The position numbers were made by a program, and so were the translations under genes. Shown here piece after piece: positions 1-64,000 of a DNA stretch of 64,000 nt. Below the pieces are notes generated by a model. It did no database searches, was not told where the DNA came from, and saw nothing but the letters and a program-made list of their open reading frames with translations. Source of the DNA: Entomobacter blattae (GTDB taxonomy: Bacteria; Pseudomonadota; Alphaproteobacteria; Acetobacterales; Acetobacteraceae); assembly GCF_014672835.1 (NCBI RefSeq), contig NZ_CP060244.1, forward strand, positions 1,963,001 to 2,027,000, read 5' to 3'. Position 1 is the first letter of the stretch. Each line of letters begins with the position of its first letter.

Positions 1-605
1 TGGCAAAATTGCCGCCGAGAAGCTGCAATAGCTACAGCATGGCGCGCTATGGAGTATTCCAGGGCGGTGAGCCAATCTTCATCTTTCCGATTTTGTAAAA
101 AAAAAGTATTTCTTTGTTTGACAGAATGGTTGTGCGCAATAATTTCCTGCCCATGAAAGGGGTTGTAGGATAATATTAATCGATCAAAAAACTGCCTTCT
201 CCCAGAAGCCCCCTCACTAAAAAGCTGGTCCATTTTTGGAGTAATCCATACTGCCGTAACATGTTGGGCCAGAAGCTGCCTGTTTTTTACAGGTTCTCCA
301 TTCAGCTGAAAAAGCCGCCCCCTGCCCAGATTGGCAATATGGTTTCCGGTAGAAACCGTAAAACTGTCGGAATCAACCTGGATTTTGGCATAAACCCCCC
401 ACCGACTGGCCCCTTTACGCAAGAGCATCTCTGGTGCTGCTTGTCTAAGACCTTTTCCTGGAGCCAGAAGTGAAATCGCCTCTAGAAAATTGGTTTTTCC
501 ACTTCCGTTGGCACCCGTTAGAATAATAATATGTTCAGAGGATGCCCATTTTAGACTGGTATAGTTTCTAAAATCACTAATAGTGAGCTGAAGCACTTTT
601 TGCAT
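1..605 (-). CDS. recF: DNA replication/repair protein RecF (N-terminal part, cut by window edge)
   Basis: RecF is an SMC-like ATPase that loads RecA at gapped DNA and usually follows dnaN. Reading the minus strand from an ATG at 605 gives about 201 residues without a stop. They begin MQKVLQLTISDFRNYTSL and contain the Walker A box GANGSGKT near residues 31-38. Later segments (GRRQFFDRL, then VKQRN) match the usual RecF pattern. The frame stays open across a run of nine T bases (minus strand) at about 108-116, so that run is not a frameshift. The Walker B and signature regions lie beyond base 1. The start is 42 bases downstream of the dnaN stop, consistent with co-transcription in the order dnaA-dnaN-recF. 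The identification is firm; only the C-terminus is missing. Confidence 0.93.
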   Translation of the reverse strand, partial: MQKVLQLTISDFRNYTSLKWASSEHIIILTGANGSGKTNFLEAISLLAPGKGLRQAAPEMLLRKGASRWGVYAKIQVDSDSFTVSTGNHIANLGRGRLFQLNGEPVKNRQLLAQHVTAVWITPKMDQLFSEGASGRRQFFDRLILSYNPFHGQEIIAHNHSVKQRNTFFLQNRKDEDWLTALEYSIARHAVAIAASRRQFC

Positions 606-647
606 AAAATGGCCATACTGCCCCTTACGGCCTTACACTATTATGCT

Positions 648-1772
648 TTATACCCGCATTGGCATTAAAACATAAAGAACGGAAGGGTTATGAATATCCT
701 TGATAAGGGCTGGTGAAGAGCTATCGGAAAAAGAAAATTCTACATCTTTTTCAACCTGATCAGTAATATCGTTTAAATAACGGGCTTGAAAGCCAATTTC
801 CATTTCTTCTGCCTCGTAGGAAATATATTCTTCATCAAGCTGCTCTTCGGCAGTACCTTGCTCTTGGCTGGTGGCAATAAGAGTCAGCAAACCTTTTTTT
901 AAAGAAAGCTTCACTGGGCATGACCGCTCTTGGCTAATGGCAGCAACCCTTGCAACCGATGAGGAAAAATCTTCTTTTCCCACACGAAGAATACGGTCGT
1001 TATTTTGGGGAATAACACGCTCATATTCTGGAAATGTACCATCAATGAGCTTAGACTTTAAGGTAACATGCCCAATAACAAACTCAATAAGATTATCAGA
1101 CAAGGCAACCTGAATGGTTTCTGGTGCCTCATCTAAAAGTTTATAGAGTTCGTAAACTGTTTTACGGGGAATGATAATTCCCGGAATTTCCTCTGCTCCT
1201 TCCGGTACTTCTGTTTCTATACGCGCAAGCCTATGGCCATCTGTTGCAACAGCCCTGAGCATTTTCCCCATATGGCCTTCGGAGACATGCAAATAAATCC
1301 CATTCAGATAATAGCGTGTCTCTTCGGTTGATATGGCAAACCGTGTATGTTCAATTAACCCCTGCAACACCTTGGAGGAAACTTTGAAACGATAGGAAAG
1401 TTCCTTATCGGCCATAACTGAAAAATTGCTCGCATCAAGTGTATTAATGCTGGTGGCAAACCGCCCGGAACGCAAGTGTAGCGGGTTATCGTCTCCAGGT
1501 TGTTCCAGCTCAATGTCCACCCCATCTCTAAGCTTTCTTACGATATCATATAAGATGGCAGCTGAAACGGTTGTGGCCCCTTCTTCTTGCACGAGGGCAT
1601 CAATGGTTTCAACAACCATTATTTCCGTGTCTGTGGCGGTCAACACGAGCGTATTTCCTTCAGCCTTAAGCAAAACATTGGCTAAAATGGGGATTGTATT
1701 TCGTTTCTCTGCAACACTTTGAATATGGGCAAGCGCTTTAAGAAGAGTTGTACGGTCAACCTTTAATTTCAT
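648..1772 (-). CDS. dnaN: DNA polymerase III beta subunit (sliding clamp)
   Basis: This is the ring-shaped processivity clamp that tethers DNA polymerase III to DNA. The product has 374 residues, normal for the family, in three clamp domains of about 120 residues each. The N-terminus MKLKVDRTTLLKALAHIQSV, the TNTLDASNF segment and the C-terminal ending YVLMPMRV are typical of DnaN; the C-terminal residues help form the peptide-binding pocket. The gene lies between dnaA (118 bases upstream) and recF (42 bases downstream) on the same strand. No fault is seen. Confidence 0.97.
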   Translation of the reverse strand: MKLKVDRTTLLKALAHIQSVAEKRNTIPILANVLLKAEGNTLVLTATDTEIMVVETIDALVQEEGATTVSAAILYDIVRKLRDGVDIELEQPGDDNPLHLRSGRFATSINTLDASNFSVMADKELSYRFKVSSKVLQGLIEHTRFAISTEETRYYLNGIYLHVSEGHMGKMLRAVATDGHRLARIETEVPEGAEEIPGIIIPRKTVYELYKLLDEAPETIQVALSDNLIEFVIGHVTLKSKLIDGTFPEYERVIPQNNDRILRVGKEDFSSSVARVAAISQERSCPVKLSLKKGLLTLIATSQEQGTAEEQLDEEYISYEAEEMEIGFQARYLNDITDQVEKDVEFSFSDSSSPALIKDIHNPSVLYVLMPMRV

Positions 1773-1890
1773 ATCACCACAACGTCCTAACTGGGAAAAC
1801 TCGTCAATTATTTTAGACTATAAAAGGATTATAAAAAGCATAAATGAAGAATTCTGCTCGCTTATATAACACTCCCTTCAGGCTGATCAT

Positions 1891-3381
1891 TTAACTCTCT
1901 AGCATACGGCGTAGCAATTCGACATCTTCTGCAAAAGAAGTATCACGCTCCATCAGTTCTGCAACACGGCTTACGGCATGCATGACGGTGGTATGATCTC
2001 GGTTACCAAACTTTCTTCCAATTTCTGGTAACGACCGGCTGGTAAGTTGCTTGGACAAATACATGGCCACTTGCCTAGGCCGTGCTACTGCCCTCGCGCG
2101 CCTGGCAGATGACATATCTGTTAAGCGAATATTCCAGTGTTCGGCAACCTTCTTTTGTATTTCTTCTATCGTCACCCTACGATCATGCGCTTTAAGCATA
2201 TCGTGGAGCACTTCGTGGGTTGCATCTAGGGTAATGGGACGGTTAAACAAATTAGCATGGGCAACCAGACGGTTAAGAGCTCCTTCCAGTTCCCGAATAT
2301 TTGACGTAATCTTATGGGCCAAAAATTCCATGACCTTCGCAGGGACCTCTACACCTGAAGCTTGGGCCTTGGCCTCTAGAATCGAGATGCGCAGTTCAAA
2401 GGTTGTGGCATGAATATCGGCAACCATGCCACACCCCAATCGTGTCCGCAAACGATCTTCTAACCCTGAGAGGTCAGAAGGGGATTTGTCAGCAGAGATG
2501 ACAATCTGCCGTCCAGCATCAACTAGAGCATTGAAAGTGTGGAAAAATTCTTCCTGAGTATTATCTTTGCCTATCAGGAACTGCAAATCATCAATCATGA
2601 GAACATCAACAGAACGAAGATGTTCCTTAAACTCCATGGTAGATTGTGAGCGAATAGCAGCAATAAAGCGGTACATGAATTTTTCAGCAGACATATAAGC
2701 GACTGAAACTTTTCCACCCTTTAAAAGCTCTGCTCCAATGGCATGCATAAGGTGGGTTTTCCCTAAACCAACCCCCCCATAGAGAAACAAGGGGTTAAAC
2801 CCTGGGCTTACCGGTTTTTCGGCAACCCGCCTGGCACAGGCATAGGCAAATTCATTGGGTTTTCCAACAACGAATTTGTCAAAAGTAAAACGTAGATCTA
2901 AAGGCGCTGCCAGATCAGAACGGAACTCCGACCCTTGGCGCTCTTCCTTTTCTTCCTCTTCAATAACCGCAGCTTGACCTTGGGCAGTAGTGAAACCCTG
3001 ATTTGAAAAGCCTGAGTCCTGGTCACGAGCCTCTTGGCGATGCACGCTTGCAGAATCACTCTCTTGGAGAGTCTGACCGAGGTTATTAGCGTTTAAAACT
3101 TGCGAGGATACCGAAGCCACCTGAAGTTCTATACGGGAAATATGGGGGCATTCAACCTGCCATAAAGCGGTAAGCTTGTCGCCATACTGGGCTTTAACCC
3201 AGTCTCGTAAAAAACGGGTAGGAAGAAACAGGGTAATCTCTTCATCCTCAGAAAAGCCAAGCCGTATCGGCTTTAACCACGTACGGTATTCAACTTCGCC
3301 CAGTTCTTTTTGCAGCCGACTACAAATTCTTTCCCAATGCATTTCAAGGATAGGAATCATAGAGCCTGTTTCGTCGTCCAT
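1891..3381 (-). CDS. dnaA: Chromosomal replication initiator protein DnaA
   Basis: DnaA binds DnaA boxes and melts the replication origin. From the ATG at 3381 the protein has 496 residues: an N-terminal DnaB-interaction domain (WERICSRLQKELGEVEYRTWL), a variable acidic linker, the AAA+ domain with Walker A GGVGLGKTHL and Walker B MIDDLQFL, and the C-terminal DNA-binding domain with the signature near GNRDHTTVMHAV. The frame is open upstream to a TTG at 3489 (532 residues). The ATG at 3381 is preferred because the first 36 residues of the longer version look non-coding and a GGGGAA stretch lies about 10 bases before the ATG. It is followed by dnaN and recF. The identity is certain; the start is likely. 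Confidence 0.95.
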   Translation of the reverse strand: MDDETGSMIPILEMHWERICSRLQKELGEVEYRTWLKPIRLGFSEDEEITLFLPTRFLRDWVKAQYGDKLTALWQVECPHISRIELQVASVSSQVLNANNLGQTLQESDSASVHRQEARDQDSGFSNQGFTTAQGQAAVIEEEEKEERQGSEFRSDLAAPLDLRFTFDKFVVGKPNEFAYACARRVAEKPVSPGFNPLFLYGGVGLGKTHLMHAIGAELLKGGKVSVAYMSAEKFMYRFIAAIRSQSTMEFKEHLRSVDVLMIDDLQFLIGKDNTQEEFFHTFNALVDAGRQIVISADKSPSDLSGLEDRLRTRLGCGMVADIHATTFELRISILEAKAQASGVEVPAKVMEFLAHKITSNIRELEGALNRLVAHANLFNRPITLDATHEVLHDMLKAHDRRVTIEEIQKKVAEHWNIRLTDMSSARRARAVARPRQVAMYLSKQLTSRSLPEIGRKFGNRDHTTVMHAVSRVAELMERDTSFAEDVELLRRMLES

Positions 3382-3923
3382 TACATGATTCCCCGCTGAT
3401 ATAACGGTTGATTTAGAGTTGGATTCGTTTTTGCAGTCATAAGTCGTTTGCTGCCCCTGCTTTACACCATGCCTCAACCAATTACACAATACGATAGGTT
3501 GTTAAAAATCTCAAACCAGTAAAGTTATTACTATGTTCTTGAGCCGCGGCTTTACCAAAATTCAGAAAGACAGCAACAAGAAAGCCAATAACTCCTTAAT
3601 GGCTTATACATTACACTATTTAAGATTTCTTCAAAGATAGGATTACCTTTATAAAAAGGCAATGAGATTTTTCTCCAATTATTTTTACGTCAAACAATAC
3701 AAGTTTTTATATTGCCATCATGGAGAGTGCCAGAATCATGAGAGTTTTGCAAAAAAATGCCAAGGCATTTAAAAAACGCTCCACACCTCTAATACTGAAC
3801 TTGTTCTTAATTAACCTAAGGTGTGCCTAGAATTCTAATGTTTCAGGATATAAGAGAGCAAGACAACACAAGAACAGGCACTAATTAAGTACCTATTCTT
3901 TCATCACCTGCTTCAAAACTCTA
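3382..3923. other. Intergenic region between rpsT and dnaA, no gene seen
   Basis: About 540 AT-rich bases upstream of dnaA. In many alphaproteobacteria the origin lies near dnaA or elsewhere, so this stretch was read for DnaA boxes. No exact TTATNCACA match was found on either strand; the nearest is TTATACATT near 3603. It probably holds the dnaA promoter, but no convincing -35/-10 pair could be chosen. No gene and no clear terminator for rpsT were seen. Confidence 0.5.
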
Positions 3924-4193
3924 TTAGACGGTAACTAAATTTTTAATCCGCCCTGAGAGACGAGACAGCTTACGAGCAATGGTATTTTTGTGCACAACCC
4001 CTTTTGAAGCTGCACGTTGCATTTCTGGTTGAGCAATCTTTAAAGCTGTTAGAGCTTCTTCTTTATTACCAGAGGCAATAGCATGCTCTACCTTTTTGAT
4101 AAAGGTCCGCATACGAGATTTACGAGCGGTATTACGGGCTGTTCTCCGTTCCGTCTGACGGATGCGCTTACGCGCTGATGCGATATTCGCCAT
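3924..4193 (-). CDS. rpsT: 30S ribosomal protein S20
   Basis: S20 binds 16S rRNA early in assembly of the small subunit. The 89-residue, strongly basic product starts [21 protein letters not shown] and carries the helical pattern of S20, with [20 protein letters not shown] at the C-terminus. Length and charge are normal. It lies upstream of dnaA on the same strand, an order common in alphaproteobacteria, with 542 bases between them, so separate promoters are likely. Confidence 0.97.
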
Positions 4194-4534
4194 GTTTTTC
4201 TATTCTGCCGTTCCTAGAAGCTAAAAAAAGTCTTAAACTTGAGCGCGATTGGAATAAACCCAGATGCGCAGTTGAATTTGATCATTCTCTTACTTTACTT
4301 CTACAAGTCTCGTCAAGAAGTGAATAGAGATTTTACTATATTTTTATAGTATTTGGAGAAAGGATTTTCTCTTTTCAGGCTTAATTTAAGAATAAGGGGA
4401 AGATTTTCGTCTAGCTGGTCAAAACAGCACAAAAGGATTTTGAGTTTTATGAAAATTTTGCAATCCGACCATAAGGTCGTCTTGAGCAGCTTTTAAAGAG
4501 CTATATTTAAAGGACTATACCTTTACTTAAAGGG
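4194..4534. other. Intergenic region between mutM and rpsT, no gene; small paired repeats
   Basis: About 340 bases without a supported gene; it should contain the rpsT promoter. At its mutM end are two near-identical 16-base units, 4509-4524 and 4529-4544. Each has arms AAAGG and CCTTT around a CTATA core, and the second overlaps the mutM stop. They could form small hairpins behind mutM, but no strong U-run follows, so terminator function is uncertain. Confidence 0.4.
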
Positions 4535-5362
4535 CTATACCTTTTGGCAATTCCTACAATAAAAGGTCGAGCGTCCTGCAAGAAAACGGCTTTCAATGAC
4601 GGTTCCGCAGTGTTTACAAAGGGCATCTTTACAGCCATAAACTTTCCATTCTTTTTGGAAATACCCCATTGAGCCATCAGCTTTCACATAATCCCTCAGA
4701 CTTGACCCCCCAGCCTCAATGGCCTGTGCAAGAACAGCCTGCAGGGCGGCCTTAAGTTTTTTAACCTCGTAACTCTTTAAGGAGCTTGCTGCCTTAAAAG
4801 GGGAAATCTTTGCTACAAACAAGGCTTCATTCACATAGATATTTCCAAGGCCTGCTACCACCCTCTGGTCTAATAAAACAGACTTGATCGCAGCCTTATG
4901 ACGGCTTAGTTTCTGGTGAAAATACTCAACCGTAAAGGTTGGATCAAAAGGCTCCTTTCCGAGATGTCTTAACAATGGATGGTCACCCTCCAACCCAGTT
5001 TTTGCCAAATCCACTATTCCAAAACGCCTCGGATCAATAAGAGAGAAATGTATCCCCTCCTTTGTCTCAAAACTTAAATGTTCATGGGGGGTTATGATAT
5101 CCAACGGCCGAGATTTTAAGAGAACTCGGCCCGACATCCCTAAATGGAGCAGCAATGTCCACGAGTGAGATAAGTTCATGCAGATATATTTTGCCCTGCG
5201 CGTGAAACCCAGTATACTGCTCCCTTCTAGGCATTCTTTTAAATTGGCCGGAAAAGGCTTACGCAAGTCGGCCCGCCGAACTGTAACAGATTGGATACAA
5301 TGCCCACTCAGGCTTTGGGCCATTCCCCGCATAATGGTTTCAACTTCCGGCAATTCTGGCAT
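4535..5362 (-). CDS. mutM: Formamidopyrimidine-DNA glycosylase (MutM/Fpg)
   Basis: This bifunctional glycosylase/AP lyase removes 8-oxoguanine and ring-opened purines from DNA. The 275-residue protein begins MPELPEVETIMRGM; Pro2 and Glu3 are the catalytic residues of the family after Met removal. The helix-two-turn-helix region (LLDQRVVAGLGNIYVNEALF) is present, and the C-terminus has a four-cysteine zinc finger, with CKHC and later CRNC. Length is normal. It is divergent from ubiE, with 51 bases between the start codons, so the two share a short promoter region. Confidence 0.97.
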   Translation of the reverse strand: MPELPEVETIMRGMAQSLSGHCIQSVTVRRADLRKPFPANLKECLEGSSILGFTRRAKYICMNLSHSWTLLLHLGMSGRVLLKSRPLDIITPHEHLSFETKEGIHFSLIDPRRFGIVDLAKTGLEGDHPLLRHLGKEPFDPTFTVEYFHQKLSRHKAAIKSVLLDQRVVAGLGNIYVNEALFVAKISPFKAASSLKSYEVKKLKAALQAVLAQAIEAGGSSLRDYVKADGSMGYFQKEWKVYGCKDALCKHCGTVIESRFLAGRSTFYCRNCQKV

Positions 5363-5413
5363 AATAGTTTCTCACCACTCTTTAATATTATTATTACAAG
5401 GCTACCCTATATC

Positions 5414-6193
5414 ATGAACTCCCTTCCTCACGACAGCGCAATTTCTGGACAAGCTCCTGAAAATACAACAGATTTTGGCTATAAGAATGTTCCTGTTAAA
5501 GAAAAAGAGCAGTTAGTACGGGCGGTTTTTGATAGTGTAGCCCCAAAATATGATATTATGAATGACCTTATGTCTTTGGGAATCCATAGAGTCTGGAAGA
5601 AAATATTCATCACTGACCTTCGCCCTTCACCCTCTGCCACGCTTTTGGATCTTGCAGGAGGAACAGGGGATATTTCGTTTGGTTGGCTTGGAAAAGGTGG
5701 CGGTAATGCCATTCTCAGTGATATCAATTTTTCCATGCTCTCTGTAGGGCGCGAGCGCGCATTGGAGCGGGCCTTGGTTTCCCGCCTTGAGTTTGCAGTT
5801 ATTGATGCTGAAAATATTGCCCTTCCAAACGGAAGTGTGGAGCGGGTCAGTATGGCTTTTGGGCTCAGAAACTGCACCAACAAGCTGGCGGTCTTAAAGG
5901 AAGCTTATAGAGTCTTAAAACCAGGTGGGCGGTTTTTATGCCTTGAATTTTCAAAAGTGGCCATCCCCCCCCTCTCTCCTCTTTATGATATATGGTCTTT
6001 TAAAGTTCTTCCTGAAATGGGCGCTCTTATTGCCAAAGATAGGGAGAGTTATCAATATTTGGCAGAGAGTATCCGTATGTTTCCTAATCAGCAAACCCTA
6101 GCTGATATGTTCGAGGAAGCGGGCTTTGAAAAAGTGAGTTACCAAAACCTTTCTGGTGGAATAGCAGCCATTCATTCCGGCTGGAAACTCTAG
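5414..6193 (+). CDS. ubiE: Ubiquinone/menaquinone biosynthesis C-methyltransferase UbiE
   Basis: UbiE uses S-adenosylmethionine to C-methylate the quinone ring during ubiquinone synthesis. From the ATG at 5414 the protein has 259 residues. The family region FDSVAPKYDIMNDLMSLGIHR is followed by the SAM-binding motif LDLAGGTGD, the segment MAFGLRNC and the late motif RFLCLEFSK. An in-frame upstream ATG (5291) would run into the divergent mutM gene and adds residues unlike the family, so it was rejected. UbiE is followed by coaBC after 120 bases; the ubiB gene often found between them is not there. Confidence 0.95.
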   Translation: MNSLPHDSAISGQAPENTTDFGYKNVPVKEKEQLVRAVFDSVAPKYDIMNDLMSLGIHRVWKKIFITDLRPSPSATLLDLAGGTGDISFGWLGKGGGNAILSDINFSMLSVGRERALERALVSRLEFAVIDAENIALPNGSVERVSMAFGLRNCTNKLAVLKEAYRVLKPGGRFLCLEFSKVAIPPLSPLYDIWSFKVLPEMGALIAKDRESYQYLAESIRMFPNQQTLADMFEEAGFEKVSYQNLSGGIAAIHSGWKL

Positions 6194-6313
6194 CTATTCT
6201 GGATCAATAGGTTGGCTTGACCTTCTATCATCATGAAATTTTCGCTCACCAAGATTGACCTTATCTTTTTAAACGACACCCCTGCTTAAACAATACCCCT
6301 ACGAAGGATATAT

Positions 6314-7594
6314 ATGTCTGAAGCTTCCCTGACACCTTCATCCAAAAAAGTTCTTATGATTATTACGGGTGGCATTGCTGCCTATAAAACCATTGAGCTT
6401 ACAAGAGCTTTAGTACGAGAAGGTTTGCAGGTCCGTTGTGTTCTGACCGCAGAGGCGGCCCATTTTGTTACACCACTAACCCTTCAGTCCCTTACGGGTG
6501 AAAAAGTCTATACCGACCTTTTCTCTTTAACTGATGAACAGGAAATGGGCCATATCGCCCTTTCCCGATGGGCTGACATTATTGTTGTCTGCCCTGCAAC
6601 AGCCCATATCATGGCAAGAGCTGCTCATGGGCTGGCCGATGATCTGGCCTCAACCTTATTATTGGTTCACTTAAAAAGAACCCCCGTCATTCTTGCCCCT
6701 GCGATGAATGTTGCCATGTGGCACAACCCTTCCACTCAACGTAACCTCTTAACCCTTCAGCAAGACGGCTATCATATTATCGAGCCTGAAGAAGGAGAAA
6801 TGGCGTGCCATGAATATGGCGTTGGCCGCCTTGCTTCCCTGGAGAGGATTCACAACGCTATTCGTTCAACCCTTCAGCAAGAAGAGGGGGATATATTGAA
6901 CGAAACACTGCTTCGTTCCCTTCCCGCCCCTCTTAGAATTCTGATTACAGCGGGCCCCACACATGAGCCCATAGATCCCATTCGTTTTATCAGTAACCAT
7001 TCTTCAGGCCAGCAAGGCTATACCTTAGCCAAGGCTTTTCATGATTTGGGACAACAGGTTATTCTGGTGAGTGGTCCAACGGCTCTTCATCCGCCACCTC
7101 AGGTGGAGGTTATTGATGTTGAGACGGCATTAGAAATGCACGAAGCCTGCATGGAGGTTTTACCAGTTGACATTGCCATTATGGCAGCGGCTGTCTCGGA
7201 TTGGCGTGTACAATTTGTGCCTGATCAGAAGATGAAAAAATCTCAGCACCAAGGCCCCTTACAGCTCACGCTTATTCAAAACCCCGATATTCTGGCAGAG
7301 ATTGCTCAACATTCTCAGTATCGCCCAAAACTGGTTATAGGATTTGCAGCGGAAACTGAGAATATCGAAGACAATGCCTTGCAGAAACTCAAAAAGAAGA
7401 AATGTGATTGGATCATTGCCAACGATGTTTCCGCGTCTACAGGCATTATGGGGGGAGAGGAAAACCAACTCCAAGTTTTTACCACACACTCTAAAGAGGG
7501 ATGGTCACAAAAAAAATGGCCTCGTATGAAAAAGCAACTTCTAGCCTCTTACTTAGCGCAATCAATCCTTGAATATTATAACAACCTTTTATAA
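6314..7594 (+). CDS. coaBC: Bifunctional phosphopantothenoylcysteine decarboxylase / phosphopantothenate-cysteine ligase
   Basis: This enzyme makes two steps of coenzyme A synthesis: CTP-dependent ligation of cysteine to phosphopantothenate (CoaB), then decarboxylation by a flavin domain (CoaC). The 426 residues fit the family. The N-terminal flavoprotein half starts KKVLMIITGGIAAYKTIE and contains the PAMNVAMW substrate loop (about residues 133-140) and the active-site-lid region ACHEYGVGRLAS. The C-terminal ligase half has ITAGPTHEPIDPIRFISNHSSG and later IANDVS. The ribosome site AAGGA lies just before the ATG. It is upstream of dut, the usual alphaproteobacterial order. Confidence 0.96.
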   Translation: MSEASLTPSSKKVLMIITGGIAAYKTIELTRALVREGLQVRCVLTAEAAHFVTPLTLQSLTGEKVYTDLFSLTDEQEMGHIALSRWADIIVVCPATAHIMARAAHGLADDLASTLLLVHLKRTPVILAPAMNVAMWHNPSTQRNLLTLQQDGYHIIEPEEGEMACHEYGVGRLASLERIHNAIRSTLQQEEGDILNETLLRSLPAPLRILITAGPTHEPIDPIRFISNHSSGQQGYTLAKAFHDLGQQVILVSGPTALHPPPQVEVIDVETALEMHEACMEVLPVDIAIMAAAVSDWRVQFVPDQKMKKSQHQGPLQLTLIQNPDILAEIAQHSQYRPKLVIGFAAETENIEDNALQKLKKKKCDWIIANDVSASTGIMGGEENQLQVFTTHSKEGWSQKKWPRMKKQLLASYLAQSILEYYNNLL

Positions 7595-7875
7595 AAATGA
7601 GCATAAGAGACTTTAGGAATACAAAGTCATTTTGAATACAGAGTCAATAAAGCAGCCATGCTGATTTTTTCACGGTTATAGGCCCAATTTCAGGAGATAA
7701 TAGGTTTAAATCTTTATGCTTTGTCCCGAACTGTCACCGGCATAAGCTATCACTGGCAAAGGAATAACAAGTAGCCTTTAATAGGTTTTTCCATCATGGA
7801 GCAGAACAGGATGACTGCCTATCTTCTTCATGCAGAGCCCCCAATAAGGCATTTATTTCATCATAAGGACCCTCT

Positions 7876-8328
7876 ATGAGCACGGATATTAAGGTAAAAG
7901 TCTTTCAAATGGCGCATGCTAGAGACTTGCCACTCCCTCAATATGAAACCTCCGGCGCCGCAGGCTTTGACTTCCCAGCCGCCATTGAGGATGAGCTGGT
8001 GATCCTGCCTTTTGGGCGGGCCCTTATTCCAACAGGCCTTCAAATAGCCTTACCAGAAGGCTATGAGCTCCAAATTAGGCCCCGTTCAGGCTTAGCCCTA
8101 AAAAATGGTATAACATTACCTAATTCGCCTGGAACGATCGATGAGGACTACCGTGGTGAAATTAAGGTTATTCTTATGAATTGCAGTGATGATCCTTTTA
8201 TTATAACACGGGGAATGCGCATTGCCCAAGGCGTTCTTGCCCCCGTTGTAAGGCTTTCATGGGAAAAGGTAGAGGGATTGGAAGAAACCGTCCGCTCAGA
8301 AAAAGGCTTTGGCAGCACAGGCCATTAA
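7876..8328 (+). CDS. dut: Deoxyuridine 5'-triphosphate nucleotidohydrolase (dUTPase)
   Basis: dUTPase cleaves dUTP to dUMP and pyrophosphate, keeping uracil out of DNA and feeding dTMP synthesis. The 150-residue protein has the five motifs of the trimeric family: SGAAGFDFPA (1), RPRSGLALK (2), GTIDEDYRGEIKVIL (3, with the catalytic Asp region), RIAQGVLAP (4) and the C-terminal arm KGFGSTGH (5). Length is normal. An AAGGA ribosome site lies about 8 bases before the ATG. The upstream 281 bases hold no convincing gene. Confidence 0.97.
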   Translation: MSTDIKVKVFQMAHARDLPLPQYETSGAAGFDFPAAIEDELVILPFGRALIPTGLQIALPEGYELQIRPRSGLALKNGITLPNSPGTIDEDYRGEIKVILMNCSDDPFIITRGMRIAQGVLAPVVRLSWEKVEGLEETVRSEKGFGSTGH

Positions 8329-8494
8329 ACAAGATTTTTCGGGGATATTCCTGTTTGCATGACCCGATGAGAAGAAATAATAAAAACAAAAAATATCTTT
8401 TTTCTTTAAAAAATGGTTTTTACACTTTTGCCAGAATAAAAAAAATACTACTCATGAAGGAATTCTGAAACTCTAGCCAAGCAGAGCCGGCTTT

Positions 8495-10228
8495 ATGAAA
8501 AATTTGCAACGTCTTCCCGCCGCAGTTTTTATGAGCCGGACCAAACTGAGTTGGCTGGATCTGGTTTCCATACTCTGTATTATTGCGTTTGCTATCCTTG
8601 TTGGATCAGCGGCACGGCATACGTTAGCCCCCCTCTCTGCAGCCGATGCCACAACCATTCATCTTGATCCATCCTGGCTACCCTCTTACGCCTTACGCAC
8701 GGTATTGCGTATGTTTGCCGCCTTGTTTTTTTCGTTATTATTTACATTTACCTACGCTGTATGGGCGGCAAAAAACCCGCGTGTAGGAATGATTTTGGTA
8801 CCTGTGCTGGATATTTTGCAGTCTGTCCCCATTTTGGGGTTTTTGACCTTTACGGTTGTCTTTTTTATGGGTCTGTTTCCTGGGCAGGTATTGGGAGCAG
8901 AACTGGCCGCTATCTTTACTATTTTTACCAGTCAGGCCTGGAATATGGCCTTTAGCATGTACCAATCCCTTAAAACAGTCCCTTCCGACTTGGAGGAAGT
9001 GGCAAAAACCTTTCAACTGACCCCTTGGCAAAAATTCTGGAAACTTGAAGCCCCCTTTGCAACCCCTTCCCTGGTTTGGAACACGATGATGTCTATGTCA
9101 GGGGGGTGGTTCATGATTGTTTATTCTGAAACAATCAGTGTAGGGCAAACAAGCTTTGCCTTGCCAGGTATCGGCTCTTATGTAGGGGCTGCTATAGATC
9201 AGCGAAATATCATGGCGGTGATTTATGCCATTATTGCCATGTTTATTGTTATTATTTCTTATGATCAGCTTCTTTTTAGGCCCTTAGTCACCTGGTCATC
9301 GCGCTTTAGAATGGAAACAGTCCAAGAGAATCCCCAAAAAGATCCCTGGGTTTCTCTTATCCTTCGCAGAACCCCTTTTCTACACTGGCTATTTGGAAAA
9401 ATCGGTGACGGTTTATCCTTCCTAGGAAGCCTGCCCTTAGGAAAGAAAGCCTCTCCAAGCCTTTTGGACGATAAGAGGAAAAACACAAAATACGATATTT
9501 TATGGTATGGTCTTCTCCTTGTTTTCTCCCTTTTGGCATTAGAAGAAGTGGTTAGGTTTTGTTATTATAATATCAGTATTTTTGAGGTCTTTCTTGCTAT
9601 AAAATTAGGGTTTTACACTCTGCTTAGGGTTATCGCAATGATTGCACTGGCCAGTCTTATATGGGTGCCAGCTGGAGTTTATATTGGGCTAAACCCAGCC
9701 TGGGCCCAAAAGGCTCAAGTGATTGCCCAAATATTCTCGGCCTTCCCCGCTAATCTCTTTTTCCCTATTTTTGTTCTATTCATTGTTCACTTTCATCTGA
9801 ATAGCAACATATGGCTAACCCCCCTTATGATTTTGGGAACACAATGGTATATCCTCTTTAACGTTGTAGGAGGAGCGGCCTCTTTTCCAACAGACTTAAA
9901 AGAGGTTACCAAAAGTTTCCATATCCAGGGCTGGTTATGGTGGCGACAGGTCATATTACCTGCTATTTTCCCTTCCTATATCACGGGTGCCCTTACCGCT
10001 TCAGGGGGCGCATGGAATGCTGCCATTGCTGCTGAAGTCGCCAGTTGGGGTTCTATAACGCTCTCTGCTTCTGGATTGGGGGCCTACATCGCCCATGCCA
10101 CCACAGCGGGTGATACCACAAAAGTAGGCTTAGGCATGGTGGTAATGTCCAGCTATGTTCTTATTTTTAACCGAGCTGTTTGGCGCCCCCTCTATAACTA
10201 CGCTAGCCGCAGGCTTTCCATTTCCTAA
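8495..10228 (+). CDS. ABC transporter permease, two permease domains fused (NitT/TauT-like)
   Basis: This inner-membrane protein of 577 residues consists of two binding-protein-dependent permease domains in tandem, with many hydrophobic segments. Each half has the cytoplasmic EAA loop that docks the ATPase: EVAKTFQLTPWQKFWKLEAP in the first, EVTKSFHIQGWLWWRQ in the second. The fused layout resembles nitrate/sulfonate/taurine-type (NitT/TauT) systems. The ATPase gene follows after 27 bases, so the two form one transporter. No periplasmic substrate-binding protein gene is adjacent, and the substrate cannot be read from the sequence. The start is not supported by a strong ribosome site; an ATG at 8531 is an alternative. 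Confidence 0.85.
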   Translation: MKNLQRLPAAVFMSRTKLSWLDLVSILCIIAFAILVGSAARHTLAPLSAADATTIHLDPSWLPSYALRTVLRMFAALFFSLLFTFTYAVWAAKNPRVGMILVPVLDILQSVPILGFLTFTVVFFMGLFPGQVLGAELAAIFTIFTSQAWNMAFSMYQSLKTVPSDLEEVAKTFQLTPWQKFWKLEAPFATPSLVWNTMMSMSGGWFMIVYSETISVGQTSFALPGIGSYVGAAIDQRNIMAVIYAIIAMFIVIISYDQLLFRPLVTWSSRFRMETVQENPQKDPWVSLILRRTPFLHWLFGKIGDGLSFLGSLPLGKKASPSLLDDKRKNTKYDILWYGLLLVFSLLALEEVVRFCYYNISIFEVFLAIKLGFYTLLRVIAMIALASLIWVPAGVYIGLNPAWAQKAQVIAQIFSAFPANLFFPIFVLFIVHFHLNSNIWLTPLMILGTQWYILFNVVGGAASFPTDLKEVTKSFHIQGWLWWRQVILPAIFPSYITGALTASGGAWNAAIAAEVASWGSITLSASGLGAYIAHATTAGDTTKVGLGMVVMSSYVLIFNRAVWRPLYNYASRRLSIS

Positions 10229-10255
10229 ATCATCCATGGACTTCAGGTTGTCTCT

Positions 10256-11602
10256 ATGTCGCAGAATACCAAACAAGAACTTATTTGTATACAAGACTGC
10301 AAACAAGCTTATCATAAGGAAAATAACACCAACCTGATTGTGCTCGATAAGGTAAATCTTCACTTATACACCAATGAAATTGTTGGGTTATTGGGCCGCT
10401 CCGGCTCTGGAAAATCCACCCTTTTGCGGATTATTTCTGGCCTTTTACGCCCCACTGAGGGCAAAATTTTTTGGAAAAAAAAACCTCTTACCGGCCCTAC
10501 TTCCGGAATTGCCATGGTTTTTCAATCCTTTGCGCTCTTTCCATGGTTAACCGTACAGGAAAATGTAGAAATTGGCCTAGAAGCAAAAGGCGTTTCCAGA
10601 GCAGAGCGAAAGGTCTTGGCAGAAGAAGCCATAGATCTGATAGGCCTTGCAGGTTATGAAAAAGCCTACCCCAAAGAGCTCTCTGGTGGAATGCGCCAGC
10701 GTGTTGGGCTGGCACGAGCTCTTGTGGTTCATCCTGATCTGTTATTAATGGATGAGCCATTTTCTGCTCTGGATGTACTGACCGCAGAAAATCTCAGGAC
10801 AGACCTTATAGAGTTATGGTCGGAAAGAAAATTACCGGTTAAATCCATTCTGATTGTAACGCATAATATTGAAGAAGCGGTTTTGATGTGTGATCGCATC
10901 ATTATATTTTCTTCCAACCCTGGCAAAGTGGCCCATGAACTTACGGTACCCTTACCTCATCCAAGAAGTCGTGAAAACCCCGCCTTTCGGCAGCTGGTTG
11001 ATAGAATCTATACCCTTATGACCCGTAAGGAGCCGGAATATGTGCCCCCCATCCTTACTGAAGATCAACCGGAACTGATTAAGTCGCGCTTTTCCAGGCC
11101 CTTACCCGACTTGCCCTTACATCTGGTTATCGGAATGATGGAAACATTGGCAGCAGAGCCCTATAATGGTCGTGCAGATTTACCAAAACTCGCCGAAAGC
11201 TTGCAGCTTGAGCTTGATGACCTTTTGCCTTTGGGGGAATCCCTACAGATGTTAGGATTTGCAACCCTTGAGGAAGGCGATATCTATCTGACTTCCATTG
11301 GAACAGAATTTGTCAATAGTGAACAAGAACAAAGGCGTACAATATTTAGAAATAACATTATTCAACGTATCCCTCTTGTCAAAGCCATTCGGGTCATCTT
11401 GGATGAACGATGGAATCACCGAGCCAGTGCAGAACGCTTTAGAGATGAACTGGAAGATACCATGTCACCCGATTATGCCCAACAAACCCTTAACACCGTA
11501 ACCAATTGGGGACGATATTCAGAGCTTTTTGACTTTGATGAAGAGGCTGATCAATTCTTTCTGGATGAAGATGATCAGGTTTACAAAATTGAATCAAAAT
11601 AA
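10256..11602 (+). CDS. ABC transporter ATP-binding protein with C-terminal AAA-associated domain
   Basis: This is the ATPase partner of the preceding fused permease. In 448 residues it has Walker A GRSGSGKSTL, the Q-loop VFQSFALFPW, signature LSGGMRQRVGLARAL, Walker B LLLMDEPFSALD and the switch His in IVTHNIEEAV. This is a full nucleotide-binding domain of the NitT/TauT type, ending near residue 260. The last 150 or so residues are an extra, rather acidic region of the kind annotated as AAA-associated C-terminal domain; a regulatory role is an inference. The gene converges on msrA with a shared hairpin between them. Substrate unknown. Confidence 0.87.
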   Translation: MSQNTKQELICIQDCKQAYHKENNTNLIVLDKVNLHLYTNEIVGLLGRSGSGKSTLLRIISGLLRPTEGKIFWKKKPLTGPTSGIAMVFQSFALFPWLTVQENVEIGLEAKGVSRAERKVLAEEAIDLIGLAGYEKAYPKELSGGMRQRVGLARALVVHPDLLLMDEPFSALDVLTAENLRTDLIELWSERKLPVKSILIVTHNIEEAVLMCDRIIIFSSNPGKVAHELTVPLPHPRSRENPAFRQLVDRIYTLMTRKEPEYVPPILTEDQPELIKSRFSRPLPDLPLHLVIGMMETLAAEPYNGRADLPKLAESLQLELDDLLPLGESLQMLGFATLEEGDIYLTSIGTEFVNSEQEQRRTIFRNNIIQRIPLVKAIRVILDERWNHRASAERFRDELEDTMSPDYAQQTLNTVTNWGRYSELFDFDEEADQFFLDEDDQVYKIESK

Positions 11603-11609
11603 TTTATAA

Positions 11610-11660
11610 ATTTATTAAAATAAATTGTTTATTATAAACAAAGACTTTATTTTAATAAAT
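11610..11660. terminator. Bidirectional hairpin between convergent ABC ATPase and msrA genes
   Basis: Outer arms of 15 bases (11610-11624 and 11646-11660) are perfectly complementary and consist only of A and T. Inside lies a second inverted repeat (TTGTTTA / TAAACAA), so one long stem with an AGAC bulge is possible. It sits between two convergent genes, overlapping the last codons of msrA, which suits a shared terminator. Function is inferred. Confidence 0.6.
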
Positions 11661-12183
11661 CTAAATAGCTTTGTCTAAATTTATAGACTTTTGGGGCTAC
11701 AACAGCCTGACAATAAGCTGATTGTGGATTTAAAGCAAAATAATCATCATGGCTGACCTCTGCTGGATAGAACGTTTTTCTCTCTTGAATTTGTGTAACA
11801 ATGGGGTTTTTCCATAAGCCTGCCTGAGCAACCTGCTGGAGCACATCCTTCACCGTCTGCGTTTCTTCCGCATTGCTTGTAATCACAATTGAGCGGTATT
11901 GCGTGCCCTTATCGGGGCCTTGCTGATTCAGAGTCGTTGGGTCGTGAACCGTAAAAAAAATGTTGAGTAACATTTCTAACGGTATCTCTTCTGAAAGATA
12001 GGTAACCTTAACAACTTCTGCATGGCCTGTAGCGCCAGTACAGACCTGTTCATAGGTTGGGTTAGGCACATCTCCCCCAGCATAACCACTTTTAACGGCT
12101 ATAACCCCTTTAAGATCTTTATAAATTGCCTCTATACACCAAAAACAGCCACCCCCGAGAATAATGGATCTTTTTTCAGTCAC
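11647..12183 (-). CDS. msrA: Peptide-methionine (S)-S-oxide reductase MsrA
   Basis: MsrA reduces methionine-S-sulfoxide in oxidised proteins and free methionine. The 178-residue protein has the catalytic motif GGCFWC (residues 10-15) followed by IEAIYKDLKGV, then VKSGYAGG, TGHAEVVKVTY, FFTVHDPTTLNQQGPDKGTQYRS split over the central region, and an exposed Cys near the C-terminus (SAYCQAVV) that can act as resolving cysteine. There is no signal peptide, so it is cytoplasmic. It follows ilvD on the same strand after 67 bases. Confidence 0.96.
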   Translation of the reverse strand: MTEKRSIILGGGCFWCIEAIYKDLKGVIAVKSGYAGGDVPNPTYEQVCTGATGHAEVVKVTYLSEEIPLEMLLNIFFTVHDPTTLNQQGPDKGTQYRSIVITSNAEETQTVKDVLQQVAQAGLWKNPIVTQIQERKTFYPAEVSHDDYFALNPQSAYCQAVVAPKVYKFRQSYLDLLK

Positions 12184-12250
12184 AACGCTCTCTCCTGTGC
12201 AAAAGGCATTTTATTTTATCTTGGTTAAAGGGAAGAGGTAAATACTGATA

Positions 12251-13972
12251 TTATAAATCAGCATAAATATGAGTTTCCTCTTTGGAGCCAGGATGGGTTA
12301 CCGCTCCCTTGGAGGCTGGACCAACAAGTTGGGCGAATTTCCAGATTGCACCACTGTTATAATCTGTTTTTCTGGGTTTCCAGTTTTTGCGCCGCTCTTC
12401 TAGCTCCTGCTCAGATAAGGCCACCTCTATGGTTCCTGCTTCAGCATCAATAATAATACGGTCGCCATCTTTTAACAGAGCAATAGGCCCACCAACGGCT
12501 GCCTCTGGGCCCACATGGCCTACGCAAAACCCGCGTGTTCCCCCTGAAAAACGACCATCCGTAATGAGGGCTACCTTCTCGCCCATCCCCTGCCCATAAA
12601 TAGCTGCTGTTGTTGAAAGCATTTCCCTCATACCAGGGCCACCTTTTGGCCCTTCGTAGCGGATAACAATAATATCGCCTTCTTTATAACGATGCTGTTT
12701 AACAGCTTCGAACGCCTCTTCCTCACAATCAAAACAGAGAGCTGCTCCTTCAAAGCGCAAAGTTTTCATCCCTGCAATTTTAACAATGGCCCCATCGGGT
12801 GCAAGATTACCCTTCAGTCCAACAACACCGCCCCTTTTGGTAATAGCCCGTGAAACAGGAAAGACAACATCCTGATCTTCCGGTATTTTTACATAAGCCA
12901 AATTCTCAGCCATGGTCTTGCCAGTTACTGTCATGCATTCCCCATGGAGCAACCCTGCATCTAATAAGGACTTTAATATAACAGGAATGCCACCAACTCG
13001 ATACACATCGAGAGCTACATACTTTCCGCCTGGTTTTAAATCGGCAATGTAAGGGGTATCGCGCATGATACGAGCAACATCATCAAGAGTGAAATCAATT
13101 CCAATTTCATTGGCTAAGGCCGGTAAATGTAACCCTGCATTGGTTGAACCTCCCGTAGCACCAACAACAACTGCGGCATTCTCAAGGGCTTTCTTGGTGA
13201 CTATATCCCTAGGGCGAATTTTATGTTTAAGCAGGTTCATAACAGCCCGCCCACTTTCTATAGCCCATTTATCCCGCTCCTCATAAGGTGCTGGAGCACC
13301 GGCAGAACCCGGTAAGGCCAAACCAATAGCCTCACTCACGGTAGCCATTGTATTGGCTGTAAACTGCCCCCCACATGCTCCCGCTGATGGACAGGCCACA
13401 CATTCAAGTTCGTGTAATTCTTCCTTGGGGATTTTTCCAGCCGCATATTGGCCAACAGCCTCAAAAACATCTACAACTGTAACATCCTTACCCTTATAGG
13501 TTCCTGGAAGAATAGACCCCCCATACATAAATACACTGGGAACATTTAAACGCAGCATGGCCATCATCATCCCTGGAAGGGATTTATCACACCCTGCAAG
13601 ACCCACAAGCGCATCGTAACAATGGCCCCTTACTGTGAGCTCCACAGTATCGGCAATGGCATCGCGGGAAACCAGAGAAGATTTCATTCCCTGATGGCCC
13701 ATAGCCATGCCATCAGTGACTGTAATAGTGGTAAACTCCCTAGGAGTGCCCGCCTTTTCCTTAACCCCTGTTTTAACAGATTGGGCCTGACGGGATAAAG
13801 CAATGTTACAAGGAGCTGCTTCGTTCCAACAAGTAGCAACCCCTACCAAAGGCTGGTGGATTTCATCTTCTGTGAGGCCCATCGCATGAAAGTAGGATCG
13901 ATGCGGTGCCCGATCATAGCCTTCGGTAACATGGCGAGAAGGAAGATGGCTTTTATCCCAATGCTTAACCAT
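12251..13972 (-). CDS. ilvD: Dihydroxy-acid dehydratase
   Basis: IlvD dehydrates dihydroxy acids to 2-keto acids in valine, leucine and isoleucine synthesis, using an iron-sulfur cluster. The 573-residue protein shows GCDKSLPGMMMA (cluster Cys), VACPSAGACGGQFTANTM (second cluster region), PYEERDKWAIESGR and the C-terminal ITDGRFSGGTRGFCVGHVGPEA motif. Length is normal. The gene is 104 bases downstream of valS, so both may belong to one transcript linked to branched-chain amino acids. Confidence 0.96.
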   Translation of the reverse strand: MVKHWDKSHLPSRHVTEGYDRAPHRSYFHAMGLTEDEIHQPLVGVATCWNEAAPCNIALSRQAQSVKTGVKEKAGTPREFTTITVTDGMAMGHQGMKSSLVSRDAIADTVELTVRGHCYDALVGLAGCDKSLPGMMMAMLRLNVPSVFMYGGSILPGTYKGKDVTVVDVFEAVGQYAAGKIPKEELHELECVACPSAGACGGQFTANTMATVSEAIGLALPGSAGAPAPYEERDKWAIESGRAVMNLLKHKIRPRDIVTKKALENAAVVVGATGGSTNAGLHLPALANEIGIDFTLDDVARIMRDTPYIADLKPGGKYVALDVYRVGGIPVILKSLLDAGLLHGECMTVTGKTMAENLAYVKIPEDQDVVFPVSRAITKRGGVVGLKGNLAPDGAIVKIAGMKTLRFEGAALCFDCEEEAFEAVKQHRYKEGDIIVIRYEGPKGGPGMREMLSTTAAIYGQGMGEKVALITDGRFSGGTRGFCVGHVGPEAAVGGPIALLKDGDRIIIDAEAGTIEVALSEQELEERRKNWKPRKTDYNSGAIWKFAQLVGPASKGAVTHPGSKEETHIYADL

Positions 13973-14076
13973 TTTGTAAATTCCTTTTTTATAATTTTAT
14001 AATAAAGAGAGTTATTGAGATGAAATCTCTAAACATCAATTTTTATAGCTTTAAATCCAGGTCTATCTATCTTCTT

Positions 14077-16764
14077 CTAGGCTAAACGAGCCAAAGCTGC
14101 CTCAAATCGTTTAATTTCATTTTGGAAAGTGAATAGCCGCTGACGATTTTCTTCTACAACTTCTGGTTTGGCACGAGAAATAAAATCTTTATTAGCCAAT
14201 TTTGCCTCTACTTTTGCCAGTTCATTCCCCAAACGGCTAATCTCTTTGCCTAAACGCTTTTTTTCGGCAACAATATCAACAACACCACTAAGAGGAAAAA
14301 TAAGAGTGGCTTCCTGAAGAACAGTTTGCGCACTTTCATCGGGGATATTCCCTTCCAATTCATGAAATTCTGAAACCCTTGCCATTCTACTCAAAGCCTC
14401 TCCCCAGTCTTTTGCAATAGCTCTATGGGCTGAGTTCATCTCCATAACGTAGACAGGCATTTTTTGGGCAGGAGGAATATTCATTTCTGCACGAATAGTT
14501 CGGATTTCAGAGATCAGGCTTATTAACCAGTCTATATCTTTTTTCTGGCTTTCTGCCATGCTGGAAGGACGTGGCCATTCTGCCCTAATCAGGCTGCCAC
14601 GGGGGCCATACCCAAAATGATGCCATAACTCTTCAGTAACAAAAGGCATAACAGGGTGCAGTATCTTTAATATAAACCCCAATATAGCACCGCAACATTC
14701 TTTTAACTCTCGGGCAGCCGGCGTATCTCCTTCTAAAAACCACGGTTTTGCCAACTCTAGAAACCAATCACAAAAACGGTTCCAAACAAATCGATAACAG
14801 GCCTGAGCATAATCATCAAACCTGAAGGCTTCCAAAGCCGTTGTAACCTCAGTCAAGGTCACCTGGGCCTCTTCCATAATCCACAAAGCTAAGGGGTGTA
14901 TTCCCTGATGAGCTGAGAATTCCTGATGGGCTGTAATGCCGTTCATCTCACAAAAACGAGCAGCATTCCACAACTTGGTTACAAACCCCCTAAATTCTTC
15001 AACCCGCTTTTCTCCCAGCCTTACATCCCTTCCAATTCCCGTGGAGATACTAACAGTAAAGCGAACAACATCAGCTCCATATTTATCAATTAAAAGGAGG
15101 GGATCTATCCCGTTTCCTTTACTTTTAGACATTTTCTGCCCATGTTCATCGCGCACCAATCCATGAATATAAATTTTTTTAAAGGGAACATCTTTAATAA
15201 AGTATTCCCCCATCATAATCATACGGGCAACCCAGAAAAATATAATATCAAACCCTGTCACCAAGACACTGCCGGGATAATATTTTTTTAACTCTTCCGT
15301 CTCTTCTGGCCAGCCAAGAGTAGAAAACGGCCACAGGGCGGATGAAAACCATGTATCAAGAACATCTTCATCTCGAGTAAGGATTTTCTCATTTTTATAA
15401 TGGGCAAATGCTTGTTTTTTGGCTTCTTCTTCATCAAAGGCTACAAAAACGTGGCCATCGGGCCCATACCAGGCCGGAATTTGATGACCCCACCATAATT
15501 GGCGGCTAATGCACCAAGGTTGAATATTGTTCATCCAGGCAAAAAAAGTATTTTCCCACTGCTCGGGAATAAAGGCTGCCTCTTTCTTCTTAACAGCTTT
15601 AATCGCAGCTTTTGCCAAGTGTGGTGCATCACAATACCATTGTAAAGTTAGCCGAGGTTCAACAATGGCCCCGCCCCTATCAGCATGGGGAACTTGGTGA
15701 ATATGGGATTCAACCTTATCCAGCAACGATAATCGCTCAAGCTCTTCAACAATGGCAGCGCGTGCCTTCTCTCGTGAAAGCCCTTTTAGGCTATAAACAA
15801 ATTCCTTATCGGCCAAGCCAGAAACGTTGGTTAACTGCTCTTCGATTTCGGTGAGAATAATATGTGCCTCTTCATCAAGCACAGTATAAAGGGGAAGATT
15901 ATGCCTTTTTCCTACCTCAAAATCATTAAAATCATGGGCTGGAGTGATCTTGACAGCCCCTGTTCCCTTTTCCGGATCTGAATATTCATCCGCTACAATA
16001 GGCACCCGCCGACCAGTTAAAGGAACAATAGCGGACTGACCAATAAGGGTGGTATAGCGGTCATCCTCTGGATGAACGGCAATGGCAACATCTCCCAACA
16101 TGGTTTCAGGACGGGTCGTTGCAATGGTAATAAACTGCCCTTCTTCTTCAGCAACAGGATAGCGAATATACCATAAATGCCCTTTTATTTCCTTATTAAC
16201 CACTTCTAGATCTGACAGAGCAGAACGAAAAACTGGATCCCAGTTCACCAACCTGTTGTCTCGGTAAATAAGGCCATCCCGATAAAGGGTCACAAACACC
16301 TTTCTAACAGCAACAGAAAGCCCCTCATCCATTGTAAAGCGCTCTCTCTTCCAGTCTAGCGACGCCCCAAGACGCCTAAGCTGTTGAGTAATTTGCCCAC
16401 CGGAATTATTTTTCCACTGCCAAACCCGTTCGGTAAACTTCTCTCTCCCCAGCCCTTCGCGAGAAAGTTTTTCCGAGCGGAGCTCTCTTTCTACGACAAG
16501 CTGGGTTGCTATACCTGCATGATCTGTTCCCGGCTGCCATAACACATCATACCCTTGCATGCGGCGCCAACGCACCAGAATATCTTGCAAGGTCATGGTT
16601 AAAGCATGCCCCATATGCAAGTTCCCGGTAACATTAGGGGGAGGAATCATAATAGCAAAAGCGGGCTTACTACTGCCTGGATCGGCGGAAAAAACGCCTG
16701 ATTCTTCCCATAAGTGATAAAGAGACTGTTCAACTTCCTGAGGAGAAAAAGTTTTTTCTAGCAT
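14077..16764 (-). CDS. valS: Valine--tRNA ligase
   Basis: ValS charges tRNA-Val with valine. The 895-residue class I synthetase has the HIGH-type motif in PPNVTGNLHMGHAL (about residues 42-55), the editing domain with TTRPETMLGDVA, the catalytic DTWFSSALWPFS segment, and KMSKSKGNGIDP. The last 65 or so residues are a charged coiled coil, the tRNA-binding arm typical of ValS. Length is slightly short but complete. It heads a minus-strand run with ilvD and msrA. Confidence 0.97.
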   Translation of the reverse strand: MLEKTFSPQEVEQSLYHLWEESGVFSADPGSSKPAFAIMIPPPNVTGNLHMGHALTMTLQDILVRWRRMQGYDVLWQPGTDHAGIATQLVVERELRSEKLSREGLGREKFTERVWQWKNNSGGQITQQLRRLGASLDWKRERFTMDEGLSVAVRKVFVTLYRDGLIYRDNRLVNWDPVFRSALSDLEVVNKEIKGHLWYIRYPVAEEEGQFITIATTRPETMLGDVAIAVHPEDDRYTTLIGQSAIVPLTGRRVPIVADEYSDPEKGTGAVKITPAHDFNDFEVGKRHNLPLYTVLDEEAHIILTEIEEQLTNVSGLADKEFVYSLKGLSREKARAAIVEELERLSLLDKVESHIHQVPHADRGGAIVEPRLTLQWYCDAPHLAKAAIKAVKKKEAAFIPEQWENTFFAWMNNIQPWCISRQLWWGHQIPAWYGPDGHVFVAFDEEEAKKQAFAHYKNEKILTRDEDVLDTWFSSALWPFSTLGWPEETEELKKYYPGSVLVTGFDIIFFWVARMIMMGEYFIKDVPFKKIYIHGLVRDEHGQKMSKSKGNGIDPLLLIDKYGADVVRFTVSISTGIGRDVRLGEKRVEEFRGFVTKLWNAARFCEMNGITAHQEFSAHQGIHPLALWIMEEAQVTLTEVTTALEAFRFDDYAQACYRFVWNRFCDWFLELAKPWFLEGDTPAARELKECCGAILGFILKILHPVMPFVTEELWHHFGYGPRGSLIRAEWPRPSSMAESQKKDIDWLISLISEIRTIRAEMNIPPAQKMPVYVMEMNSAHRAIAKDWGEALSRMARVSEFHELEGNIPDESAQTVLQEATLIFPLSGVVDIVAEKKRLGKEISRLGNELAKVEAKLANKDFISRAKPEVVEENRQRLFTFQNEIKRFEAALARLA

Positions 16765-16896
16765 AAAGGGTATGGCCTGTATTTTTCAAAAGAGAATCTT
16801 GGTAAAACGCTAAAGACAATACCGCACTCTAGCTTAAAAATACAATGCCAGAGAACAGAAAGGAGGCTTCCGTTTTTTCTCTGCTCTATCCACACA

Positions 16897-17032
16897 CTTA
16901 TAGTATTATGATGGGTTCATGGATAATCGAATTGATCTTGCTAGTTTGGCCAACAGTATGTGGTCTTATAGTGGTATGGTAGATTTCACCTCTGTTCGAG
17001 GGCAGTTTAAGGCATGCTGAACTCCAAAGGAG
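16897..17032 (+). pseudogene. Degenerate fragment of a NodT-family outer-membrane efflux gene
   Basis: This stretch in the valS-tolC gap closely matches, on the plus strand, the coding strand of the NodT gene elsewhere in this window (complement of about 50741-50876). By eye well over 80% of bases agree. A conceptual peptide MDNRIDLASLANSMWSYSGM parallels MDNGIDLASLANSMWSYGGM in the intact gene. After that an extra base breaks the frame and a TGA follows. Both ends are cut: similarity fades before 16897 and after 17032. It points opposite to tolC, so it is not a piece of that paralogue. It is read as a relic of a duplicated or formerly resident nodT-like gene. Confidence 0.75.
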
Positions 17033-17057
17033 TAGAGCTAATAAAAACGTTTAGAGG

Positions 17058-18491
17058 CTATCTACCAGGTTGATCCACAGCTTCATCATTCACACCCCAA
17101 AGCTTGTCTTCAACGGCTCTGTAATAGGCTGTATAGTCATAATGAGGAACGTTGAGCTTTAAGTCTGCTGCTGTAAGGCGACCAATAGCAGCAGCCACAT
17201 TATAACTGGATAAAACCAGGCTGCTCAAATTCTGCACCAAGGCAATCTGAGAGGAGAGAAGGGTCTGTTGTTGCTGCAGTACTTCAAGCGTGGTACTCGT
17301 TCCTACAATAGCTTGACGCTCCACACCATCCAACGCCACCACGTTCGCTGCAATCGCAGCCCGACTGCTGTTAATAGAGGCTTTACTCGCCATAAGCTGC
17401 TGCCAGTTCGAGGCTGCAAGTTGCAAAGCAGATCGCCTTTGAATATCTACATTCTTATGGGCAGCTGCCACCTGTTGCTTGGCCTGACGGATAGCAGCAT
17501 ATTCGCTCCCGCCTTGATAGACAGGAACAGTTAACTGTAAAATAGCTGACTTATTATAAGTAACCTGGCGGTTATATTGCTGGTTCACGTTTCTCTGAAA
17601 GCCCAGAGTTGCCGAAAGTTGCGGCATTACGGCAGCAAACGCTACCGAGACAGCATCTTTAGCAGCAGATTCTTCAAACAAAGCATTAATAATATTGGGG
17701 TTATTAGCTACCGATTCAGCAATCGCCTCTTGTTGTGTTTTCACAGGCAAAACCAAAGGCTGAGGGGGCACCAGATTAGGAGGAGGAGGTGTTCCCACTA
17801 TTTGCATATAAGTGGCTTGTGCCGTTTGCAAAGTACCTTCTGCCTGTTGTCTCTGTGCCCTTGCACTCGCTAACGCTGCTTCAGCCTGGGCTACGTCGGT
17901 TCTGGTAATTTCGCCAACCTTAAAGCGCTCATTTGTCGCTCTAAGCTGCTCTTGCAGAACCTTTTCGTTATTGATTCGTAACTGAAGAAGCTGCTCATCC
18001 TGAATAACTTCAACATAAGCTTGAACAACATTATAGAGAATCTGCTGTTCTGTGGCTAAAAGCTTGGCCCTTTCTGCCATAACCTTGTTAACAGCCTGAT
18101 GGGTAGAGGCCGTTGTCTTCCCCCCCGTATAGACATTTTGCTGAAGGTTTACACCAGCCGTGTACCCTGGGGTTGAATACCGCCGGTTATTGAGCGGTAA
18201 ATTATCGGAGGAAAAAAAGTTACTGGCACCACTATAATAACTGATACTGGAGCTTGCTGAAATTCTGGGCCTCCAGCCAGCTAAGGCAGCAGGAACCCCC
18301 TCATCTGTTGAACGTAAGGTTGCTCGTTCTTGCTGCAAAGTAGGGTTTGTAAGATAGGCGGAGGCCATAGCTTCTTGCAAAGTATGAGGGATGAAAGTGG
18401 GGGATCCGCTGCCATCATATTTCTGTGCAAGGGCTGTACCGCTACACAATAAAGCGGCAAGACCAAAACTAAGACTATAAGATGCTTTCAT
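17058..18491 (-). CDS. tolC: TolC family outer-membrane protein
   Basis: TolC proteins form the trimeric outer-membrane channel of type I secretion and multidrug efflux systems. The 477-residue protein starts with a signal peptide (MKASYSLSFGLAALLCSGTALA), followed by HTLQEAMASAYLTNPTL and two repeats of the long-helix outer-membrane-factor domain: TGGKTTASTHQAVN in the first and VPVYQGGSEYAAIRQAKQ in the second, as in TolC of alphaproteobacteria. It is not a lipoprotein, unlike the NodT paralogue in this window. It lies downstream of pcm. It may serve several inner-membrane partners elsewhere. Confidence 0.93.
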   Translation of the reverse strand: MKASYSLSFGLAALLCSGTALAQKYDGSGSPTFIPHTLQEAMASAYLTNPTLQQERATLRSTDEGVPAALAGWRPRISASSSISYYSGASNFFSSDNLPLNNRRYSTPGYTAGVNLQQNVYTGGKTTASTHQAVNKVMAERAKLLATEQQILYNVVQAYVEVIQDEQLLQLRINNEKVLQEQLRATNERFKVGEITRTDVAQAEAALASARAQRQQAEGTLQTAQATYMQIVGTPPPPNLVPPQPLVLPVKTQQEAIAESVANNPNIINALFEESAAKDAVSVAFAAVMPQLSATLGFQRNVNQQYNRQVTYNKSAILQLTVPVYQGGSEYAAIRQAKQQVAAAHKNVDIQRRSALQLAASNWQQLMASKASINSSRAAIAANVVALDGVERQAIVGTSTTLEVLQQQQTLLSSQIALVQNLSSLVLSSYNVAAAIGRLTAADLKLNVPHYDYTAYYRAVEDKLWGVNDEAVDQPGR

Positions 18492-18557
18492 TACTCATCC
18501 TAAAACAATACAACTTTTGACCTATACATACCCTTTACCTTGAAATATCCTATTATT

Positions 18558-19211
18558 TCAAAGTTTGAAAGAAGGTTCAACCACAAGTTCTGGCAATAGT
18601 GGCAAAGATACATCAAACTGTGGCAAGACTTTTAGATCTGTCTCTGAATGCTCTGCCAGAAACGCACTGGCGACTTTTCCTTCTGGCCATATGACCCCAA
18701 CTATCCTACCACCCGGCGCAAGCTGCTGCTTATAGATGGGGGGAATTTCCTGTACGGCTCCATCAATATAGATCAGATCATAGGGCCCTCTTCCTGGGAA
18801 ACCCTCTTTAAAGGAGGCTGTGTACCAGTGAACTTCTGGAGCGAAATTTTTACAAAATTTCTCCCCTAAAGCCGATAACTCCTTATTTTGTTCCACAGCG
18901 GTAACCTTGGCACCAAGATTTGCAAACATGGCAGCAACATACCCCGTACCGGCAGCAATAACAAGCACGTTCTCCCCTTCTCTGACATCACTTAGCTGGA
19001 GCATTCGGCCAGTAATGCGAGGCTCTGTCAATACGCGACCTTCCCCTAGAGAAAGGTTTCCATCAATATAGGAAAAATCCTTGAGAGAGTCTGGGGTGCA
19101 TTGCTCTCGTGGGAGATGGCGCATAATAGAGACAATACGCGGATCGTTAATTTGTTGTGGACGGATTTGTGCGTCAACCATTTTCTGACGCGCTTCTGTA
19201 AAATTCAACAT
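18558..19211 (-). CDS. pcm: Protein-L-isoaspartate O-methyltransferase family protein
   Basis: The 217-residue protein has the SAM-methyltransferase fold of the isoaspartate repair family: VLVIAAGTGYVAAMFANLGAKV as motif I and DLIYIDGAVQEIPP as a later motif. The N-terminus (FTEARQKMVDAQIRPQQI) is typical of the alphaproteobacterial group located next to tolC. Members of this group are often annotated as Pcm, but actual repair of isoaspartyl residues is assumed rather than shown. Its stop is 66 bases before the tolC start, consistent with one transcript. An inverted repeat (TTGAAATA arms, 18540-18561) overlaps its stop codon without a U-run. Confidence 0.87.
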   Translation of the reverse strand: MLNFTEARQKMVDAQIRPQQINDPRIVSIMRHLPREQCTPDSLKDFSYIDGNLSLGEGRVLTEPRITGRMLQLSDVREGENVLVIAAGTGYVAAMFANLGAKVTAVEQNKELSALGEKFCKNFAPEVHWYTASFKEGFPGRGPYDLIYIDGAVQEIPPIYKQQLAPGGRIVGVIWPEGKVASAFLAEHSETDLKVLPQFDVSLPLLPELVVEPSFKL

Positions 19212-19453
19212 TGCAAAACTTCTTTCTTGCCTATCCCCATAGAATATATTTTCTCAATCCGCACTTGCGAAACATGCCATATATCATAAAACTGCGGAAC
19301 ATATATATGGAGACTTACTATAAATTCATACTCTGTTATAACGCTCTTTAAGCAACTATTTCTAAACTTGTAAAAAAAATTATAAAAAAATGACCTCTCA
19401 GGTCTTGACCAAACCCTTACAAAAAGGGATATACCCCTAAATGCCTTTCCACT

Positions 19454-19528
19454 GGTCCGGTGGCAGAATGGCTGATGCAGCGGACTGCAAATCCGTTTAT
19501 GTGGGTTCGATTCCCGCCCGGACCTCCA
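19454..19528 (+). tRNA. tRNA-Cys (GCA)
   Basis: A full cloverleaf can be drawn: acceptor arms GGTCCGG and CCGGACC, anticodon loop ACTGCAAAT with anticodon GCA, T arm GTGGG-TTCGATT-CCCGC, discriminator T and an encoded CCA at 19526-19528. It is 75 nt long. A minus-strand ORF across it is an artefact of the tRNA. Confidence 0.96.
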
Positions 19529-19614
19529 AGAATCTTCCATAAATATACTCTCTTTTTCGTGATTGAGGCAAATGGGAATTTCTCCTCTTAAGGGTATTCT
19601 TTGCTTGCTCTTCC

Positions 19615-20382
19615 TTACCCTGAAGGGATTTTTCCTAAAATAAAATCACGCAGTTTTGCAGGCATAAAATATTCCACATATTTTAAAAAAACAAAAAACC
19701 TTGGAAAAATGAACTCTTTTTTGCCCATTTTAATAGCATCGGCTATAAGAGAGGCAGCCTGATCCACCTCCATTAAACCTGGTTTAAAGCTTTTAACGCG
19801 CCTGCTCATAGGCGTATCAACAAAACCTGGGCAAACCAGACAAACGGAAACACCATGCTTGCGTAACAGAATCCGCAAGGCTGTGGCAAATTTATTCAAC
19901 CCTGCCTTAGAGCCAGAGTAAGCCGCAGCAAAAGGAATAGCATGAAAGGCTGCCACCGAGCTTACCAAAACAATCTTTCCCCCTTTGTGCCTTACCATAC
20001 ATTCACCAATAACCGTCGCTAAAGCAGAGGTGGCCGCATAATTGACAAGCCCAATATGGAAAACAGCAAGAGGGTCTTCTACGGCTTGGCTATCCCCTTT
20101 GATATCACTGACCCCGGCACTTAAAATAGCTAGATGGATATTGTAGCGTGAATCGTCCTGACGATAACTGTCTATCGCCTCTTGTATATGGGCTATATCT
20201 TGGCTGCGTGTGTAAACAATCGCCCCTTTTTTACGGCAAAGTTCTGCTGTTTTTTCTAATCTTTCAGCATGTCTTCCCCAGAGAACCAACCTTACCCCTT
20301 CTTTAGCGTAAAAGAGTGCCAAAGCCCTACCTATTCCACTAGAAGCTCCCGTAATGAATAGAGATTTATGAACAATTTTCAC
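19615..20382 (-). CDS. Short-chain dehydrogenase/reductase family protein
   Basis: This 255-residue Rossmann-fold oxidoreductase has the cofactor motif TGASSGIGRAL (about residues 11-21), the structural LSAG segment, catalytic Ser in VLVSSVAAF and the YSGSKAG motif carrying catalytic Tyr and Lys (about residues 155-161). The residues after the second strand (WGRHAERL) have an Arg that would favour NADP(H). The C-terminal region is hydrophobic and may touch the membrane. Substrate is not evident. It is divergent from a GNAT-like gene; a lipid role, such as reducing a 3-keto sphingoid base, is only a guess from that neighbour. Confidence 0.85.
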   Translation of the reverse strand: MKIVHKSLFITGASSGIGRALALFYAKEGVRLVLWGRHAERLEKTAELCRKKGAIVYTRSQDIAHIQEAIDSYRQDDSRYNIHLAILSAGVSDIKGDSQAVEDPLAVFHIGLVNYAATSALATVIGECMVRHKGGKIVLVSSVAAFHAIPFAAAYSGSKAGLNKFATALRILLRKHGVSVCLVCPGFVDTPMSRRVKSFKPGLMEVDQAASLIADAIKMGKKEFIFPRFFVFLKYVEYFMPAKLRDFILGKIPSG

Positions 20383-20619
20383 CCGCTATAAGCTCCTCTT
20401 ACAAAATTATATAAATTACTTTTACATAGATATGTTTTTATAGTACAGCACTAAGGGTCAGATGTTATTTTATAGCAATTCTATTGCAAACCTCTACAAA
20501 ATACCTTATGTGGCCTACGGAGTAAGGACGATAATTTATACAAATTATCACGGTTAGTCCTGTAATCATTGATTGCCTCTCAAACCACTAATATCGACGT
20601 CTCTCAAGCGGGTTTTCAC

Positions 20620-21774
20620 ATGGATAATTCTGCCAGTCTAACCGTTACCCCAGTTACGGACAATCGTCTGATGTCGATCTTTATCACTCTCCCCAGGCAT
20701 CTCTACAAAGGCTATAAAGGGTATGTACCTTCCCTTGATATACAACAAAAAAATATTCTCCACCCTAAAAAATCTCCTTTTTTCAAGTTTGGAGAATGCC
20801 GCTATTTTATTGCTTTTAAAGAAGGAAAACCTGTTGGAAGAATTTCTGCCCAAATTGACTCTGTCGCTTTAAAACAATGGAATGAACCGATTGGATGCTT
20901 CGGAGCGTTAGATACAATTGAAGACCCAGCTGTTGTGGAAGCTTTACTTCGTGCTGCTGAGGCGTGGCTGCGCCAAAAAGGAATGAAAAAAATAAGAGGG
21001 CCTTTTACCCTTAATTTTAACTCAGAATCTGGCTGTATGATTATGGGGCAAACTGCCCCCCCCATGATTGCCATGCCATGGCATCCAACCTGGGTGGGAG
21101 CGTTTACAGAACAGGCAGGTTATAAAAAAGCTATGGATTTGTTCTCCTATCAAATGGAGTATGGTCCCCAATCTTCCCGCTCTCATATTGTACCAGCAGG
21201 CCTAACAATGGGGGAAGGCTCTCTTGGGCAAATCACCACCCGTATGCTTGATAAAAAGAATATTCAACGCGATGGAGAGATTCTCCGTTCTCTCTATAAT
21301 AATTCTTGGAAAAACAATTGGGGCTTTGTGCCCTTAACAAAAATGGAAATTAAAAGCCTTATTAAAGAGCTTAAACCACTTCTTAAGCCTGAACATTTTG
21401 TGCTTGTTGAGCAAAAGGGAAAACCTTTAGCAGTTGCCCTTGTCGTTCCCAATCTTTACGATATTACCTATGACATTAACGGTGCCCCTACCCTTCTTCA
21501 ATGGGCAAAGCTTGGTATAAGGATCTTGCGGCATCGTTTTCATTCTGCACGGGTTATTTTATTGGGAGTAAGTTCTGAAATTTATGGAACAGCTTTAGGG
21601 GCAGTCATGCCAGCTCTGGTCATTTCTGAACTTATGAATCGGGGGAAAGTACTCCCCTACAAAACAATTGAACTCGGCTGGATCTTGGAAAACAACACCC
21701 CCATGAGAAGACTCATCGAGCGACTTGTGCCTGAGCCGAGCAAGAAATACAGATTATTTGAAAAAGACCTTTAA
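20620..21774 (+). CDS. GNAT-like acyltransferase family protein (about 384 residues)
   Basis: The protein resembles a family of about 390-residue alphaproteobacterial proteins with an acyltransferase (GNAT) fold, related to E. coli YghO; some are poorly annotated. Visible features are the N-terminal RLMSIFITLPRHLYKGYKGYV, a central PFTLNFNSESGCMIM segment and a C-terminal ELGWILENNTPMRRLIERL. The latter two are conserved in this family as I recall it. There is no signal peptide or membrane segment. An in-frame TTG at 20569 would add 17 residues; the ATG at 20620 is preferred, though its ribosome site is weak. Some GNAT proteins make bacterial ceramide, and acetic acid bacteria have sphingolipids, so that role is possible but unproven. 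Confidence 0.7.
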   Translation: MDNSASLTVTPVTDNRLMSIFITLPRHLYKGYKGYVPSLDIQQKNILHPKKSPFFKFGECRYFIAFKEGKPVGRISAQIDSVALKQWNEPIGCFGALDTIEDPAVVEALLRAAEAWLRQKGMKKIRGPFTLNFNSESGCMIMGQTAPPMIAMPWHPTWVGAFTEQAGYKKAMDLFSYQMEYGPQSSRSHIVPAGLTMGEGSLGQITTRMLDKKNIQRDGEILRSLYNNSWKNNWGFVPLTKMEIKSLIKELKPLLKPEHFVLVEQKGKPLAVALVVPNLYDITYDINGAPTLLQWAKLGIRILRHRFHSARVILLGVSSEIYGTALGAVMPALVISELMNRGKVLPYKTIELGWILENNTPMRRLIERLVPEPSKKYRLFEKDL

Positions 21775-21838
21775 TCTTTAAGATCTTTAATTTTTAAGGC
21801 CTTTACTCTTTCTGGCAGGCTTTGCTTTTTAGGCTGTT

Positions 21839-23152
21839 TTAGTCTGTGGTTTGTGGAAGGATGGAGAATTTTTGTTCAAAACGAGTTTGCTCCACTTGAG
21901 ATAAACGGACTCGTATGGTGATTTCACTCTCAGTATTGAGCCGTTCTATGACCTCTCCATGTTGATAAAGCCAAGCAAGAGCTTCTCCCTCTGCTATACT
22001 GAACCGATAGAGCTTTTCGTCAGCCCCTTCCATAAGTTTTTGGTCAATCACCGTTAATAAGGATTCTAATCCTTGTCCGGTCAGGGCTGATACAGCCACC
22101 CTGTTTGCATTATCGACCGGTATATCAATCCCTTCTATGTGATCAATTTTATTAAGAACTTCTACCACCAGTTTTTGCCACCCAAAAGCCAGTAACCCTT
22201 CTCGCTCCATGCCCTCCAAAACTTTAACAACATCTTGCTTCTGAGCTTGAGAGTCGGGGTTTGACAAATCACGAACGTGCAAGATCACATCGGCATAGGC
22301 GATTTCTTCCAGAGTTGCCCGAAAGGCAGCCACTAACTCTGTAGGAAGGTCACTGATGAAGCCCACCGTGTCAGAAAGAATAATCTTGCTTCCCGATGGT
22401 AATGTAACAGCCCGCATGGTTGGATCCAACGTTGCAAAAAGTTGATCCTGGGCTTTTACTGAAGAACCTGTTAATTTATTGAATAAGGTCGATTTTCCAG
22501 CATTAGTATACCCCACAAGAGTTACAATAGGAAAAGGTACTTTTTTTCGTGCCTGGCGGTGTAACCCTCTTGTTCTGCGGACTTGCTCAAGCTCCTCCTT
22601 CAGTCTGGTAATACGCTGACCAATCATTCGTCTGTCAGATTCAATCTGCGTTTCCCCTGGCCCCCCCATAAAACCAAAACCACCACGTTGACGCTCCAAA
22701 TGGGTCCAAGACCTAACCAGTCGGCTTCTTTGATATTCCAGATGGGCGAGCTCGACTTGCAAGCTACCCTCTTTAGTGACGGCCCTTTCCCCAAAAATAT
22801 CCAGAATAAGGGCTGTACGATCAATAACCTTGGCTTCAAGGGCTTTTTCAAGATTACGCTGCTGAACAGGCGTTATAGCCGCATCAATAACCACAAGAGC
22901 AATATCGAGGCTTGATATTTCTTCTCGGAGTGCTTCAATCTGCCCAATGCCAATAAGAGTAGCCGGCCGCCTACTGCGCAAAACCACAATTTGCGAGTAA
23001 GCGATATCGACACCGATAGAACGCGTTAGCCCTATGGCTTCCTCTAGCCGAGATTCAGCATTGCGGGCATAATTATCCTCTTTGCCAGATTTTTTCCATG
23101 GCAAAATAACAGCGGCTTTTGTCGTTTCTGCAAATTTCTCTAGCGTACCCAC
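21839..23152 (-). CDS. hflX: GTPase HflX
   Basis: HflX is a ribosome-associated GTPase that splits stalled or hibernating ribosomes. The 437-residue protein has the N-terminal HflX domain, the glycine-rich linker segment RGGFGFMGGPGETQIESDRR, and the G domain: G1 GYTNAGKSTL, G3 DTVGF, G4 NKID. The start is a GTG at 23152, only 5 bases after the hfq stop; hfq-hflX is a common pair. Length is normal. Confidence 0.95.
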   Translation of the reverse strand: MGTLEKFAETTKAAVILPWKKSGKEDNYARNAESRLEEAIGLTRSIGVDIAYSQIVVLRSRRPATLIGIGQIEALREEISSLDIALVVIDAAITPVQQRNLEKALEAKVIDRTALILDIFGERAVTKEGSLQVELAHLEYQRSRLVRSWTHLERQRGGFGFMGGPGETQIESDRRMIGQRITRLKEELEQVRRTRGLHRQARKKVPFPIVTLVGYTNAGKSTLFNKLTGSSVKAQDQLFATLDPTMRAVTLPSGSKIILSDTVGFISDLPTELVAAFRATLEEIAYADVILHVRDLSNPDSQAQKQDVVKVLEGMEREGLLAFGWQKLVVEVLNKIDHIEGIDIPVDNANRVAVSALTGQGLESLLTVIDQKLMEGADEKLYRFSIAEGEALAWLYQHGEVIERLNTESEITIRVRLSQVEQTRFEQKFSILPQTTD

Positions 23153-23157
23153 GAGGC

Positions 23158-23454
23158 CTAATCAGGCTGGGAGAATGGAGGAAAAGAGGGAGTATTTTCT
23201 GCCGTAGAAGCTTGCTGGCTTGCCTGGGGATCAAACAAGGAAACAGCCCCAACTGGCATAACAGTACTCACGGCATGTTTATAGATAAGTTGAGTGTGGT
23301 TATCTCTTTTCAGTAAGATGGAGAAATTATCAAACCACGTAATAATTCCCTGGAGTTTAACACCATTGACCAAAAATACTGTTACTGGATTTTTTGTTTT
23401 TCTAACATGATTAAGAAAAACATCCTGTACATTCTGTGAAGGTTCTTTCGCCAT
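23158..23454 (-). CDS. hfq: RNA chaperone Hfq
   Basis: Hfq is a hexameric Sm-like protein that pairs small RNAs with mRNAs. The 98-residue product has the Sm1 region ([20 protein letters not shown]) and the Sm2 region with [10 protein letters not shown], the Hfq signature. A short Ser/Pro-rich tail follows. It lies between ntrX and hflX, as in other alphaproteobacteria, although the trkA gene often found after ntrX is missing here. Confidence 0.96.
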
Positions 23455-23550
23455 AGCAAGCCTTATTATACTACCCTTAAAAATTTATTACTCTTAACTG
23501 TTACTACAGATAATGCTCATACAGCAACACTCTTCATTTTACCCACAGAG

Positions 23551-24975
23551 TCAGGAAGAGACAGGAACAGAGGTGTTGCTCATATTATTCTGCCTGTCTT
23601 CAGAGGTTACACCCAATTGTTTTAGCTTTCTATGAAGTGCGCTTCTTTCCATACCAACAAAAACTGCCGTTCTGCTAATATTTCCTCCAAACCTTAAAAG
23701 CTGTGCCTGTAAATACTGTGTTTCAAACATATCTCTTGCCTCTCGTAAAGGTAAAGTCATAATATCAGCATTTGAATCAAAACGCAGCAAAGCAGGCGCC
23801 TCCTGACTAATCGCTGATGGAAGCATTTCAGCCCTGATTGGGTCTGTAGAAACGCCGGGAATCATAATAAGCAATCTTTCCATAAGATTTCTTAATTCGC
23901 GGGCATTTCCTGGCCAATCGTAAGTCTGTAATGCTGCCTTAGCATCTGCAGACAGTTCCCGCAATGGCAGTCCTGCAATTTTTGCTGCTCTTTTTAGGAA
24001 AAAATTCGCCAAGTCTGGAATATCTTCGCGTCTTTCCTTAAGGCTTGGAATCCTTAAAGGCACCACTGCCAATCGGTAATAGAGATCTTCCCTGAAATGC
24101 CCTAAGCTAATTTCCTCCTGAAGATTGCGGTTAGTGGTGGCCAAAACCCTGACATCAACCTTTACCCGGTTAGAGCCGCCAATACGCTCAAAAGTCTGAT
24201 CTTGGAGGGCCCGTACAATCTTTCCCTGGGTTTCTAGAGGCATATCGGCGACTTCATCCAGCAGCAAGGTTCCCCCATGAGCGCGCTCCAAAAGGCCTGT
24301 TTTACGGGAAGGATACTGCTCCCCACCACCTTCTATGCCAAAAAGCTCCTCTTCAAACCGCCCTGGTGCTAGTGTAGCACAGTTTAACGCCACAAAGGGG
24401 CCATCTGAACGTTTGGATTTGGCATGGATCATTCGGGCTGCAATTTCCTTACCAGTACCTGCTGCGCCAGAAATCAGCACACGTGAGCCAGTTGGAGCAA
24501 CCCTTTCTATTTGGTTCCTAACGCTATGGATAACCTGGCTCTCGCCACATAATGTTGTATCGGGACCAACCTTAAAGCGCAGTTCCGCATTTTCCTGCGC
24601 CAGCCTTGCAACCTCTAGGGCCCGTTTAACCACAAGCAGCAAACGATCCGACTGGAAAGGCTTTTCTATAAAATCATAAGCACCATATTGAAGGGCCTTA
24701 ACAGCCATTTCTATATTTCCGTGCCCAGAAATCATTACAACGGGAACATCAGGCTCCTCGCCGTGATAGAGTTTTAAAATATCCAGGCCATCCATCTTCG
24801 ACCCCTGAAGCCATACGTCGAGTATAACCAAAGAAGGTCGTCGTGCATGAAACGCCTTTATAGCAGATTCGGCATCACCTGCCATGCGCGTCTCATAACC
24901 TTCGTCACGCAAAATGCCTTCTATTAATAGCCGGATATCAGGCTCATCATCTACTATTAGAATCTCATGTACCAT
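23551..24975 (-). CDS. ntrX: Response regulator NtrX (NtrC-type, AAA+)
   Basis: NtrX is the partner of the membrane kinase NtrY. The 474-residue protein has a receiver domain (phosphorylation site about Asp53 in VILDVW), an AAA+ domain with Walker A GAAGTGKE and Walker B GTLLLDEVADMP, and a C-terminal Fis-type helix-turn-helix (ISRTAVFVGMERSALHRKLK). The GAFTGA loop that contacts sigma-54 is not present after ELFGIEGGG, as in other alphaproteobacterial NtrX proteins. It overlaps the 3' end of ntrY by 11 bases, so the pair is translated together. Likely targets are nitrogen, envelope or redox genes; none can be read here. Confidence 0.93.
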   Translation of the reverse strand: MVHEILIVDDEPDIRLLIEGILRDEGYETRMAGDAESAIKAFHARRPSLVILDVWLQGSKMDGLDILKLYHGEEPDVPVVMISGHGNIEMAVKALQYGAYDFIEKPFQSDRLLLVVKRALEVARLAQENAELRFKVGPDTTLCGESQVIHSVRNQIERVAPTGSRVLISGAAGTGKEIAARMIHAKSKRSDGPFVALNCATLAPGRFEEELFGIEGGGEQYPSRKTGLLERAHGGTLLLDEVADMPLETQGKIVRALQDQTFERIGGSNRVKVDVRVLATTNRNLQEEISLGHFREDLYYRLAVVPLRIPSLKERREDIPDLANFFLKRAAKIAGLPLRELSADAKAALQTYDWPGNARELRNLMERLLIMIPGVSTDPIRAEMLPSAISQEAPALLRFDSNADIMTLPLREARDMFETQYLQAQLLRFGGNISRTAVFVGMERSALHRKLKQLGVTSEDRQNNMSNTSVPVSS

Positions 24976-27220
24976 GTTGATCCTTTACGGGTAATATCAA
25001 TGTGGCCACACTTCCCTGACCATCAACACGATCATCAAGCTGTAAAAAGCCTGAATGATCTTCCATTATTTTTTTGACAATTGCTAGTCCCAAACCTGTC
25101 CCTTTTGCCTTATGGGTTATATAAGGTTCCGTTAAACGGGCTCTATCTTCTTTTGGTAAACCCACACCATCATCTGCTATGGAGATAGATACCTTATTAT
25201 CATCTCTATTTAAACTAATCCATATTTTACCGATATAGCTTGTTCCTCCTTTATAGTCTGCTTCATCCCTTTGCACCATAGAAATAGCATCAAAGGCATT
25301 TTGTAAAAGATTGGTTAAGGCTTGTCCTATCAGTCTTCTATCACAAAGTATCACAGGTCCTTGGTCAGGCAAACTCACAATATATTCTATTTCATTATGC
25401 GCATTTTTCTGTAAAATTAAGGCTTCACGAATAATTCTTGAAAGGTCTTCTGCCCGCATAACGGGCTGAGGCATACGGGCAAAGGCGGAAAACTCATCGA
25501 CCATGCGGCCAATATCACCCACATGGCGAATAATCGTATCAACGCACTGGCCGAAGGTTTCCTTATCTGAGGTAATTTCTTTTAAAAAACGCCGACGCAG
25601 CCTTTCGGCTGAAAGCTGAATGGGTGTTAAGGGGTTTTTGATCTCGTGGGCAATGCGCCGTGCCACATCTGCCCAGGCTGCCTTACGCTCTGCTGCCTGT
25701 AGAACGGTTATATCGTCAAAGGTCACCACAAACCCTTCTGTTGCAGACCCCCGCACCTCAGGGGCAACTTGAACCCGTAATGTCCGCTTATTAGCCGCAT
25801 CCCCAATCTGGATTTCCTGAGTTTTTACATCATTTGGGTTATGGGAAACGCACTGAAGAATAGGTCCAAACTCACGAACAACCTCAACAAGATATCGACC
25901 AACCATATCACTTAAATTAATTGCCAGTAACTGGCTTGCAGCCCGATTGGGTAACTCGATCCTCTGGCTGGCATCTAGCCCTATAACGCCTGCAGAAACC
26001 CCAGAGAGCACGGCCTCAGTAAAACGCCGCCTTTCATCAATCTGGCTATAGGCATGTAGAAGCTCTGTATGTTGTTCGGAAAGCTGAGATGTCATACGAT
26101 TAAAGGCACGAGAAAGGTCTGTGACCTCATCATCTCTGGCACCTTCTGGCACCTTAACGCTTAAATCCCCGGCGCGAACCCGTTCTGCCGCAAGCATTAA
26201 TCCCCCCAATGGACGAACAATCTGGTTGGCCAACACCAACCCGCCTAATATTGCAGCAGCCAAAACCAGCAAAGCTACGAGGGCAAATATCAGCACAAAA
26301 GTGAATTGAATTTTTGCACGATTATTACTCTGTTGTCTATAATCTGCTACAACCTTTTCTGTTTTATGCATATGATCGAGCACCTGAGGATCTACGGGTC
26401 TGCTGATCAACAACATCATGGGAGGGGCAGTGTTAAGCGAGATAACCGCACGGACAGTTTGCTCATCGGGAGCATCAAGAATAGCCACTTCATTAGTACG
26501 GGCGATAAGGGTAGCTGAAGCGGGCGGTAGATCATTGAAATAGCCAGATCTGGTCATAAGACCACCAGAGGCAAAAACCTTATTGGTTAACGGATTATAA
26601 ACAATGGCCTCACTGAGACCTCTAAGGGTTGCTTGGGTATCGAGGATCTGGTCTAAAATGTCCGGATTCTGCATAGGGTCTGGTTCACCCGTTTGCTGAA
26701 TATTAGCCTCCATCCCCTCCAGAAAATTGGCCAGAGAAAAAGCTTCCGTTCTAATATTAGCATTATGCTCTTGCAAATACCCTCTTGAAGCCTCCAAGGC
26801 TTCGCTCAAGGCACTGCTAACCTTATCGTTAAACCAGATTTGAATCCCATAATGAAAAAAAGCAGCGGCAAAAACACCCACCAATAAGGTAGGAATAACA
26901 GAAACCACTCCAAACAAAATGACAACACGAACATGTAGGCGCGCTCCTGCCAAGCCCTTGCGCCGCTCCATCATCATATGTCGCACCCGAATGACGAGTG
27001 CTGAAGCCAGTAAAATCAATACCAAAAAATTGGATAGGAAAACCAGAAACTGAAAATGGGTATGCCCGGTAACCCCTACGCCTCCTGAAAGGGTAATAAA
27101 AGAAACGATCCCCAACACCAAGGCAAGACCAACCAAGGTAATTGTCACTGATTTACGGGTAAGCATTTCGGGAATCTGACGAAAAAACAGGCCTACCATT
27201 TTAAAAATATCTCGTAACAA
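24965..27220 (-). CDS. ntrY: Sensor histidine kinase NtrY
   Basis: The 751-residue membrane kinase has several N-terminal membrane segments, a periplasmic region of about 180 residues, then another membrane segment, a HAMP linker (NQIVRPLGGLMLAAERVRAGD), a PAS-like region, the HisKA box RRIAHEIKNPLTPIQLSAER with the phospho-accepting His, and a HATPase domain (DDGVGLPKED, KGTGLGLAIVKKI). The domain order is that of NtrY. The first possible start is a TTG at 27220 preceded by a G-rich site; an ATG at 27199 is the alternative. It lies between ntrC and ntrX on one strand. Confidence 0.93.
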   Translation of the reverse strand: MLRDIFKMVGLFFRQIPEMLTRKSVTITLVGLALVLGIVSFITLSGGVGVTGHTHFQFLVFLSNFLVLILLASALVIRVRHMMMERRKGLAGARLHVRVVILFGVVSVIPTLLVGVFAAAFFHYGIQIWFNDKVSSALSEALEASRGYLQEHNANIRTEAFSLANFLEGMEANIQQTGEPDPMQNPDILDQILDTQATLRGLSEAIVYNPLTNKVFASGGLMTRSGYFNDLPPASATLIARTNEVAILDAPDEQTVRAVISLNTAPPMMLLISRPVDPQVLDHMHKTEKVVADYRQQSNNRAKIQFTFVLIFALVALLVLAAAILGGLVLANQIVRPLGGLMLAAERVRAGDLSVKVPEGARDDEVTDLSRAFNRMTSQLSEQHTELLHAYSQIDERRRFTEAVLSGVSAGVIGLDASQRIELPNRAASQLLAINLSDMVGRYLVEVVREFGPILQCVSHNPNDVKTQEIQIGDAANKRTLRVQVAPEVRGSATEGFVVTFDDITVLQAAERKAAWADVARRIAHEIKNPLTPIQLSAERLRRRFLKEITSDKETFGQCVDTIIRHVGDIGRMVDEFSAFARMPQPVMRAEDLSRIIREALILQKNAHNEIEYIVSLPDQGPVILCDRRLIGQALTNLLQNAFDAISMVQRDEADYKGGTSYIGKIWISLNRDDNKVSISIADDGVGLPKEDRARLTEPYITHKAKGTGLGLAIVKKIMEDHSGFLQLDDRVDGQGSVATLILPVKDQHGT

Positions 27221-27303
27221 ACTACCCCCACCATGGTTCGGATATGAACACTTAACCTTAAAATTATTAGAATTTTGTTAATTTGTTGAAAAGAATAAAA
27301 TTA

Positions 27304-28806
27304 TTAGGAGAGATTACGTAAAACAGCTATTTTTAAATCCCGTATTTTTTTTCTTAGGGTATTTCTGTTTAACCCGAGTATGGCTGCAGCCTTAATCTGG
27401 TTCCCTTTGGTATAATTTAAGGCCATAGTGATGAGTGGTTTTTCTACCTCCGCAATGAATAGGGCATAAATATTTGATTTTATAGAATCTTCTCCTAACT
27501 GATCCAGATAGTGCTTAACCCGTTTAGTAACAAAAGACTCAAGGGTTTCTTTCCCCATGGAATCTTCAGGGGTAGAGGACTGGTTCTTATGAGGCGGCGT
27601 TTGCTTTTCATTCATCACGCCCTCACCATGCCAAAGTTCACTATGCCAGAGCTCCTGGGCCACATTGTCTTTACTGAGCTCACTTTGAGGATAAAGAGCT
27701 CCCATACGGCCGATAAAATTTTCTAACTCTCTTACATTTCCTGGCCAAGAATGTCTCTGCAATTCCTCGAGGGCTGATTTTGTAAAATATTTATACCCGT
27801 AATGGCCAAGCTTATTTCCCTTTAGAAGAAAATGTTGGGCCAATTCAGGAATATCACCTAGCCTTTCCTTTAATGGCGGCAACCGTAAAGGAACAACATT
27901 AATGGTATAAAAAAGATCCTCTCGAAAAACCCCTTGTTCAATAAATTTCCGTATATCATACTGGGTCGAGGATATAAGCCGAAGATTGACCTTATAAGTC
28001 TTCTGCCCGCCAACGGGCCTATAAGCACCATCGTGCAAAACCCTGAGTAACCGACCTTGCACGTGAAGGGGGATATCGCCAATTTCATCAAGAAAAAGAG
28101 TTCCGCCTTCTGCTTTGGCAAACATCCCTTGATGTTCTATCGGAGTGCCTTCTTCATAAGAAATATAGCCGAAAAGTTCTTTCTCAATATTCTCCCTAGG
28201 CAATGCAGAAAGGTTAAAAGAGACAAAAGCTTTTCCCGCATGTTTACTATAATCATGTAAAATACGAGCGATTACGGCTTTTCCAGTTCCACTCTCCCCC
28301 ATAATGAGCACTGACATATCAGAGTTACTCAAACGGGCAATGGCACGATAGATTTCCTGCATCGCGACAGAGGAGCCAACAAGGGGCAAACCCAGAGTTT
28401 CCTCCCCTGGAAGATAGGTTTTGGCCTTTTTTTCTATATCCTGCTGCGTAGCCAGGGCACGGCCAATACTTTGGAGAAGCTCAGCCAGATCAAATGGTTT
28501 AGGAAAATAATCAAAAGCACCAGCTTGGGTGGCCTTCATCGCAGTTATAAAGGTAGATTGTGCACTAATGACGATAACGGGCAGGTCCGGCCGGGTTTGC
28601 TGGATAAAAGCAACAATCTCTAACCCATTGCTATCTGGCATGAGCACATCCACCACGACCAGGTCACCAGCTCCTTCCTTGACCCATTCCTTAAGCATTT
28701 CCCCTTTTGGCGTAATGCGTGAAGCATACCCTGCCCCCTTTAAAGCCCTTCCTAGCACGGTACCTATTGAAACATCATCATCTGCAACCAGAATGGTTGG
28801 CATCAA
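27304..28806 (-). CDS. ntrC: Nitrogen regulation response regulator NtrC, lacking the GAFTGA loop
   Basis: This is the receiver/AAA+/Fis-type regulator paired with NtrB. In 500 residues: receiver domain with phosphorylation site about Asp53 (VVDVLMPDS), Walker A GESGTGKA (170-177), Walker B GGTLFLDEIGD (234-244) and a C-terminal helix-turn-helix (IKAAAILGLNRNTLRKKI). The loop after KELFGY (about 213-225), where sigma-54 activators have GAFTGA, reads ISYEEGTPIEHQG, so the sigma-54 contact is absent. Rhodobacter capsulatus NtrC also lacks it and works with the housekeeping sigma factor. A similar mode is inferred here. It follows ntrB after 67 bases. Confidence 0.92.
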   Translation of the reverse strand: MMPTILVADDDVSIGTVLGRALKGAGYASRITPKGEMLKEWVKEGAGDLVVVDVLMPDSNGLEIVAFIQQTRPDLPVIVISAQSTFITAMKATQAGAFDYFPKPFDLAELLQSIGRALATQQDIEKKAKTYLPGEETLGLPLVGSSVAMQEIYRAIARLSNSDMSVLIMGESGTGKAVIARILHDYSKHAGKAFVSFNLSALPRENIEKELFGYISYEEGTPIEHQGMFAKAEGGTLFLDEIGDIPLHVQGRLLRVLHDGAYRPVGGQKTYKVNLRLISSTQYDIRKFIEQGVFREDLFYTINVVPLRLPPLKERLGDIPELAQHFLLKGNKLGHYGYKYFTKSALEELQRHSWPGNVRELENFIGRMGALYPQSELSKDNVAQELWHSELWHGEGVMNEKQTPPHKNQSSTPEDSMGKETLESFVTKRVKHYLDQLGEDSIKSNIYALFIAEVEKPLITMALNYTKGNQIKAAAILGLNRNTLRKKIRDLKIAVLRNLS

Positions 28807-28873
28807 ACCACCGCCTCTCTTTTGAGAAAATGCTGAAAAATCAGCCTATTATAACCAAAAATGCCAAAGAAAC

Positions 28874-29965
28874 TTAAACTGTTTTTCTGTAGGGCAACCT
28901 TACCATAAATTCTGCCCCTACGTTAGGGGTTCCTACTTCAATTATGCCGCCATGTTCTGCAATTATTTTTCCACTGAGTGCTAGACCCAAGCCTTTTCCG
29001 CCTTTTTTTGTTGTAAAAAAGGAGTCAAAAAGATACGGTCTGCTTGCTTCTGAAATTCCGTGACCGGTGTCGTGGATAGAAATGAGAATAGGTAAATAGG
29101 CAACGGTTTTTTCGACAGCGGTTATACCCGAACGTTTATAGCCTGAACGATAGGCTGTTTTGAGCGTAATAACCCCCTTTCCCTTTGCTGTCATAATAGA
29201 CTCTGCAGCATTTTTCATTAAATTTAAAAAGACCTGAATGAGCTGATCCTGATTGCCCCAAACCGGTGGAAGTGAAGGATCGTAAAGCTCCTGGAAAATA
29301 ATATCATGATGAATGCTCGTTTTGAGCAATCGCTTAACATGATCTAAAATCTGGTGGATGTTAACTTCCCTTCTCTCTAGCCCATATCCTTCAAATTGCT
29401 CCATTTGGTCAACCAGGGTTTTAATCCTGTCTACTTCGGTACGAATGAGCGTTGCTAAGGCACGGTCTTCTTCAATAGCAATGGTATTTTCCAGTAGCTG
29501 CGCTGCTCCCTTAATGCCAGAGAGAGGATTTCGTATTTCATGCATTAAAGAAGAGGTAATGCTTGACAGGGTCTTTAGATCATTTTCTATGCTCCCATGA
29601 AAATCCATCTTTTTTTCTGTCAGAAACTGATGGATAACCAAAGCGATAAAACCTACCGGTTTTTCTAACCAAATAACTTCTACAATATTATTTTCATGCG
29701 AAAAGCGGGTATTTTTAAAATCTACCTCATAGGCAGTTATACTGTTTCGATCAGCCAACACCTGTCTGAGCAGAAAAAAAACCTGATGATCCTTCCACAG
29801 TAAATGATCAAGCCTCATAGTTATCAATTTTTTACGGGATAGACAGAAGAAAGATTCGGCAGAAGGGTTGGCATAGTGAATATGAAATGAGGAAGGTTCA
29901 ACAACCAGGACAGCCGCTGAAAGGGATTCCGTTACTTCAAAACCCGAGCATTCTTCTTCAGCCAT
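28874..29965 (-). CDS. ntrB: Nitrogen regulation sensor kinase NtrB
   Basis: NtrB is the soluble kinase/phosphatase for NtrC, normally controlled by PII protein. The 363-residue protein has an N-terminal PAS-like region without membrane segments, the H box TSSLMHEIRNPLSGIKGAAQ with the phosphorylated His, the N box (VFLNLMKNAAESI) and G boxes (DTGHGIS, KGGKGLGLALS). It is translated just downstream of dusB (13 bases), the classical nifR3-ntrB-ntrC arrangement. Confidence 0.94.
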   Translation of the reverse strand: MAEEECSGFEVTESLSAAVLVVEPSSFHIHYANPSAESFFCLSRKKLITMRLDHLLWKDHQVFFLLRQVLADRNSITAYEVDFKNTRFSHENNIVEVIWLEKPVGFIALVIHQFLTEKKMDFHGSIENDLKTLSSITSSLMHEIRNPLSGIKGAAQLLENTIAIEEDRALATLIRTEVDRIKTLVDQMEQFEGYGLERREVNIHQILDHVKRLLKTSIHHDIIFQELYDPSLPPVWGNQDQLIQVFLNLMKNAAESIMTAKGKGVITLKTAYRSGYKRSGITAVEKTVAYLPILISIHDTGHGISEASRPYLFDSFFTTKKGGKGLGLALSGKIIAEHGGIIEVGTPNVGAEFMVRLPYRKTV

Positions 29966-29978
29966 AGTCTAAGCCTTG

Positions 29979-31130
29979 TCAGACGGTAGGCAGACGGGAA
30001 AAAGCGGAGATGTCCTCTCGTGTTTTCATTCCCTCCGCCATCAGGTTGTCATAAAAAGAGTGAATAAGAGCCCTTGCTTCAGAGACAGTGTTAAAATGAT
30101 TAATTTTTGCACGAAATTGGGCAGATCCAGGAAGACCTGCCGAATACCAAGAGACATGCTTACGAGCCAGCCGCATACCAGCATTCTCCCCAAAATGAGA
30201 TAGCATAAGATCGTAATGCTCCAGGAGGATAGCTTTCTCCTGAGTAAGATCTGGTGAAATATAGGAGAGGCCCTGGCATAAAACCGAGGCTATTTCAGCC
30301 AATAGCCAGGGTTTTCCATAGCTCCCCCGACCCACCATGACTCCATCGGCGCCAGAAAGCCTTAAAGCGTTCTGGGCCGTTTGTACAGAAATAATATCGC
30401 CATTCACAATAACAGGCAAACATACGGCCTCTTTAACCTTCCGTACAAACTGCCAGTCGGCTGTACCGTTATAAAACTGTTGGCGGGTACGCCCATGCAC
30501 GGTTAACATTTTTATCCCACTTTCTTCAGCAATACGGGCAATTGATGGGGCGTTTAAAGACGAATGGTCCCATCCCATGCGCATTTTTAGCGTAACAGGC
30601 ACAGAAACCGCCCCGACAACAGAAGACAAAACCTTGCCTGCCTGAACTTCATTTTTCATCATGGCTGAACCCGCTTGCTGGCCAACAGCCACCTTTTTAA
30701 CGGGGCAGCCAAAATTAATATCAATGAGATCAGCACCCTTGCCAACAGCAATACGGGCCGCTTCGGCCATGGCCTCTGCATCACAACCTGCCAGTTGAAC
30801 AGCATTTAGCCCCCCTGCTGCCACTTCGGCCATTCGTAAAGTATTTTCATTTTCTCGAATCATGGCCCAAGAAGCGATCATTTCTGAAACAACAAGCCCG
30901 GCCCCTAATTTTCGTGAAAGCTTACGAAACGGAAAATCTGTTACCCCAGACATAGGAGCAAGGATGACAGGCTTTTCAATAACAACATTTTTATCCAATA
31001 TAATGGGATTAAGCGGCTTATTATCCGCTATTTGTACGGCATTTTCTGCACTCGAGTCTTTTTTAAGATCGTCCTGGAAGGCATTTTCTTCCCCTGGGGA
31101 AGAATGATCAGTTCGGGAAAACTTGTCCAT
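29979..31130 (-). CDS. dusB: tRNA-dihydrouridine synthase DusB (NifR3)
   Basis: DusB is a flavin enzyme reducing specific uridines of the tRNA D-loop to dihydrouridine. The 383-residue protein has [18 protein letters not shown], the [10 protein letters not shown] segment with the catalytic Cys, [19 protein letters not shown] and [13 protein letters not shown]. About 45 extra residues precede the barrel (hydrophilic, ending [12 protein letters not shown]), longer than in E. coli. It heads the ntrBC-ntrYX run and is divergent from ispDF, as in many alphaproteobacteria. Confidence 0.94.
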
Positions 31131-31372
31131 AATGGTTTAATCTGTTGTATCACAAGGGTAAGAAAAGAGAGATAGGAGCAAAAAATGCTTCGCAGAATAA
31201 CAAATTAATACCTTCCCAACAATTATTATATTGTGCATAACCTGCTCATGGCTGGAACAAATGCTTCCTATTCCTTCCAAACACTCTCCCTATGAGCTAC
31301 TTTCTTTGTAGGGAACATGAGGACGGAACTTAATCAATGAGACTGAAATCAATGAGACTAATAGGTTAAATA

Positions 31373-32572
31373 ATGAAAATTGCTGCAATTGTATTGGCTG
31401 CTGGTTCAGGGCAGCGTTTTAATACCAATCAGGCGGAGAAAAAGCTCAAACAATATACCCTTCTTGCAGGAAAACCCGTTATTTACCATGCAACAAAAGC
31501 CTTGCTGCCTTATGTGGGCGTTGTTCAACCCGTGGGAGATCCTGAACGGCTCCTTCCTGCCCTTTCTCCTTTACAAACCCTTGCCCCTGTGGCAGGCGGG
31601 CAAACCCGCCAGGAGAGCGTAAGAGCTGGTCTTGAGGCTTTGGCGGCCTTGCCGGCTTCTCTTAAGCCTGATTTTGTACTTATCCATGATGGGGCACGGC
31701 CTTATGTTTCTGCTCAACTGATTGAAAATGTTCTTTCTGCCTTAAACTATTATAAGGGTGTTATACCCTCCTTAGTGGTTGCCGATACTCTCAAGCTTGG
31801 CCAGTCCGACCCCCCAATTATCCAAAAAACCATTCCACGAGAAAACCTGTATAGAGCCCAAACCCCCCAAGGGTTTGACTTTGCAATCCTTCTCTCCTTA
31901 CATCGTCAAAAAGGTGAAAATTCTGCAACCGATGATGCCCTTCTTATGGAAGAGGCAGGCTATTCTGTTGCTTTGGTGAAAGGAGATGAAGATAATATAA
32001 AACTTACCCACAGAGAGGACCTTATGAGACTAGAGCGCCTGTTTAACCTTCCCTATGTTCCACGTATTGGAATGGGGTATGATGTCCATGCTTTTGCACC
32101 CGACCGCCCCTTAATTATATGCGGTATAAAAATACCGTTTGAAAAAGGCCTAGCTGGTCATTCTGATGCAGATGTGGGCTTGCATGCCCTTTGCGATGCC
32201 ATCTATGGCGCTTTGGCTGAGGGGGATATCGGCCGACATTTCCCCCCCTCTAAAGACGACTGGAAAAATGCTGATAGTCGTCAGTTTCTTATCCATGCCC
32301 GCGAGCTCATTCAAAAAAAGCAGGGCCGTTTGATCAATGCGGATATTACGCTTATCTGTGAACGGCCAAAAATTGGCCCTCATGCTGAGCACATGCGGCA
32401 GGTTATTGCTGACTTACTTCAGATTTCCCTCTCTTGCATTTCTGTTAAAGCCACAACCAGCGAAAAACTTGGCTTTACTGGGCGTGAGGAAGGGATTGCC
32501 TGTCAAGCCTGCGTAAGCATTTTAGTGCCGGATACAGAAACGGACAGCACCAACCAGGATTCCCTTTCCTAA
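31373..32572 (+). CDS. ispDF: Bifunctional IspD/IspF, isoprenoid (MEP) pathway
   Basis: This fusion carries out two steps of the non-mevalonate isoprenoid pathway. The N-terminal part is IspD (CTP transfer to [31 protein letters not shown]). From about residue 230 the IspF cyclase follows (GMGYDVHAF with metal ligands, [41 protein letters not shown]). At 399 residues it has the usual length of the alphaproteobacterial fusion. IspE would act between the two steps and is not in the window. Divergent from dusB with a 242-base gap. Confidence 0.96.
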
Positions 32573-32603
32573 AAGAGGGAATCCTTACAAAGGAGAGTGC
32601 TCT

Positions 32604-32738
32604 ATGAAGCTTAAAATTTTAGGCTGGAGCTCAGCTCTTTTGGTTGATGCTCATCTGGATGATGATGCTTTTGCCCACTATGTGTGTAATCTTCGCTTGG
32701 TGGATATTCTTCCTATTTTATTACCACCCCTTTTCTAA
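32604..32738 (+). CDS. Possible small protein of 44 residues, unknown
   Basis: An ATG at 32604 is preceded by AAAGGAGAG at the ideal spacing, the best ribosome site in this area. The product, beginning MKLKILGWSSALLVDAHLDD and ending PILLPPLF, has no recognised family. It starts 32 bases after the ispDF stop and ends 5 bases before the convergent nitroreductase. It may be a small ORF co-transcribed with ispDF or the remnant of a longer gene. No database check was possible. Confidence 0.4.
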   Translation: MKLKILGWSSALLVDAHLDDDAFAHYVCNLRLVDILPILLPPLF

Positions 32739-32743
32739 CAGGC

Positions 32744-33343
32744 CTATTTTCTAAAGCTTCCTTCATAGGCTATGGCGTTTAGAGGGTTACGCGCAGAGGG
32801 AAACTCTCTGTCCTGCAGGGCCTGCGGAAGTTTGGCTTTATCTGCTTGTTTTCCTACCACCATAAGGGCATCCACACTGTAATCTTCTGGAATGTTTAGA
32901 TCTTGACGGGCTTTTTTATGATCAAAACCGCTCATCGCATGCGTAGCCCACCCACTTTTCGTGGCCTGTAACATGAGATGGGCCATGGCTGTACCCGCTG
33001 AATAAGAATGGGTATGGTTAGGCATAACAGCCCCTGTTAACGGCGAAACCATGGTTTTGGCTGAAACCAGAAGAATGAAAGCAGAAGCATCCTTTGCCCA
33101 GGCCTTATTATTATCATTGAGCAGATTAAAAAAACGCTCCCAATAAGGAGAAGTTCTTCTAGCATATAAAAAACGCCATGGTTGTGAGTTATAAGCCGAG
33201 GCAGCCCACCTACCAGCCTCTAAAATAGTCAGAAGGTCTCGTTCTGGAATATCAACGGGTTCAAAGGCCCTGGGTGACCACCGTTGAAGGAAAATAGGAT
33301 CAATATGATATTGTGATGTCCGAGGGGGATGGTTTTGTGTCAT
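32744..33343 (-). CDS. Nitroreductase family protein
   Basis: A flavin-dependent NAD(P)H oxidoreductase of 199 residues. The N-terminal RWSPRAFEPVDIPERDLLTILEAGRWAASAYNSQPWRF region is the usual FMN-binding start of the family (RWSPRAF, then AASAYNSQPW), and MQATKSGWATHAMSGFD and VDALMVVGKQ follow the family pattern. There is no signal peptide. The physiological substrate is unknown; many relatives reduce quinones, nitro compounds or similar electrophiles. Confidence 0.9.
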   Translation of the reverse strand: MTQNHPPRTSQYHIDPIFLQRWSPRAFEPVDIPERDLLTILEAGRWAASAYNSQPWRFLYARRTSPYWERFFNLLNDNNKAWAKDASAFILLVSAKTMVSPLTGAVMPNHTHSYSAGTAMAHLMLQATKSGWATHAMSGFDHKKARQDLNIPEDYSVDALMVVGKQADKAKLPQALQDREFPSARNPLNAIAYEGSFRK

Positions 33344-33444
33344 CTTACACCTTCTTAAAATTTTCTAAATCATTAAATTCAGTTAATCTTAGCACCAGGC
33401 AACCATATCCTGCAAAGACATAAATCTAAAAAATGTCGCCTCAC

Positions 33445-34212
33445 CTAACCATTTTTTTGAGTAGAGATAAGCCAGAACTGCTCAATTTCCTTCATCTCTT
33501 CATAGATACGATCGAACCGTTCTAACTGCTCTGCGTCAGTGCCCCAAATTTCCATTTGCACTCGTTCTGGCAAGGTAGAAAGAGAAAAAACCTCATCGAT
33601 TGTTACTGTCTCATCCAAATAAGCCATCCCTAAAATGAGGCTCCCCGCCAAGGGAACAAGCAAGGATAACACCGTAACCTCTATGAGCGTAAGAGAGTCC
33701 AAAAGTACAGTTAACCTGTCAATCGTCTCTTGGGAAAAATCGGGCACATGTAAGGTCGTGGTCACCTTGATGGACAGTTGATATTTTTTGGAAAACCATG
33801 TGACGATGGGAAGCCATTCTTCTTGTTGTCTTTTTGCAATCTGTTTGGGTTTTTCAGAATGAAAACATAAGAGATCAGATTGAGCATATTCGATAAGCTT
33901 GGCAATGACACTTTTAATATCGTGGCGAATAAGCCCTTCCATAGTACCGACAATACGGGTTAAAGGAATATCAGAAAAACAAAACGCCTGCCCTTTTTGA
34001 CCGCCCCCCAGACCTGCCCATTCTTTTTGAATGGTTTTTGCGAGGGCTAGATTATGAATAACAAGCGGCTCACCCGAGGGAAGCTTTAAAGGTTTTTTAT
34101 CAAGAACAATTCCATAGCCCTGATCTTCTTCACGCAGAAGCACTTTTTCCCAAAAGCGAACCTGGTAACCAGCTTTAGCCCTGTGGGATTCTGGGCCATT
34201 AAAAACATTCAT
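33445..34212 (-). CDS. ATP12 family F1-ATPase assembly chaperone
   Basis: ATP12-type proteins bind the F1 alpha subunit before ATP synthase assembly; alphaproteobacterial homologues share the fold. The product of about 255 residues shows FWEKVLLREEDQGYGIVLDKKPLKLP, an EWAGLGG segment and the C-terminal LPERVQMEIWGTDAEQLERFDRI region with the conserved acidic Trp-Gly motif. The frame can start at a TTG (34224) overlapping asmA, or at an ATG at 34212 just past the asmA stop; the ATG is preferred. It is the last gene of the rarA-rluC-asmA run. Confidence 0.9.
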   Translation of the reverse strand: MNVFNGPESHRAKAGYQVRFWEKVLLREEDQGYGIVLDKKPLKLPSGEPLVIHNLALAKTIQKEWAGLGGGQKGQAFCFSDIPLTRIVGTMEGLIRHDIKSVIAKLIEYAQSDLLCFHSEKPKQIAKRQQEEWLPIVTWFSKKYQLSIKVTTTLHVPDFSQETIDRLTVLLDSLTLIEVTVLSLLVPLAGSLILGMAYLDETVTIDEVFSLSTLPERVQMEIWGTDAEQLERFDRIYEEMKEIEQFWLISTQKNG

Positions 34213-34213
34213 A

Positions 34214-36979
34214 CTAGTGGACAATACCCAACCCCTTTAAAAAATCTTTGGCGTTTTTCATTGGTTGTTTCAAAATATTGGAGGGGATGGAGAAAGAATG
34301 ACCATGGCTATCACTGGGGTTATTACCAGCTTGTGCACAAACATCATTCTGCTTTCCATCAAAACCAAGTGTGAAAGAAAACCGCCCACTCTCTTGGTTT
34401 TGCTCCAAGGAAAATTCAGGGTGATCCCATTTTCCCTGAACATGCACATAAGAGCTGGCCATGGCTTGACCAAGATGAAATTGCGGCTGCAAGTGCAAAT
34501 CGATCATTTCCGTCATATAGTGAATGATACCATTTCCTAATGTTCCAAACTGCTCTGTATCAAGTGCTAAAGAGTTAATTTGTAGGGCATCATCCCCCAA
34601 TTGTCCTTTAACGTTAAAACAGTGAATGGGCTGCATATTCTGGGCATTAAGATCTTTTGGAGCTGGCAGAGGGTGCTTGTTCTCATTTTTGATATATGAC
34701 ACCAGATATTCAACAAAAGCCTTATTAATAAATCCCTTTTCCAAGCTTATATGAAAGGCTCCTTCGGGAACACTTCTGTTATCTTCACCGGTACTATTAC
34801 TACGAATATCCCCCTGCAGGCTCATGACTCCCGACGCAAGATTTTCATACCCCCATTGTTTTAAAAGCCATTGCACGGGTATGGCTGTTCCTTGGGATTG
34901 AAGACTATAATTTTCAGGAACTACCGCAGTATTAACACTAAAAACTCCTTTTACCCAAAGGCTGTGAGGGTCATGACCAACCCTATTACTGATGGGCAAA
35001 AAGGTAAAAAGTCGGTTTTTCCATTTTGCTGCTAGCTGTAACTGATGGTAAGCATACTCATCCATAAGAAGCTTATCAGCCAATATCTGGATATTGCCAG
35101 TCCCTGAGCCAATCCAGTGGCCAAATCTAAGAATAGGATTGCTGAGGGAGTCCTCACTTTGGCCTTCTTCTACAACTGTTGTTTTGGCCGTTTTTGTGGG
35201 GGGCTCTTTTTTCTCTTCTTCATTCTCAGGAGCGACTGCATCTGATTTTTGAGCAGATGTGGGTAGAGGCTTTTTAGATTCTTTTTCTGCCAGGGCAGGT
35301 TCTATCAGAGCAGGAGGTGGCAATGTATCCTTGCTGACGGAGGTTAAAGCCTTAAGACCACTGATAAAGGAATCAGCATCGAGCAAAGCAACATGCACAC
35401 TTCCATTAACCTCGGGGCCTTCAGCTTTTCCCTGTCCGTAATTCATATAAATTGTGCTATAAACCTGATTACGACCTGATTTGATGTTTAGATTCTGAAT
35501 TGAGAATTGCTCCCCTCCTTTAAAGGTTACAGAGCCACCGATTTCTACAGAATCTTCTAGGGAAAACATCTTGGGTAAAACAGGATTATAATATTTAAGC
35601 CCGGCTACCTTCCCTGTTACAGCCATAACACTTTCCAATCCACCTGCCTGACCAGTAATATTGAGGACATCCGTGGGAGATGTCTGAATTTTCAGGGTCA
35701 AAGGCAGCGTGGTCATAAATTTGGATTTTACGGCTTGCATAACATGATTGAGTGGGCCAGCATTTCCTTCAAGATGGGGAGCATAGGCTACAGGTAAGCC
35801 GGCAAGCTGCATTTTAAAAATAACTGGCAAACCGGGCCCTTCACTCTTCAAGGAGATATTTTGAAAAGTCCCTTGGGCTACGGGAAGATTGAAAGAAAAA
35901 GCCTTACCCAGTAAAGAAAAGTCTTTAAGCCTTAAAGCAGGGAAAAGAGGAAAATCACTACTGGGGTCAGCGAGGTTTCGTTCATCAAAGCCAGCATGCA
36001 AAACCACTCCTTGAAAAGAAGGAAGATGGGCATGGCGAAACAGAGAGTTCAGATCTGCCAAGTTATCCATACTGGCATCCAAAGTGAATGATATACCTTT
36101 CAAACTTGAAAGATTTGGCAAAGAGCCAACAAGGGCGGCCTTCCCTGTCTCCTTGCCGTTGAGGCTTTCTTTACCATTAAGGTTAAAGCGCCATGGTTGC
36201 CCCGTAGGATCAGACTCTTTTTGCTCTTCTTGAGGGGGATGAACATGGCCGTTAATTTCAAACTCGGCAGATTCTCTTACCCCTTTTGCAAGAAGCTCAA
36301 TATCGGAAGAGAGAATGGAGCTTATTTTTATTTCCGGCAGATCTAGGTTTCCGGATTGCCAGTTTTTAAGGTTTTTCCATTCAATATGGGCCTCTTGCAT
36401 GTTTATTTTCGAAACATCGACTGACCACCCTTCCCAATTGATGACAGGCTTGCGCAGGAAACCTGAAATGTCCTGATGATCTTTTTGAGGGTTTCCCCCA
36501 TGAACAAGATCTTGCGACGGTGGTGTGTGAGAGGAGGATCCTTCCTCTTTTTTTGCCCAATTCAGCTGTCCATCCTGCTGTTTTTTAATAAAAAAAACAG
36601 GCTGATGAATATTTATAGCAGCCAATCGCACATGTTTAACCAATAAGGGAGTGACAGAGACATCAATATCTATTTTATCGGCTGAAAACAGCTTTTGAGA
36701 CTCTTCTATATTTTTCCCCAGCCAGACCTCCTTTAAGAAAATCTTAGGATGAGGGAAGAGTTCATAAGAAAAAAAACCTATATGAAACTTTTGGCCTGTT
36801 TTCTGCTCTATGGCCTGTACCAATTTGGTTTTTATATTTTGAGCACCCAGTTGAAAAGAACCGGCCAAAATAGCAGCCAACGCCACCAGGCAGGCTAAAA
36901 TTGCCCCAACAAGGCTAAGATTAATAACCCATTTCCCAAACGGTTTATAAAGTTTTTTTCCGTCATTTCTGGAAGCCAT
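34214..36979 (-). CDS. asmA: AsmA family protein
   Basis: AsmA proteins are large inner-membrane-anchored periplasmic proteins of the group thought to move phospholipids to the outer membrane. The product of about 921 residues has one N-terminal membrane segment (WVINLSLVGAILACLVALAA), then the AsmA pattern TGQKFHIGFFSYELFPHPKIFLKEV, a long beta-rich body, a charged Pro/Glu/Lys linker near the middle and a C-terminal GNGIIHYMTEMIDLHLQPQF region. Two ATGs are close together; that at 36979 has an AAGGA site at good spacing, the one at 36985 does not. The rluC stop is 9 bases upstream. Confidence 0.88.
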   Translation of the reverse strand: MASRNDGKKLYKPFGKWVINLSLVGAILACLVALAAILAGSFQLGAQNIKTKLVQAIEQKTGQKFHIGFFSYELFPHPKIFLKEVWLGKNIEESQKLFSADKIDIDVSVTPLLVKHVRLAAINIHQPVFFIKKQQDGQLNWAKKEEGSSSHTPPSQDLVHGGNPQKDHQDISGFLRKPVINWEGWSVDVSKINMQEAHIEWKNLKNWQSGNLDLPEIKISSILSSDIELLAKGVRESAEFEINGHVHPPQEEQKESDPTGQPWRFNLNGKESLNGKETGKAALVGSLPNLSSLKGISFTLDASMDNLADLNSLFRHAHLPSFQGVVLHAGFDERNLADPSSDFPLFPALRLKDFSLLGKAFSFNLPVAQGTFQNISLKSEGPGLPVIFKMQLAGLPVAYAPHLEGNAGPLNHVMQAVKSKFMTTLPLTLKIQTSPTDVLNITGQAGGLESVMAVTGKVAGLKYYNPVLPKMFSLEDSVEIGGSVTFKGGEQFSIQNLNIKSGRNQVYSTIYMNYGQGKAEGPEVNGSVHVALLDADSFISGLKALTSVSKDTLPPPALIEPALAEKESKKPLPTSAQKSDAVAPENEEEKKEPPTKTAKTTVVEEGQSEDSLSNPILRFGHWIGSGTGNIQILADKLLMDEYAYHQLQLAAKWKNRLFTFLPISNRVGHDPHSLWVKGVFSVNTAVVPENYSLQSQGTAIPVQWLLKQWGYENLASGVMSLQGDIRSNSTGEDNRSVPEGAFHISLEKGFINKAFVEYLVSYIKNENKHPLPAPKDLNAQNMQPIHCFNVKGQLGDDALQINSLALDTEQFGTLGNGIIHYMTEMIDLHLQPQFHLGQAMASSYVHVQGKWDHPEFSLEQNQESGRFSFTLGFDGKQNDVCAQAGNNPSDSHGHSFSIPSNILKQPMKNAKDFLKGLGIVH

Positions 36980-36988
36980 GACCATTCC

Positions 36989-37987
36989 TTAATTACGAGA
37001 AACCACAGGCTGCTTTGGCACCATAAACCCCAATGCCCTGAATGTGTCATCCATATGGTCAGGCAACGGTGCAACCACCTGCAATACTCCCCCCCTGGGG
37101 TGTAAAAATTCTAGCTTACGGGCATGCAAATGTAACCGATGTTGATTTTTTTCCATAACGCTTATTTCTGTTTGCACCCCATAACGTGCATCTCCTATGA
37201 TAGGTGTGCCCATGGCAGCACAATGTGCACGCAACTGGTGAGTTCGCCCTGTATGAGGGGAAAGCTCAAGCCAGGCCATTTTTCTTCCTGCATAGCCTTT
37301 AACTTCATATTCTGTAATCGCCCGCAAAGCCCCTTCCTGCTTGCGTGCTGCAGAAACCATGACCTTTTCTCCCCCCTTAATGGTTGGAATAAGAGGGGTA
37401 TCTATAATTCCTTCCCGTGGGGTTGGAACCCCATAAACAACAGCCCAATATGTTTTCTTTATGCTACGGTCCTTAAACAGAGCTGCAAGTTTAGCAGCAA
37501 CGCCTGCTGTTTTGGCCACAAGCAGCAGGCCAGAGGTTTCCCGATCTATACGATGAACGAGCCTGAAACGCTCCAGACTTGAGAGGGCGAGGCTTTCCAA
37601 GAGACCATCCACATGCCGCTTTATTCCCGATCCCCCCTGCACTGCCAGACCGGATGGCTTATTGATCACCAGAAGATCATCATCTTCATAAAGCGTCATT
37701 TCCTGTAGTTCTGCACGGTTATGGGCAATATCGTCTGGCGAATACTGTGAAGTGGACCGCTTTTTATCCTCCTCAGCCGGGCCTTGTGGTAAGGGAGGAA
37801 TGCGTACCGTTTGGCCCTGTTCCACACGGCTGGAAGCTTCTGCCCGTTTCCCTTCAATACGGATCTGCCCCGTTCGGCACAGCTTTTGAATAACCCCTTG
37901 CCCCAGGAAAGGATAACGGCGACGTAGCCACCGATCAAGGCGGCTGTCATGTTCATCGGCACTCACTTCAATAAAAGAAACAGGCAT
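36989..37987 (-). CDS. RluA family pseudouridine synthase (RluC/RluD type)
   Basis: This enzyme converts uridines in 23S rRNA to pseudouridine. The 332-residue protein has an N-terminal S4 RNA-binding domain (DSRLDRWLRRRYPFLGQGVIQKL) and the catalytic domain with LVHRIDRETSGLLLVAK, whose Asp is the catalytic residue, plus SPHTGRTHQLRAHCAAMG and IIGDARYG. Whether the target is that of RluC or RluD cannot be decided. It starts 4 bases after the rarA stop. Confidence 0.92.
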   Translation of the reverse strand: MPVSFIEVSADEHDSRLDRWLRRRYPFLGQGVIQKLCRTGQIRIEGKRAEASSRVEQGQTVRIPPLPQGPAEEDKKRSTSQYSPDDIAHNRAELQEMTLYEDDDLLVINKPSGLAVQGGSGIKRHVDGLLESLALSSLERFRLVHRIDRETSGLLLVAKTAGVAAKLAALFKDRSIKKTYWAVVYGVPTPREGIIDTPLIPTIKGGEKVMVSAARKQEGALRAITEYEVKGYAGRKMAWLELSPHTGRTHQLRAHCAAMGTPIIGDARYGVQTEISVMEKNQHRLHLHARKLEFLHPRGGVLQVVAPLPDHMDDTFRALGFMVPKQPVVSRN

Positions 37988-37991
37988 AAAA

Positions 37992-39404
37992 TTACCTTTG
38001 GGGGTTGTTTCGGCTCTTGCGAAGAGCTGACCAGTGTTGCAATCTTTTTGCGAGGGTGGCTTCGTACCCCCGTGGTGTGGGGTGATAATATATTTTCCTG
38101 GTCATTTCATCTGGAAAATAATTTTGCCCTGAAAAGGCATCGGGTTCATCATGATCGTACCGATATCCTTCGCCATAGCCTATGTCTTTCATCAACGTTG
38201 TTGGTGCATTAAGAATATGTGCCGGCGGCATTAGGCTTCCCGTGGCAGATGCATTTTTCCTCACCATTTTATAGGCTGTATAAAGAGCATTTGATTTGGG
38301 GGCAGTCGCCAAATAAACAACCAGCTGTGCCAAGGCAAGCTCCCCCTCTGGAGACCCCAGCTGTTCGTAGGCAGCAGAAGCCGCCATAGCCTGGTTAAGG
38401 GCATGAGGATCTGCCAGGCCAATATCTTCAACGGCCATCCGCGTTAACCTACGAGAAAGAAAACGGGGGTCTTCCCCCCCTTCTAGCATCCGGGCAAACC
38501 AATATAAGGCTGCATCCGGGTCAGAGCCACGAACAGACTTATGCAAGGCAGAGATAAGGTTATAGTGCTCCTCCCTGTCTCGATCATAAGCGATGGCACG
38601 ATGAGAAAGGATTTTTCCCAAGTCCTCTGGGTGAATCTGCTGGAAGTTTTCTGAGTTTTGGTGATCTGGCCCGTAATCTGAGAGGCTGAAAAGATACTCA
38701 GCCATATTTAAAAGATAACGCCCATCACCACCGGCCATATAAACAAGGTTTCGCCGAGCCTGTTCTGTCAACGGTAACTGGCGATGGATTTTTTCCTCAG
38801 CACGACTCAAAAGCTGAAGAAGGCTTTTTTCATCAAGCCGATGGAGAACAAATACCTGACAGCGTGAAAGAAGGGCGCCATTTAGAGAGAAAGAGGGGTT
38901 TTCTGTTGTAGCCCCCACTAAAATAACAGTCCCATCTTCCACCACAGAAAGAAAACCATCTTGCTGGGCCCGATTAAAGCGGTGAATTTCATCCACAAAG
39001 AGAATGGTAGAGACACCATTTTGTTGGCGATACAGCCTTGCTTTTTCAAAAACCTTTTTTAAATCGGCAACTCCTGAGAAAACTGCCGATATCTGTTCAA
39101 AAGGCCTATTGGCTTTATGGGCCAATAGACGAGCGATGGTGGTTTTACCTACGCCTGGTGGACCCCACAAAATAAGGCTTGAAAATTGCTGACTTTTAAA
39201 CATACCAGAAAGAGCACCTCCCTCACCGGTAAGGTGCTCTTGGCCTATAATGTCGGCCATATGATTTGGCCTTAACAGATCCGCTAATGGCCTATAACGC
39301 CCAGAGTCTTCGCTTTGCGAAGCTCTGGGATTAACCTTGGGCGTGTCATTTGATTCTGCTTTGGCATCAGAGGGCTGAGAGCCAAAAAGATCATCATTAT
39401 CCAA
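37992..39404 (-). CDS. rarA: Replication-associated recombination protein A (RarA/MgsA)
   Basis: RarA is an AAA+ ATPase acting at stalled replication forks, related to clamp loaders. The 470-residue protein has [18 protein letters not shown], Walker [16 protein letters not shown], Walker [15 protein letters not shown], sensor segment [10 protein letters not shown], and the C-terminal tetramerisation region with [21 protein letters not shown]. It heads the operon rarA-rluC-asmA-ATP12 with gaps of only a few bases. Confidence 0.95.
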
Positions 39405-39575
39405 AACAATTTACCTGAAAAAAGCGATTACCCCTACAGACTATACAGAGTTGCTTTTTCCTTTAAAAGCTCAAACTAGATTGTCCTATATTTTGGCCTA
39501 CATTTTGGCTGCCATTTTGATTTTTATGACAGGCTTGTCATTGGTGTACGAGGGGGTGTACGAGGGATTAACGGG

Positions 39576-39893
39576 TTAGCGATGAACAACCCCATAGGAT
39601 GGCGCCCCTAACCCAGGGCAACTACATGAGCTCCCCAAAGTTGCTGCAGTAGGTAATGTGCAGCTATAAATCCCTGCTTCACACTGGCGCCCTACACCTT
39701 GGGAACGATTAGGCGGCGTAGATTCCAACGAGCGTGCATCTCCCTCGCATCCGCAAAGGGATATCAACACTGTTCCAGCCAGAACCAGAGCCGATAAAAG
39801 AGATGAGCGACTAGCAATAGGGGAGGTATTTTTTAAAACCTTGGTGGAGGCTTGTGGTTTAAAATATTGTGAATAAAATCTGTTTTTATACAT
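39576..39893 (-). CDS. Small cysteine-rich exported protein, possibly a lipoprotein
   Basis: From the ATG at 39893 (preceded by AAAGGGA) the product has about 105 residues. A hydrophobic segment (LLSALVLAGTVLISLCGC) ends in Cys, which would fit a lipoprotein or simple signal peptide. The mature part is rich in Gly, Ser, Pro and Cys: QCEAGIYSCTLP, then SSCSCPGLGAPSYG. Similar small Cys-containing lipoproteins with a C-x-T/S-G-x-x-x-C-x-L-P pattern occur in Rhodospirillales as I recall, without known function. It stands alone between rarA and a second exported protein. Confidence 0.6.
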   Translation of the reverse strand: MYKNRFYSQYFKPQASTKVLKNTSPIASRSSLLSALVLAGTVLISLCGCEGDARSLESTPPNRSQGVGRQCEAGIYSCTLPTAATLGSSCSCPGLGAPSYGVVHR

Positions 39894-40103
39894 TAATTTT
39901 CCCTTTCTATCCCTTGCTGGAAACCAGCCCCACACTAAAAACCATCAGGAAAACCATCCCTTGCATAGCAATAAAGGCGCAACAATAAGGCACACAGGAA
40001 ATGATTTTTATAATAGAGCTTATAATGGCATTAAACATTTCTTCACCCAAAAAGTTTTCTTAGTCCCATAAAAAATTACCCCGATTACTTTTTAGAAAAA
40101 ATA

Positions 40104-40481
40104 TTATCGAACAGTATGAGAACCATTTCTACTGATAAAAAAATCCTGACAGGCCTCTTGGGTCGTTTTGCGCTGGTCATTATGGCAAATATATTCGATA
40201 TCAGGATAACATAATTCAATACTGCTTAAATACATGGTCTTTAAAATATCAAACTTTACAAGGGGGCTTTCATTCTGCATGCGCTCTTCTTGGCGTTTGA
40301 TAGATCGAATAGCGGTAATACACGTTGTGCTAACACTTTCTGGCGCCAGTTTGAGAATGTTCACTTCTGCCCATAAATATTTATGGGCCAGTGCCACTTC
40401 ATCTTCCGTATTGCCAAAAGCGGGAGCAAGGGAAAAAAAAGCCAGAAAAAAAATGACAATTGTTTTGTACAATACTGACAC
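40104..40481 (-). CDS. Small exported protein of unknown function
   Basis: The 125-residue product begins with a GTG (GTGAG nearby as a ribosome site) and a clear signal peptide, YKTIVIFFLAFFSLAPAFG, with cleavage likely before NTEDEVALAHKYL. The mature 100 residues are charged and contain four Cys (TTCIT, ELCYP, YICHN, EACQD), enough for two disulfides in the periplasm. No family is recognised. The gene lies 155 bases downstream of the multicopper oxidase on the same strand and could be in its transcript. Confidence 0.6.
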   Translation of the reverse strand: MSVLYKTIVIFFLAFFSLAPAFGNTEDEVALAHKYLWAEVNILKLAPESVSTTCITAIRSIKRQEERMQNESPLVKFDILKTMYLSSIELCYPDIEYICHNDQRKTTQEACQDFFISRNGSHTVR

Positions 40482-40635
40482 TCACCCACTTGGTTTTCAG
40501 CAAAAAAGGGTACGATCTTTTAGTCCATCATAATAATTTTGAATAATCGCTAGATTATAAAACTCATCCTCACCATTCACTCATCATTATCATACAGAGC
40601 AATGTAAGAGAAGTAAGAGCATTGATCGTCCTTCC

Positions 40636-42138
40636 CTACTGGCATTCAAACACGGCCATAAACCCGTAATCCATATGATGCTGCATGTGACAATGAAATA
40701 AAGAAGCCCCCTTTTGGTCTGCGATAAAATCAACTTCCAGGGTTTGGCAACTCCCCACCATGATCACATCTTTCATTAACCCTGAAATAGAAGACCCCGC
40801 AATATTAACGACCTCAAAATTATGCCTGTGAAGGTGTAAGGGGTGGGCTTCATCTGTGGGGTTATAAAAACGTAGCCTATACCGTTTGCCATACTCAACA
40901 GGGTAATAGCCAGTCTTGTTCGTGCTATTAAATGTTTTCCCGTTGATTGTCCATAAGTTAACATTAATGTGCCGATCTGGGTTATGGTGTTCTGAAATGT
41001 GAAAATCAAAAATACCATCAGGTTTAGAAGACGAAGGGGTCTTCTTAGAAAAGAGACGGTAGTCCCATGTCATATCAGTTGGTTTTTTCCATTGGGCTTT
41101 ACCTTGTTGGCCAGCATATTCTACAATAATCCCCATTCCCTTATTGCGGGCTTTAGCTTGCACATCACCCATAACCCAAACTCCTGGATTGTTCATTTCC
41201 ACAATCGCACTCACACGCTCTAGGGCTCCAAGCCAAAGAACAGGTACACTGGCCTGTACTGGAACGGGGTTACCATCAAGGGCTACAACCTTAAAAGAAT
41301 GATCGGGCAAGGCCAGACTTCGGGCTTCGGTTGCACTACCATTAAGGATATGAAGCAACACCTTCTCCCCCTGTTTAACCTTAATAGGCTCTCCAAACCC
41401 CAAACAATGGCCATTAATCGTATAATACTCATAAACCAGGTCTAGATCATCGGGCAGATTAAGGGCTTTATTGGCCGCTTGCTTTTTCTCAAGCTCTGCT
41501 TTTAAGGCCGTATTTTGTTGTTTGGGGAGAAGATAGTCTTCATCATCCATTTTTTCTGCGGAAAAAGCGGGGCCATATTCCTTTAAAGTCAGAAACACCT
41601 CCCTATCATAACGCCCAGGGTTTTGTTTGGGTTCTATGTAAACAGGCCCTATGAGCCCCGTATAAAGCCCAAGAGTAAGGTTTTTACCTGCACGAACATG
41701 CGTATGATACGCCCTTAAACCTGCTACCGTCGGGGTAAAAGCCTGACGAATGGTTGTTTGAGGCAAAATAAAGGGAGTCCCTTCTTCCATTGAACCATCC
41801 AACTCACCGGGAAGAATAAAACCATGCCAATGTAAAATCTCTGGATGGGGTGTCTTGTTATGAATATCGACTACAATCTCCTGCCCTTCCTTCATCTTAA
41901 GCAAGGGGCCAGGAGCGTGTCCGTTATAGAGATAGGTTTGAAGGATATGCCCTGGCTTTGGCTCAATTCTCCCCTCTTCTATGGTTAAGGTATAATCGGC
42001 TTTACGGCTTAGCGTACCTTCTCCCCCGAGCGGTTGGGCAGAAGAAGAATCTGAGCGGGCATACCCCGATTTTTCAGAGAGAAATACCGTACTTGCTGCA
42101 AAAGTATTAGCCAATAGGAATTGCCGTCTACGTATCAT
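40636..42138 (-). CDS. Multicopper oxidase family protein, exported by a Tat-like signal
   Basis: Multicopper oxidases use one type 1 and three type 2/3 coppers to reduce O2 to water while oxidising a substrate or Cu(I). The 500-residue protein starts MIRRRQFLLANTFAAS, a twin-arginine-type signal. Copper ligand motifs are HWHG (about residue 103), YHTH, HPLHLHRH and FHCHMQHHMDYGF near the C-terminus. In that last motif the position usually holding the axial Met is Phe, as in high-potential laccases. No Met-rich loop like that of CueO is evident. The substrate is unknown; copper tolerance is a plausible role. Confidence 0.9.
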   Translation of the reverse strand: MIRRRQFLLANTFAASTVFLSEKSGYARSDSSSAQPLGGEGTLSRKADYTLTIEEGRIEPKPGHILQTYLYNGHAPGPLLKMKEGQEIVVDIHNKTPHPEILHWHGFILPGELDGSMEEGTPFILPQTTIRQAFTPTVAGLRAYHTHVRAGKNLTLGLYTGLIGPVYIEPKQNPGRYDREVFLTLKEYGPAFSAEKMDDEDYLLPKQQNTALKAELEKKQAANKALNLPDDLDLVYEYYTINGHCLGFGEPIKVKQGEKVLLHILNGSATEARSLALPDHSFKVVALDGNPVPVQASVPVLWLGALERVSAIVEMNNPGVWVMGDVQAKARNKGMGIIVEYAGQQGKAQWKKPTDMTWDYRLFSKKTPSSSKPDGIFDFHISEHHNPDRHINVNLWTINGKTFNSTNKTGYYPVEYGKRYRLRFYNPTDEAHPLHLHRHNFEVVNIAGSSISGLMKDVIMVGSCQTLEVDFIADQKGASLFHCHMQHHMDYGFMAVFECQ

Positions 42139-42333
42139 GATCTCTCCTTTGTCTTATTGTTCGTTTAAAAATCAATTCATATCTATTTATTAACAGTATT
42201 TTCCTCTATTCAAAAAAACAATCTTTCCTTCCAGTTCATACACTCCTATAAAAGGAAGGAAAATCGTCTTTTCCAACGAAGGGTACAAAACCCAAAAGAA
42301 ATTTCGCTCTTCAAATAATCAAAAGGCCCAAAT

Positions 42334-43179
42334 GTGACGCCAGATTCTCAACCCCGACAGCATGAAACAATTCTTGTTTTAAAACCGGAAAAGGGCGCAA
42401 AACGCTTTGGGAGTGCCTTGCGCGATATTACAGATGGACTAAAGTTTTGGAGACTGTTTTGCAAACTCAGTTGGCTGGATATCAAGCTCCGCTATCGAGG
42501 ATCCCTTCTAGGCCCCCTATGGATTACCCTTTCCACTACTGTTATGATTGCCTCCATGGCTGGTATTTATGCCTATCTTTTTCATATGAGCCTTAAAGAC
42601 TATCTTCCATTTTTAACCATTTCCATCGTTTTGTGGGGGTATGTTCATTCTACCATTAGTGATGGAACGACAGCTTTCACCACAGCACAAAATATTATCC
42701 ATTCCTTAAGAATTCCTTTCTCCATCCATGTTTTTAGAACACTCATCCGTAATGTTTATCTTGTTCTTCATAACATTATCGTTGTCGTTGCTGTATTTGC
42801 CATTTACCGTATTCTTCCTAACCCGCTCATGACATTGCCAGCCCTGGTCCTATGGAGTGTAGATGCCTTTTTTCTATGTTTGCTTTTAAGCACTCTGGGG
42901 GCACGTTATAGGGATGTCTCTCCCATTATTGCCAGTATCCTTCAAATCCTTTTCTTCATTACCCCGATTATATGGAAACCTGATCTCATCTATCTTGGGC
43001 GACAATATATGCTTCTTAACCCGTTTTTCCCGCTGATAGAAATTATGCGCGCACCCCTTATGGGAGAAATTCCGCGCCTTTCCATTTGGGTATTTGCTGT
43101 AGGATATAGTGTGCTCATATGGCTGGCAGGTTTTCTTGTATTTACAAAGGCCCGGGCACGGCTGGCCTACTGGATTTAA
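42334..43179 (+). CDS. wzm: ABC-2 type polysaccharide export permease (Wzm/KpsM type)
   Basis: This 281-residue inner-membrane protein has about six hydrophobic helices and the family pattern DIKLRYRGSLLGPLWITLSTTVMIASMAG near the N-terminus (the KLRYRGSLLG motif), then RYRDVSPIIASILQILFFITPIIW and LNPFFPLIEIMRAPL. It is the channel part of a transporter that exports O-antigen or capsule polymer, working with the Wzt ATPase 13 bases downstream. The first codon is GTG at 42334 with AAAGG before it; no in-frame ATG fits better. No glycosyltransferase genes are nearby, so the polymer cannot be named. Confidence 0.9.
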   Translation: MTPDSQPRQHETILVLKPEKGAKRFGSALRDITDGLKFWRLFCKLSWLDIKLRYRGSLLGPLWITLSTTVMIASMAGIYAYLFHMSLKDYLPFLTISIVLWGYVHSTISDGTTAFTTAQNIIHSLRIPFSIHVFRTLIRNVYLVLHNIIVVVAVFAIYRILPNPLMTLPALVLWSVDAFFLCLLLSTLGARYRDVSPIIASILQILFFITPIIWKPDLIYLGRQYMLLNPFFPLIEIMRAPLMGEIPRLSIWVFAVGYSVLIWLAGFLVFTKARARLAYWI

Positions 43180-43192
43180 CCGGACTGACGCC

Positions 43193-43948
43193 ATGGCATT
43201 CATACATATTAAAAACCTAGATATTTTTTTCCCTATCTATCATGGGGATTCCCAAACTCTAAAAAAACAAACCGCTAATACCCTGTTTAAACTTTCAGGC
43301 AAAATTGTCCGCGATGAGCATGATCATTATACAGTAAGGGCTCTTCACAATATAACCTTCTCTATCACCTCTGGCGAGCGTATCGGGCTTGTTGGCAGTA
43401 ATGGTGCTGGCAAGACAACTCTTTTACGGGCCATGGGAGGAATTTTTGAGCCTGTCAGAGGATGTATTGAAATTGATGGTTCTGTAAGCACCCTTCTCGA
43501 TACAAATCTGGGAATGAATCACGAATTAACAGGGCGTGAAAACATTCAGCTACGCTGCCTTTATAATGGTTATGAGCAAACCAAGACAAAGGAAATAGAA
43601 CAAAATGTTGAAGAATTCTCAGAGCTAGGGCCGTTTATCGATATGCCTATAAAGGCTTACAGTTCTGGCATGACCTTGCGGCTAGCTTTTGGACTGGCCA
43701 CAGCGATAAATCCCACCATTCTTCTGATGGATGAATGGTTCATGGCAGGGGATGCCTCTTTTATGGAAAAAGCTCGCTTACGAATTAACACCATGGTTGA
43801 AAAAGCTGATATTGTTGTTATTTCAACCCATCAGCCTGATATAATTCGTCGGTGGTGTTCGCGTGTCATTTGGTTAGAAAATGGGGAAGTAAAAATGGAT
43901 GCCCCCCCCGATACAGTTCTAAATGTTTATCTTCCATCTGTTGAATAA
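43193..43948 (+). CDS. wzt: Polysaccharide export ABC ATPase (Wzt/KpsT type)
   Basis: This is the ATPase partner of Wzm, about 251 residues from the ATG at 43193: MAFIHIKNLDIFFPIYHG, Walker A GSNGAGKTTLLRAMGG, the MNHELTGRENI segment, signature YSSGMTLRLAFGLA, Walker B LLMDEWFMAGDA and switch His STHQPDIIRRWC. The signature and the MDEW variant are typical of Wzt/KpsT. There is no C-terminal carbohydrate-binding domain, so it is the short KpsT-like form. A broken partial copy of its first codons lies about 1.5 kb downstream. Confidence 0.92.
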   Translation: MAFIHIKNLDIFFPIYHGDSQTLKKQTANTLFKLSGKIVRDEHDHYTVRALHNITFSITSGERIGLVGSNGAGKTTLLRAMGGIFEPVRGCIEIDGSVSTLLDTNLGMNHELTGRENIQLRCLYNGYEQTKTKEIEQNVEEFSELGPFIDMPIKAYSSGMTLRLAFGLATAINPTILLMDEWFMAGDASFMEKARLRINTMVEKADIVVISTHQPDIIRRWCSRVIWLENGEVKMDAPPDTVLNVYLPSVE

Positions 43949-44193
43949 CTCCCTTCCTAAAGCCAGGAACGCACAAGGGGTACCCACTCCTCCTCTTAAC
44001 AAATTTTTTCTATAAAAGTGCTTTCATCTTATTCAAGTCCATTTTATTCAGGCCAGTATATTTATTCTATGTATTGGTTCATGAGGGATATGTAGAAGGT
44101 TTCTTTAAAAAATCTTATCTATGAGAAAAGCTTCTTTCATTTTACGAGTATAGAACCCCAAAATAAGTAAAGAGGACTTAGAGCCTATACTCT

Positions 44194-44703
<510 letters not shown>

Positions 44704-44738
44704 AGAATCTTCCCTCCTCTTGATGCGTTTTTCTTGTA

Positions 44739-44861
44739 ACGGCTGAGCCTACTGGATTTAACCGGACTGATGCCATGGCATTCATACACATTAAAAACCT
44801 AGATATTTTTTTCCTATCTATCAGGGAGATTCCCAGACACTAAAAAACAAACCGCTAATAC
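44739..44861 (+). pseudogene. Degenerate partial copy of the wzm 3' end / wzt 5' start
   Basis: These bases repeat 43159-43281 with about nine in ten identical by eye: the last seven or so codons and stop of wzm, the spacer with the wzt ATG, and the first 30 or so wzt codons. Several one-base indels break both reading frames, for example ttttcctatc instead of ttttccctatc, and a shortened A run. Similarity stops abruptly at CTAATAC. It follows the 23S fragment and is a decayed duplicate. Confidence 0.88.
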
Positions 44862-44910
44862 GGAGATCTTATAAAACTTCTTTAACTCTTTCTTTTAAAA
44901 TCATGTTTTC

Positions 44911-44949
44911 TACAAAAAAAACAGGAAAGAGAATTTCTCTTTCCTGTTT
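44911..44949 (-). terminator. Rho-independent terminator of the Hint-domain gene
   Basis: An inverted repeat with arms AAACAGGAAAGAGA and TCTCTTTCCTGTTT forms a stem of about 14 pairs with a tiny loop. On the minus strand it is followed by eight T bases (complement of 44913-44920). It begins 30 bases after the stop of the 1601-residue gene. Confidence 0.88.
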
Positions 44950-44978
44950 CCCAAGCTTTATTCTTTAAGAAAAAGACT

Positions 44979-47900
44979 TTAAGCGGTTTTTAGCCTTCTT
45001 TTTGCGTCTGAAACAAAAGGGGTATATCCAAAATCTCTTGTTTCATCGTCTCTTTTCAAATACGGGCCAGCACTCGTAATGCACAGCTCCAAAAGCAAGC
45101 CGCCGGTTTTGTTGACCTGTAATCCTTCATCAAGTGGAAGAACAGCGTTACCATTGGTCCAACGGCCCTGGTCACTGGAATCAGCATCATACCAACCATA
45201 GTGTGTGCCAAGTTTAAGGTAACCTGCCAACTCTACATCGTGATTATCATACCACAATTTCGCATGGTCAACCTGAACACCCAGTTTACGACGATCGTCA
45301 ACAAAGGCACCAATAACATCCCTTGGCGCTGAAGACCGGGAAAGAATCCGCACTTCGCTCGTATTAGAAGGCAGCATGAAGAAGAGAGACTGACCTTTTC
45401 TGCGGATTGCCTCAATGGTTATACCTTTATCTGTTACCAGCTTCAGATCTGGATCTTTAACCATTTCGACCTTTTCCATTTCAACAGCAACACCTTCTGC
45501 CAAAGCACGGTCGTTCAACTTCTGCCAGATTGGCTCTACAGTTGCTTGGTCAACGGTAAGAGGAAGAACACTATCAACACCCCATTCCAGATGAGCCTTT
45601 TTGAAGGGAACCACATTGCCTTCACGGCGGAAGGTTGAACGGTTGCCCGTATCAAGATAGCTTTCCGAGAGTAAACCTTCAGCTTCTACTAAGGAGTGCT
45701 GAGCCGTTTCTATATGGTAGTAAGAGTAGCTCTCCATAGTACGATCTTCGTAAATGGTTTTGCCATTAACCAGCATACGGGCTGGAATAAGGTGGCCTTC
45801 TACATACAGGCTATGTTCTGGTGTTACCACAACATCGGCAGAAGGAACACCCTCAGAAATTGCACCTGCCTTAATGCGAACTGGCCAATTATCACCAGCT
45901 CTGGCATCTTCAACACGAGCAGATCCCGTCCATACAACTTCTTTCAGCTCTCGTTTGCCATCCCCAGACGTAGCCCAGATCCGCTGACCTGAACGAATAT
46001 CTTCAACAGGACGTAAACCATCTTCTGTAGCAAGGCGAACACCTTCAACAAAACAAACCTGAATGATTGTTCCACCCTGACCATCATCAAGGAAGCTGAG
46101 CTCACCAGACTGACTATTGACACCAGCAACGTTTGTAAAGTTAATGGTATACTCATCTGTGCTACCAGCAGGATGATATTTAATGGTAATTTTATTCCCT
46201 GTGAAAACAGCCTGTGTAATCGTGCTTTTTTCAATACCTGACAGGTCGATAGCCCCGGTATAACCATTATTTTTACCAAACCCTTTAATGTAAGTATTGA
46301 CGGTAACATCTTTTAACGGAATGCCATCCAAGCGAAGCAAACCAACACCGCCACCCTTACTATCAAGACCTGTTCCATCATCAATCAGGTTAACAGTAGC
46401 AGTAAAGTTTGAGCCATCGTCAGGCTGATAGTTTAAATCTACCACTCCAGTAGCAGCCACATTAATCGATGGCTGAATAGGAGAGTTAGAGTTGATAACA
46501 ACATGGCCTTCATTTTGGACTTTAATGGAAGTTGTTGTATCGGCACTTCCCCCTACGTTACGAATACCATCCTGACCAATCGTCAAAGTGGATTTGTTAA
46601 CGTTTATGACGGAGTTCCTATCCATATATAACTGACTGTTTAAAGATACTGTTGAACCAGCCGTTGCATTAATCTGGCTGCCCGCATCCAGATAGGTCAG
46701 GTTATTTAAAGTTAAACCAGAATTATTATCAACCGCGACAGTTGTAGCAATATGGTTTGATGTCCCATTCAGGTTAAGGTTAGCAGCATTCTCAATTTTC
46801 AGCTGACTGTTTTTAAGAGTAGCTGTATCCGCCAAGTTAACAACACTTCCTGATTGGACAAGGACATTCCCTGTGAGGGTCGCATTTGCGCCAATCGCAA
46901 TGTTACTATTATCCTGAATGGTGAGGTTCCCATTTTGGGTAAAGGCTTTTCCAACAGTTCCCACAGTTTTATCAATGGTTAATGTACCATTGAGCATGCT
47001 GTTTTCACTTACAGTTAAAGTGCTTGTTCCACCTAAAGCCCCAGAGAGGGTAGAATTACCAAGATAAATGGTTCCGTTTAACTGAAGGCTTGCTGTACCC
47101 GCTGATGAGGAAATGTTCAAACCATTGGTGATGAAGTCATTCTTATTAAGAACCACTCTTCCATCTACAACGGTTGCTGTATCAAGGATAGCATTGCTTT
47201 CAAGATTGAGGATACCGCCATCATTAATGGCAATGTGCCCCTGACCTAAAACACCCCCCATGGTATTCAACGATGATGGGTTACTGTTATAAGCCGTTAC
47301 GAAAGTTGTTGCATTGCTATCGTCAAACACAGATTTTACATCGACTGTAGCGCCAGAAGCTGCAGAAAGGTTAGTGCCTACACTATTGTTTCCGTTAAGG
47401 GTAACAACTGTATTGGCCCCTGTAGCTGACAAATTATCAAAATTTGCCCCATTAACAGCGTTAACCAGCGTACCATCAGCAGCGGTAATTAAACCGTTAA
47501 TCTGGTCTCCTTTTTCCAGTGTAATCGTCGTGCCGATACCAGCTGCATTGGTTGCGGAAAGGCCACCAGCCAAGCTTGTGCCACTCAAAATATCGACGGT
47601 TCCCCCGGTAACATCAAAATGAGGATTAACAACCAGATTGGCTTGCCCAAATGTTAAAAGACCATTTTGAACCTGCACAGCATTAGTGGATTGAAAGTCA
47701 CCATTCACAACAACCTTTGCATCTGCGCCATTTTCGACAAGTGTACCAAAATTGGTAAGATACCCAACATTCAGTGTTCCACTTGTCACAGTTGCCTGGC
47801 CACTAATAACCGGGCCTGCAGCTGTTTGAGTGCCATTGTAGATTTGGCCCAGATTAACAACCGTTGGTACATCTGCAGAGGCCTGGCTAATGGAAAGTGT

Positions 47901-49784
47901 ATTAAAGTTATCGCCATTATCAAGCGCGTTAACCGTACCCCCCGTTACAGCTGTGTTACCCACAACAGAGCTTTGGTTAAAATTCAGAAGGCCACCAAAA
48001 ACATTCACATCAGCCAACACCTTACTGGACGTAACATTCAGCGTTCCACCAGTTTCATTGACAGACCCTATAACGTTGGTTCCTCCGCCAGTGGTAGTCA
48101 CTGTAGTAGTAGCTGACCCCTGCTGATTTAATGAACCTGAAAGAGTAACATTGTTTAATGTACTTTGGCTATTTCCAGAAAAAATAGCAGAGTTCAGGCT
48201 ATTGCCTGTGCCATTTTGGGTAAATTTACCGCTTCCACTAACAGCAATATTATGATAGATGTTCGCGCCCACTAATATCGCTGTACCATCAATGACCTGA
48301 AGATCACCAAACTGAGAGGAATTAGCAGCGGAAAAATTACCATATTGATTATAAACAGCAAAGCCTTGACCCGTTTTTTGGGTAACGACAGAGTTGGCCG
48401 CCAGATTGATATATCCTGACCGAGAGGTGTTACTTCCAGTAGCAGGATCAGCAAAAGTGCCACTATCAGCACTACCAGCCACAACGATGGTACCTGTTGA
48501 AGTAACATTTCCGGCAATATTTAAAATACCACCAGTAATACCACCCCCAACGTCTACATTGCCTAACCCAGAAGAATAATAAGGGTTAAACCCAACATAC
48601 ATGGTTCCTAACGTTGTGTTGCCACTTGTCGTTACTGTTTCTGGAGTATATTTGTATTTAAAGGGATCTAAAAAAGGGATACCAGTCCCTTGGCGGTTAG
48701 CATAAATACCAGAAACAACGACAGCGCCATTGCCAACCGTTGTAAAGCCCGTTCCATCAGTAAGAGTAATAGGGGCTGTGCCTGTAAAAAGTATATTAGA
48801 GGCATTATTAATAGTGGCAACACCACCTGTAAAGTTTACAACGTTTTGTAATCCAACAATCACATTTCCCTGGATATTAGCTCCCCCAAGATTAATTGTA
48901 CTCTTGGTATCGTAATTTCCTGATTGCACGTTAATAACAGCATATTGTGGAACAGTGACCACACCATTGGCCGTATTTACCGTAGTGTTCACGGGCTCTG
49001 TTTTAATAGAACTACCCGTTTCCATATTAACCGTTGAGCCTTTTGTTAATAAGAGCTCAGGAATACTAACACCAGACCCATTCGTATATACTGCATCCGG
49101 TGCAGTGGGGCTATTAAGTAAGCTAATAGAATATTTAAACGTGGTATCTGTTGGATTTCCCACAAAATCCAATGTTGAACCATTTTTAAAGCTAACGTTT
49201 CCTTGCAAAGTAAAGGCATGTTTAATAACAGTTGTGCCGCTATTAAAATTAACAGTTGTAGCACCATTGTTGTTGCCATATTGAAAAACTTGGCCTTCAA
49301 TATAAATGCTACCAGTACCAGTTGTTGGGTTCGCTAACCCGTTCCCGGCATTGAAATCGACCTTTCCACCTTGTCCGGAAATCATAATCGGAACAGAACC
49401 AACTACCCCAGGATTTATTCGGATGTAGAAACTCGAAGGCAATGGTTGGTAATTAAAACCACCTGCAAAGGTTATACCACCAACGCCACGACCAGTTAAC
49501 AAACTTAGAGCATAACTGTTAATAAGGTTGCTGTTAATATTAGCGTCTAGTGCCGCTTGGTTGACGTTCCCTGAAGCATCTGCCGAAATAGCTATATTAA
49601 GGGCATTTGCTAGCACATCCCCTGCATCAGTAAAGTCTTTTCCTGTTTGAGAATTAACCGCCCCATAATTCAACGTGCCTGCTTTGGTCATATCCGCTGA
49701 GGGATCAATAAACGGGTTTGTCGTTGAAGTAGTACCTGTACTGGTAATGGAAGTGGTTCCTGTATTTGAAGTAGTGCCTGACAT
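44979..49784 (-). CDS. Giant Hint-domain repeat exoprotein (1601 residues)
   Basis: The protein has a Ser/Thr-rich start (MSGTTSNTGTTSITSTGTTS), then about 1200 residues of Asn/Thr/Gly/Val-rich repeats (patterns like NGANFDNLS, TVVNLG, GTLNVG) expected to form a beta-helix or beta-roll. A Hint (Hedgehog/intein) domain begins at Cys1244 (VCFVEGVRLATEDG) with the block VVTPEHSLYVEG around His1324. A C-terminal region of about 200 residues follows. Such proteins are common in acetic acid bacteria; surface adhesion with possible self-cleavage at the Hint Cys is inferred. There is no Sec signal and no autotransporter barrel, so export needs a dedicated system not seen here. It has its own terminator and a 494-base AT-rich upstream region. 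Confidence 0.82.
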   Translation of the reverse strand: MSGTTSNTGTTSITSTGTTSTTNPFIDPSADMTKAGTLNYGAVNSQTGKDFTDAGDVLANALNIAISADASGNVNQAALDANINSNLINSYALSLLTGRGVGGITFAGGFNYQPLPSSFYIRINPGVVGSVPIMISGQGGKVDFNAGNGLANPTTGTGSIYIEGQVFQYGNNNGATTVNFNSGTTVIKHAFTLQGNVSFKNGSTLDFVGNPTDTTFKYSISLLNSPTAPDAVYTNGSGVSIPELLLTKGSTVNMETGSSIKTEPVNTTVNTANGVVTVPQYAVINVQSGNYDTKSTINLGGANIQGNVIVGLQNVVNFTGGVATINNASNILFTGTAPITLTDGTGFTTVGNGAVVVSGIYANRQGTGIPFLDPFKYKYTPETVTTSGNTTLGTMYVGFNPYYSSGLGNVDVGGGITGGILNIAGNVTSTGTIVVAGSADSGTFADPATGSNTSRSGYINLAANSVVTQKTGQGFAVYNQYGNFSAANSSQFGDLQVIDGTAILVGANIYHNIAVSGSGKFTQNGTGNSLNSAIFSGNSQSTLNNVTLSGSLNQQGSATTTVTTTGGGTNVIGSVNETGGTLNVTSSKVLADVNVFGGLLNFNQSSVVGNTAVTGGTVNALDNGDNFNTLSISQASADVPTVVNLGQIYNGTQTAAGPVISGQATVTSGTLNVGYLTNFGTLVENGADAKVVVNGDFQSTNAVQVQNGLLTFGQANLVVNPHFDVTGGTVDILSGTSLAGGLSATNAAGIGTTITLEKGDQINGLITAADGTLVNAVNGANFDNLSATGANTVVTLNGNNSVGTNLSAASGATVDVKSVFDDSNATTFVTAYNSNPSSLNTMGGVLGQGHIAINDGGILNLESNAILDTATVVDGRVVLNKNDFITNGLNISSSAGTASLQLNGTIYLGNSTLSGALGGTSTLTVSENSMLNGTLTIDKTVGTVGKAFTQNGNLTIQDNSNIAIGANATLTGNVLVQSGSVVNLADTATLKNSQLKIENAANLNLNGTSNHIATTVAVDNNSGLTLNNLTYLDAGSQINATAGSTVSLNSQLYMDRNSVINVNKSTLTIGQDGIRNVGGSADTTTSIKVQNEGHVVINSNSPIQPSINVAATGVVDLNYQPDDGSNFTATVNLIDDGTGLDSKGGGVGLLRLDGIPLKDVTVNTYIKGFGKNNGYTGAIDLSGIEKSTITQAVFTGNKITIKYHPAGSTDEYTINFTNVAGVNSQSGELSFLDDGQGGTIIQVCFVEGVRLATEDGLRPVEDIRSGQRIWATSGDGKRELKEVVWTGSARVEDARAGDNWPVRIKAGAISEGVPSADVVVTPEHSLYVEGHLIPARMLVNGKTIYEDRTMESYSYYHIETAQHSLVEAEGLLSESYLDTGNRSTFRREGNVVPFKKAHLEWGVDSVLPLTVDQATVEPIWQKLNDRALAEGVAVEMEKVEMVKDPDLKLVTDKGITIEAIRRKGQSLFFMLPSNTSEVRILSRSSAPRDVIGAFVDDRRKLGVQVDHAKLWYDNHDVELAGYLKLGTHYGWYDADSSDQGRWTNGNAVLPLDEGLQVNKTGGLLLELCITSAGPYLKRDDETRDFGYTPFVSDAKRRLKTA

Positions 49785-50278
49785 TACTCTTGCTATCCTT
49801 GCGTTTTAACTGTTTTTATATGAAAATATAAAGTCGAGAAGATCGATATGTTCTTGCATTTTCTGTAAACATCAGTAGCCTATTAATCAGTAAAAAGGTG
49901 TTTTTTACTGAGGAGTGATTGGTATGTTATGTATCTATTGACTGACAGAATTTTAACTTCGTTTCATCCATTCTATTTTTTAAGGATGGATTACTACGCC
50001 ATTTTATTGTGAGTTTTAAACTTTATTATTTCTTTGCTCCATGCTTCTACTCTATTTTGTCAAGCGTAGAATTTTGTTATTTTTTTATTAACAAGTTTAT
50101 ATATACACCATTTTTTCTTTTTTTCAAATAAAATTTAAAAATATTAGATATAAAAAAGGAAAATTAACTTTATTTAAATAAAGTTATTAACTTATTATTA
50201 ATAATAATAGAATTTTTTTTCATATTTAGTACAATTATTGGAAAAAATAATGATTTTTTTATGATTATTCGAAAAAAC
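49785..50278. other. Very AT-rich intergenic region upstream of the Hint-domain gene
   Basis: No gene is seen. The 250 bases nearest the NodT gene are extremely AT-rich with A and T runs and a 22-base palindrome; the rest probably holds the promoter of the Hint-domain gene. A GAGGAG-like site was not found before the ATG at 49784, though AAGGATAGCAAGAG lies just upstream. AT-rich leaders of this type are often bound by silencing proteins in other bacteria; nothing here proves that. Confidence 0.45.
50165..50186. repeat. Perfect 22-base AT palindrome
   Basis: TAACTTTATTT is followed directly by its reverse complement. It lies 93 bases beyond the NodT stop. With a T-rich stretch following on the minus strand it could end the RND operon, or it could be an operator. 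Chance is possible in such AT-rich DNA. Confidence 0.45.
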
Positions 50279-51898
50279 CTATTCTCTTTGCAAAGAACTG
50301 CCTGTTAGATTTGTATCGAGAGGGCTTTTATTATAAGGAACATTTCCAACAGGTTTAGGATTGTCTATTCCTTCATATTGCAGTACGCCTAAACTCCGTA
50401 TATCTTTTCTTTTTGGAAGCCGGGCTTCCTTCCATCCTCCACCCAAGGCCCTAATCAACTGAACACTGGCCTGAATCTGTTGGGTTTTTACCTGAATAGC
50501 ACTAATTTGTGCTGTAATTCTGGCAATCTGAGCTACAATAACATCGAGATAATTGGTTAAAGCCCCTTGATAAAGGGTCATCGTCATAGCTTGTACCTTT
50601 GTACTGGCCGCTACAGCTTGTTTTTGGTCCTCATAACTTTGCCCCAGATGGTTGATATTGCTTAACGAATCCTCCACTTCCTTAAAGGCAGCCAAGACTG
50701 TTGAACGATAATTATCGACTGTTTCCCGATATTTGGCCCAGCTCCTTTGGAGCTCAGCACGCCTTAAACCACCCTCAAACAGCGGTAAAACTGCCATACC
50801 CCCATAGGACCACATACTGTTGGCCAAACTAGCAAGATCAATGCCATTATCCATGAATCCACCAGTAATACTAAAGGTCACATTGGGGTAGAAAGCAGCA
50901 CGAGCAATCCCTATTTCTCGGTTGGCTGCGGCCATGGCACGCTCTGCACTTGAAATATCAGGGCGCCTTTGCAACAAATCTGCCGGGAGCCCCACCGGGA
51001 TAGTGGGAAGCTCAAGAGTTAACCGATCAGCAGGTTGGATTTGAAAACTAGAGGGTGAAACATTAACCAAAATCGCAATGGCATGCAAAATAACGGCCCT
51101 TTTGGCTCGTAATTCTTCCTGAGCGGCCTTAGTCATAGAAAGCTGATTTTGGGCACGAGCTACATCAATTCCAGAAGAGATCGCACCTTGCTGGCGTATC
51201 TTCGTGAGGTGAACAGCCTTTTCATAATAGACTATTGATTCATCATAAACAGCGTTTTGGGCATCCATTCCTCGTAACAAAATATAATTATTGGCCAATT
51301 CAGCCCGTAAGCTCAGTTTAGCTAGTGCATATTCAGCAGCCGCCTGCTGAGCAAAAATTTCCTGTTCTCGTGTTCTGTTTCGTATTAAAGACCAAAAATC
51401 CGGTTCCCATGTTGCAACACCCGAGTAAAACTGCGAGCTCATAGTGACCTGATCATCTCTGGCTCTAAAAAGATTATTGGCCGAGCGCTTATTATTCGAT
51501 CCCCCTGCGGCAATACCGACTTGAGGAAAAAGCGAAGACTCTGCTTCGACAGCCAAAGCCCGTGATTGCGTAAAAATTTCAGCCGCAGCTTGGAGGTCTG
51601 GATTAAGTTTCTCCAAACGGGCCTCAAGGGCATTTAAAATGGGGTCGTTATATAAAGTCCACCAGTCCGAGCGTAAAATACCCTCCCTGGGCGTTGCAAT
51701 CTGAAAGGGCCCTTCCCCATGCCACGAACTAGGAACCACAAACTGCTGGGGATGATAATCCGGTGCCAGATCACAACCGGCCAAAATGGTAGAAGCCCCC
51801 AAGCAATACACCAAACGAGAAATAAAAGGTCTAACGCCCTGATTTTTCCTTTTTAGGGCTTGGCAGCGCAAACCCATACGAGAAAGTCTCCGTAGCAT
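50279..51898 (-). CDS. RND efflux outer-membrane lipoprotein, NodT family
   Basis: This is the outer-membrane channel of the RND pump encoded just upstream. The 539-residue product has an N-terminal extension, then a lipoprotein signal (VYCLGASTILAGC, Cys near residue 42), DLAPDYHPQQFVVPSSW and two outer-membrane-factor domains (ADLLQRRPDISSAERAMAAANREIGIARAAFYP split over the second). The LPADLLQRRPDI motif is diagnostic for NodT-type factors. An ATG at residue 8 is an alternative start. A broken copy of part of this gene lies at 16897-17032. It ends an operon with adaptor and pump. Confidence 0.92.
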   Translation of the reverse strand: MLRRLSRMGLRCQALKRKNQGVRPFISRLVYCLGASTILAGCDLAPDYHPQQFVVPSSWHGEGPFQIATPREGILRSDWWTLYNDPILNALEARLEKLNPDLQAAAEIFTQSRALAVEAESSLFPQVGIAAGGSNNKRSANNLFRARDDQVTMSSQFYSGVATWEPDFWSLIRNRTREQEIFAQQAAAEYALAKLSLRAELANNYILLRGMDAQNAVYDESIVYYEKAVHLTKIRQQGAISSGIDVARAQNQLSMTKAAQEELRAKRAVILHAIAILVNVSPSSFQIQPADRLTLELPTIPVGLPADLLQRRPDISSAERAMAAANREIGIARAAFYPNVTFSITGGFMDNGIDLASLANSMWSYGGMAVLPLFEGGLRRAELQRSWAKYRETVDNYRSTVLAAFKEVEDSLSNINHLGQSYEDQKQAVAASTKVQAMTMTLYQGALTNYLDVIVAQIARITAQISAIQVKTQQIQASVQLIRALGGGWKEARLPKRKDIRSLGVLQYEGIDNPKPVGNVPYNKSPLDTNLTGSSLQRE

Positions 51899-51956
51899 TC
51901 TGTATCTTTCATTATTTTACATGAGGGACAAAGACGTAAGAAACCATATTCCTGTT

Positions 51957-53162
51957 TTAATGATGGTGCTTTTGCTCTGAAGTATGAGAAACAACCGGAG
52001 CGTTATACCCAGGAGTGAGAGGCACCACATTGACCTCTTCCCCTTCCTGAATATCTGCAGGGGGATTGTTAATAATCATATCTTTTTCCTGAATTCCCGA
52101 GAGAATTTCTACATTCACTCCCGTATTATCACCGAGCCGAACATTTTGCAGATGCACCTTGTTTCCTTTTGTCAAAAGGGCAACCTGTGTTCCCGCAGAT
52201 CTAAAGATTAAGGTTGTTTCCGGGATGACTAAAACACCTTTTACATTTGGAACATCAAAGTGCACATGCGCATAAGAACCTGGCCATAAGAAATGGTCTT
52301 TATTATCAATTTCCAGTTCGGTCACAGCTGTCCGCGTTGCGGGATCAAAGGCCCCCGCCGTGGTAAGATATTTGGCTTTAAATACTCTATCCTTATATTG
52401 AGGAAGGTACAAATCTCCCACCAAATCAGGAGTAAGAATATAGGCAAAATCCTGTGGAACAGAAACAAAAATACGAACTTTTTCTATATCGGCTACGGTA
52501 AAAAGCTCGCTGGACCCCCCTTGAGCTTCCATATTTCCACCCGTCTGCCCCACGAAATCCCCCAAGTTAATTTCACGTGAAATGACTGCCCCATCGAAAG
52601 GCGCAACGATGGTTTTAAAAGCCTCTAAAGCCTCAAATTTTTGAACCTCTCGTTGGGCTGCCTCCAGCGTAGCCTGTGCAGCACGGGCTTCAGCAATATA
52701 AACATCAACCTGCATTTTAGCGACGGCTTCTGTTCCTTCTAATGCCTTCCAGCGCTTAGCCCGCAAGGTTGCCAAATCATACTGGGCCTGTTTTACACGG
52801 GCATCAGCCTTAGCAGCAGCATATTGAGCGTCCAGATCTGGGGTATTCAACACAGCCAGGACATCTCCTTTTTTTACCCTTGCTCCGTAATCCTTATACC
52901 AGGCTTTCACATATCCTGGGACACGTGCAAAGATTGTCGCCTGATACCAAGGGACAATATTGCCGGGTAAATCCAGAACCCGCCGTGGAGGCGCAGGCTG
53001 CGGAGAAATAACAGCAACCTTAACAATTGCACTTTTCAGTGTTTCACGCCGTAGACTGTTCATCTCATGTTTACGGTATAAAATACCAAGTCCGGCAATG
53101 ATAAGAGCCAGCAAAACAACACCGAAGCCAATTACTTTTGAAGATTTACGAGAGGCTGTCAT
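51957..53162 (-). CDS. RND efflux periplasmic adaptor subunit
   Basis: This membrane-fusion protein bridges the RND pump and the outer-membrane channel. From the ATG at 53162 it has about 401 residues: an N-terminal membrane anchor (VIGFGVVLLALIIAGLGILY), the lipoyl-like region with GDVLAVLNTPDLDAQ, a helical hairpin, then AFKTIVAPFDGAVISREINLG and the barrel domain with VLVIPETTLIFRS. The C-terminus is His-rich (QKHHH). Its start overlaps the pump gene by 17 bases, indicating translational coupling. A longer frame to 53219 reads into pump codons and was rejected. Confidence 0.93.
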   Translation of the reverse strand: MTASRKSSKVIGFGVVLLALIIAGLGILYRKHEMNSLRRETLKSAIVKVAVISPQPAPPRRVLDLPGNIVPWYQATIFARVPGYVKAWYKDYGARVKKGDVLAVLNTPDLDAQYAAAKADARVKQAQYDLATLRAKRWKALEGTEAVAKMQVDVYIAEARAAQATLEAAQREVQKFEALEAFKTIVAPFDGAVISREINLGDFVGQTGGNMEAQGGSSELFTVADIEKVRIFVSVPQDFAYILTPDLVGDLYLPQYKDRVFKAKYLTTAGAFDPATRTAVTELEIDNKDHFLWPGSYAHVHFDVPNVKGVLVIPETTLIFRSAGTQVALLTKGNKVHLQNVRLGDNTGVNVEILSGIQEKDMIINNPPADIQEGEEVNVVPLTPGYNAPVVSHTSEQKHHH

Positions 53163-56100
53163 TGGGTTTATCCGTCCTCGATTTTTTAGAATGAACCAGA
53201 GCAAACACACAGGGAACAAAAAGGAGTGTTGCTACAGTGGCAACCATAAGTCCACCAATAACAGCCCGCCCAAGCGGTGCATTCTGGGAATTACTCATCG
53301 ACATAGGCAACATTCCAACAATCATAGCCGAAGCCGTCATCAAAACAGGGCGGATACGCTCATAGCCCGCTTCAAGAGCTGCCCGAAGGGCCTCACCATG
53401 GGATTCAAGACGCTCCCGCGCAAATGCCACAACAAGGATGGCATTAGACGTTGCCGTTCCCATACACATGATCGCCCCTGTGAGAGCCGGAACAGAGAGG
53501 GTCGTATGCGTTAGGAACAAGCTCCAGGCTATTCCTCCTAAAGCACCAGGCAAAGCCATAATAATAACGAAAGGATCCAGCCACGATTGAAAGTTCACCA
53601 CAATGAGCAGATACACAAGCAAGATAGAAACGCCCAACCCCCCTATAAGCTGAATATAGGCGTGGTTCATGGTAACGGACTGCCCCCGGATAACCAGAGT
53701 AGAGCCATAAGGAAGCTGTGGCGTTAACTCTTTAACAATTTTGCTGACATCGCCTACAACTCCCCCCAAGTCACGGCCTTCATTGGACGCATAAATATCA
53801 ATAACAGGAATAATATTGTAGTGACTAACCTCTCCAGGAGTGCCAAGCTGAACAATATCGCTCAAGCTGCCTAACATCTGAAGCTGTTTGTTTTTGGGGT
53901 TATTATCACCCCCATCAATAGGAATAGTCTGCAAATCATTCACTGAAGACATCCGCCTCTGAGGCGTGTAAATATTCAGCATATAAGAAAAGCCTGTTTT
54001 AGGGTCCAGCCAGTAAGATTGATGAACCTGGCCACTTCCTGAAAGGGTAATAAGGGCGTTATTGGCTATTTCATCTTCTGTTACGTCAGTTCCAAGGGAA
54101 AATGAACGCTTGGTGTTAACCCTCAGTGTTGGAGTATTCATCGTCTGCTGGATATTGACATCTGCAATACCCGTTACCGTTCGTAACCGGCTGCTAAGCT
54201 TTTGGGCAAAACGGAAATTTGCTTCCAAATCCAGCCCAATAACCTGAACATCAATGGGAGCCGGTAGACCAAAATCTAAAATTTTCGCCGTAAGGTCAGC
54301 AGGCTGAAAAGAAAATTGTGTACCAGGAAATTTCCTGTTCAACCCATCGCGTAAAATCTGCCGATATTCTGCCACAGGTGAGGTATGGTTTTTGAGTGAT
54401 ATTGTCATATCACAATCCTGGGCTCCAATGGTTGGGGTTGGAATAAAAGCCTGATTATGTGGACCTACGGGCAACCCACAATTCACAATAATATTGTCGA
54501 TTTGCCCTGGCAAAAGAGCGGATATCTCCTTGTCAACCATTCCAGCTATATTGCCTGCTTCCTCAATACGGGTTCCTAGCGGGGTCCGCATATGCATCTG
54601 CAAAGAGCTTGATTTAACCTCAGGGAAGAAGTCCCGCCCTGTAAACAACAATAAAAAGAGCGAACAAGCAGATGCGAGCAGAAAAATAAGAATGAACTTC
54701 CCTTTTATGTTTAAAAGCCCATTCAGAAGATTTTTATAGCCTTCACGAAAGGTGATAAACCGCTTTTCAAACCCTATTTGAAACCGGCCAAAAAAACCAG
54801 GAGGAGGAGCTTTGCCCATTTCCTTTGCATGATGGTGGGCAACCTGGGCCTTTAATAACCAATTGGCCATGGTAGGCACTAACGTACGAGAAAGGATAAA
54901 AGAGGCAATCATCGCAAAGATAATGGCTTCGGCCATGGGCATGAACAACCACCCTGAGACACCCGAAAGCTGAAAAAGTGGCAGCCATACAATGCTGATA
55001 CATAAAGTCGAAACAAAAGTCGGAATAACAATCTGGTTGGCGGCATCGATAATAGCTGTTTCCAGATCTTTTCCCATTTCAAGATGAGAGTCGATATTTT
55101 CGATCATCACCGTAGCATCATCAACCAAAATCCCCACGGCAAGCGCTAACCCTCCCAGAGTCATAACGTTAATCGTCTGCCCGGCCCAGCCCAAACCAAT
55201 CAGCGCTGAAAACATGGCCAAGGGGATAGAAGTGGCAATAATGACCGTAGAGCGCCAAGACCCCAAAAATAACAGCACAACAAGCCCCGTTAAAGCCGAG
55301 GCGGTAACCATCTCGCGCAACACATCCGAGACTGAATCCCTAACGAACTCAGAAGCATCGTTCAGCACTTTAATTTCAATACCAGACTCTTTAGGGAGAG
55401 TACGCAATATGTGGGGAATCATTTCCTTAACCCCACTCACCACTGAAAGGGTTGATGCTTCTCCCCCCTTCATGACGACAACCATCACCGCTTGTTTACC
55501 GCCAACAAGAACGGAGTTAGTTTGGGGAGGTCCCCCCAATTGCACATGAGCGACATCGCGGATGTAAACCATGGCATTGCCAACGCGCTTGATGGGAATA
55601 TTGTTAAAAGCCTCCACCGTAAAGGGCGTTGCATTGGTTTGCACCATAAAATCAAACGAGCCGATCTTTTCATCCCCTGATGGAATCACAACATTCTGCT
55701 TGTCTAGTGCTGCATAGACATCCATCGCTGAAAGATGTTTGGCCTGAAGTGAATCTTGGTTAAGATAGACCAAAAGTGCAGTAGGTTTCCCACCATAAGG
55801 GTGGGGTACAATGGCTCCTTCTACAGTCACCAACTGGGTTCTGATCTGATTAAATGAAATATTGTAGAGTTCAGAAGGTGTGAGCTTATCTGAGGTGATC
55901 TGGAGCATAACAACTGGAACAGAAGACGCTTCCAGCTTCATGATCAAAGGAGGAGAGATCCCTGGCGGAAGCTGCTGGACGATCGTTTGCGATAAAGCCG
56001 TAACTTGGGCTTCAGCCTCACCAATTTCTGTACCAGGCTGGAAATAGATGTTAATAATACTCCTACCATAGTAGGAGTTACTCTCCATATGCTCTATTCC

Positions 56101-56331
56101 TTCCACCGTCGCCGTAAGAGCACGCTCGTAATACCCCGTTATACGGCCTGAAACATCGTACGGCATCAGCCCGGAATAGCTCCAAACCGCGGAAACAACT
56201 GGTATGCGTATAGTTGGAAAAACGTCTGTCGGGGTTTTAAACACCGACATAATACCAAAAAAGGTTATTAAAATTGCTAAAACAACAAATGTATAGGGTC
56301 GCTTCAGCGCCGTTACAACGATGGCGTTCAT
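53146..56331 (-). CDS. RND family efflux permease
   Basis: The 1061-residue inner-membrane pump exchanges protons for substrate efflux. It has the RND layout of twelve membrane helices and two large periplasmic loops: N-terminal ALKRPYTFVVLAILITFFGIM, the proton-relay helix with ALAVGILVDDATVMIENI (paired Asp), and the C-terminal half with GAIMCMGTATSNAILVVAFA. It resembles heavy-metal or hydrophobic-efflux (HAE1-like) pumps in the group with short NodT partners. The Asp pair points away from metal pumps, but substrates cannot be read. First gene of the operon; a tandem 19-base repeat lies 32 bases upstream of the start. Confidence 0.93.
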   Translation of the reverse strand: MNAIVVTALKRPYTFVVLAILITFFGIMSVFKTPTDVFPTIRIPVVSAVWSYSGLMPYDVSGRITGYYERALTATVEGIEHMESNSYYGRSIINIYFQPGTEIGEAEAQVTALSQTIVQQLPPGISPPLIMKLEASSVPVVMLQITSDKLTPSELYNISFNQIRTQLVTVEGAIVPHPYGGKPTALLVYLNQDSLQAKHLSAMDVYAALDKQNVVIPSGDEKIGSFDFMVQTNATPFTVEAFNNIPIKRVGNAMVYIRDVAHVQLGGPPQTNSVLVGGKQAVMVVVMKGGEASTLSVVSGVKEMIPHILRTLPKESGIEIKVLNDASEFVRDSVSDVLREMVTASALTGLVVLLFLGSWRSTVIIATSIPLAMFSALIGLGWAGQTINVMTLGGLALAVGILVDDATVMIENIDSHLEMGKDLETAIIDAANQIVIPTFVSTLCISIVWLPLFQLSGVSGWLFMPMAEAIIFAMIASFILSRTLVPTMANWLLKAQVAHHHAKEMGKAPPPGFFGRFQIGFEKRFITFREGYKNLLNGLLNIKGKFILIFLLASACSLFLLLFTGRDFFPEVKSSSLQMHMRTPLGTRIEEAGNIAGMVDKEISALLPGQIDNIIVNCGLPVGPHNQAFIPTPTIGAQDCDMTISLKNHTSPVAEYRQILRDGLNRKFPGTQFSFQPADLTAKILDFGLPAPIDVQVIGLDLEANFRFAQKLSSRLRTVTGIADVNIQQTMNTPTLRVNTKRSFSLGTDVTEDEIANNALITLSGSGQVHQSYWLDPKTGFSYMLNIYTPQRRMSSVNDLQTIPIDGGDNNPKNKQLQMLGSLSDIVQLGTPGEVSHYNIIPVIDIYASNEGRDLGGVVGDVSKIVKELTPQLPYGSTLVIRGQSVTMNHAYIQLIGGLGVSILLVYLLIVVNFQSWLDPFVIIMALPGALGGIAWSLFLTHTTLSVPALTGAIMCMGTATSNAILVVAFARERLESHGEALRAALEAGYERIRPVLMTASAMIVGMLPMSMSNSQNAPLGRAVIGGLMVATVATLLFVPCVFALVHSKKSRTDKPNDSLS

Positions 56332-56728
56332 AAACCTAATTACACCTTACAAACAAGGGCTTTTATAGATGTACCTTTACGTTATAGATGTACCTTTACG
56401 TTAACTGCTATATGATTTAGCCCAAGCCTTACTTCTGAATTTTGATTATTGCAAGAAATAAATTTGCCTTTGACCGAGCCCATCAATGAGAAGATTAAGG
56501 ATATTTTTCTTTTTATTTTTAATAGACACCACCATGATAATATGCCCTCATTACCCTAAGAAATAGACCCTTTATGATCAAACCATTCCATAAACCCTTG
56601 GCTCATCTTGTACCCTCTTTCCTTCAAAATAGCCGCTTTTATAACCATGAATGATTTTCCCTATAAGTCTTATTAGTACCTATAAGCCTTAGTAACTGTC
56701 AGCCTTAATACCAGAGCTCTTAGTTTTT
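56332..56728. other. Divergent intergenic region between the RND operon and the POT transporter
   Basis: About 400 bases with no supported gene. It holds promoters in both directions, a tandem 19-base repeat near the RND start and a looser repeat of CCTATAAG-CTTA near 56659-56694. A 26-codon ORF at 56575 has no ribosome site and was not called. Confidence 0.5.
56363..56400. repeat. Two perfect tandem 19-base repeats upstream of the RND operon
   Basis: The unit TTATAGATGTACCTTTACG occurs twice without a gap (56363-56381 and 56382-56400), 32 bases before the RND start codon. Read on the minus strand each unit ends in TATAA, so the pair could duplicate a promoter -10 element or an operator for a pump regulator. 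No regulator gene is adjacent. Confidence 0.7.
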
Positions 56729-58234
56729 ATGAAAAAACACAGCCCTTCCTCTTCTCTTTCCTCTCGTAGCACCTTCTGTATCATTGCTCTTTGCCAAATA
56801 GGAAATATGTTTGCCTATGCTGGAGTGCAAAGTATCCTTTTACTTTACCTGGTTGAAAAACAAAATTTCTCCGACTCAGAGGGCAATATACTGATCGGCG
56901 CATTTGCTGCTATTTATTGTATCACCCATATTGTAGGTGGATGGGCTGGAGATAGGCTTTTTAGCCATCGGGCGACTATAATTGGAGGGGCAGGCCTTTT
57001 GGCACTGGGCTACCTTCTACTGGCCATTATCCCCTTTCATATCCAGATCCTCTATTACGCTTTAGCGATTATCAGCCTTGGGAACGGTTTTTTCAGTACT
57101 AATGCTGCCAGTATTATTCGTGCACTTTTTACCGGTGAGAAGAACGGAAATGATAATAATATGGAATCTATTTTTACCTATTATTATCTTTCCATTAATA
57201 TTGGCTCAGTTCTGGCTAAATTTTCCATTCCATGGATTCAAACGCATTTGAGCTGGCAGACGGCTTTTTTTGTCTGTTTTTTTGCCGCTCTGCTTGAATT
57301 TTTCTTACTGGCCAAACTGGGTCAGCAGCTTTTTATTCCACTTTCCTTAGAAAAAAGAAAAAGAAAAAACAATAGGTTATTTTTGGCACTGACAAGCATT
57401 ACCCTTTTTATCTTTACCGTTTTAACGCTTGAACGGCCTTTCTGGGCAGAGGCAAGCATGTGGGTTGCCACTTCAGGCGTTTTGGCATTTCTTACCCTCC
57501 TTTACCGTAAAAGCGCATTATCAGAGCAATACGGATTATTAATCCTTTTTGTTATGATGGGCCAATCCATATTATTTTTTATCCTCTTCCAACAAATGGA
57601 TACTTCCTTAACTTTGCTGGCCTTACGGCATGTCAGCCCAACATTTTATTTAGGGGATTTAAAGCTTTTTAGCTGGTCAGCAGGACAGTTTAAAATGCTT
57701 AACCCGTTCTGGGTTATTATTTTCAGTCCAATCCTGATATGGGCTTATAGAAAAAACAATCAAAAAACCCACCGCCCTCTCCTGGCCCATAAATTCTTTG
57801 TAGGATTCATAGCCCTTTCTCTTAGCTTTTTTATCTGGTGGATTTTTTGTCATTTTTCCAACGGCCATACCCTCCTCTCTCCATGGGTCATGGTCGGCGG
57901 CTATCTTTTCTTTTCCATCGGAGAACTCATGATCGCAGGATTGGGCTTGGCAGCCGTTGCCCAATATAGCCCGCCCCATGCTACGGGAACCATGATGGGC
58001 TGCTATTACATTATTTCGGGAATTTCTCTTTATATTGGCAGCCTTATTGCCAATTGGGGCCCACAATCGCACTCCAGCGCTTTCTTCTCACCGCTCGAAA
58101 GCTTACACAGATACGGTAGCCTTTTTGGTATTCTTACCCTACTGGCTTGTTTAGGAAGCTTTATCTCTGCTTGCTGTTTTCCTCTTCTTCGTCAATGGGA
58201 GCAGCATTTATTAACAAATTCTATAAAAACATAA
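56729..58234 (+). CDS. POT family proton-coupled di-/tripeptide transporter
   Basis: The 501-residue inner-membrane protein has 12 to 14 hydrophobic helices in the POT/PTR layout. Family signs are the N-terminal YAGVQSILLLYL, where Tyr replaces the usual Glu-Arg-Phe-like context, and GGWAGDRLFSHRATIIGGAGL for the GG-x-x-A-D-R loop. The FTYYYLSINIGSVL segment (usual F-Y-x-x-I-N-x-G-S) follows, with GELMIAGLGLAAVAQYSP near the end. It imports small peptides with protons. The start is the ATG at 56729; no strong ribosome site precedes it. A hairpin terminator lies 115 bases downstream. Confidence 0.88.
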   Translation: MKKHSPSSSLSSRSTFCIIALCQIGNMFAYAGVQSILLLYLVEKQNFSDSEGNILIGAFAAIYCITHIVGGWAGDRLFSHRATIIGGAGLLALGYLLLAIIPFHIQILYYALAIISLGNGFFSTNAASIIRALFTGEKNGNDNNMESIFTYYYLSINIGSVLAKFSIPWIQTHLSWQTAFFVCFFAALLEFFLLAKLGQQLFIPLSLEKRKRKNNRLFLALTSITLFIFTVLTLERPFWAEASMWVATSGVLAFLTLLYRKSALSEQYGLLILFVMMGQSILFFILFQQMDTSLTLLALRHVSPTFYLGDLKLFSWSAGQFKMLNPFWVIIFSPILIWAYRKNNQKTHRPLLAHKFFVGFIALSLSFFIWWIFCHFSNGHTLLSPWVMVGGYLFFSIGELMIAGLGLAAVAQYSPPHATGTMMGCYYIISGISLYIGSLIANWGPQSHSSAFFSPLESLHRYGSLFGILTLLACLGSFISACCFPLLRQWEQHLLTNSIKT

Positions 58235-58557
58235 TTTTTTTGATTTATATCAAGGTAACAACACAAAAGATTGATTAGGTTACTCCCATACATAGCAAAT
58301 GATTATTATGTGAAGCGACTAATTTTTTATTAAGTTATTTAAGATCGAGAAAGGGGTATGCTTGGGGAGCATGCCTCTTTTATTTGTTTAAGGCATTTTA
58401 CCATAAAAATTTTTATCTCAGCACGCTCATTTTACTTTTTATCTTCAAATTTTTGATAATAAGTCCAAGATAGCCTTTTTGTTGCCCCTATAGTTTGCTA
58501 CACAAAAACCAAGATATTTTAAGACTTATTTCGGTGTTTTGTAGTGTGAAGTATAAA
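58235..58557. other. Intergenic region after the POT gene, holds a terminator
   Basis: About 320 bases. The terminator at 58350-58388 is the only clear element. The part after it should hold the promoter of the following lipoprotein gene. The frame of that gene is open upstream to 58495, but those codons look non-coding. Confidence 0.5.
58350..58388 (+). terminator. Rho-independent terminator downstream of the POT transporter
   Basis: A 13-pair stem, AAAGGGGTATGCT with AGCATGCCTCTTT (two G-T pairs), a five-base loop TGGGG and a T-rich tail (TTTTATTTG). Confidence 0.85.
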
Positions 58558-59058
58558 ATGAAAAAGAAAATCCTATCTTTCTCTTCCCAAAAAGTACAAC
58601 GGAGTTCTATAATCTTATTCCTATTTGGCATTCTGCTAGCAGCTTGTGCGGAAACACCTGATGGGCCAACGGCACTTGTTCTTCCTGGACCTAAAAAAAA
58701 CTACGATACCTTTAAGCAAGAGCATGCCCTTTGTAAGCTGGAGGCTGAAAACGCCGTTGAAGGTCAGGCTGAAAGCGAGAACCATCGGGCCCTTCTTGGT
58801 GGCCTTATTGGCACGGGCCTCGGCACAGGCCTTGGGGCAGCCATTGGCGGGGGAACTGGAGCTGCTATTGGAGCCGCTGGGGGAGCACTTGGTGGGGGAG
58901 GAATTACAAAAGGATATTCCGAAAGCAAACAAGGGAATATACAAACCCAATATGACAATGCCTACGTTCAATGTATGATTGCTCATAACAATGTCTTGCC
59001 TGCCAACAGAATTATTGCAACCCCATCGTCTGACGAGAAATCTTATTACGCTCATTAA
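58558..59058 (+). CDS. Glycine-zipper lipoprotein
   Basis: From the ATG at 58558 (166 residues) the product has a basic start (MKKKILSFSSQKVQRS), a hydrophobic core and the lipobox LLAAC, so it should be a lipoprotein. Residues about 80-115 are a glycine zipper: GGLIGTGLGTGLGAAIGGG, then TGAAIGAAGGALGG. Glycine-zipper lipoproteins sit in the outer membrane and may form or support membrane assemblies. Two Cys (LCKLEA, YVQCMIAH) are left in the mature part. It has its own strong terminator. Function unknown. Confidence 0.8.
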   Translation: MKKKILSFSSQKVQRSSIILFLFGILLAACAETPDGPTALVLPGPKKNYDTFKQEHALCKLEAENAVEGQAESENHRALLGGLIGTGLGTGLGAAIGGGTGAAIGAAGGALGGGGITKGYSESKQGNIQTQYDNAYVQCMIAHNNVLPANRIIATPSSDEKSYYAH

Positions 59059-59095
59059 ACTCTTTTTTTATTAGGGCTAAGGCCCCTTTCTGAAT

Positions 59096-59147
59096 AAGCC
59101 ATTCATTTTCTTCCTATCTCCCCTCAGAAAAAATGAATGGCTTTTTT
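59096..59147 (+). terminator. Rho-independent terminator of the glycine-zipper lipoprotein gene
   Basis: Arms AAGCCATTCATTTT (59096-59109) and AAAATGAATGGCTT (59130-59143) pair perfectly over 14 bases with a 20-base loop, followed by a T run. A second small inverted repeat, GGGCTAAGGCCC, lies just before it. Confidence 0.88.
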
Positions 59148-59239
59148 CTATAGGAGCTTCATAATAAACTTTTTCAGTAACAAGGCCTCTCTAGCGCCCT
59201 TTTCTCATGAGATTGAGGCCTAATATTTAGAGACAGGCA

Positions 59240-60976
59240 ATGCCACACTCCCCTTCTGCGTCCTTATCCCAACATGATCAGTTTATAAAAATACTCATCC
59301 AGAAAGTGGGGAAACACAACGTTCTTACCCTCCCCTCTCAGACAGAGCGCTACAGAAAAGGATTCCGCTCAGGTCTAGGAGCAGCACTTGCGGTTGTTTT
59401 TCCAGGCACTCTTGTTGAAATGTGGCAAGTTTTCAAAGCCTGTGTTGAAAACGATATGATTGTCATCATGCAGGCTGCTAATACTGGTTTAACAGAAGGA
59501 TCAACCCCTTCTGGCAATGCGTATGACCGCCCTGTTGTTATTATCAATATATTAAGGGTAAACAAAATTCAGGTCATTAATTCTGGGGAGCAGGTCATCG
59601 CCCTACCTGGCAGCACGTTATGGGAACTGGAAAAAACAATAAAACCCTACAACCGTGACCCTCATTCCGTTATCGGGTCGTCGTGTATTGGGGCCTCTGT
59701 CATCGGGGGGATATGCAATAATTCTGGGGGAGCTCTTGTTCATCGCGGCCCGGCCTATACTGAAATGGCCTTATTTGGCTGTGTCTCTTCAGAGGGGAAA
59801 GCCACTCTTATCAATCATCTAGGAATTGAACTGGGAAGCGAACCAGAAGAAATCTTGAATAACCTGGAACACCAACATTACGATTCTCATGCAATAAAAA
59901 GCGGAGATGCCGCTTGTTCTAGCCGTGATTATGCCACACATGTTCGGGACGTAGAGGCCGATACCCCCTCACGCTTTAATGCAGACCCCACCCATTTATT
60001 TGAGGCCGCAGGATCAGCAGGGAAGCTCTGCGTTTTTGCCGTTCGGCTCGATACTTTCCCCAAACCCAAGCGTACCCAGGTTTTCTATATTGGAACCAAT
60101 AGTACAAGTGTTTTAACGAAAATCAGAAGACATATTCTAAGCCATTTTTCCGATATTCCCATCGCAGGGGAATATATGCACCGGAACGCTTTTGAAATGG
60201 CAGAAAAATACGGAAAAGATACTTTCCTGATGATTGACTGGCTTGGAACAGAAAACATGCCCAAGCTTTTTACCCTTAAAGGGCGGATAGATGCCTATTT
60301 AAATAAAAAACGTTTTATTCCCCATAATCTTATCGATAAGGTGATGCAAATGGCCTCTCAGCTTTTTCCATCACACCTTCCCCCTCGCCTGAAAGATTAT
60401 CATCATCGCTATGAACATCACCTGCTCCTTAAAATGGCAGACTCTGCTATTGAAGAAGCAAGCACTTTTCTGCAATCTTTTTTTGAAAAAGAGGAAGGCA
60501 GTTTTTTTACCTGTACAGCGCGTGAAGGAGAAAAGGCCTTCCTGAACCGCTTTGTTGCGGCTGGCTCAGCGGTTCGCTACCATGCCCTTCATGAGTCGGA
60601 AGTAGAAAATATCCTTCCTCTGGATATCGCTTTACGACGTAATGATCAGGAATGGCTGGAAACACTTCCTGCTGACATAGAAAATAAACTTACCCATAAA
60701 ATCTACTACGGTCATTTTATGTGCCACGTTTTCCATCAAGATTATATTGTTAAAAAAGGCTATGACCCCCATACCATTAAAGAGCAGATGCTTGCCATCC
60801 TCGATAAACGGAAGGCAGAATACCCAGCAGAACATAATGTGGGCCACCTCTATAGAGCAAAACCTGCCCTAGAAAAGTTTTACCATAGGCTAGACCCCAC
60901 CAACACCATGAATCCCGGTATTGGCAAAACACCTAAATGGCGAAACTGGGCATGCCAGTGTTATGAGGATAAATAA
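59240..60976 (+). CDS. dld: Quinone-dependent D-lactate dehydrogenase
   Basis: Dld is a peripheral membrane flavoenzyme that oxidises D-lactate to pyruvate and passes electrons to quinone. The 578 residues are close to the E. coli enzyme. FAD-binding features are YRKGFRSGLGAALAVVFPG, QAANTGLTEGSTP and IGSSCIGASVIGGICNNSGGALVHRGPAY (in two runs); VFYIGTN and HAVMNPGIGKTP-like segment DPTNTMNPGIGKTPKWRNW close the protein. Respiratory lactate use fits an acetic acid bacterium in a fermentative niche. It is single, between the glycine-zipper gene and the leader-peptide unit. Confidence 0.95.
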   Translation: MPHSPSASLSQHDQFIKILIQKVGKHNVLTLPSQTERYRKGFRSGLGAALAVVFPGTLVEMWQVFKACVENDMIVIMQAANTGLTEGSTPSGNAYDRPVVIINILRVNKIQVINSGEQVIALPGSTLWELEKTIKPYNRDPHSVIGSSCIGASVIGGICNNSGGALVHRGPAYTEMALFGCVSSEGKATLINHLGIELGSEPEEILNNLEHQHYDSHAIKSGDAACSSRDYATHVRDVEADTPSRFNADPTHLFEAAGSAGKLCVFAVRLDTFPKPKRTQVFYIGTNSTSVLTKIRRHILSHFSDIPIAGEYMHRNAFEMAEKYGKDTFLMIDWLGTENMPKLFTLKGRIDAYLNKKRFIPHNLIDKVMQMASQLFPSHLPPRLKDYHHRYEHHLLLKMADSAIEEASTFLQSFFEKEEGSFFTCTAREGEKAFLNRFVAAGSAVRYHALHESEVENILPLDIALRRNDQEWLETLPADIENKLTHKIYYGHFMCHVFHQDYIVKKGYDPHTIKEQMLAILDKRKAEYPAEHNVGHLYRAKPALEKFYHRLDPTNTMNPGIGKTPKWRNWACQCYEDK

Positions 60977-61096
60977 AAATTAATCAAATCCAGCGTTTTT
61001 TCTATTTTAAATTAAAGCTATTATCTGTATTGTCGTTCTAAAAAATTGTAATGATTAACAAACCATCAATAAGGTTATTAGGAAGGCGAAACTATA

Positions 61097-62197
61097 ATGG
61101 CGTTAAATTTTCTTACAATCTCTGATTCAACACGGCAAAAACTTATAAACGATACCGATAATCTCACAAGCAATTTTGCTTTAGGCTATACAGATCTTTA
61201 TGCAGAGATTCTTTACCAAAAAAGTGCAGGGTTGGGTACTCTCGCTCCGGAAAGTACATTTTGGTATTCACAAGTTGCTGATATCAATGCCGATAACCAG
61301 CAAGCTCTTGGAAGCCTTTTCATTCGCAATGCTACGCTTTATGGTCTTGCCTGGGATGGAAAAGTAAACGTGAACTTCCAGGATATCTCAGACCGTCTTG
61401 CTCGTGCTGTTATTTCAGACGTCGTTAAAACAGGAAAAATTTACGAGACGGATTATACCCTTCAGTTTGATATTAAAACAGCCCTGCAATATGGTAATGT
61501 CACCATTGGCGGCTGGGGTGGTGCGTTCTACTATTGGACAACCCCTTATGAAGGAACAAAAACCGTTGGGGAATTGGTACTTCAAGACCCATTCCAATAT
61601 AATAAATTTTTGGCCACCACTACCGATGCTCTCCTGAAGACTGCTGCTGCTGCTATTCAGTCCCTGGCAAAAACACCGACCTTTGACAATCTTTGGTCTG
61701 CCGTTCAGCAGGCTGTTCCAACAGCCATTCAGGCCTCTGCCCCTTTGAACGTTAAGGCCGATATTGTTGGACGAGCCTTTGATACCCTTTTGGGAGGAAA
61801 TGTTGCTGGTGATCCTAATAGAATCTTCGGCTATATCTATCTCGGCAATAATCCTTTTGATGGCAAAAGCCTCTGGCTAAAAACACTGGATGCGTATTTT
61901 AATACAGAACGCAATATTTCCGGAAATGATCAACTCGATCAGCTCAGACAAGAGCGCATCTCTGCTCAGACGGTGGCTAATGACTCTCTCATCAGTATTC
62001 CGTCACAATCCCACTATCTTTCTGATCTCACACACTACATTCCTACCAATGACAGCCATGCTGTTCTTACCTCTAGCATTGATCCGCAAATTACAGCAAC
62101 TGCTGGTACAGCCAGCTCCTCTGCTCTCCTTGCAAACAATGCTATTGTTTCTACTAATGCTAATCAGCATCTCTCAGATTCTGGTTTAGTGGCTTAA
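61097..62197 (+). CDS. Protein of unknown function, partner of a double-glycine-leader gene
   Basis: A 366-residue product with a good ribosome site (GGAAGG) before the ATG. No family is recognised. It has no signal peptide and no membrane helix; it begins MALNFLTISDSTRQKLINDT. The middle (GNVTIGGWGGAFYYWTTPYEG) is rich in Gly and aromatics, and the last 60 residues are Ser/Thr/Ala-rich and look disordered (ATAGTASSSALLANNAIV). This composition resembles secreted repeat or type I-exported proteins more than enzymes, but that is an impression. The next gene starts 35 bases downstream and ends at a terminator, so both probably form one transcript. Confidence 0.65.
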   Translation: MALNFLTISDSTRQKLINDTDNLTSNFALGYTDLYAEILYQKSAGLGTLAPESTFWYSQVADINADNQQALGSLFIRNATLYGLAWDGKVNVNFQDISDRLARAVISDVVKTGKIYETDYTLQFDIKTALQYGNVTIGGWGGAFYYWTTPYEGTKTVGELVLQDPFQYNKFLATTTDALLKTAAAAIQSLAKTPTFDNLWSAVQQAVPTAIQASAPLNVKADIVGRAFDTLLGGNVAGDPNRIFGYIYLGNNPFDGKSLWLKTLDAYFNTERNISGNDQLDQLRQERISAQTVANDSLISIPSQSHYLSDLTHYIPTNDSHAVLTSSIDPQITATAGTASSSALLANNAIVSTNANQHLSDSGLVA

Positions 62198-62232
62198 TTG
62201 TTAAAAATTGTAAACTCATAAGGTTTAATATT

Positions 62233-62592
62233 ATGATAAGAGAACTAAACGTTGTTGAACTTAATACAGTCGCTGGTGGTCAATTATTTGATGGCAGCTA
62301 TTGGGCCAATACTCTTAATCTTTTCATTGCCCCTATTGCACCTGGTATCGGAAATTTATTAATCGGGACATCTAACGTCATTAATAGCGCTCAGCAAAGC
62401 ATATTTGGCTCTGTTGGCTCTCTCCTTGATGGGCTTGGTGGCCCTCTCCTGCGCTTAGCACACCAGTTTAATGATTACGTTATTTATCAGGCCACAAAAG
62501 GCCTCGTTCAGCTTGGACAAAGCCTAGGTGGTACAGCTACGGTAGGATCATACCATTATGAAAACGAATGGGTAAACTACTCACAAGCCTAA
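62233..62592 (+). CDS. Double-glycine-leader peptide, microcin-like (119 residues)
   Basis: The N-terminus MIRELNVVELNTVAGG has the layout of class II microcin leaders (microcin V: MRTLTLNELDSVSGG): a hydrophobic/acidic E-L repeat and a terminal GG before the cleavage point. Such leaders are cut by the C39 peptidase domain of an ABC exporter. The predicted mature part has 103 residues, begins QLFDGSYWANTLNLF, is rich in Gly, Leu, Ser and aromatics, has no Cys, and contains amphipathic stretches (GIGNLLIGTSNVINSA, GSLLDGLGGPLLRLAHQ). AAGG lies 10 bases before the ATG. A strong terminator follows. No exporter or immunity gene is in the window, so bacteriocin activity is a proposal only. Confidence 0.68.
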   Translation: MIRELNVVELNTVAGGQLFDGSYWANTLNLFIAPIAPGIGNLLIGTSNVINSAQQSIFGSVGSLLDGLGGPLLRLAHQFNDYVIYQATKGLVQLGQSLGGTATVGSYHYENEWVNYSQA

Positions 62593-62651
62593 AATAATCA
62601 TTTGGTTAAAGCATTCCTACATGTTTTATAGAGTGCTTTAATAAACTTTTC

Positions 62652-62720
62652 AGAACACTCATACCCTAACTTAGGCATAGTTCTCTATTCTAATAGTTAT
62701 GGGTATGAGTGTTCTTTTAT
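62652..62720 (+). terminator. Rho-independent terminator of the leader-peptide unit
   Basis: Arms AGAACACTCATACCC and GGGTATGAGTGTTCT pair perfectly over 15 bases around a loop of about 34 bases, then TTTATT. Confidence 0.87.
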
Positions 62721-62856
62721 TATGATGCTTTAAGGGAAAAACTTTTTTGGAAAAATTTTAAAACCTTATTTGTGAATTTTTCTCTTTTTTCCTTTAAGAC
62801 TATTGCATTCTCTCCTATTCTCCCGTAGGAAAGTTTTGGCCTTTTTTAATATTTAT

Positions 62857-62932
62857 GTCCCGTTCGTCTAGAGGCCTAGGACATCGCCCTCTCACGGCGG
62901 CAACACGGGTTCGAATCCCGTACGGGACGCCA
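62857..62932 (+). tRNA. tRNA-Glu (CTC)
   Basis: The 76-nt cloverleaf has acceptor arms GTCCCGT and ACGGGAC, anticodon CTC in CCCTCTCAC, T arm ACGGG-TTCGAAT-CCCGT, discriminator G and an encoded CCA at 62930-62932. Confidence 0.96.
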
Positions 62933-63489
62933 TATAAACCTCTTACTTTGATAACTTACTGAATTTTGGGTTTATTTGAATGCCGTTTCTACGGTAGTGA
63001 AGAAAATTCCTCTCCTCTCACCAGCCAACAGTTTGGCAACTCTACCCTATGAGTCCGAGCTTTTTAAAAAATGTCTTGATTGGATTCAATACGATTATAA
63101 ATCGCCACTCTTATGAGAAACTATTGTATCCTAACTCTATATAAAATTGAATTTTTTCAAAAAAATATCTTTAAAACCAACGCCTTCATAGAAAAATATT
63201 TACATTAAGCCAATAGGATCTCTTAAAAATCAAAAGGATAAGAGCTATAGGCCACAAATTTTCTCTTTGAATTTTTATAGGATCTTCTTTTGAAGGCTGG
63301 TCAAAAGGGCTATTAGTAAGGAGAAAATTTTTTGAGAAAAACTCTAGAGTGATCTTCTCACTAGCAAAGAGGTCTTATATTGCTTAAAGCAATCTTTACA
63401 ATAAGAAAGGGTTCAGGAATATTTAAAAGAACCTGGACCCTTTTCCGGTAGAGAGTATAAAGCGTAAAAATAGAGTTTTAAGAACACGA
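62933..63489. other. Intergenic region after tRNA-Glu, no firm gene
   Basis: About 560 AT-rich bases. A 39-codon ORF from a GTG at 62997 to 63116 (KKIPLLSPANSLATLPYES at its start) reads like protein but has no ribosome site or known match; it may be a gene remnant. No integrase, and no repeat of the tRNA 3' end, was found, so there is no sign of an attachment site. A hairpin near 63406-63443 lies at the far end. Confidence 0.4.
63406..63443 (-). terminator. Possible terminator downstream of the last small exported protein gene
   Basis: Arms AAAGGGTTCAGG and CCTGGACCCTTT form a 12-pair stem with one G-T pair and a 14-base loop. The T run on the minus side is weak (CTTAT), so function is uncertain. 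It lies about 47 bases past the stop codon. Confidence 0.5.
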
Positions 63490-63867
63490 TTACTGAATTT
63501 TATTGATAATATAATCGATCTGGAACCTATCGTTTAAGCTGATATTCTCTGTGGACATGAACTTTCTGTATTGTTCCTTAGAGATATCATGATTATATAA
63601 TTTGTAAGATGCGACAATAAAATCGTTAATCACGGTTTTGGAATGAGCGAAATCGTGTTGTCTGCCAGGATAGTTGGGCGATTCTTTTGATTCCTTCATT
63701 GCAGTAAGCAACCATTCCATGAATTTTTTATCACTATTAGCTTGTTTTAAGGTTTCAGCCTGGTTATCCCTTACTACTTCCGTTACGGACTCTGCGTGAA
63801 CACCCTGTAGCCCGAACGTGCCGGCAAAAAGGGAAAAAGCTAAAGCCATGAGAATATTCTTTTTCAT
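63490..63867 (-). CDS. Small exported protein of unknown function (125 residues)
   Basis: The start MKKNILMALAFSLFAGTFGL with GVHAES is a clear signal peptide, cleaved after HA. The mature part of about 100 residues is charged and helical (VTEVVRDNQAETLKQANSD, DISKEQYRKFMSTEN) without Cys. No family is recognised. A purine-rich site (GGAAGAGG, complement of 63871-63878) precedes the ATG. It is probably a periplasmic or secreted protein. Confidence 0.65.
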   Translation of the reverse strand: MKKNILMALAFSLFAGTFGLQGVHAESVTEVVRDNQAETLKQANSDKKFMEWLLTAMKESKESPNYPGRQHDFAHSKTVINDFIVASYKLYNHDISKEQYRKFMSTENISLNDRFQIDYIINKIQ

Positions 63868-64000
63868 TAAACCTCTTCCGTTTCTGTTATAAGTTATAAG
63901 AAGTAATCTCCTGTGGTTGCTAACATAATAACATAAAGACGAAAGTTTTTATTCTTATTCTTAAGAAAACGACATCAAAAGATTGTTAAGAAAACTGTGT

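Follow-up and report, generated by a model that had tools for sequence, protein, structure and literature searches.

A modular Hint_2 protein of Entomobacter blattae that may be exported by type I secretion and processed upon export

RESULTS

The locus

The stretch of Entomobacter blattae DNA analyzed here (the window, 64,000 nucleotides) contains, on its minus strand, an open reading frame with an ATG start preceded by AAGGA. Its 1601-residue product has Hint_2 as its sole Pfam domain, at residues 1243-1379 (E 1.4e-32; 113.5 bits against a cut-off of 28.4). This bears out an initial sequence-only reading, which had described a 1601-residue frame with a late Hint domain. The features used below are:

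44979..49784, minus strand: Hint_2 exoprotein gene, 1601 aa (ORF listing, Pfam)
46056..49784, minus strand: passenger, residues 1-1243; G/T/N/S-rich, pI 4.4, no Cys, 0.6% Arg
46053..46055, minus strand: Cys1244 codon; putative N-S acyl shift nucleophile; Cys kept in 63 of 63 modules
45648..46055, minus strand: Hint_2 domain, residues 1244-1379 (Pfam, AlphaFold, VIA)
45813..45824, minus strand: block B TPEH, residues 1321-1324; TxxH invariant among relatives
44982..45599, minus strand: unnamed C-terminal domain (CTD), residues 1396-1601; motif FVDDRR...LGV...GW...WTNG; predicted helix plus beta-sandwich
44982..45041, minus strand: extreme C-terminus, last 20 aa; poorly conserved, predicted short helix, terminal Ala; candidate type I signal
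17058..18491, minus strand: TolC-family outer membrane channel (TIGR01844 above cut-off); likely outer-membrane component

The passenger is rich in G, T, N, V and S. It had been labeled a repeat region, a label that the sequence does not support: the DNA encoding residues 1-1243 has no detectable tandem repeats, and the protein segment has no internal self-match at E<=1. A beta-solenoid is a plausible fold for it. Sequons for N-glycosylation are not enriched in the passenger (34 versus 31.6 expected). The N-terminus shows no export signal, with a maximal 15-residue hydropathy of 1.21 in the first 80 residues, and no beta-barrel, TPS or signal domain is recognized by Pfam in the 1601-aa protein.

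Between the stop codon of the Hint gene and a neighboring Wzt-like ABC ATPase gene lies a truncated copy (44747-44861) of the 5' part of that ATPase gene (43165-43281), with 97%, 88% and 100% identity over three stretches. The Wzm/Wzt-like exporter beside the gene was considered as an export route and set aside; it looks ordinary and is not common to the loci of relatives. The same holds for the RND-NodT pump, whose genes resemble ordinary efflux genes and are not common to the 80 loci of relatives. Just past the window end (L109:8380-11870; G000:C1:2032380-2035870) are genes for an HlyD and for an ABC exporter whose C39 peptidase domain is of the active type.

A constant C-terminal module behind variable passengers

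Four Hint_2 genes, including that of the window, are present in the genome, a single contig of 2.70 Mb. These paralogues have only the C-terminal module (~345 aa, Hint plus CTD) in common, and their passengers are unrelated. A scan of a genome collection gave 511 relatives, the best 80 of which come mostly from Acetobacter, Gluconobacter and Gluconacetobacter; Labrys contributes two of these. Among relatives with complete reading frames the module is again ~345 aa and the passenger runs from ~130 residues upwards; the window passenger matches that of no relative. A constant module behind variable passengers is thus the pattern across the four paralogues and ~55 relatives. Of 150 Acetobacteraceae genomes, 119 have Hint_2, with up to 24 matches per genome. 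In the open-access literature we found no publication about Hint_2 proteins from acetic acid bacteria.

The Hint domain

The AlphaFold model of the module has a mean pLDDT of 81.5, mostly at least 90 in the Hint part. Structure prediction of this region, proposed in the sequence-only reading as a check, yields a confident Hint fold. In the PDB it matches BIL domains and inteins (Foldseek E 1.3e-5). VIA gives Z 13.1 to the BIL domain 2lwy and the intein 5i0a (rmsd 2.1-2.2 over 117-119 residues; 2.1 over 117 for 2lwy) and Z 11.5 to Hedgehog 1at0 (rmsd 2.6 over 119).

Cys1244 is the first of only two cysteines in the whole protein. This residue and a PEHS block had both been pointed out from sequence, correctly, the latter being part of the block-B motif TPEH. 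In 29 aligned modules Cys1, T78 and H81 (TxxH), H114 and H120 are invariant, and a wider check found the Cys, the TxxH and the later His pair kept in 63 of 63. The residue preceding the Cys varies (V, T, P, A). Motif alignment places E1374-S1375 where inteins have their C-terminal His-Asn, with the downstream nucleophile also absent; the Glu is invariant in relatives. Glu-Ser at this position resembles the end of the Hedgehog Hint domain.

The residues for the N-S acyl shift are thus kept, and judging from these motifs the first step of Hint chemistry is to be expected. Together with the predicted fold, they make autoprocessing at 1243/1244 likely. Splicing is unlikely because the C-terminal Asn and nucleophile of inteins are absent; the expected outcome is release or transfer of the N-terminal part, in line with what the sequence-only reading had suggested. 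BIL domains (2lwy of C. thermocellum; B-type review PMC7765530) share the Hint fold, Cys1, TxxH and an occurrence in variable secreted-type proteins. The window family differs in carrying a conserved domain of ~205 aa after the Hint domain and in having ES at the HN position of inteins.

An unnamed C-terminal domain

The CTD (~200-205 residues) has invariant W, DDRR, LG, GW and WT.G positions. It has no Pfam or NCBIfam match and no convincing sequence match in the PDB. Its model (pLDDT 82.9) comprises a helix and beta strands, a poorly ordered linker and a short C-terminal helix; Foldseek finds no match to it at E<=0.001, and the best VIA score (Z 5.5) is a weak one, on common beta-sandwiches. 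The terminal residue is Ala in 42 of 58 modules.

Two genomes (G105, G014) encode a divergent CTD-like stretch that lacks Hint and is fused to another conserved region. These Hint-less fusions (L188:1408-2463, L189:1345-2472) join the CTD-like domain to a conserved 'GFESLGxDCExGFVQxHxDATPxLGLFRW' region, which has no Pfam match. Because a CTD-like region exists elsewhere without Hint, the CTD is not purely an export signal.

Passenger composition and RTX relatives

The passengers of 57 proteins have a median pI of 4.05, contain 2.7% Lys+Arg against a background of 9.8% in the other window proteins, and include six Cys in 23,298 residues. RTX proteins mostly have a pI of 3.2-4.9 (PMC3034196), and basic residues are counter-selected in type I cargo (PMC3933643). 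By sequence, then, passenger composition matches that of published type I/RTX cargo.

RTX GGxGxDxUx nonapeptide repeats (PF00353) were found neither in the protein nor anywhere in the genome. Exporters with a C39-like domain normally go together with RTX cargo (PMC8277102). Because no RTX repeats were found there, the type I secretion system of this genome, described below, would otherwise be without recognizable cargo.

In genomes G103 and G106, Hint plus CTD stands behind true RTX repeats (HemolysinCabind E 3.3e-10 and 1.2e-21), which places the module itself among type I cargo. These RTX-Hint_2 proteins (L186 in G103, L187 in G106) have an architecture typical of type I cargo and, like the window protein, the Hint_2+CTD module and no N-terminal signal that we could see. 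The window protein and its close relatives differ in lacking RTX nonapeptides and in having S/T/N/G-rich passengers. In the acetic acid bacterial members RTX repeats thus appear to have been replaced by other passengers, the direction of this change being our interpretation. G103 and G106 have no close homologue of the operon ABC described next; other type I HlyDs are present.

A type I secretion operon

ABC, HlyD and TolC components are all encoded in the genome. The first two lie in an operon, ABC-HlyD-Sel1-GT, at G000:C1:1092021-1101834 (L108). The ABC protein is HlyB/LssB-like with no Pfam C39 match, the HlyD scores above its type I cut-off, and the other products are a Sel1-repeat-like protein and a 1313-aa glycosyltransferase (GT2+GT4). 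A 66-residue fragment at G000:C1:1136203-1136400 (L110 region) is a partial duplicate, sharing 97% identity with the 3' part of the operon HlyD.

The gene order ABC-HlyD-Sel1-GT is kept in all 18 intact loci sampled from Hint-containing genomes. In G040, which lacks both Hint and CTD, the locus (L130) reads ABC-HlyD-Sel1, and the ~3 kb left on the contig contain no recognizable GT. The operon copy of G125 is broken. This complete genome of ~2 Mb has lost the integrity not only of the secretion operon but also of metH and of most Hint genes (L129, L132-L154); in its congener G045 the operon and most Hint genes are intact. We considered this co-decay as evidence and regard it as only suggestive, since control regions of G125 are also lower in coding density.

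Large exoprotein secretion linked to a glycosyltransferase is also a feature of HMW1/HMW1C-type adhesin-glycosyltransferase pairs. HMW1 (PMC3012730) uses two-partner secretion and N-linked glycosylation; here the system is type I, the enzyme is of the GT2+GT4 kind and its substrate is putative.

Co-occurrence of Hint, CTD and the operon HlyD

Co-occurrence with secretion genes had also been suggested as a check, and Hint and CTD do associate with the operon-type HlyD (cut-offs: HlyD E<=1e-70; CTD E<=1e-10; strong CTD E<=1e-20). Counts are given as both/first only/second only/neither, and shared ancestry inflates every p value that follows: across the 150 Acetobacteraceae genomes, Hint versus HlyD gave 98/21/9/22 (p=3e-8) and CTD versus HlyD 81/4/26/39 (p=2.7e-14); within Hint-containing genomes CTD still predicted HlyD (p=4e-8); with one genome per genus (102 genera) CTD versus HlyD gave 57/2/16/27 (p=2e-11), and within Hint-containing genera 57/2/9/13 (p=1e-7). 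With strong CTD matches, HlyD was present in 50 of 50 genomes. The association is partly phylogenetic, the statistics having been computed without a species tree.

The exceptions among the 150 genomes are the nine that have HlyD without Hint, and some that have Hint without HlyD. In keeping with the association, the complete small genome G065 lacks Hint, CTD and the type I system alike. Labrys has non-RTX Hint+CTD proteins and no close ABC homologue (best 33%). The operon adjoined a Hint gene at none of 80 loci; adjacency to the transporter is common for type I cargo and not required. A type I exporter was found near a Hint gene at one of the 80, L065 of A. pasteurianus, and is of the C39-active type.

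DISCUSSION

The account we favor, somewhat above even chances as a whole, is that the window protein is a modular exoprotein exported by type I secretion, with Hint processing gated by export. Here an acidic passenger particular to the gene (1-1243) would precede a Hint_2 domain for autoprocessing (1244-1379) and the CTD of ~205 residues, which would carry or include an uncleaved C-terminal export signal. The sequence-only reading had held that the usual export signals are missing. That stands for the N-terminus only; composition, the constant C-terminal module, the RTX relatives and co-occurrence point instead to C-terminal type I secretion.

Type I export itself we consider probable. Type I cargo is threaded unfolded, and large cargo bears a C-terminal signal (PMC8277102). 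The protein would thus leave C-terminus first and unfolded through the HlyB-like ABC (with an inactive C39-like domain), the operon HlyD and a TolC-family channel. Decoration of the passengers, rich in Ser, Thr and Asn, is probably the task of the 1313-aa glycosyltransferase of the operon and would take place in the cytoplasm. Our confidence is moderate because of the Labrys exception, the location of the Hint genes apart from the operon, and the one Hint gene beside a C39-type exporter.

Processing by the Hint domain we hold to be fairly probable, a little less so than the export route. Cys1244 would attack the bond between residues 1243 and 1244, giving a thioester that might be resolved by water, releasing the passenger, or by a surface nucleophile, attaching it. 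Processing would be confined to the outside because a Hint domain cannot act unfolded and this one could fold only after translocation; otherwise cleavage in the cytoplasm would part the passenger from its signal.

It might be objected that the Hint domain is a structural relic of a protein that is exported intact by type I secretion and never cut. The variable residue before the Cys and the lack of a C-terminal Asn or nucleophile fit this objection, which we find doubtful in view of the Cys, TxxH and later His pair conserved without exception in the 63 modules. These catalytic residues are constant while the window passenger matches none of the relatives', as selection for catalysis predicts. 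Another objection concerns the choice of exporter: the C39-peptidase ABC and HlyD ~20 kb past the Hint gene and outside the window (L109), or several unspecific type I systems, might carry the cargo. Such an exporter is present in the genome, and a homologous ABC+HlyD pair (65%/57% identity) is the one adjoining the Hint gene in A. pasteurianus L065. This reading is unlikely, given that the C39-type pair occurs at just one of 80 Hint loci and that active C39 exporters typically handle small double-glycine cargo, while it is the inactive, C39-like ones that handle large cargo with C-terminal signals (PMC8277102).

That the protein is not secreted at all, remaining cytoplasmic or leaving only by lysis, would suit the missing N-terminal signal and the lack of a secretion system common to the gene neighborhoods of relatives. 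It is hard to reconcile with passengers whose 23,298 residues are nearly devoid of Cys and basic amino acids, with the RTX-Hint-CTD relatives and with the co-occurrence with type I secretion, and we think it improbable. Least probable by far is that the protein leaves as an autotransporter, by two-partner secretion or by an RND/NodT route through the adjacent tripartite pump (50279-56331). Passenger composition does resemble that of adhesin stalks and the NodT-RND genes do adjoin the Hint gene. Against the first two routes is the absence of beta-barrel, TPS and signal domains in the Pfam results; against the third, the pump has the appearance of an ordinary RND efflux system, and none of the 80 relative loci contains its genes.

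A stronger version of the type I account, which we advance only as a long shot, is that Hint plus CTD acts like Hedgehog Hog, transferring the glycosylated passenger after export from the Cys1244 thioester to a hydroxylated acceptor on the cell surface; this might be a hopanoid or an exopolysaccharide to which the CTD binds. Hog (Hint plus a sterol recognition region) likewise has a C-terminal domain after Hint and no C-terminal Asn; a difference is that the window protein has no signal peptide. If this version were true, acetic acid bacteria would use export-gated, Hint-catalyzed surface attachment.

The work defines a conserved domain, the CTD, that had no name. If the type I account with export-gated processing is correct, it would supply an export route and a processing logic for a large and little-studied family, and would describe a type I system that has a C39-like domain, exports cargo free of RTX repeats and is tied to a dedicated glycosyltransferase. 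The action of Hint on secreted bacterial proteins could then also be tested in food bacteria that are easy to work with.
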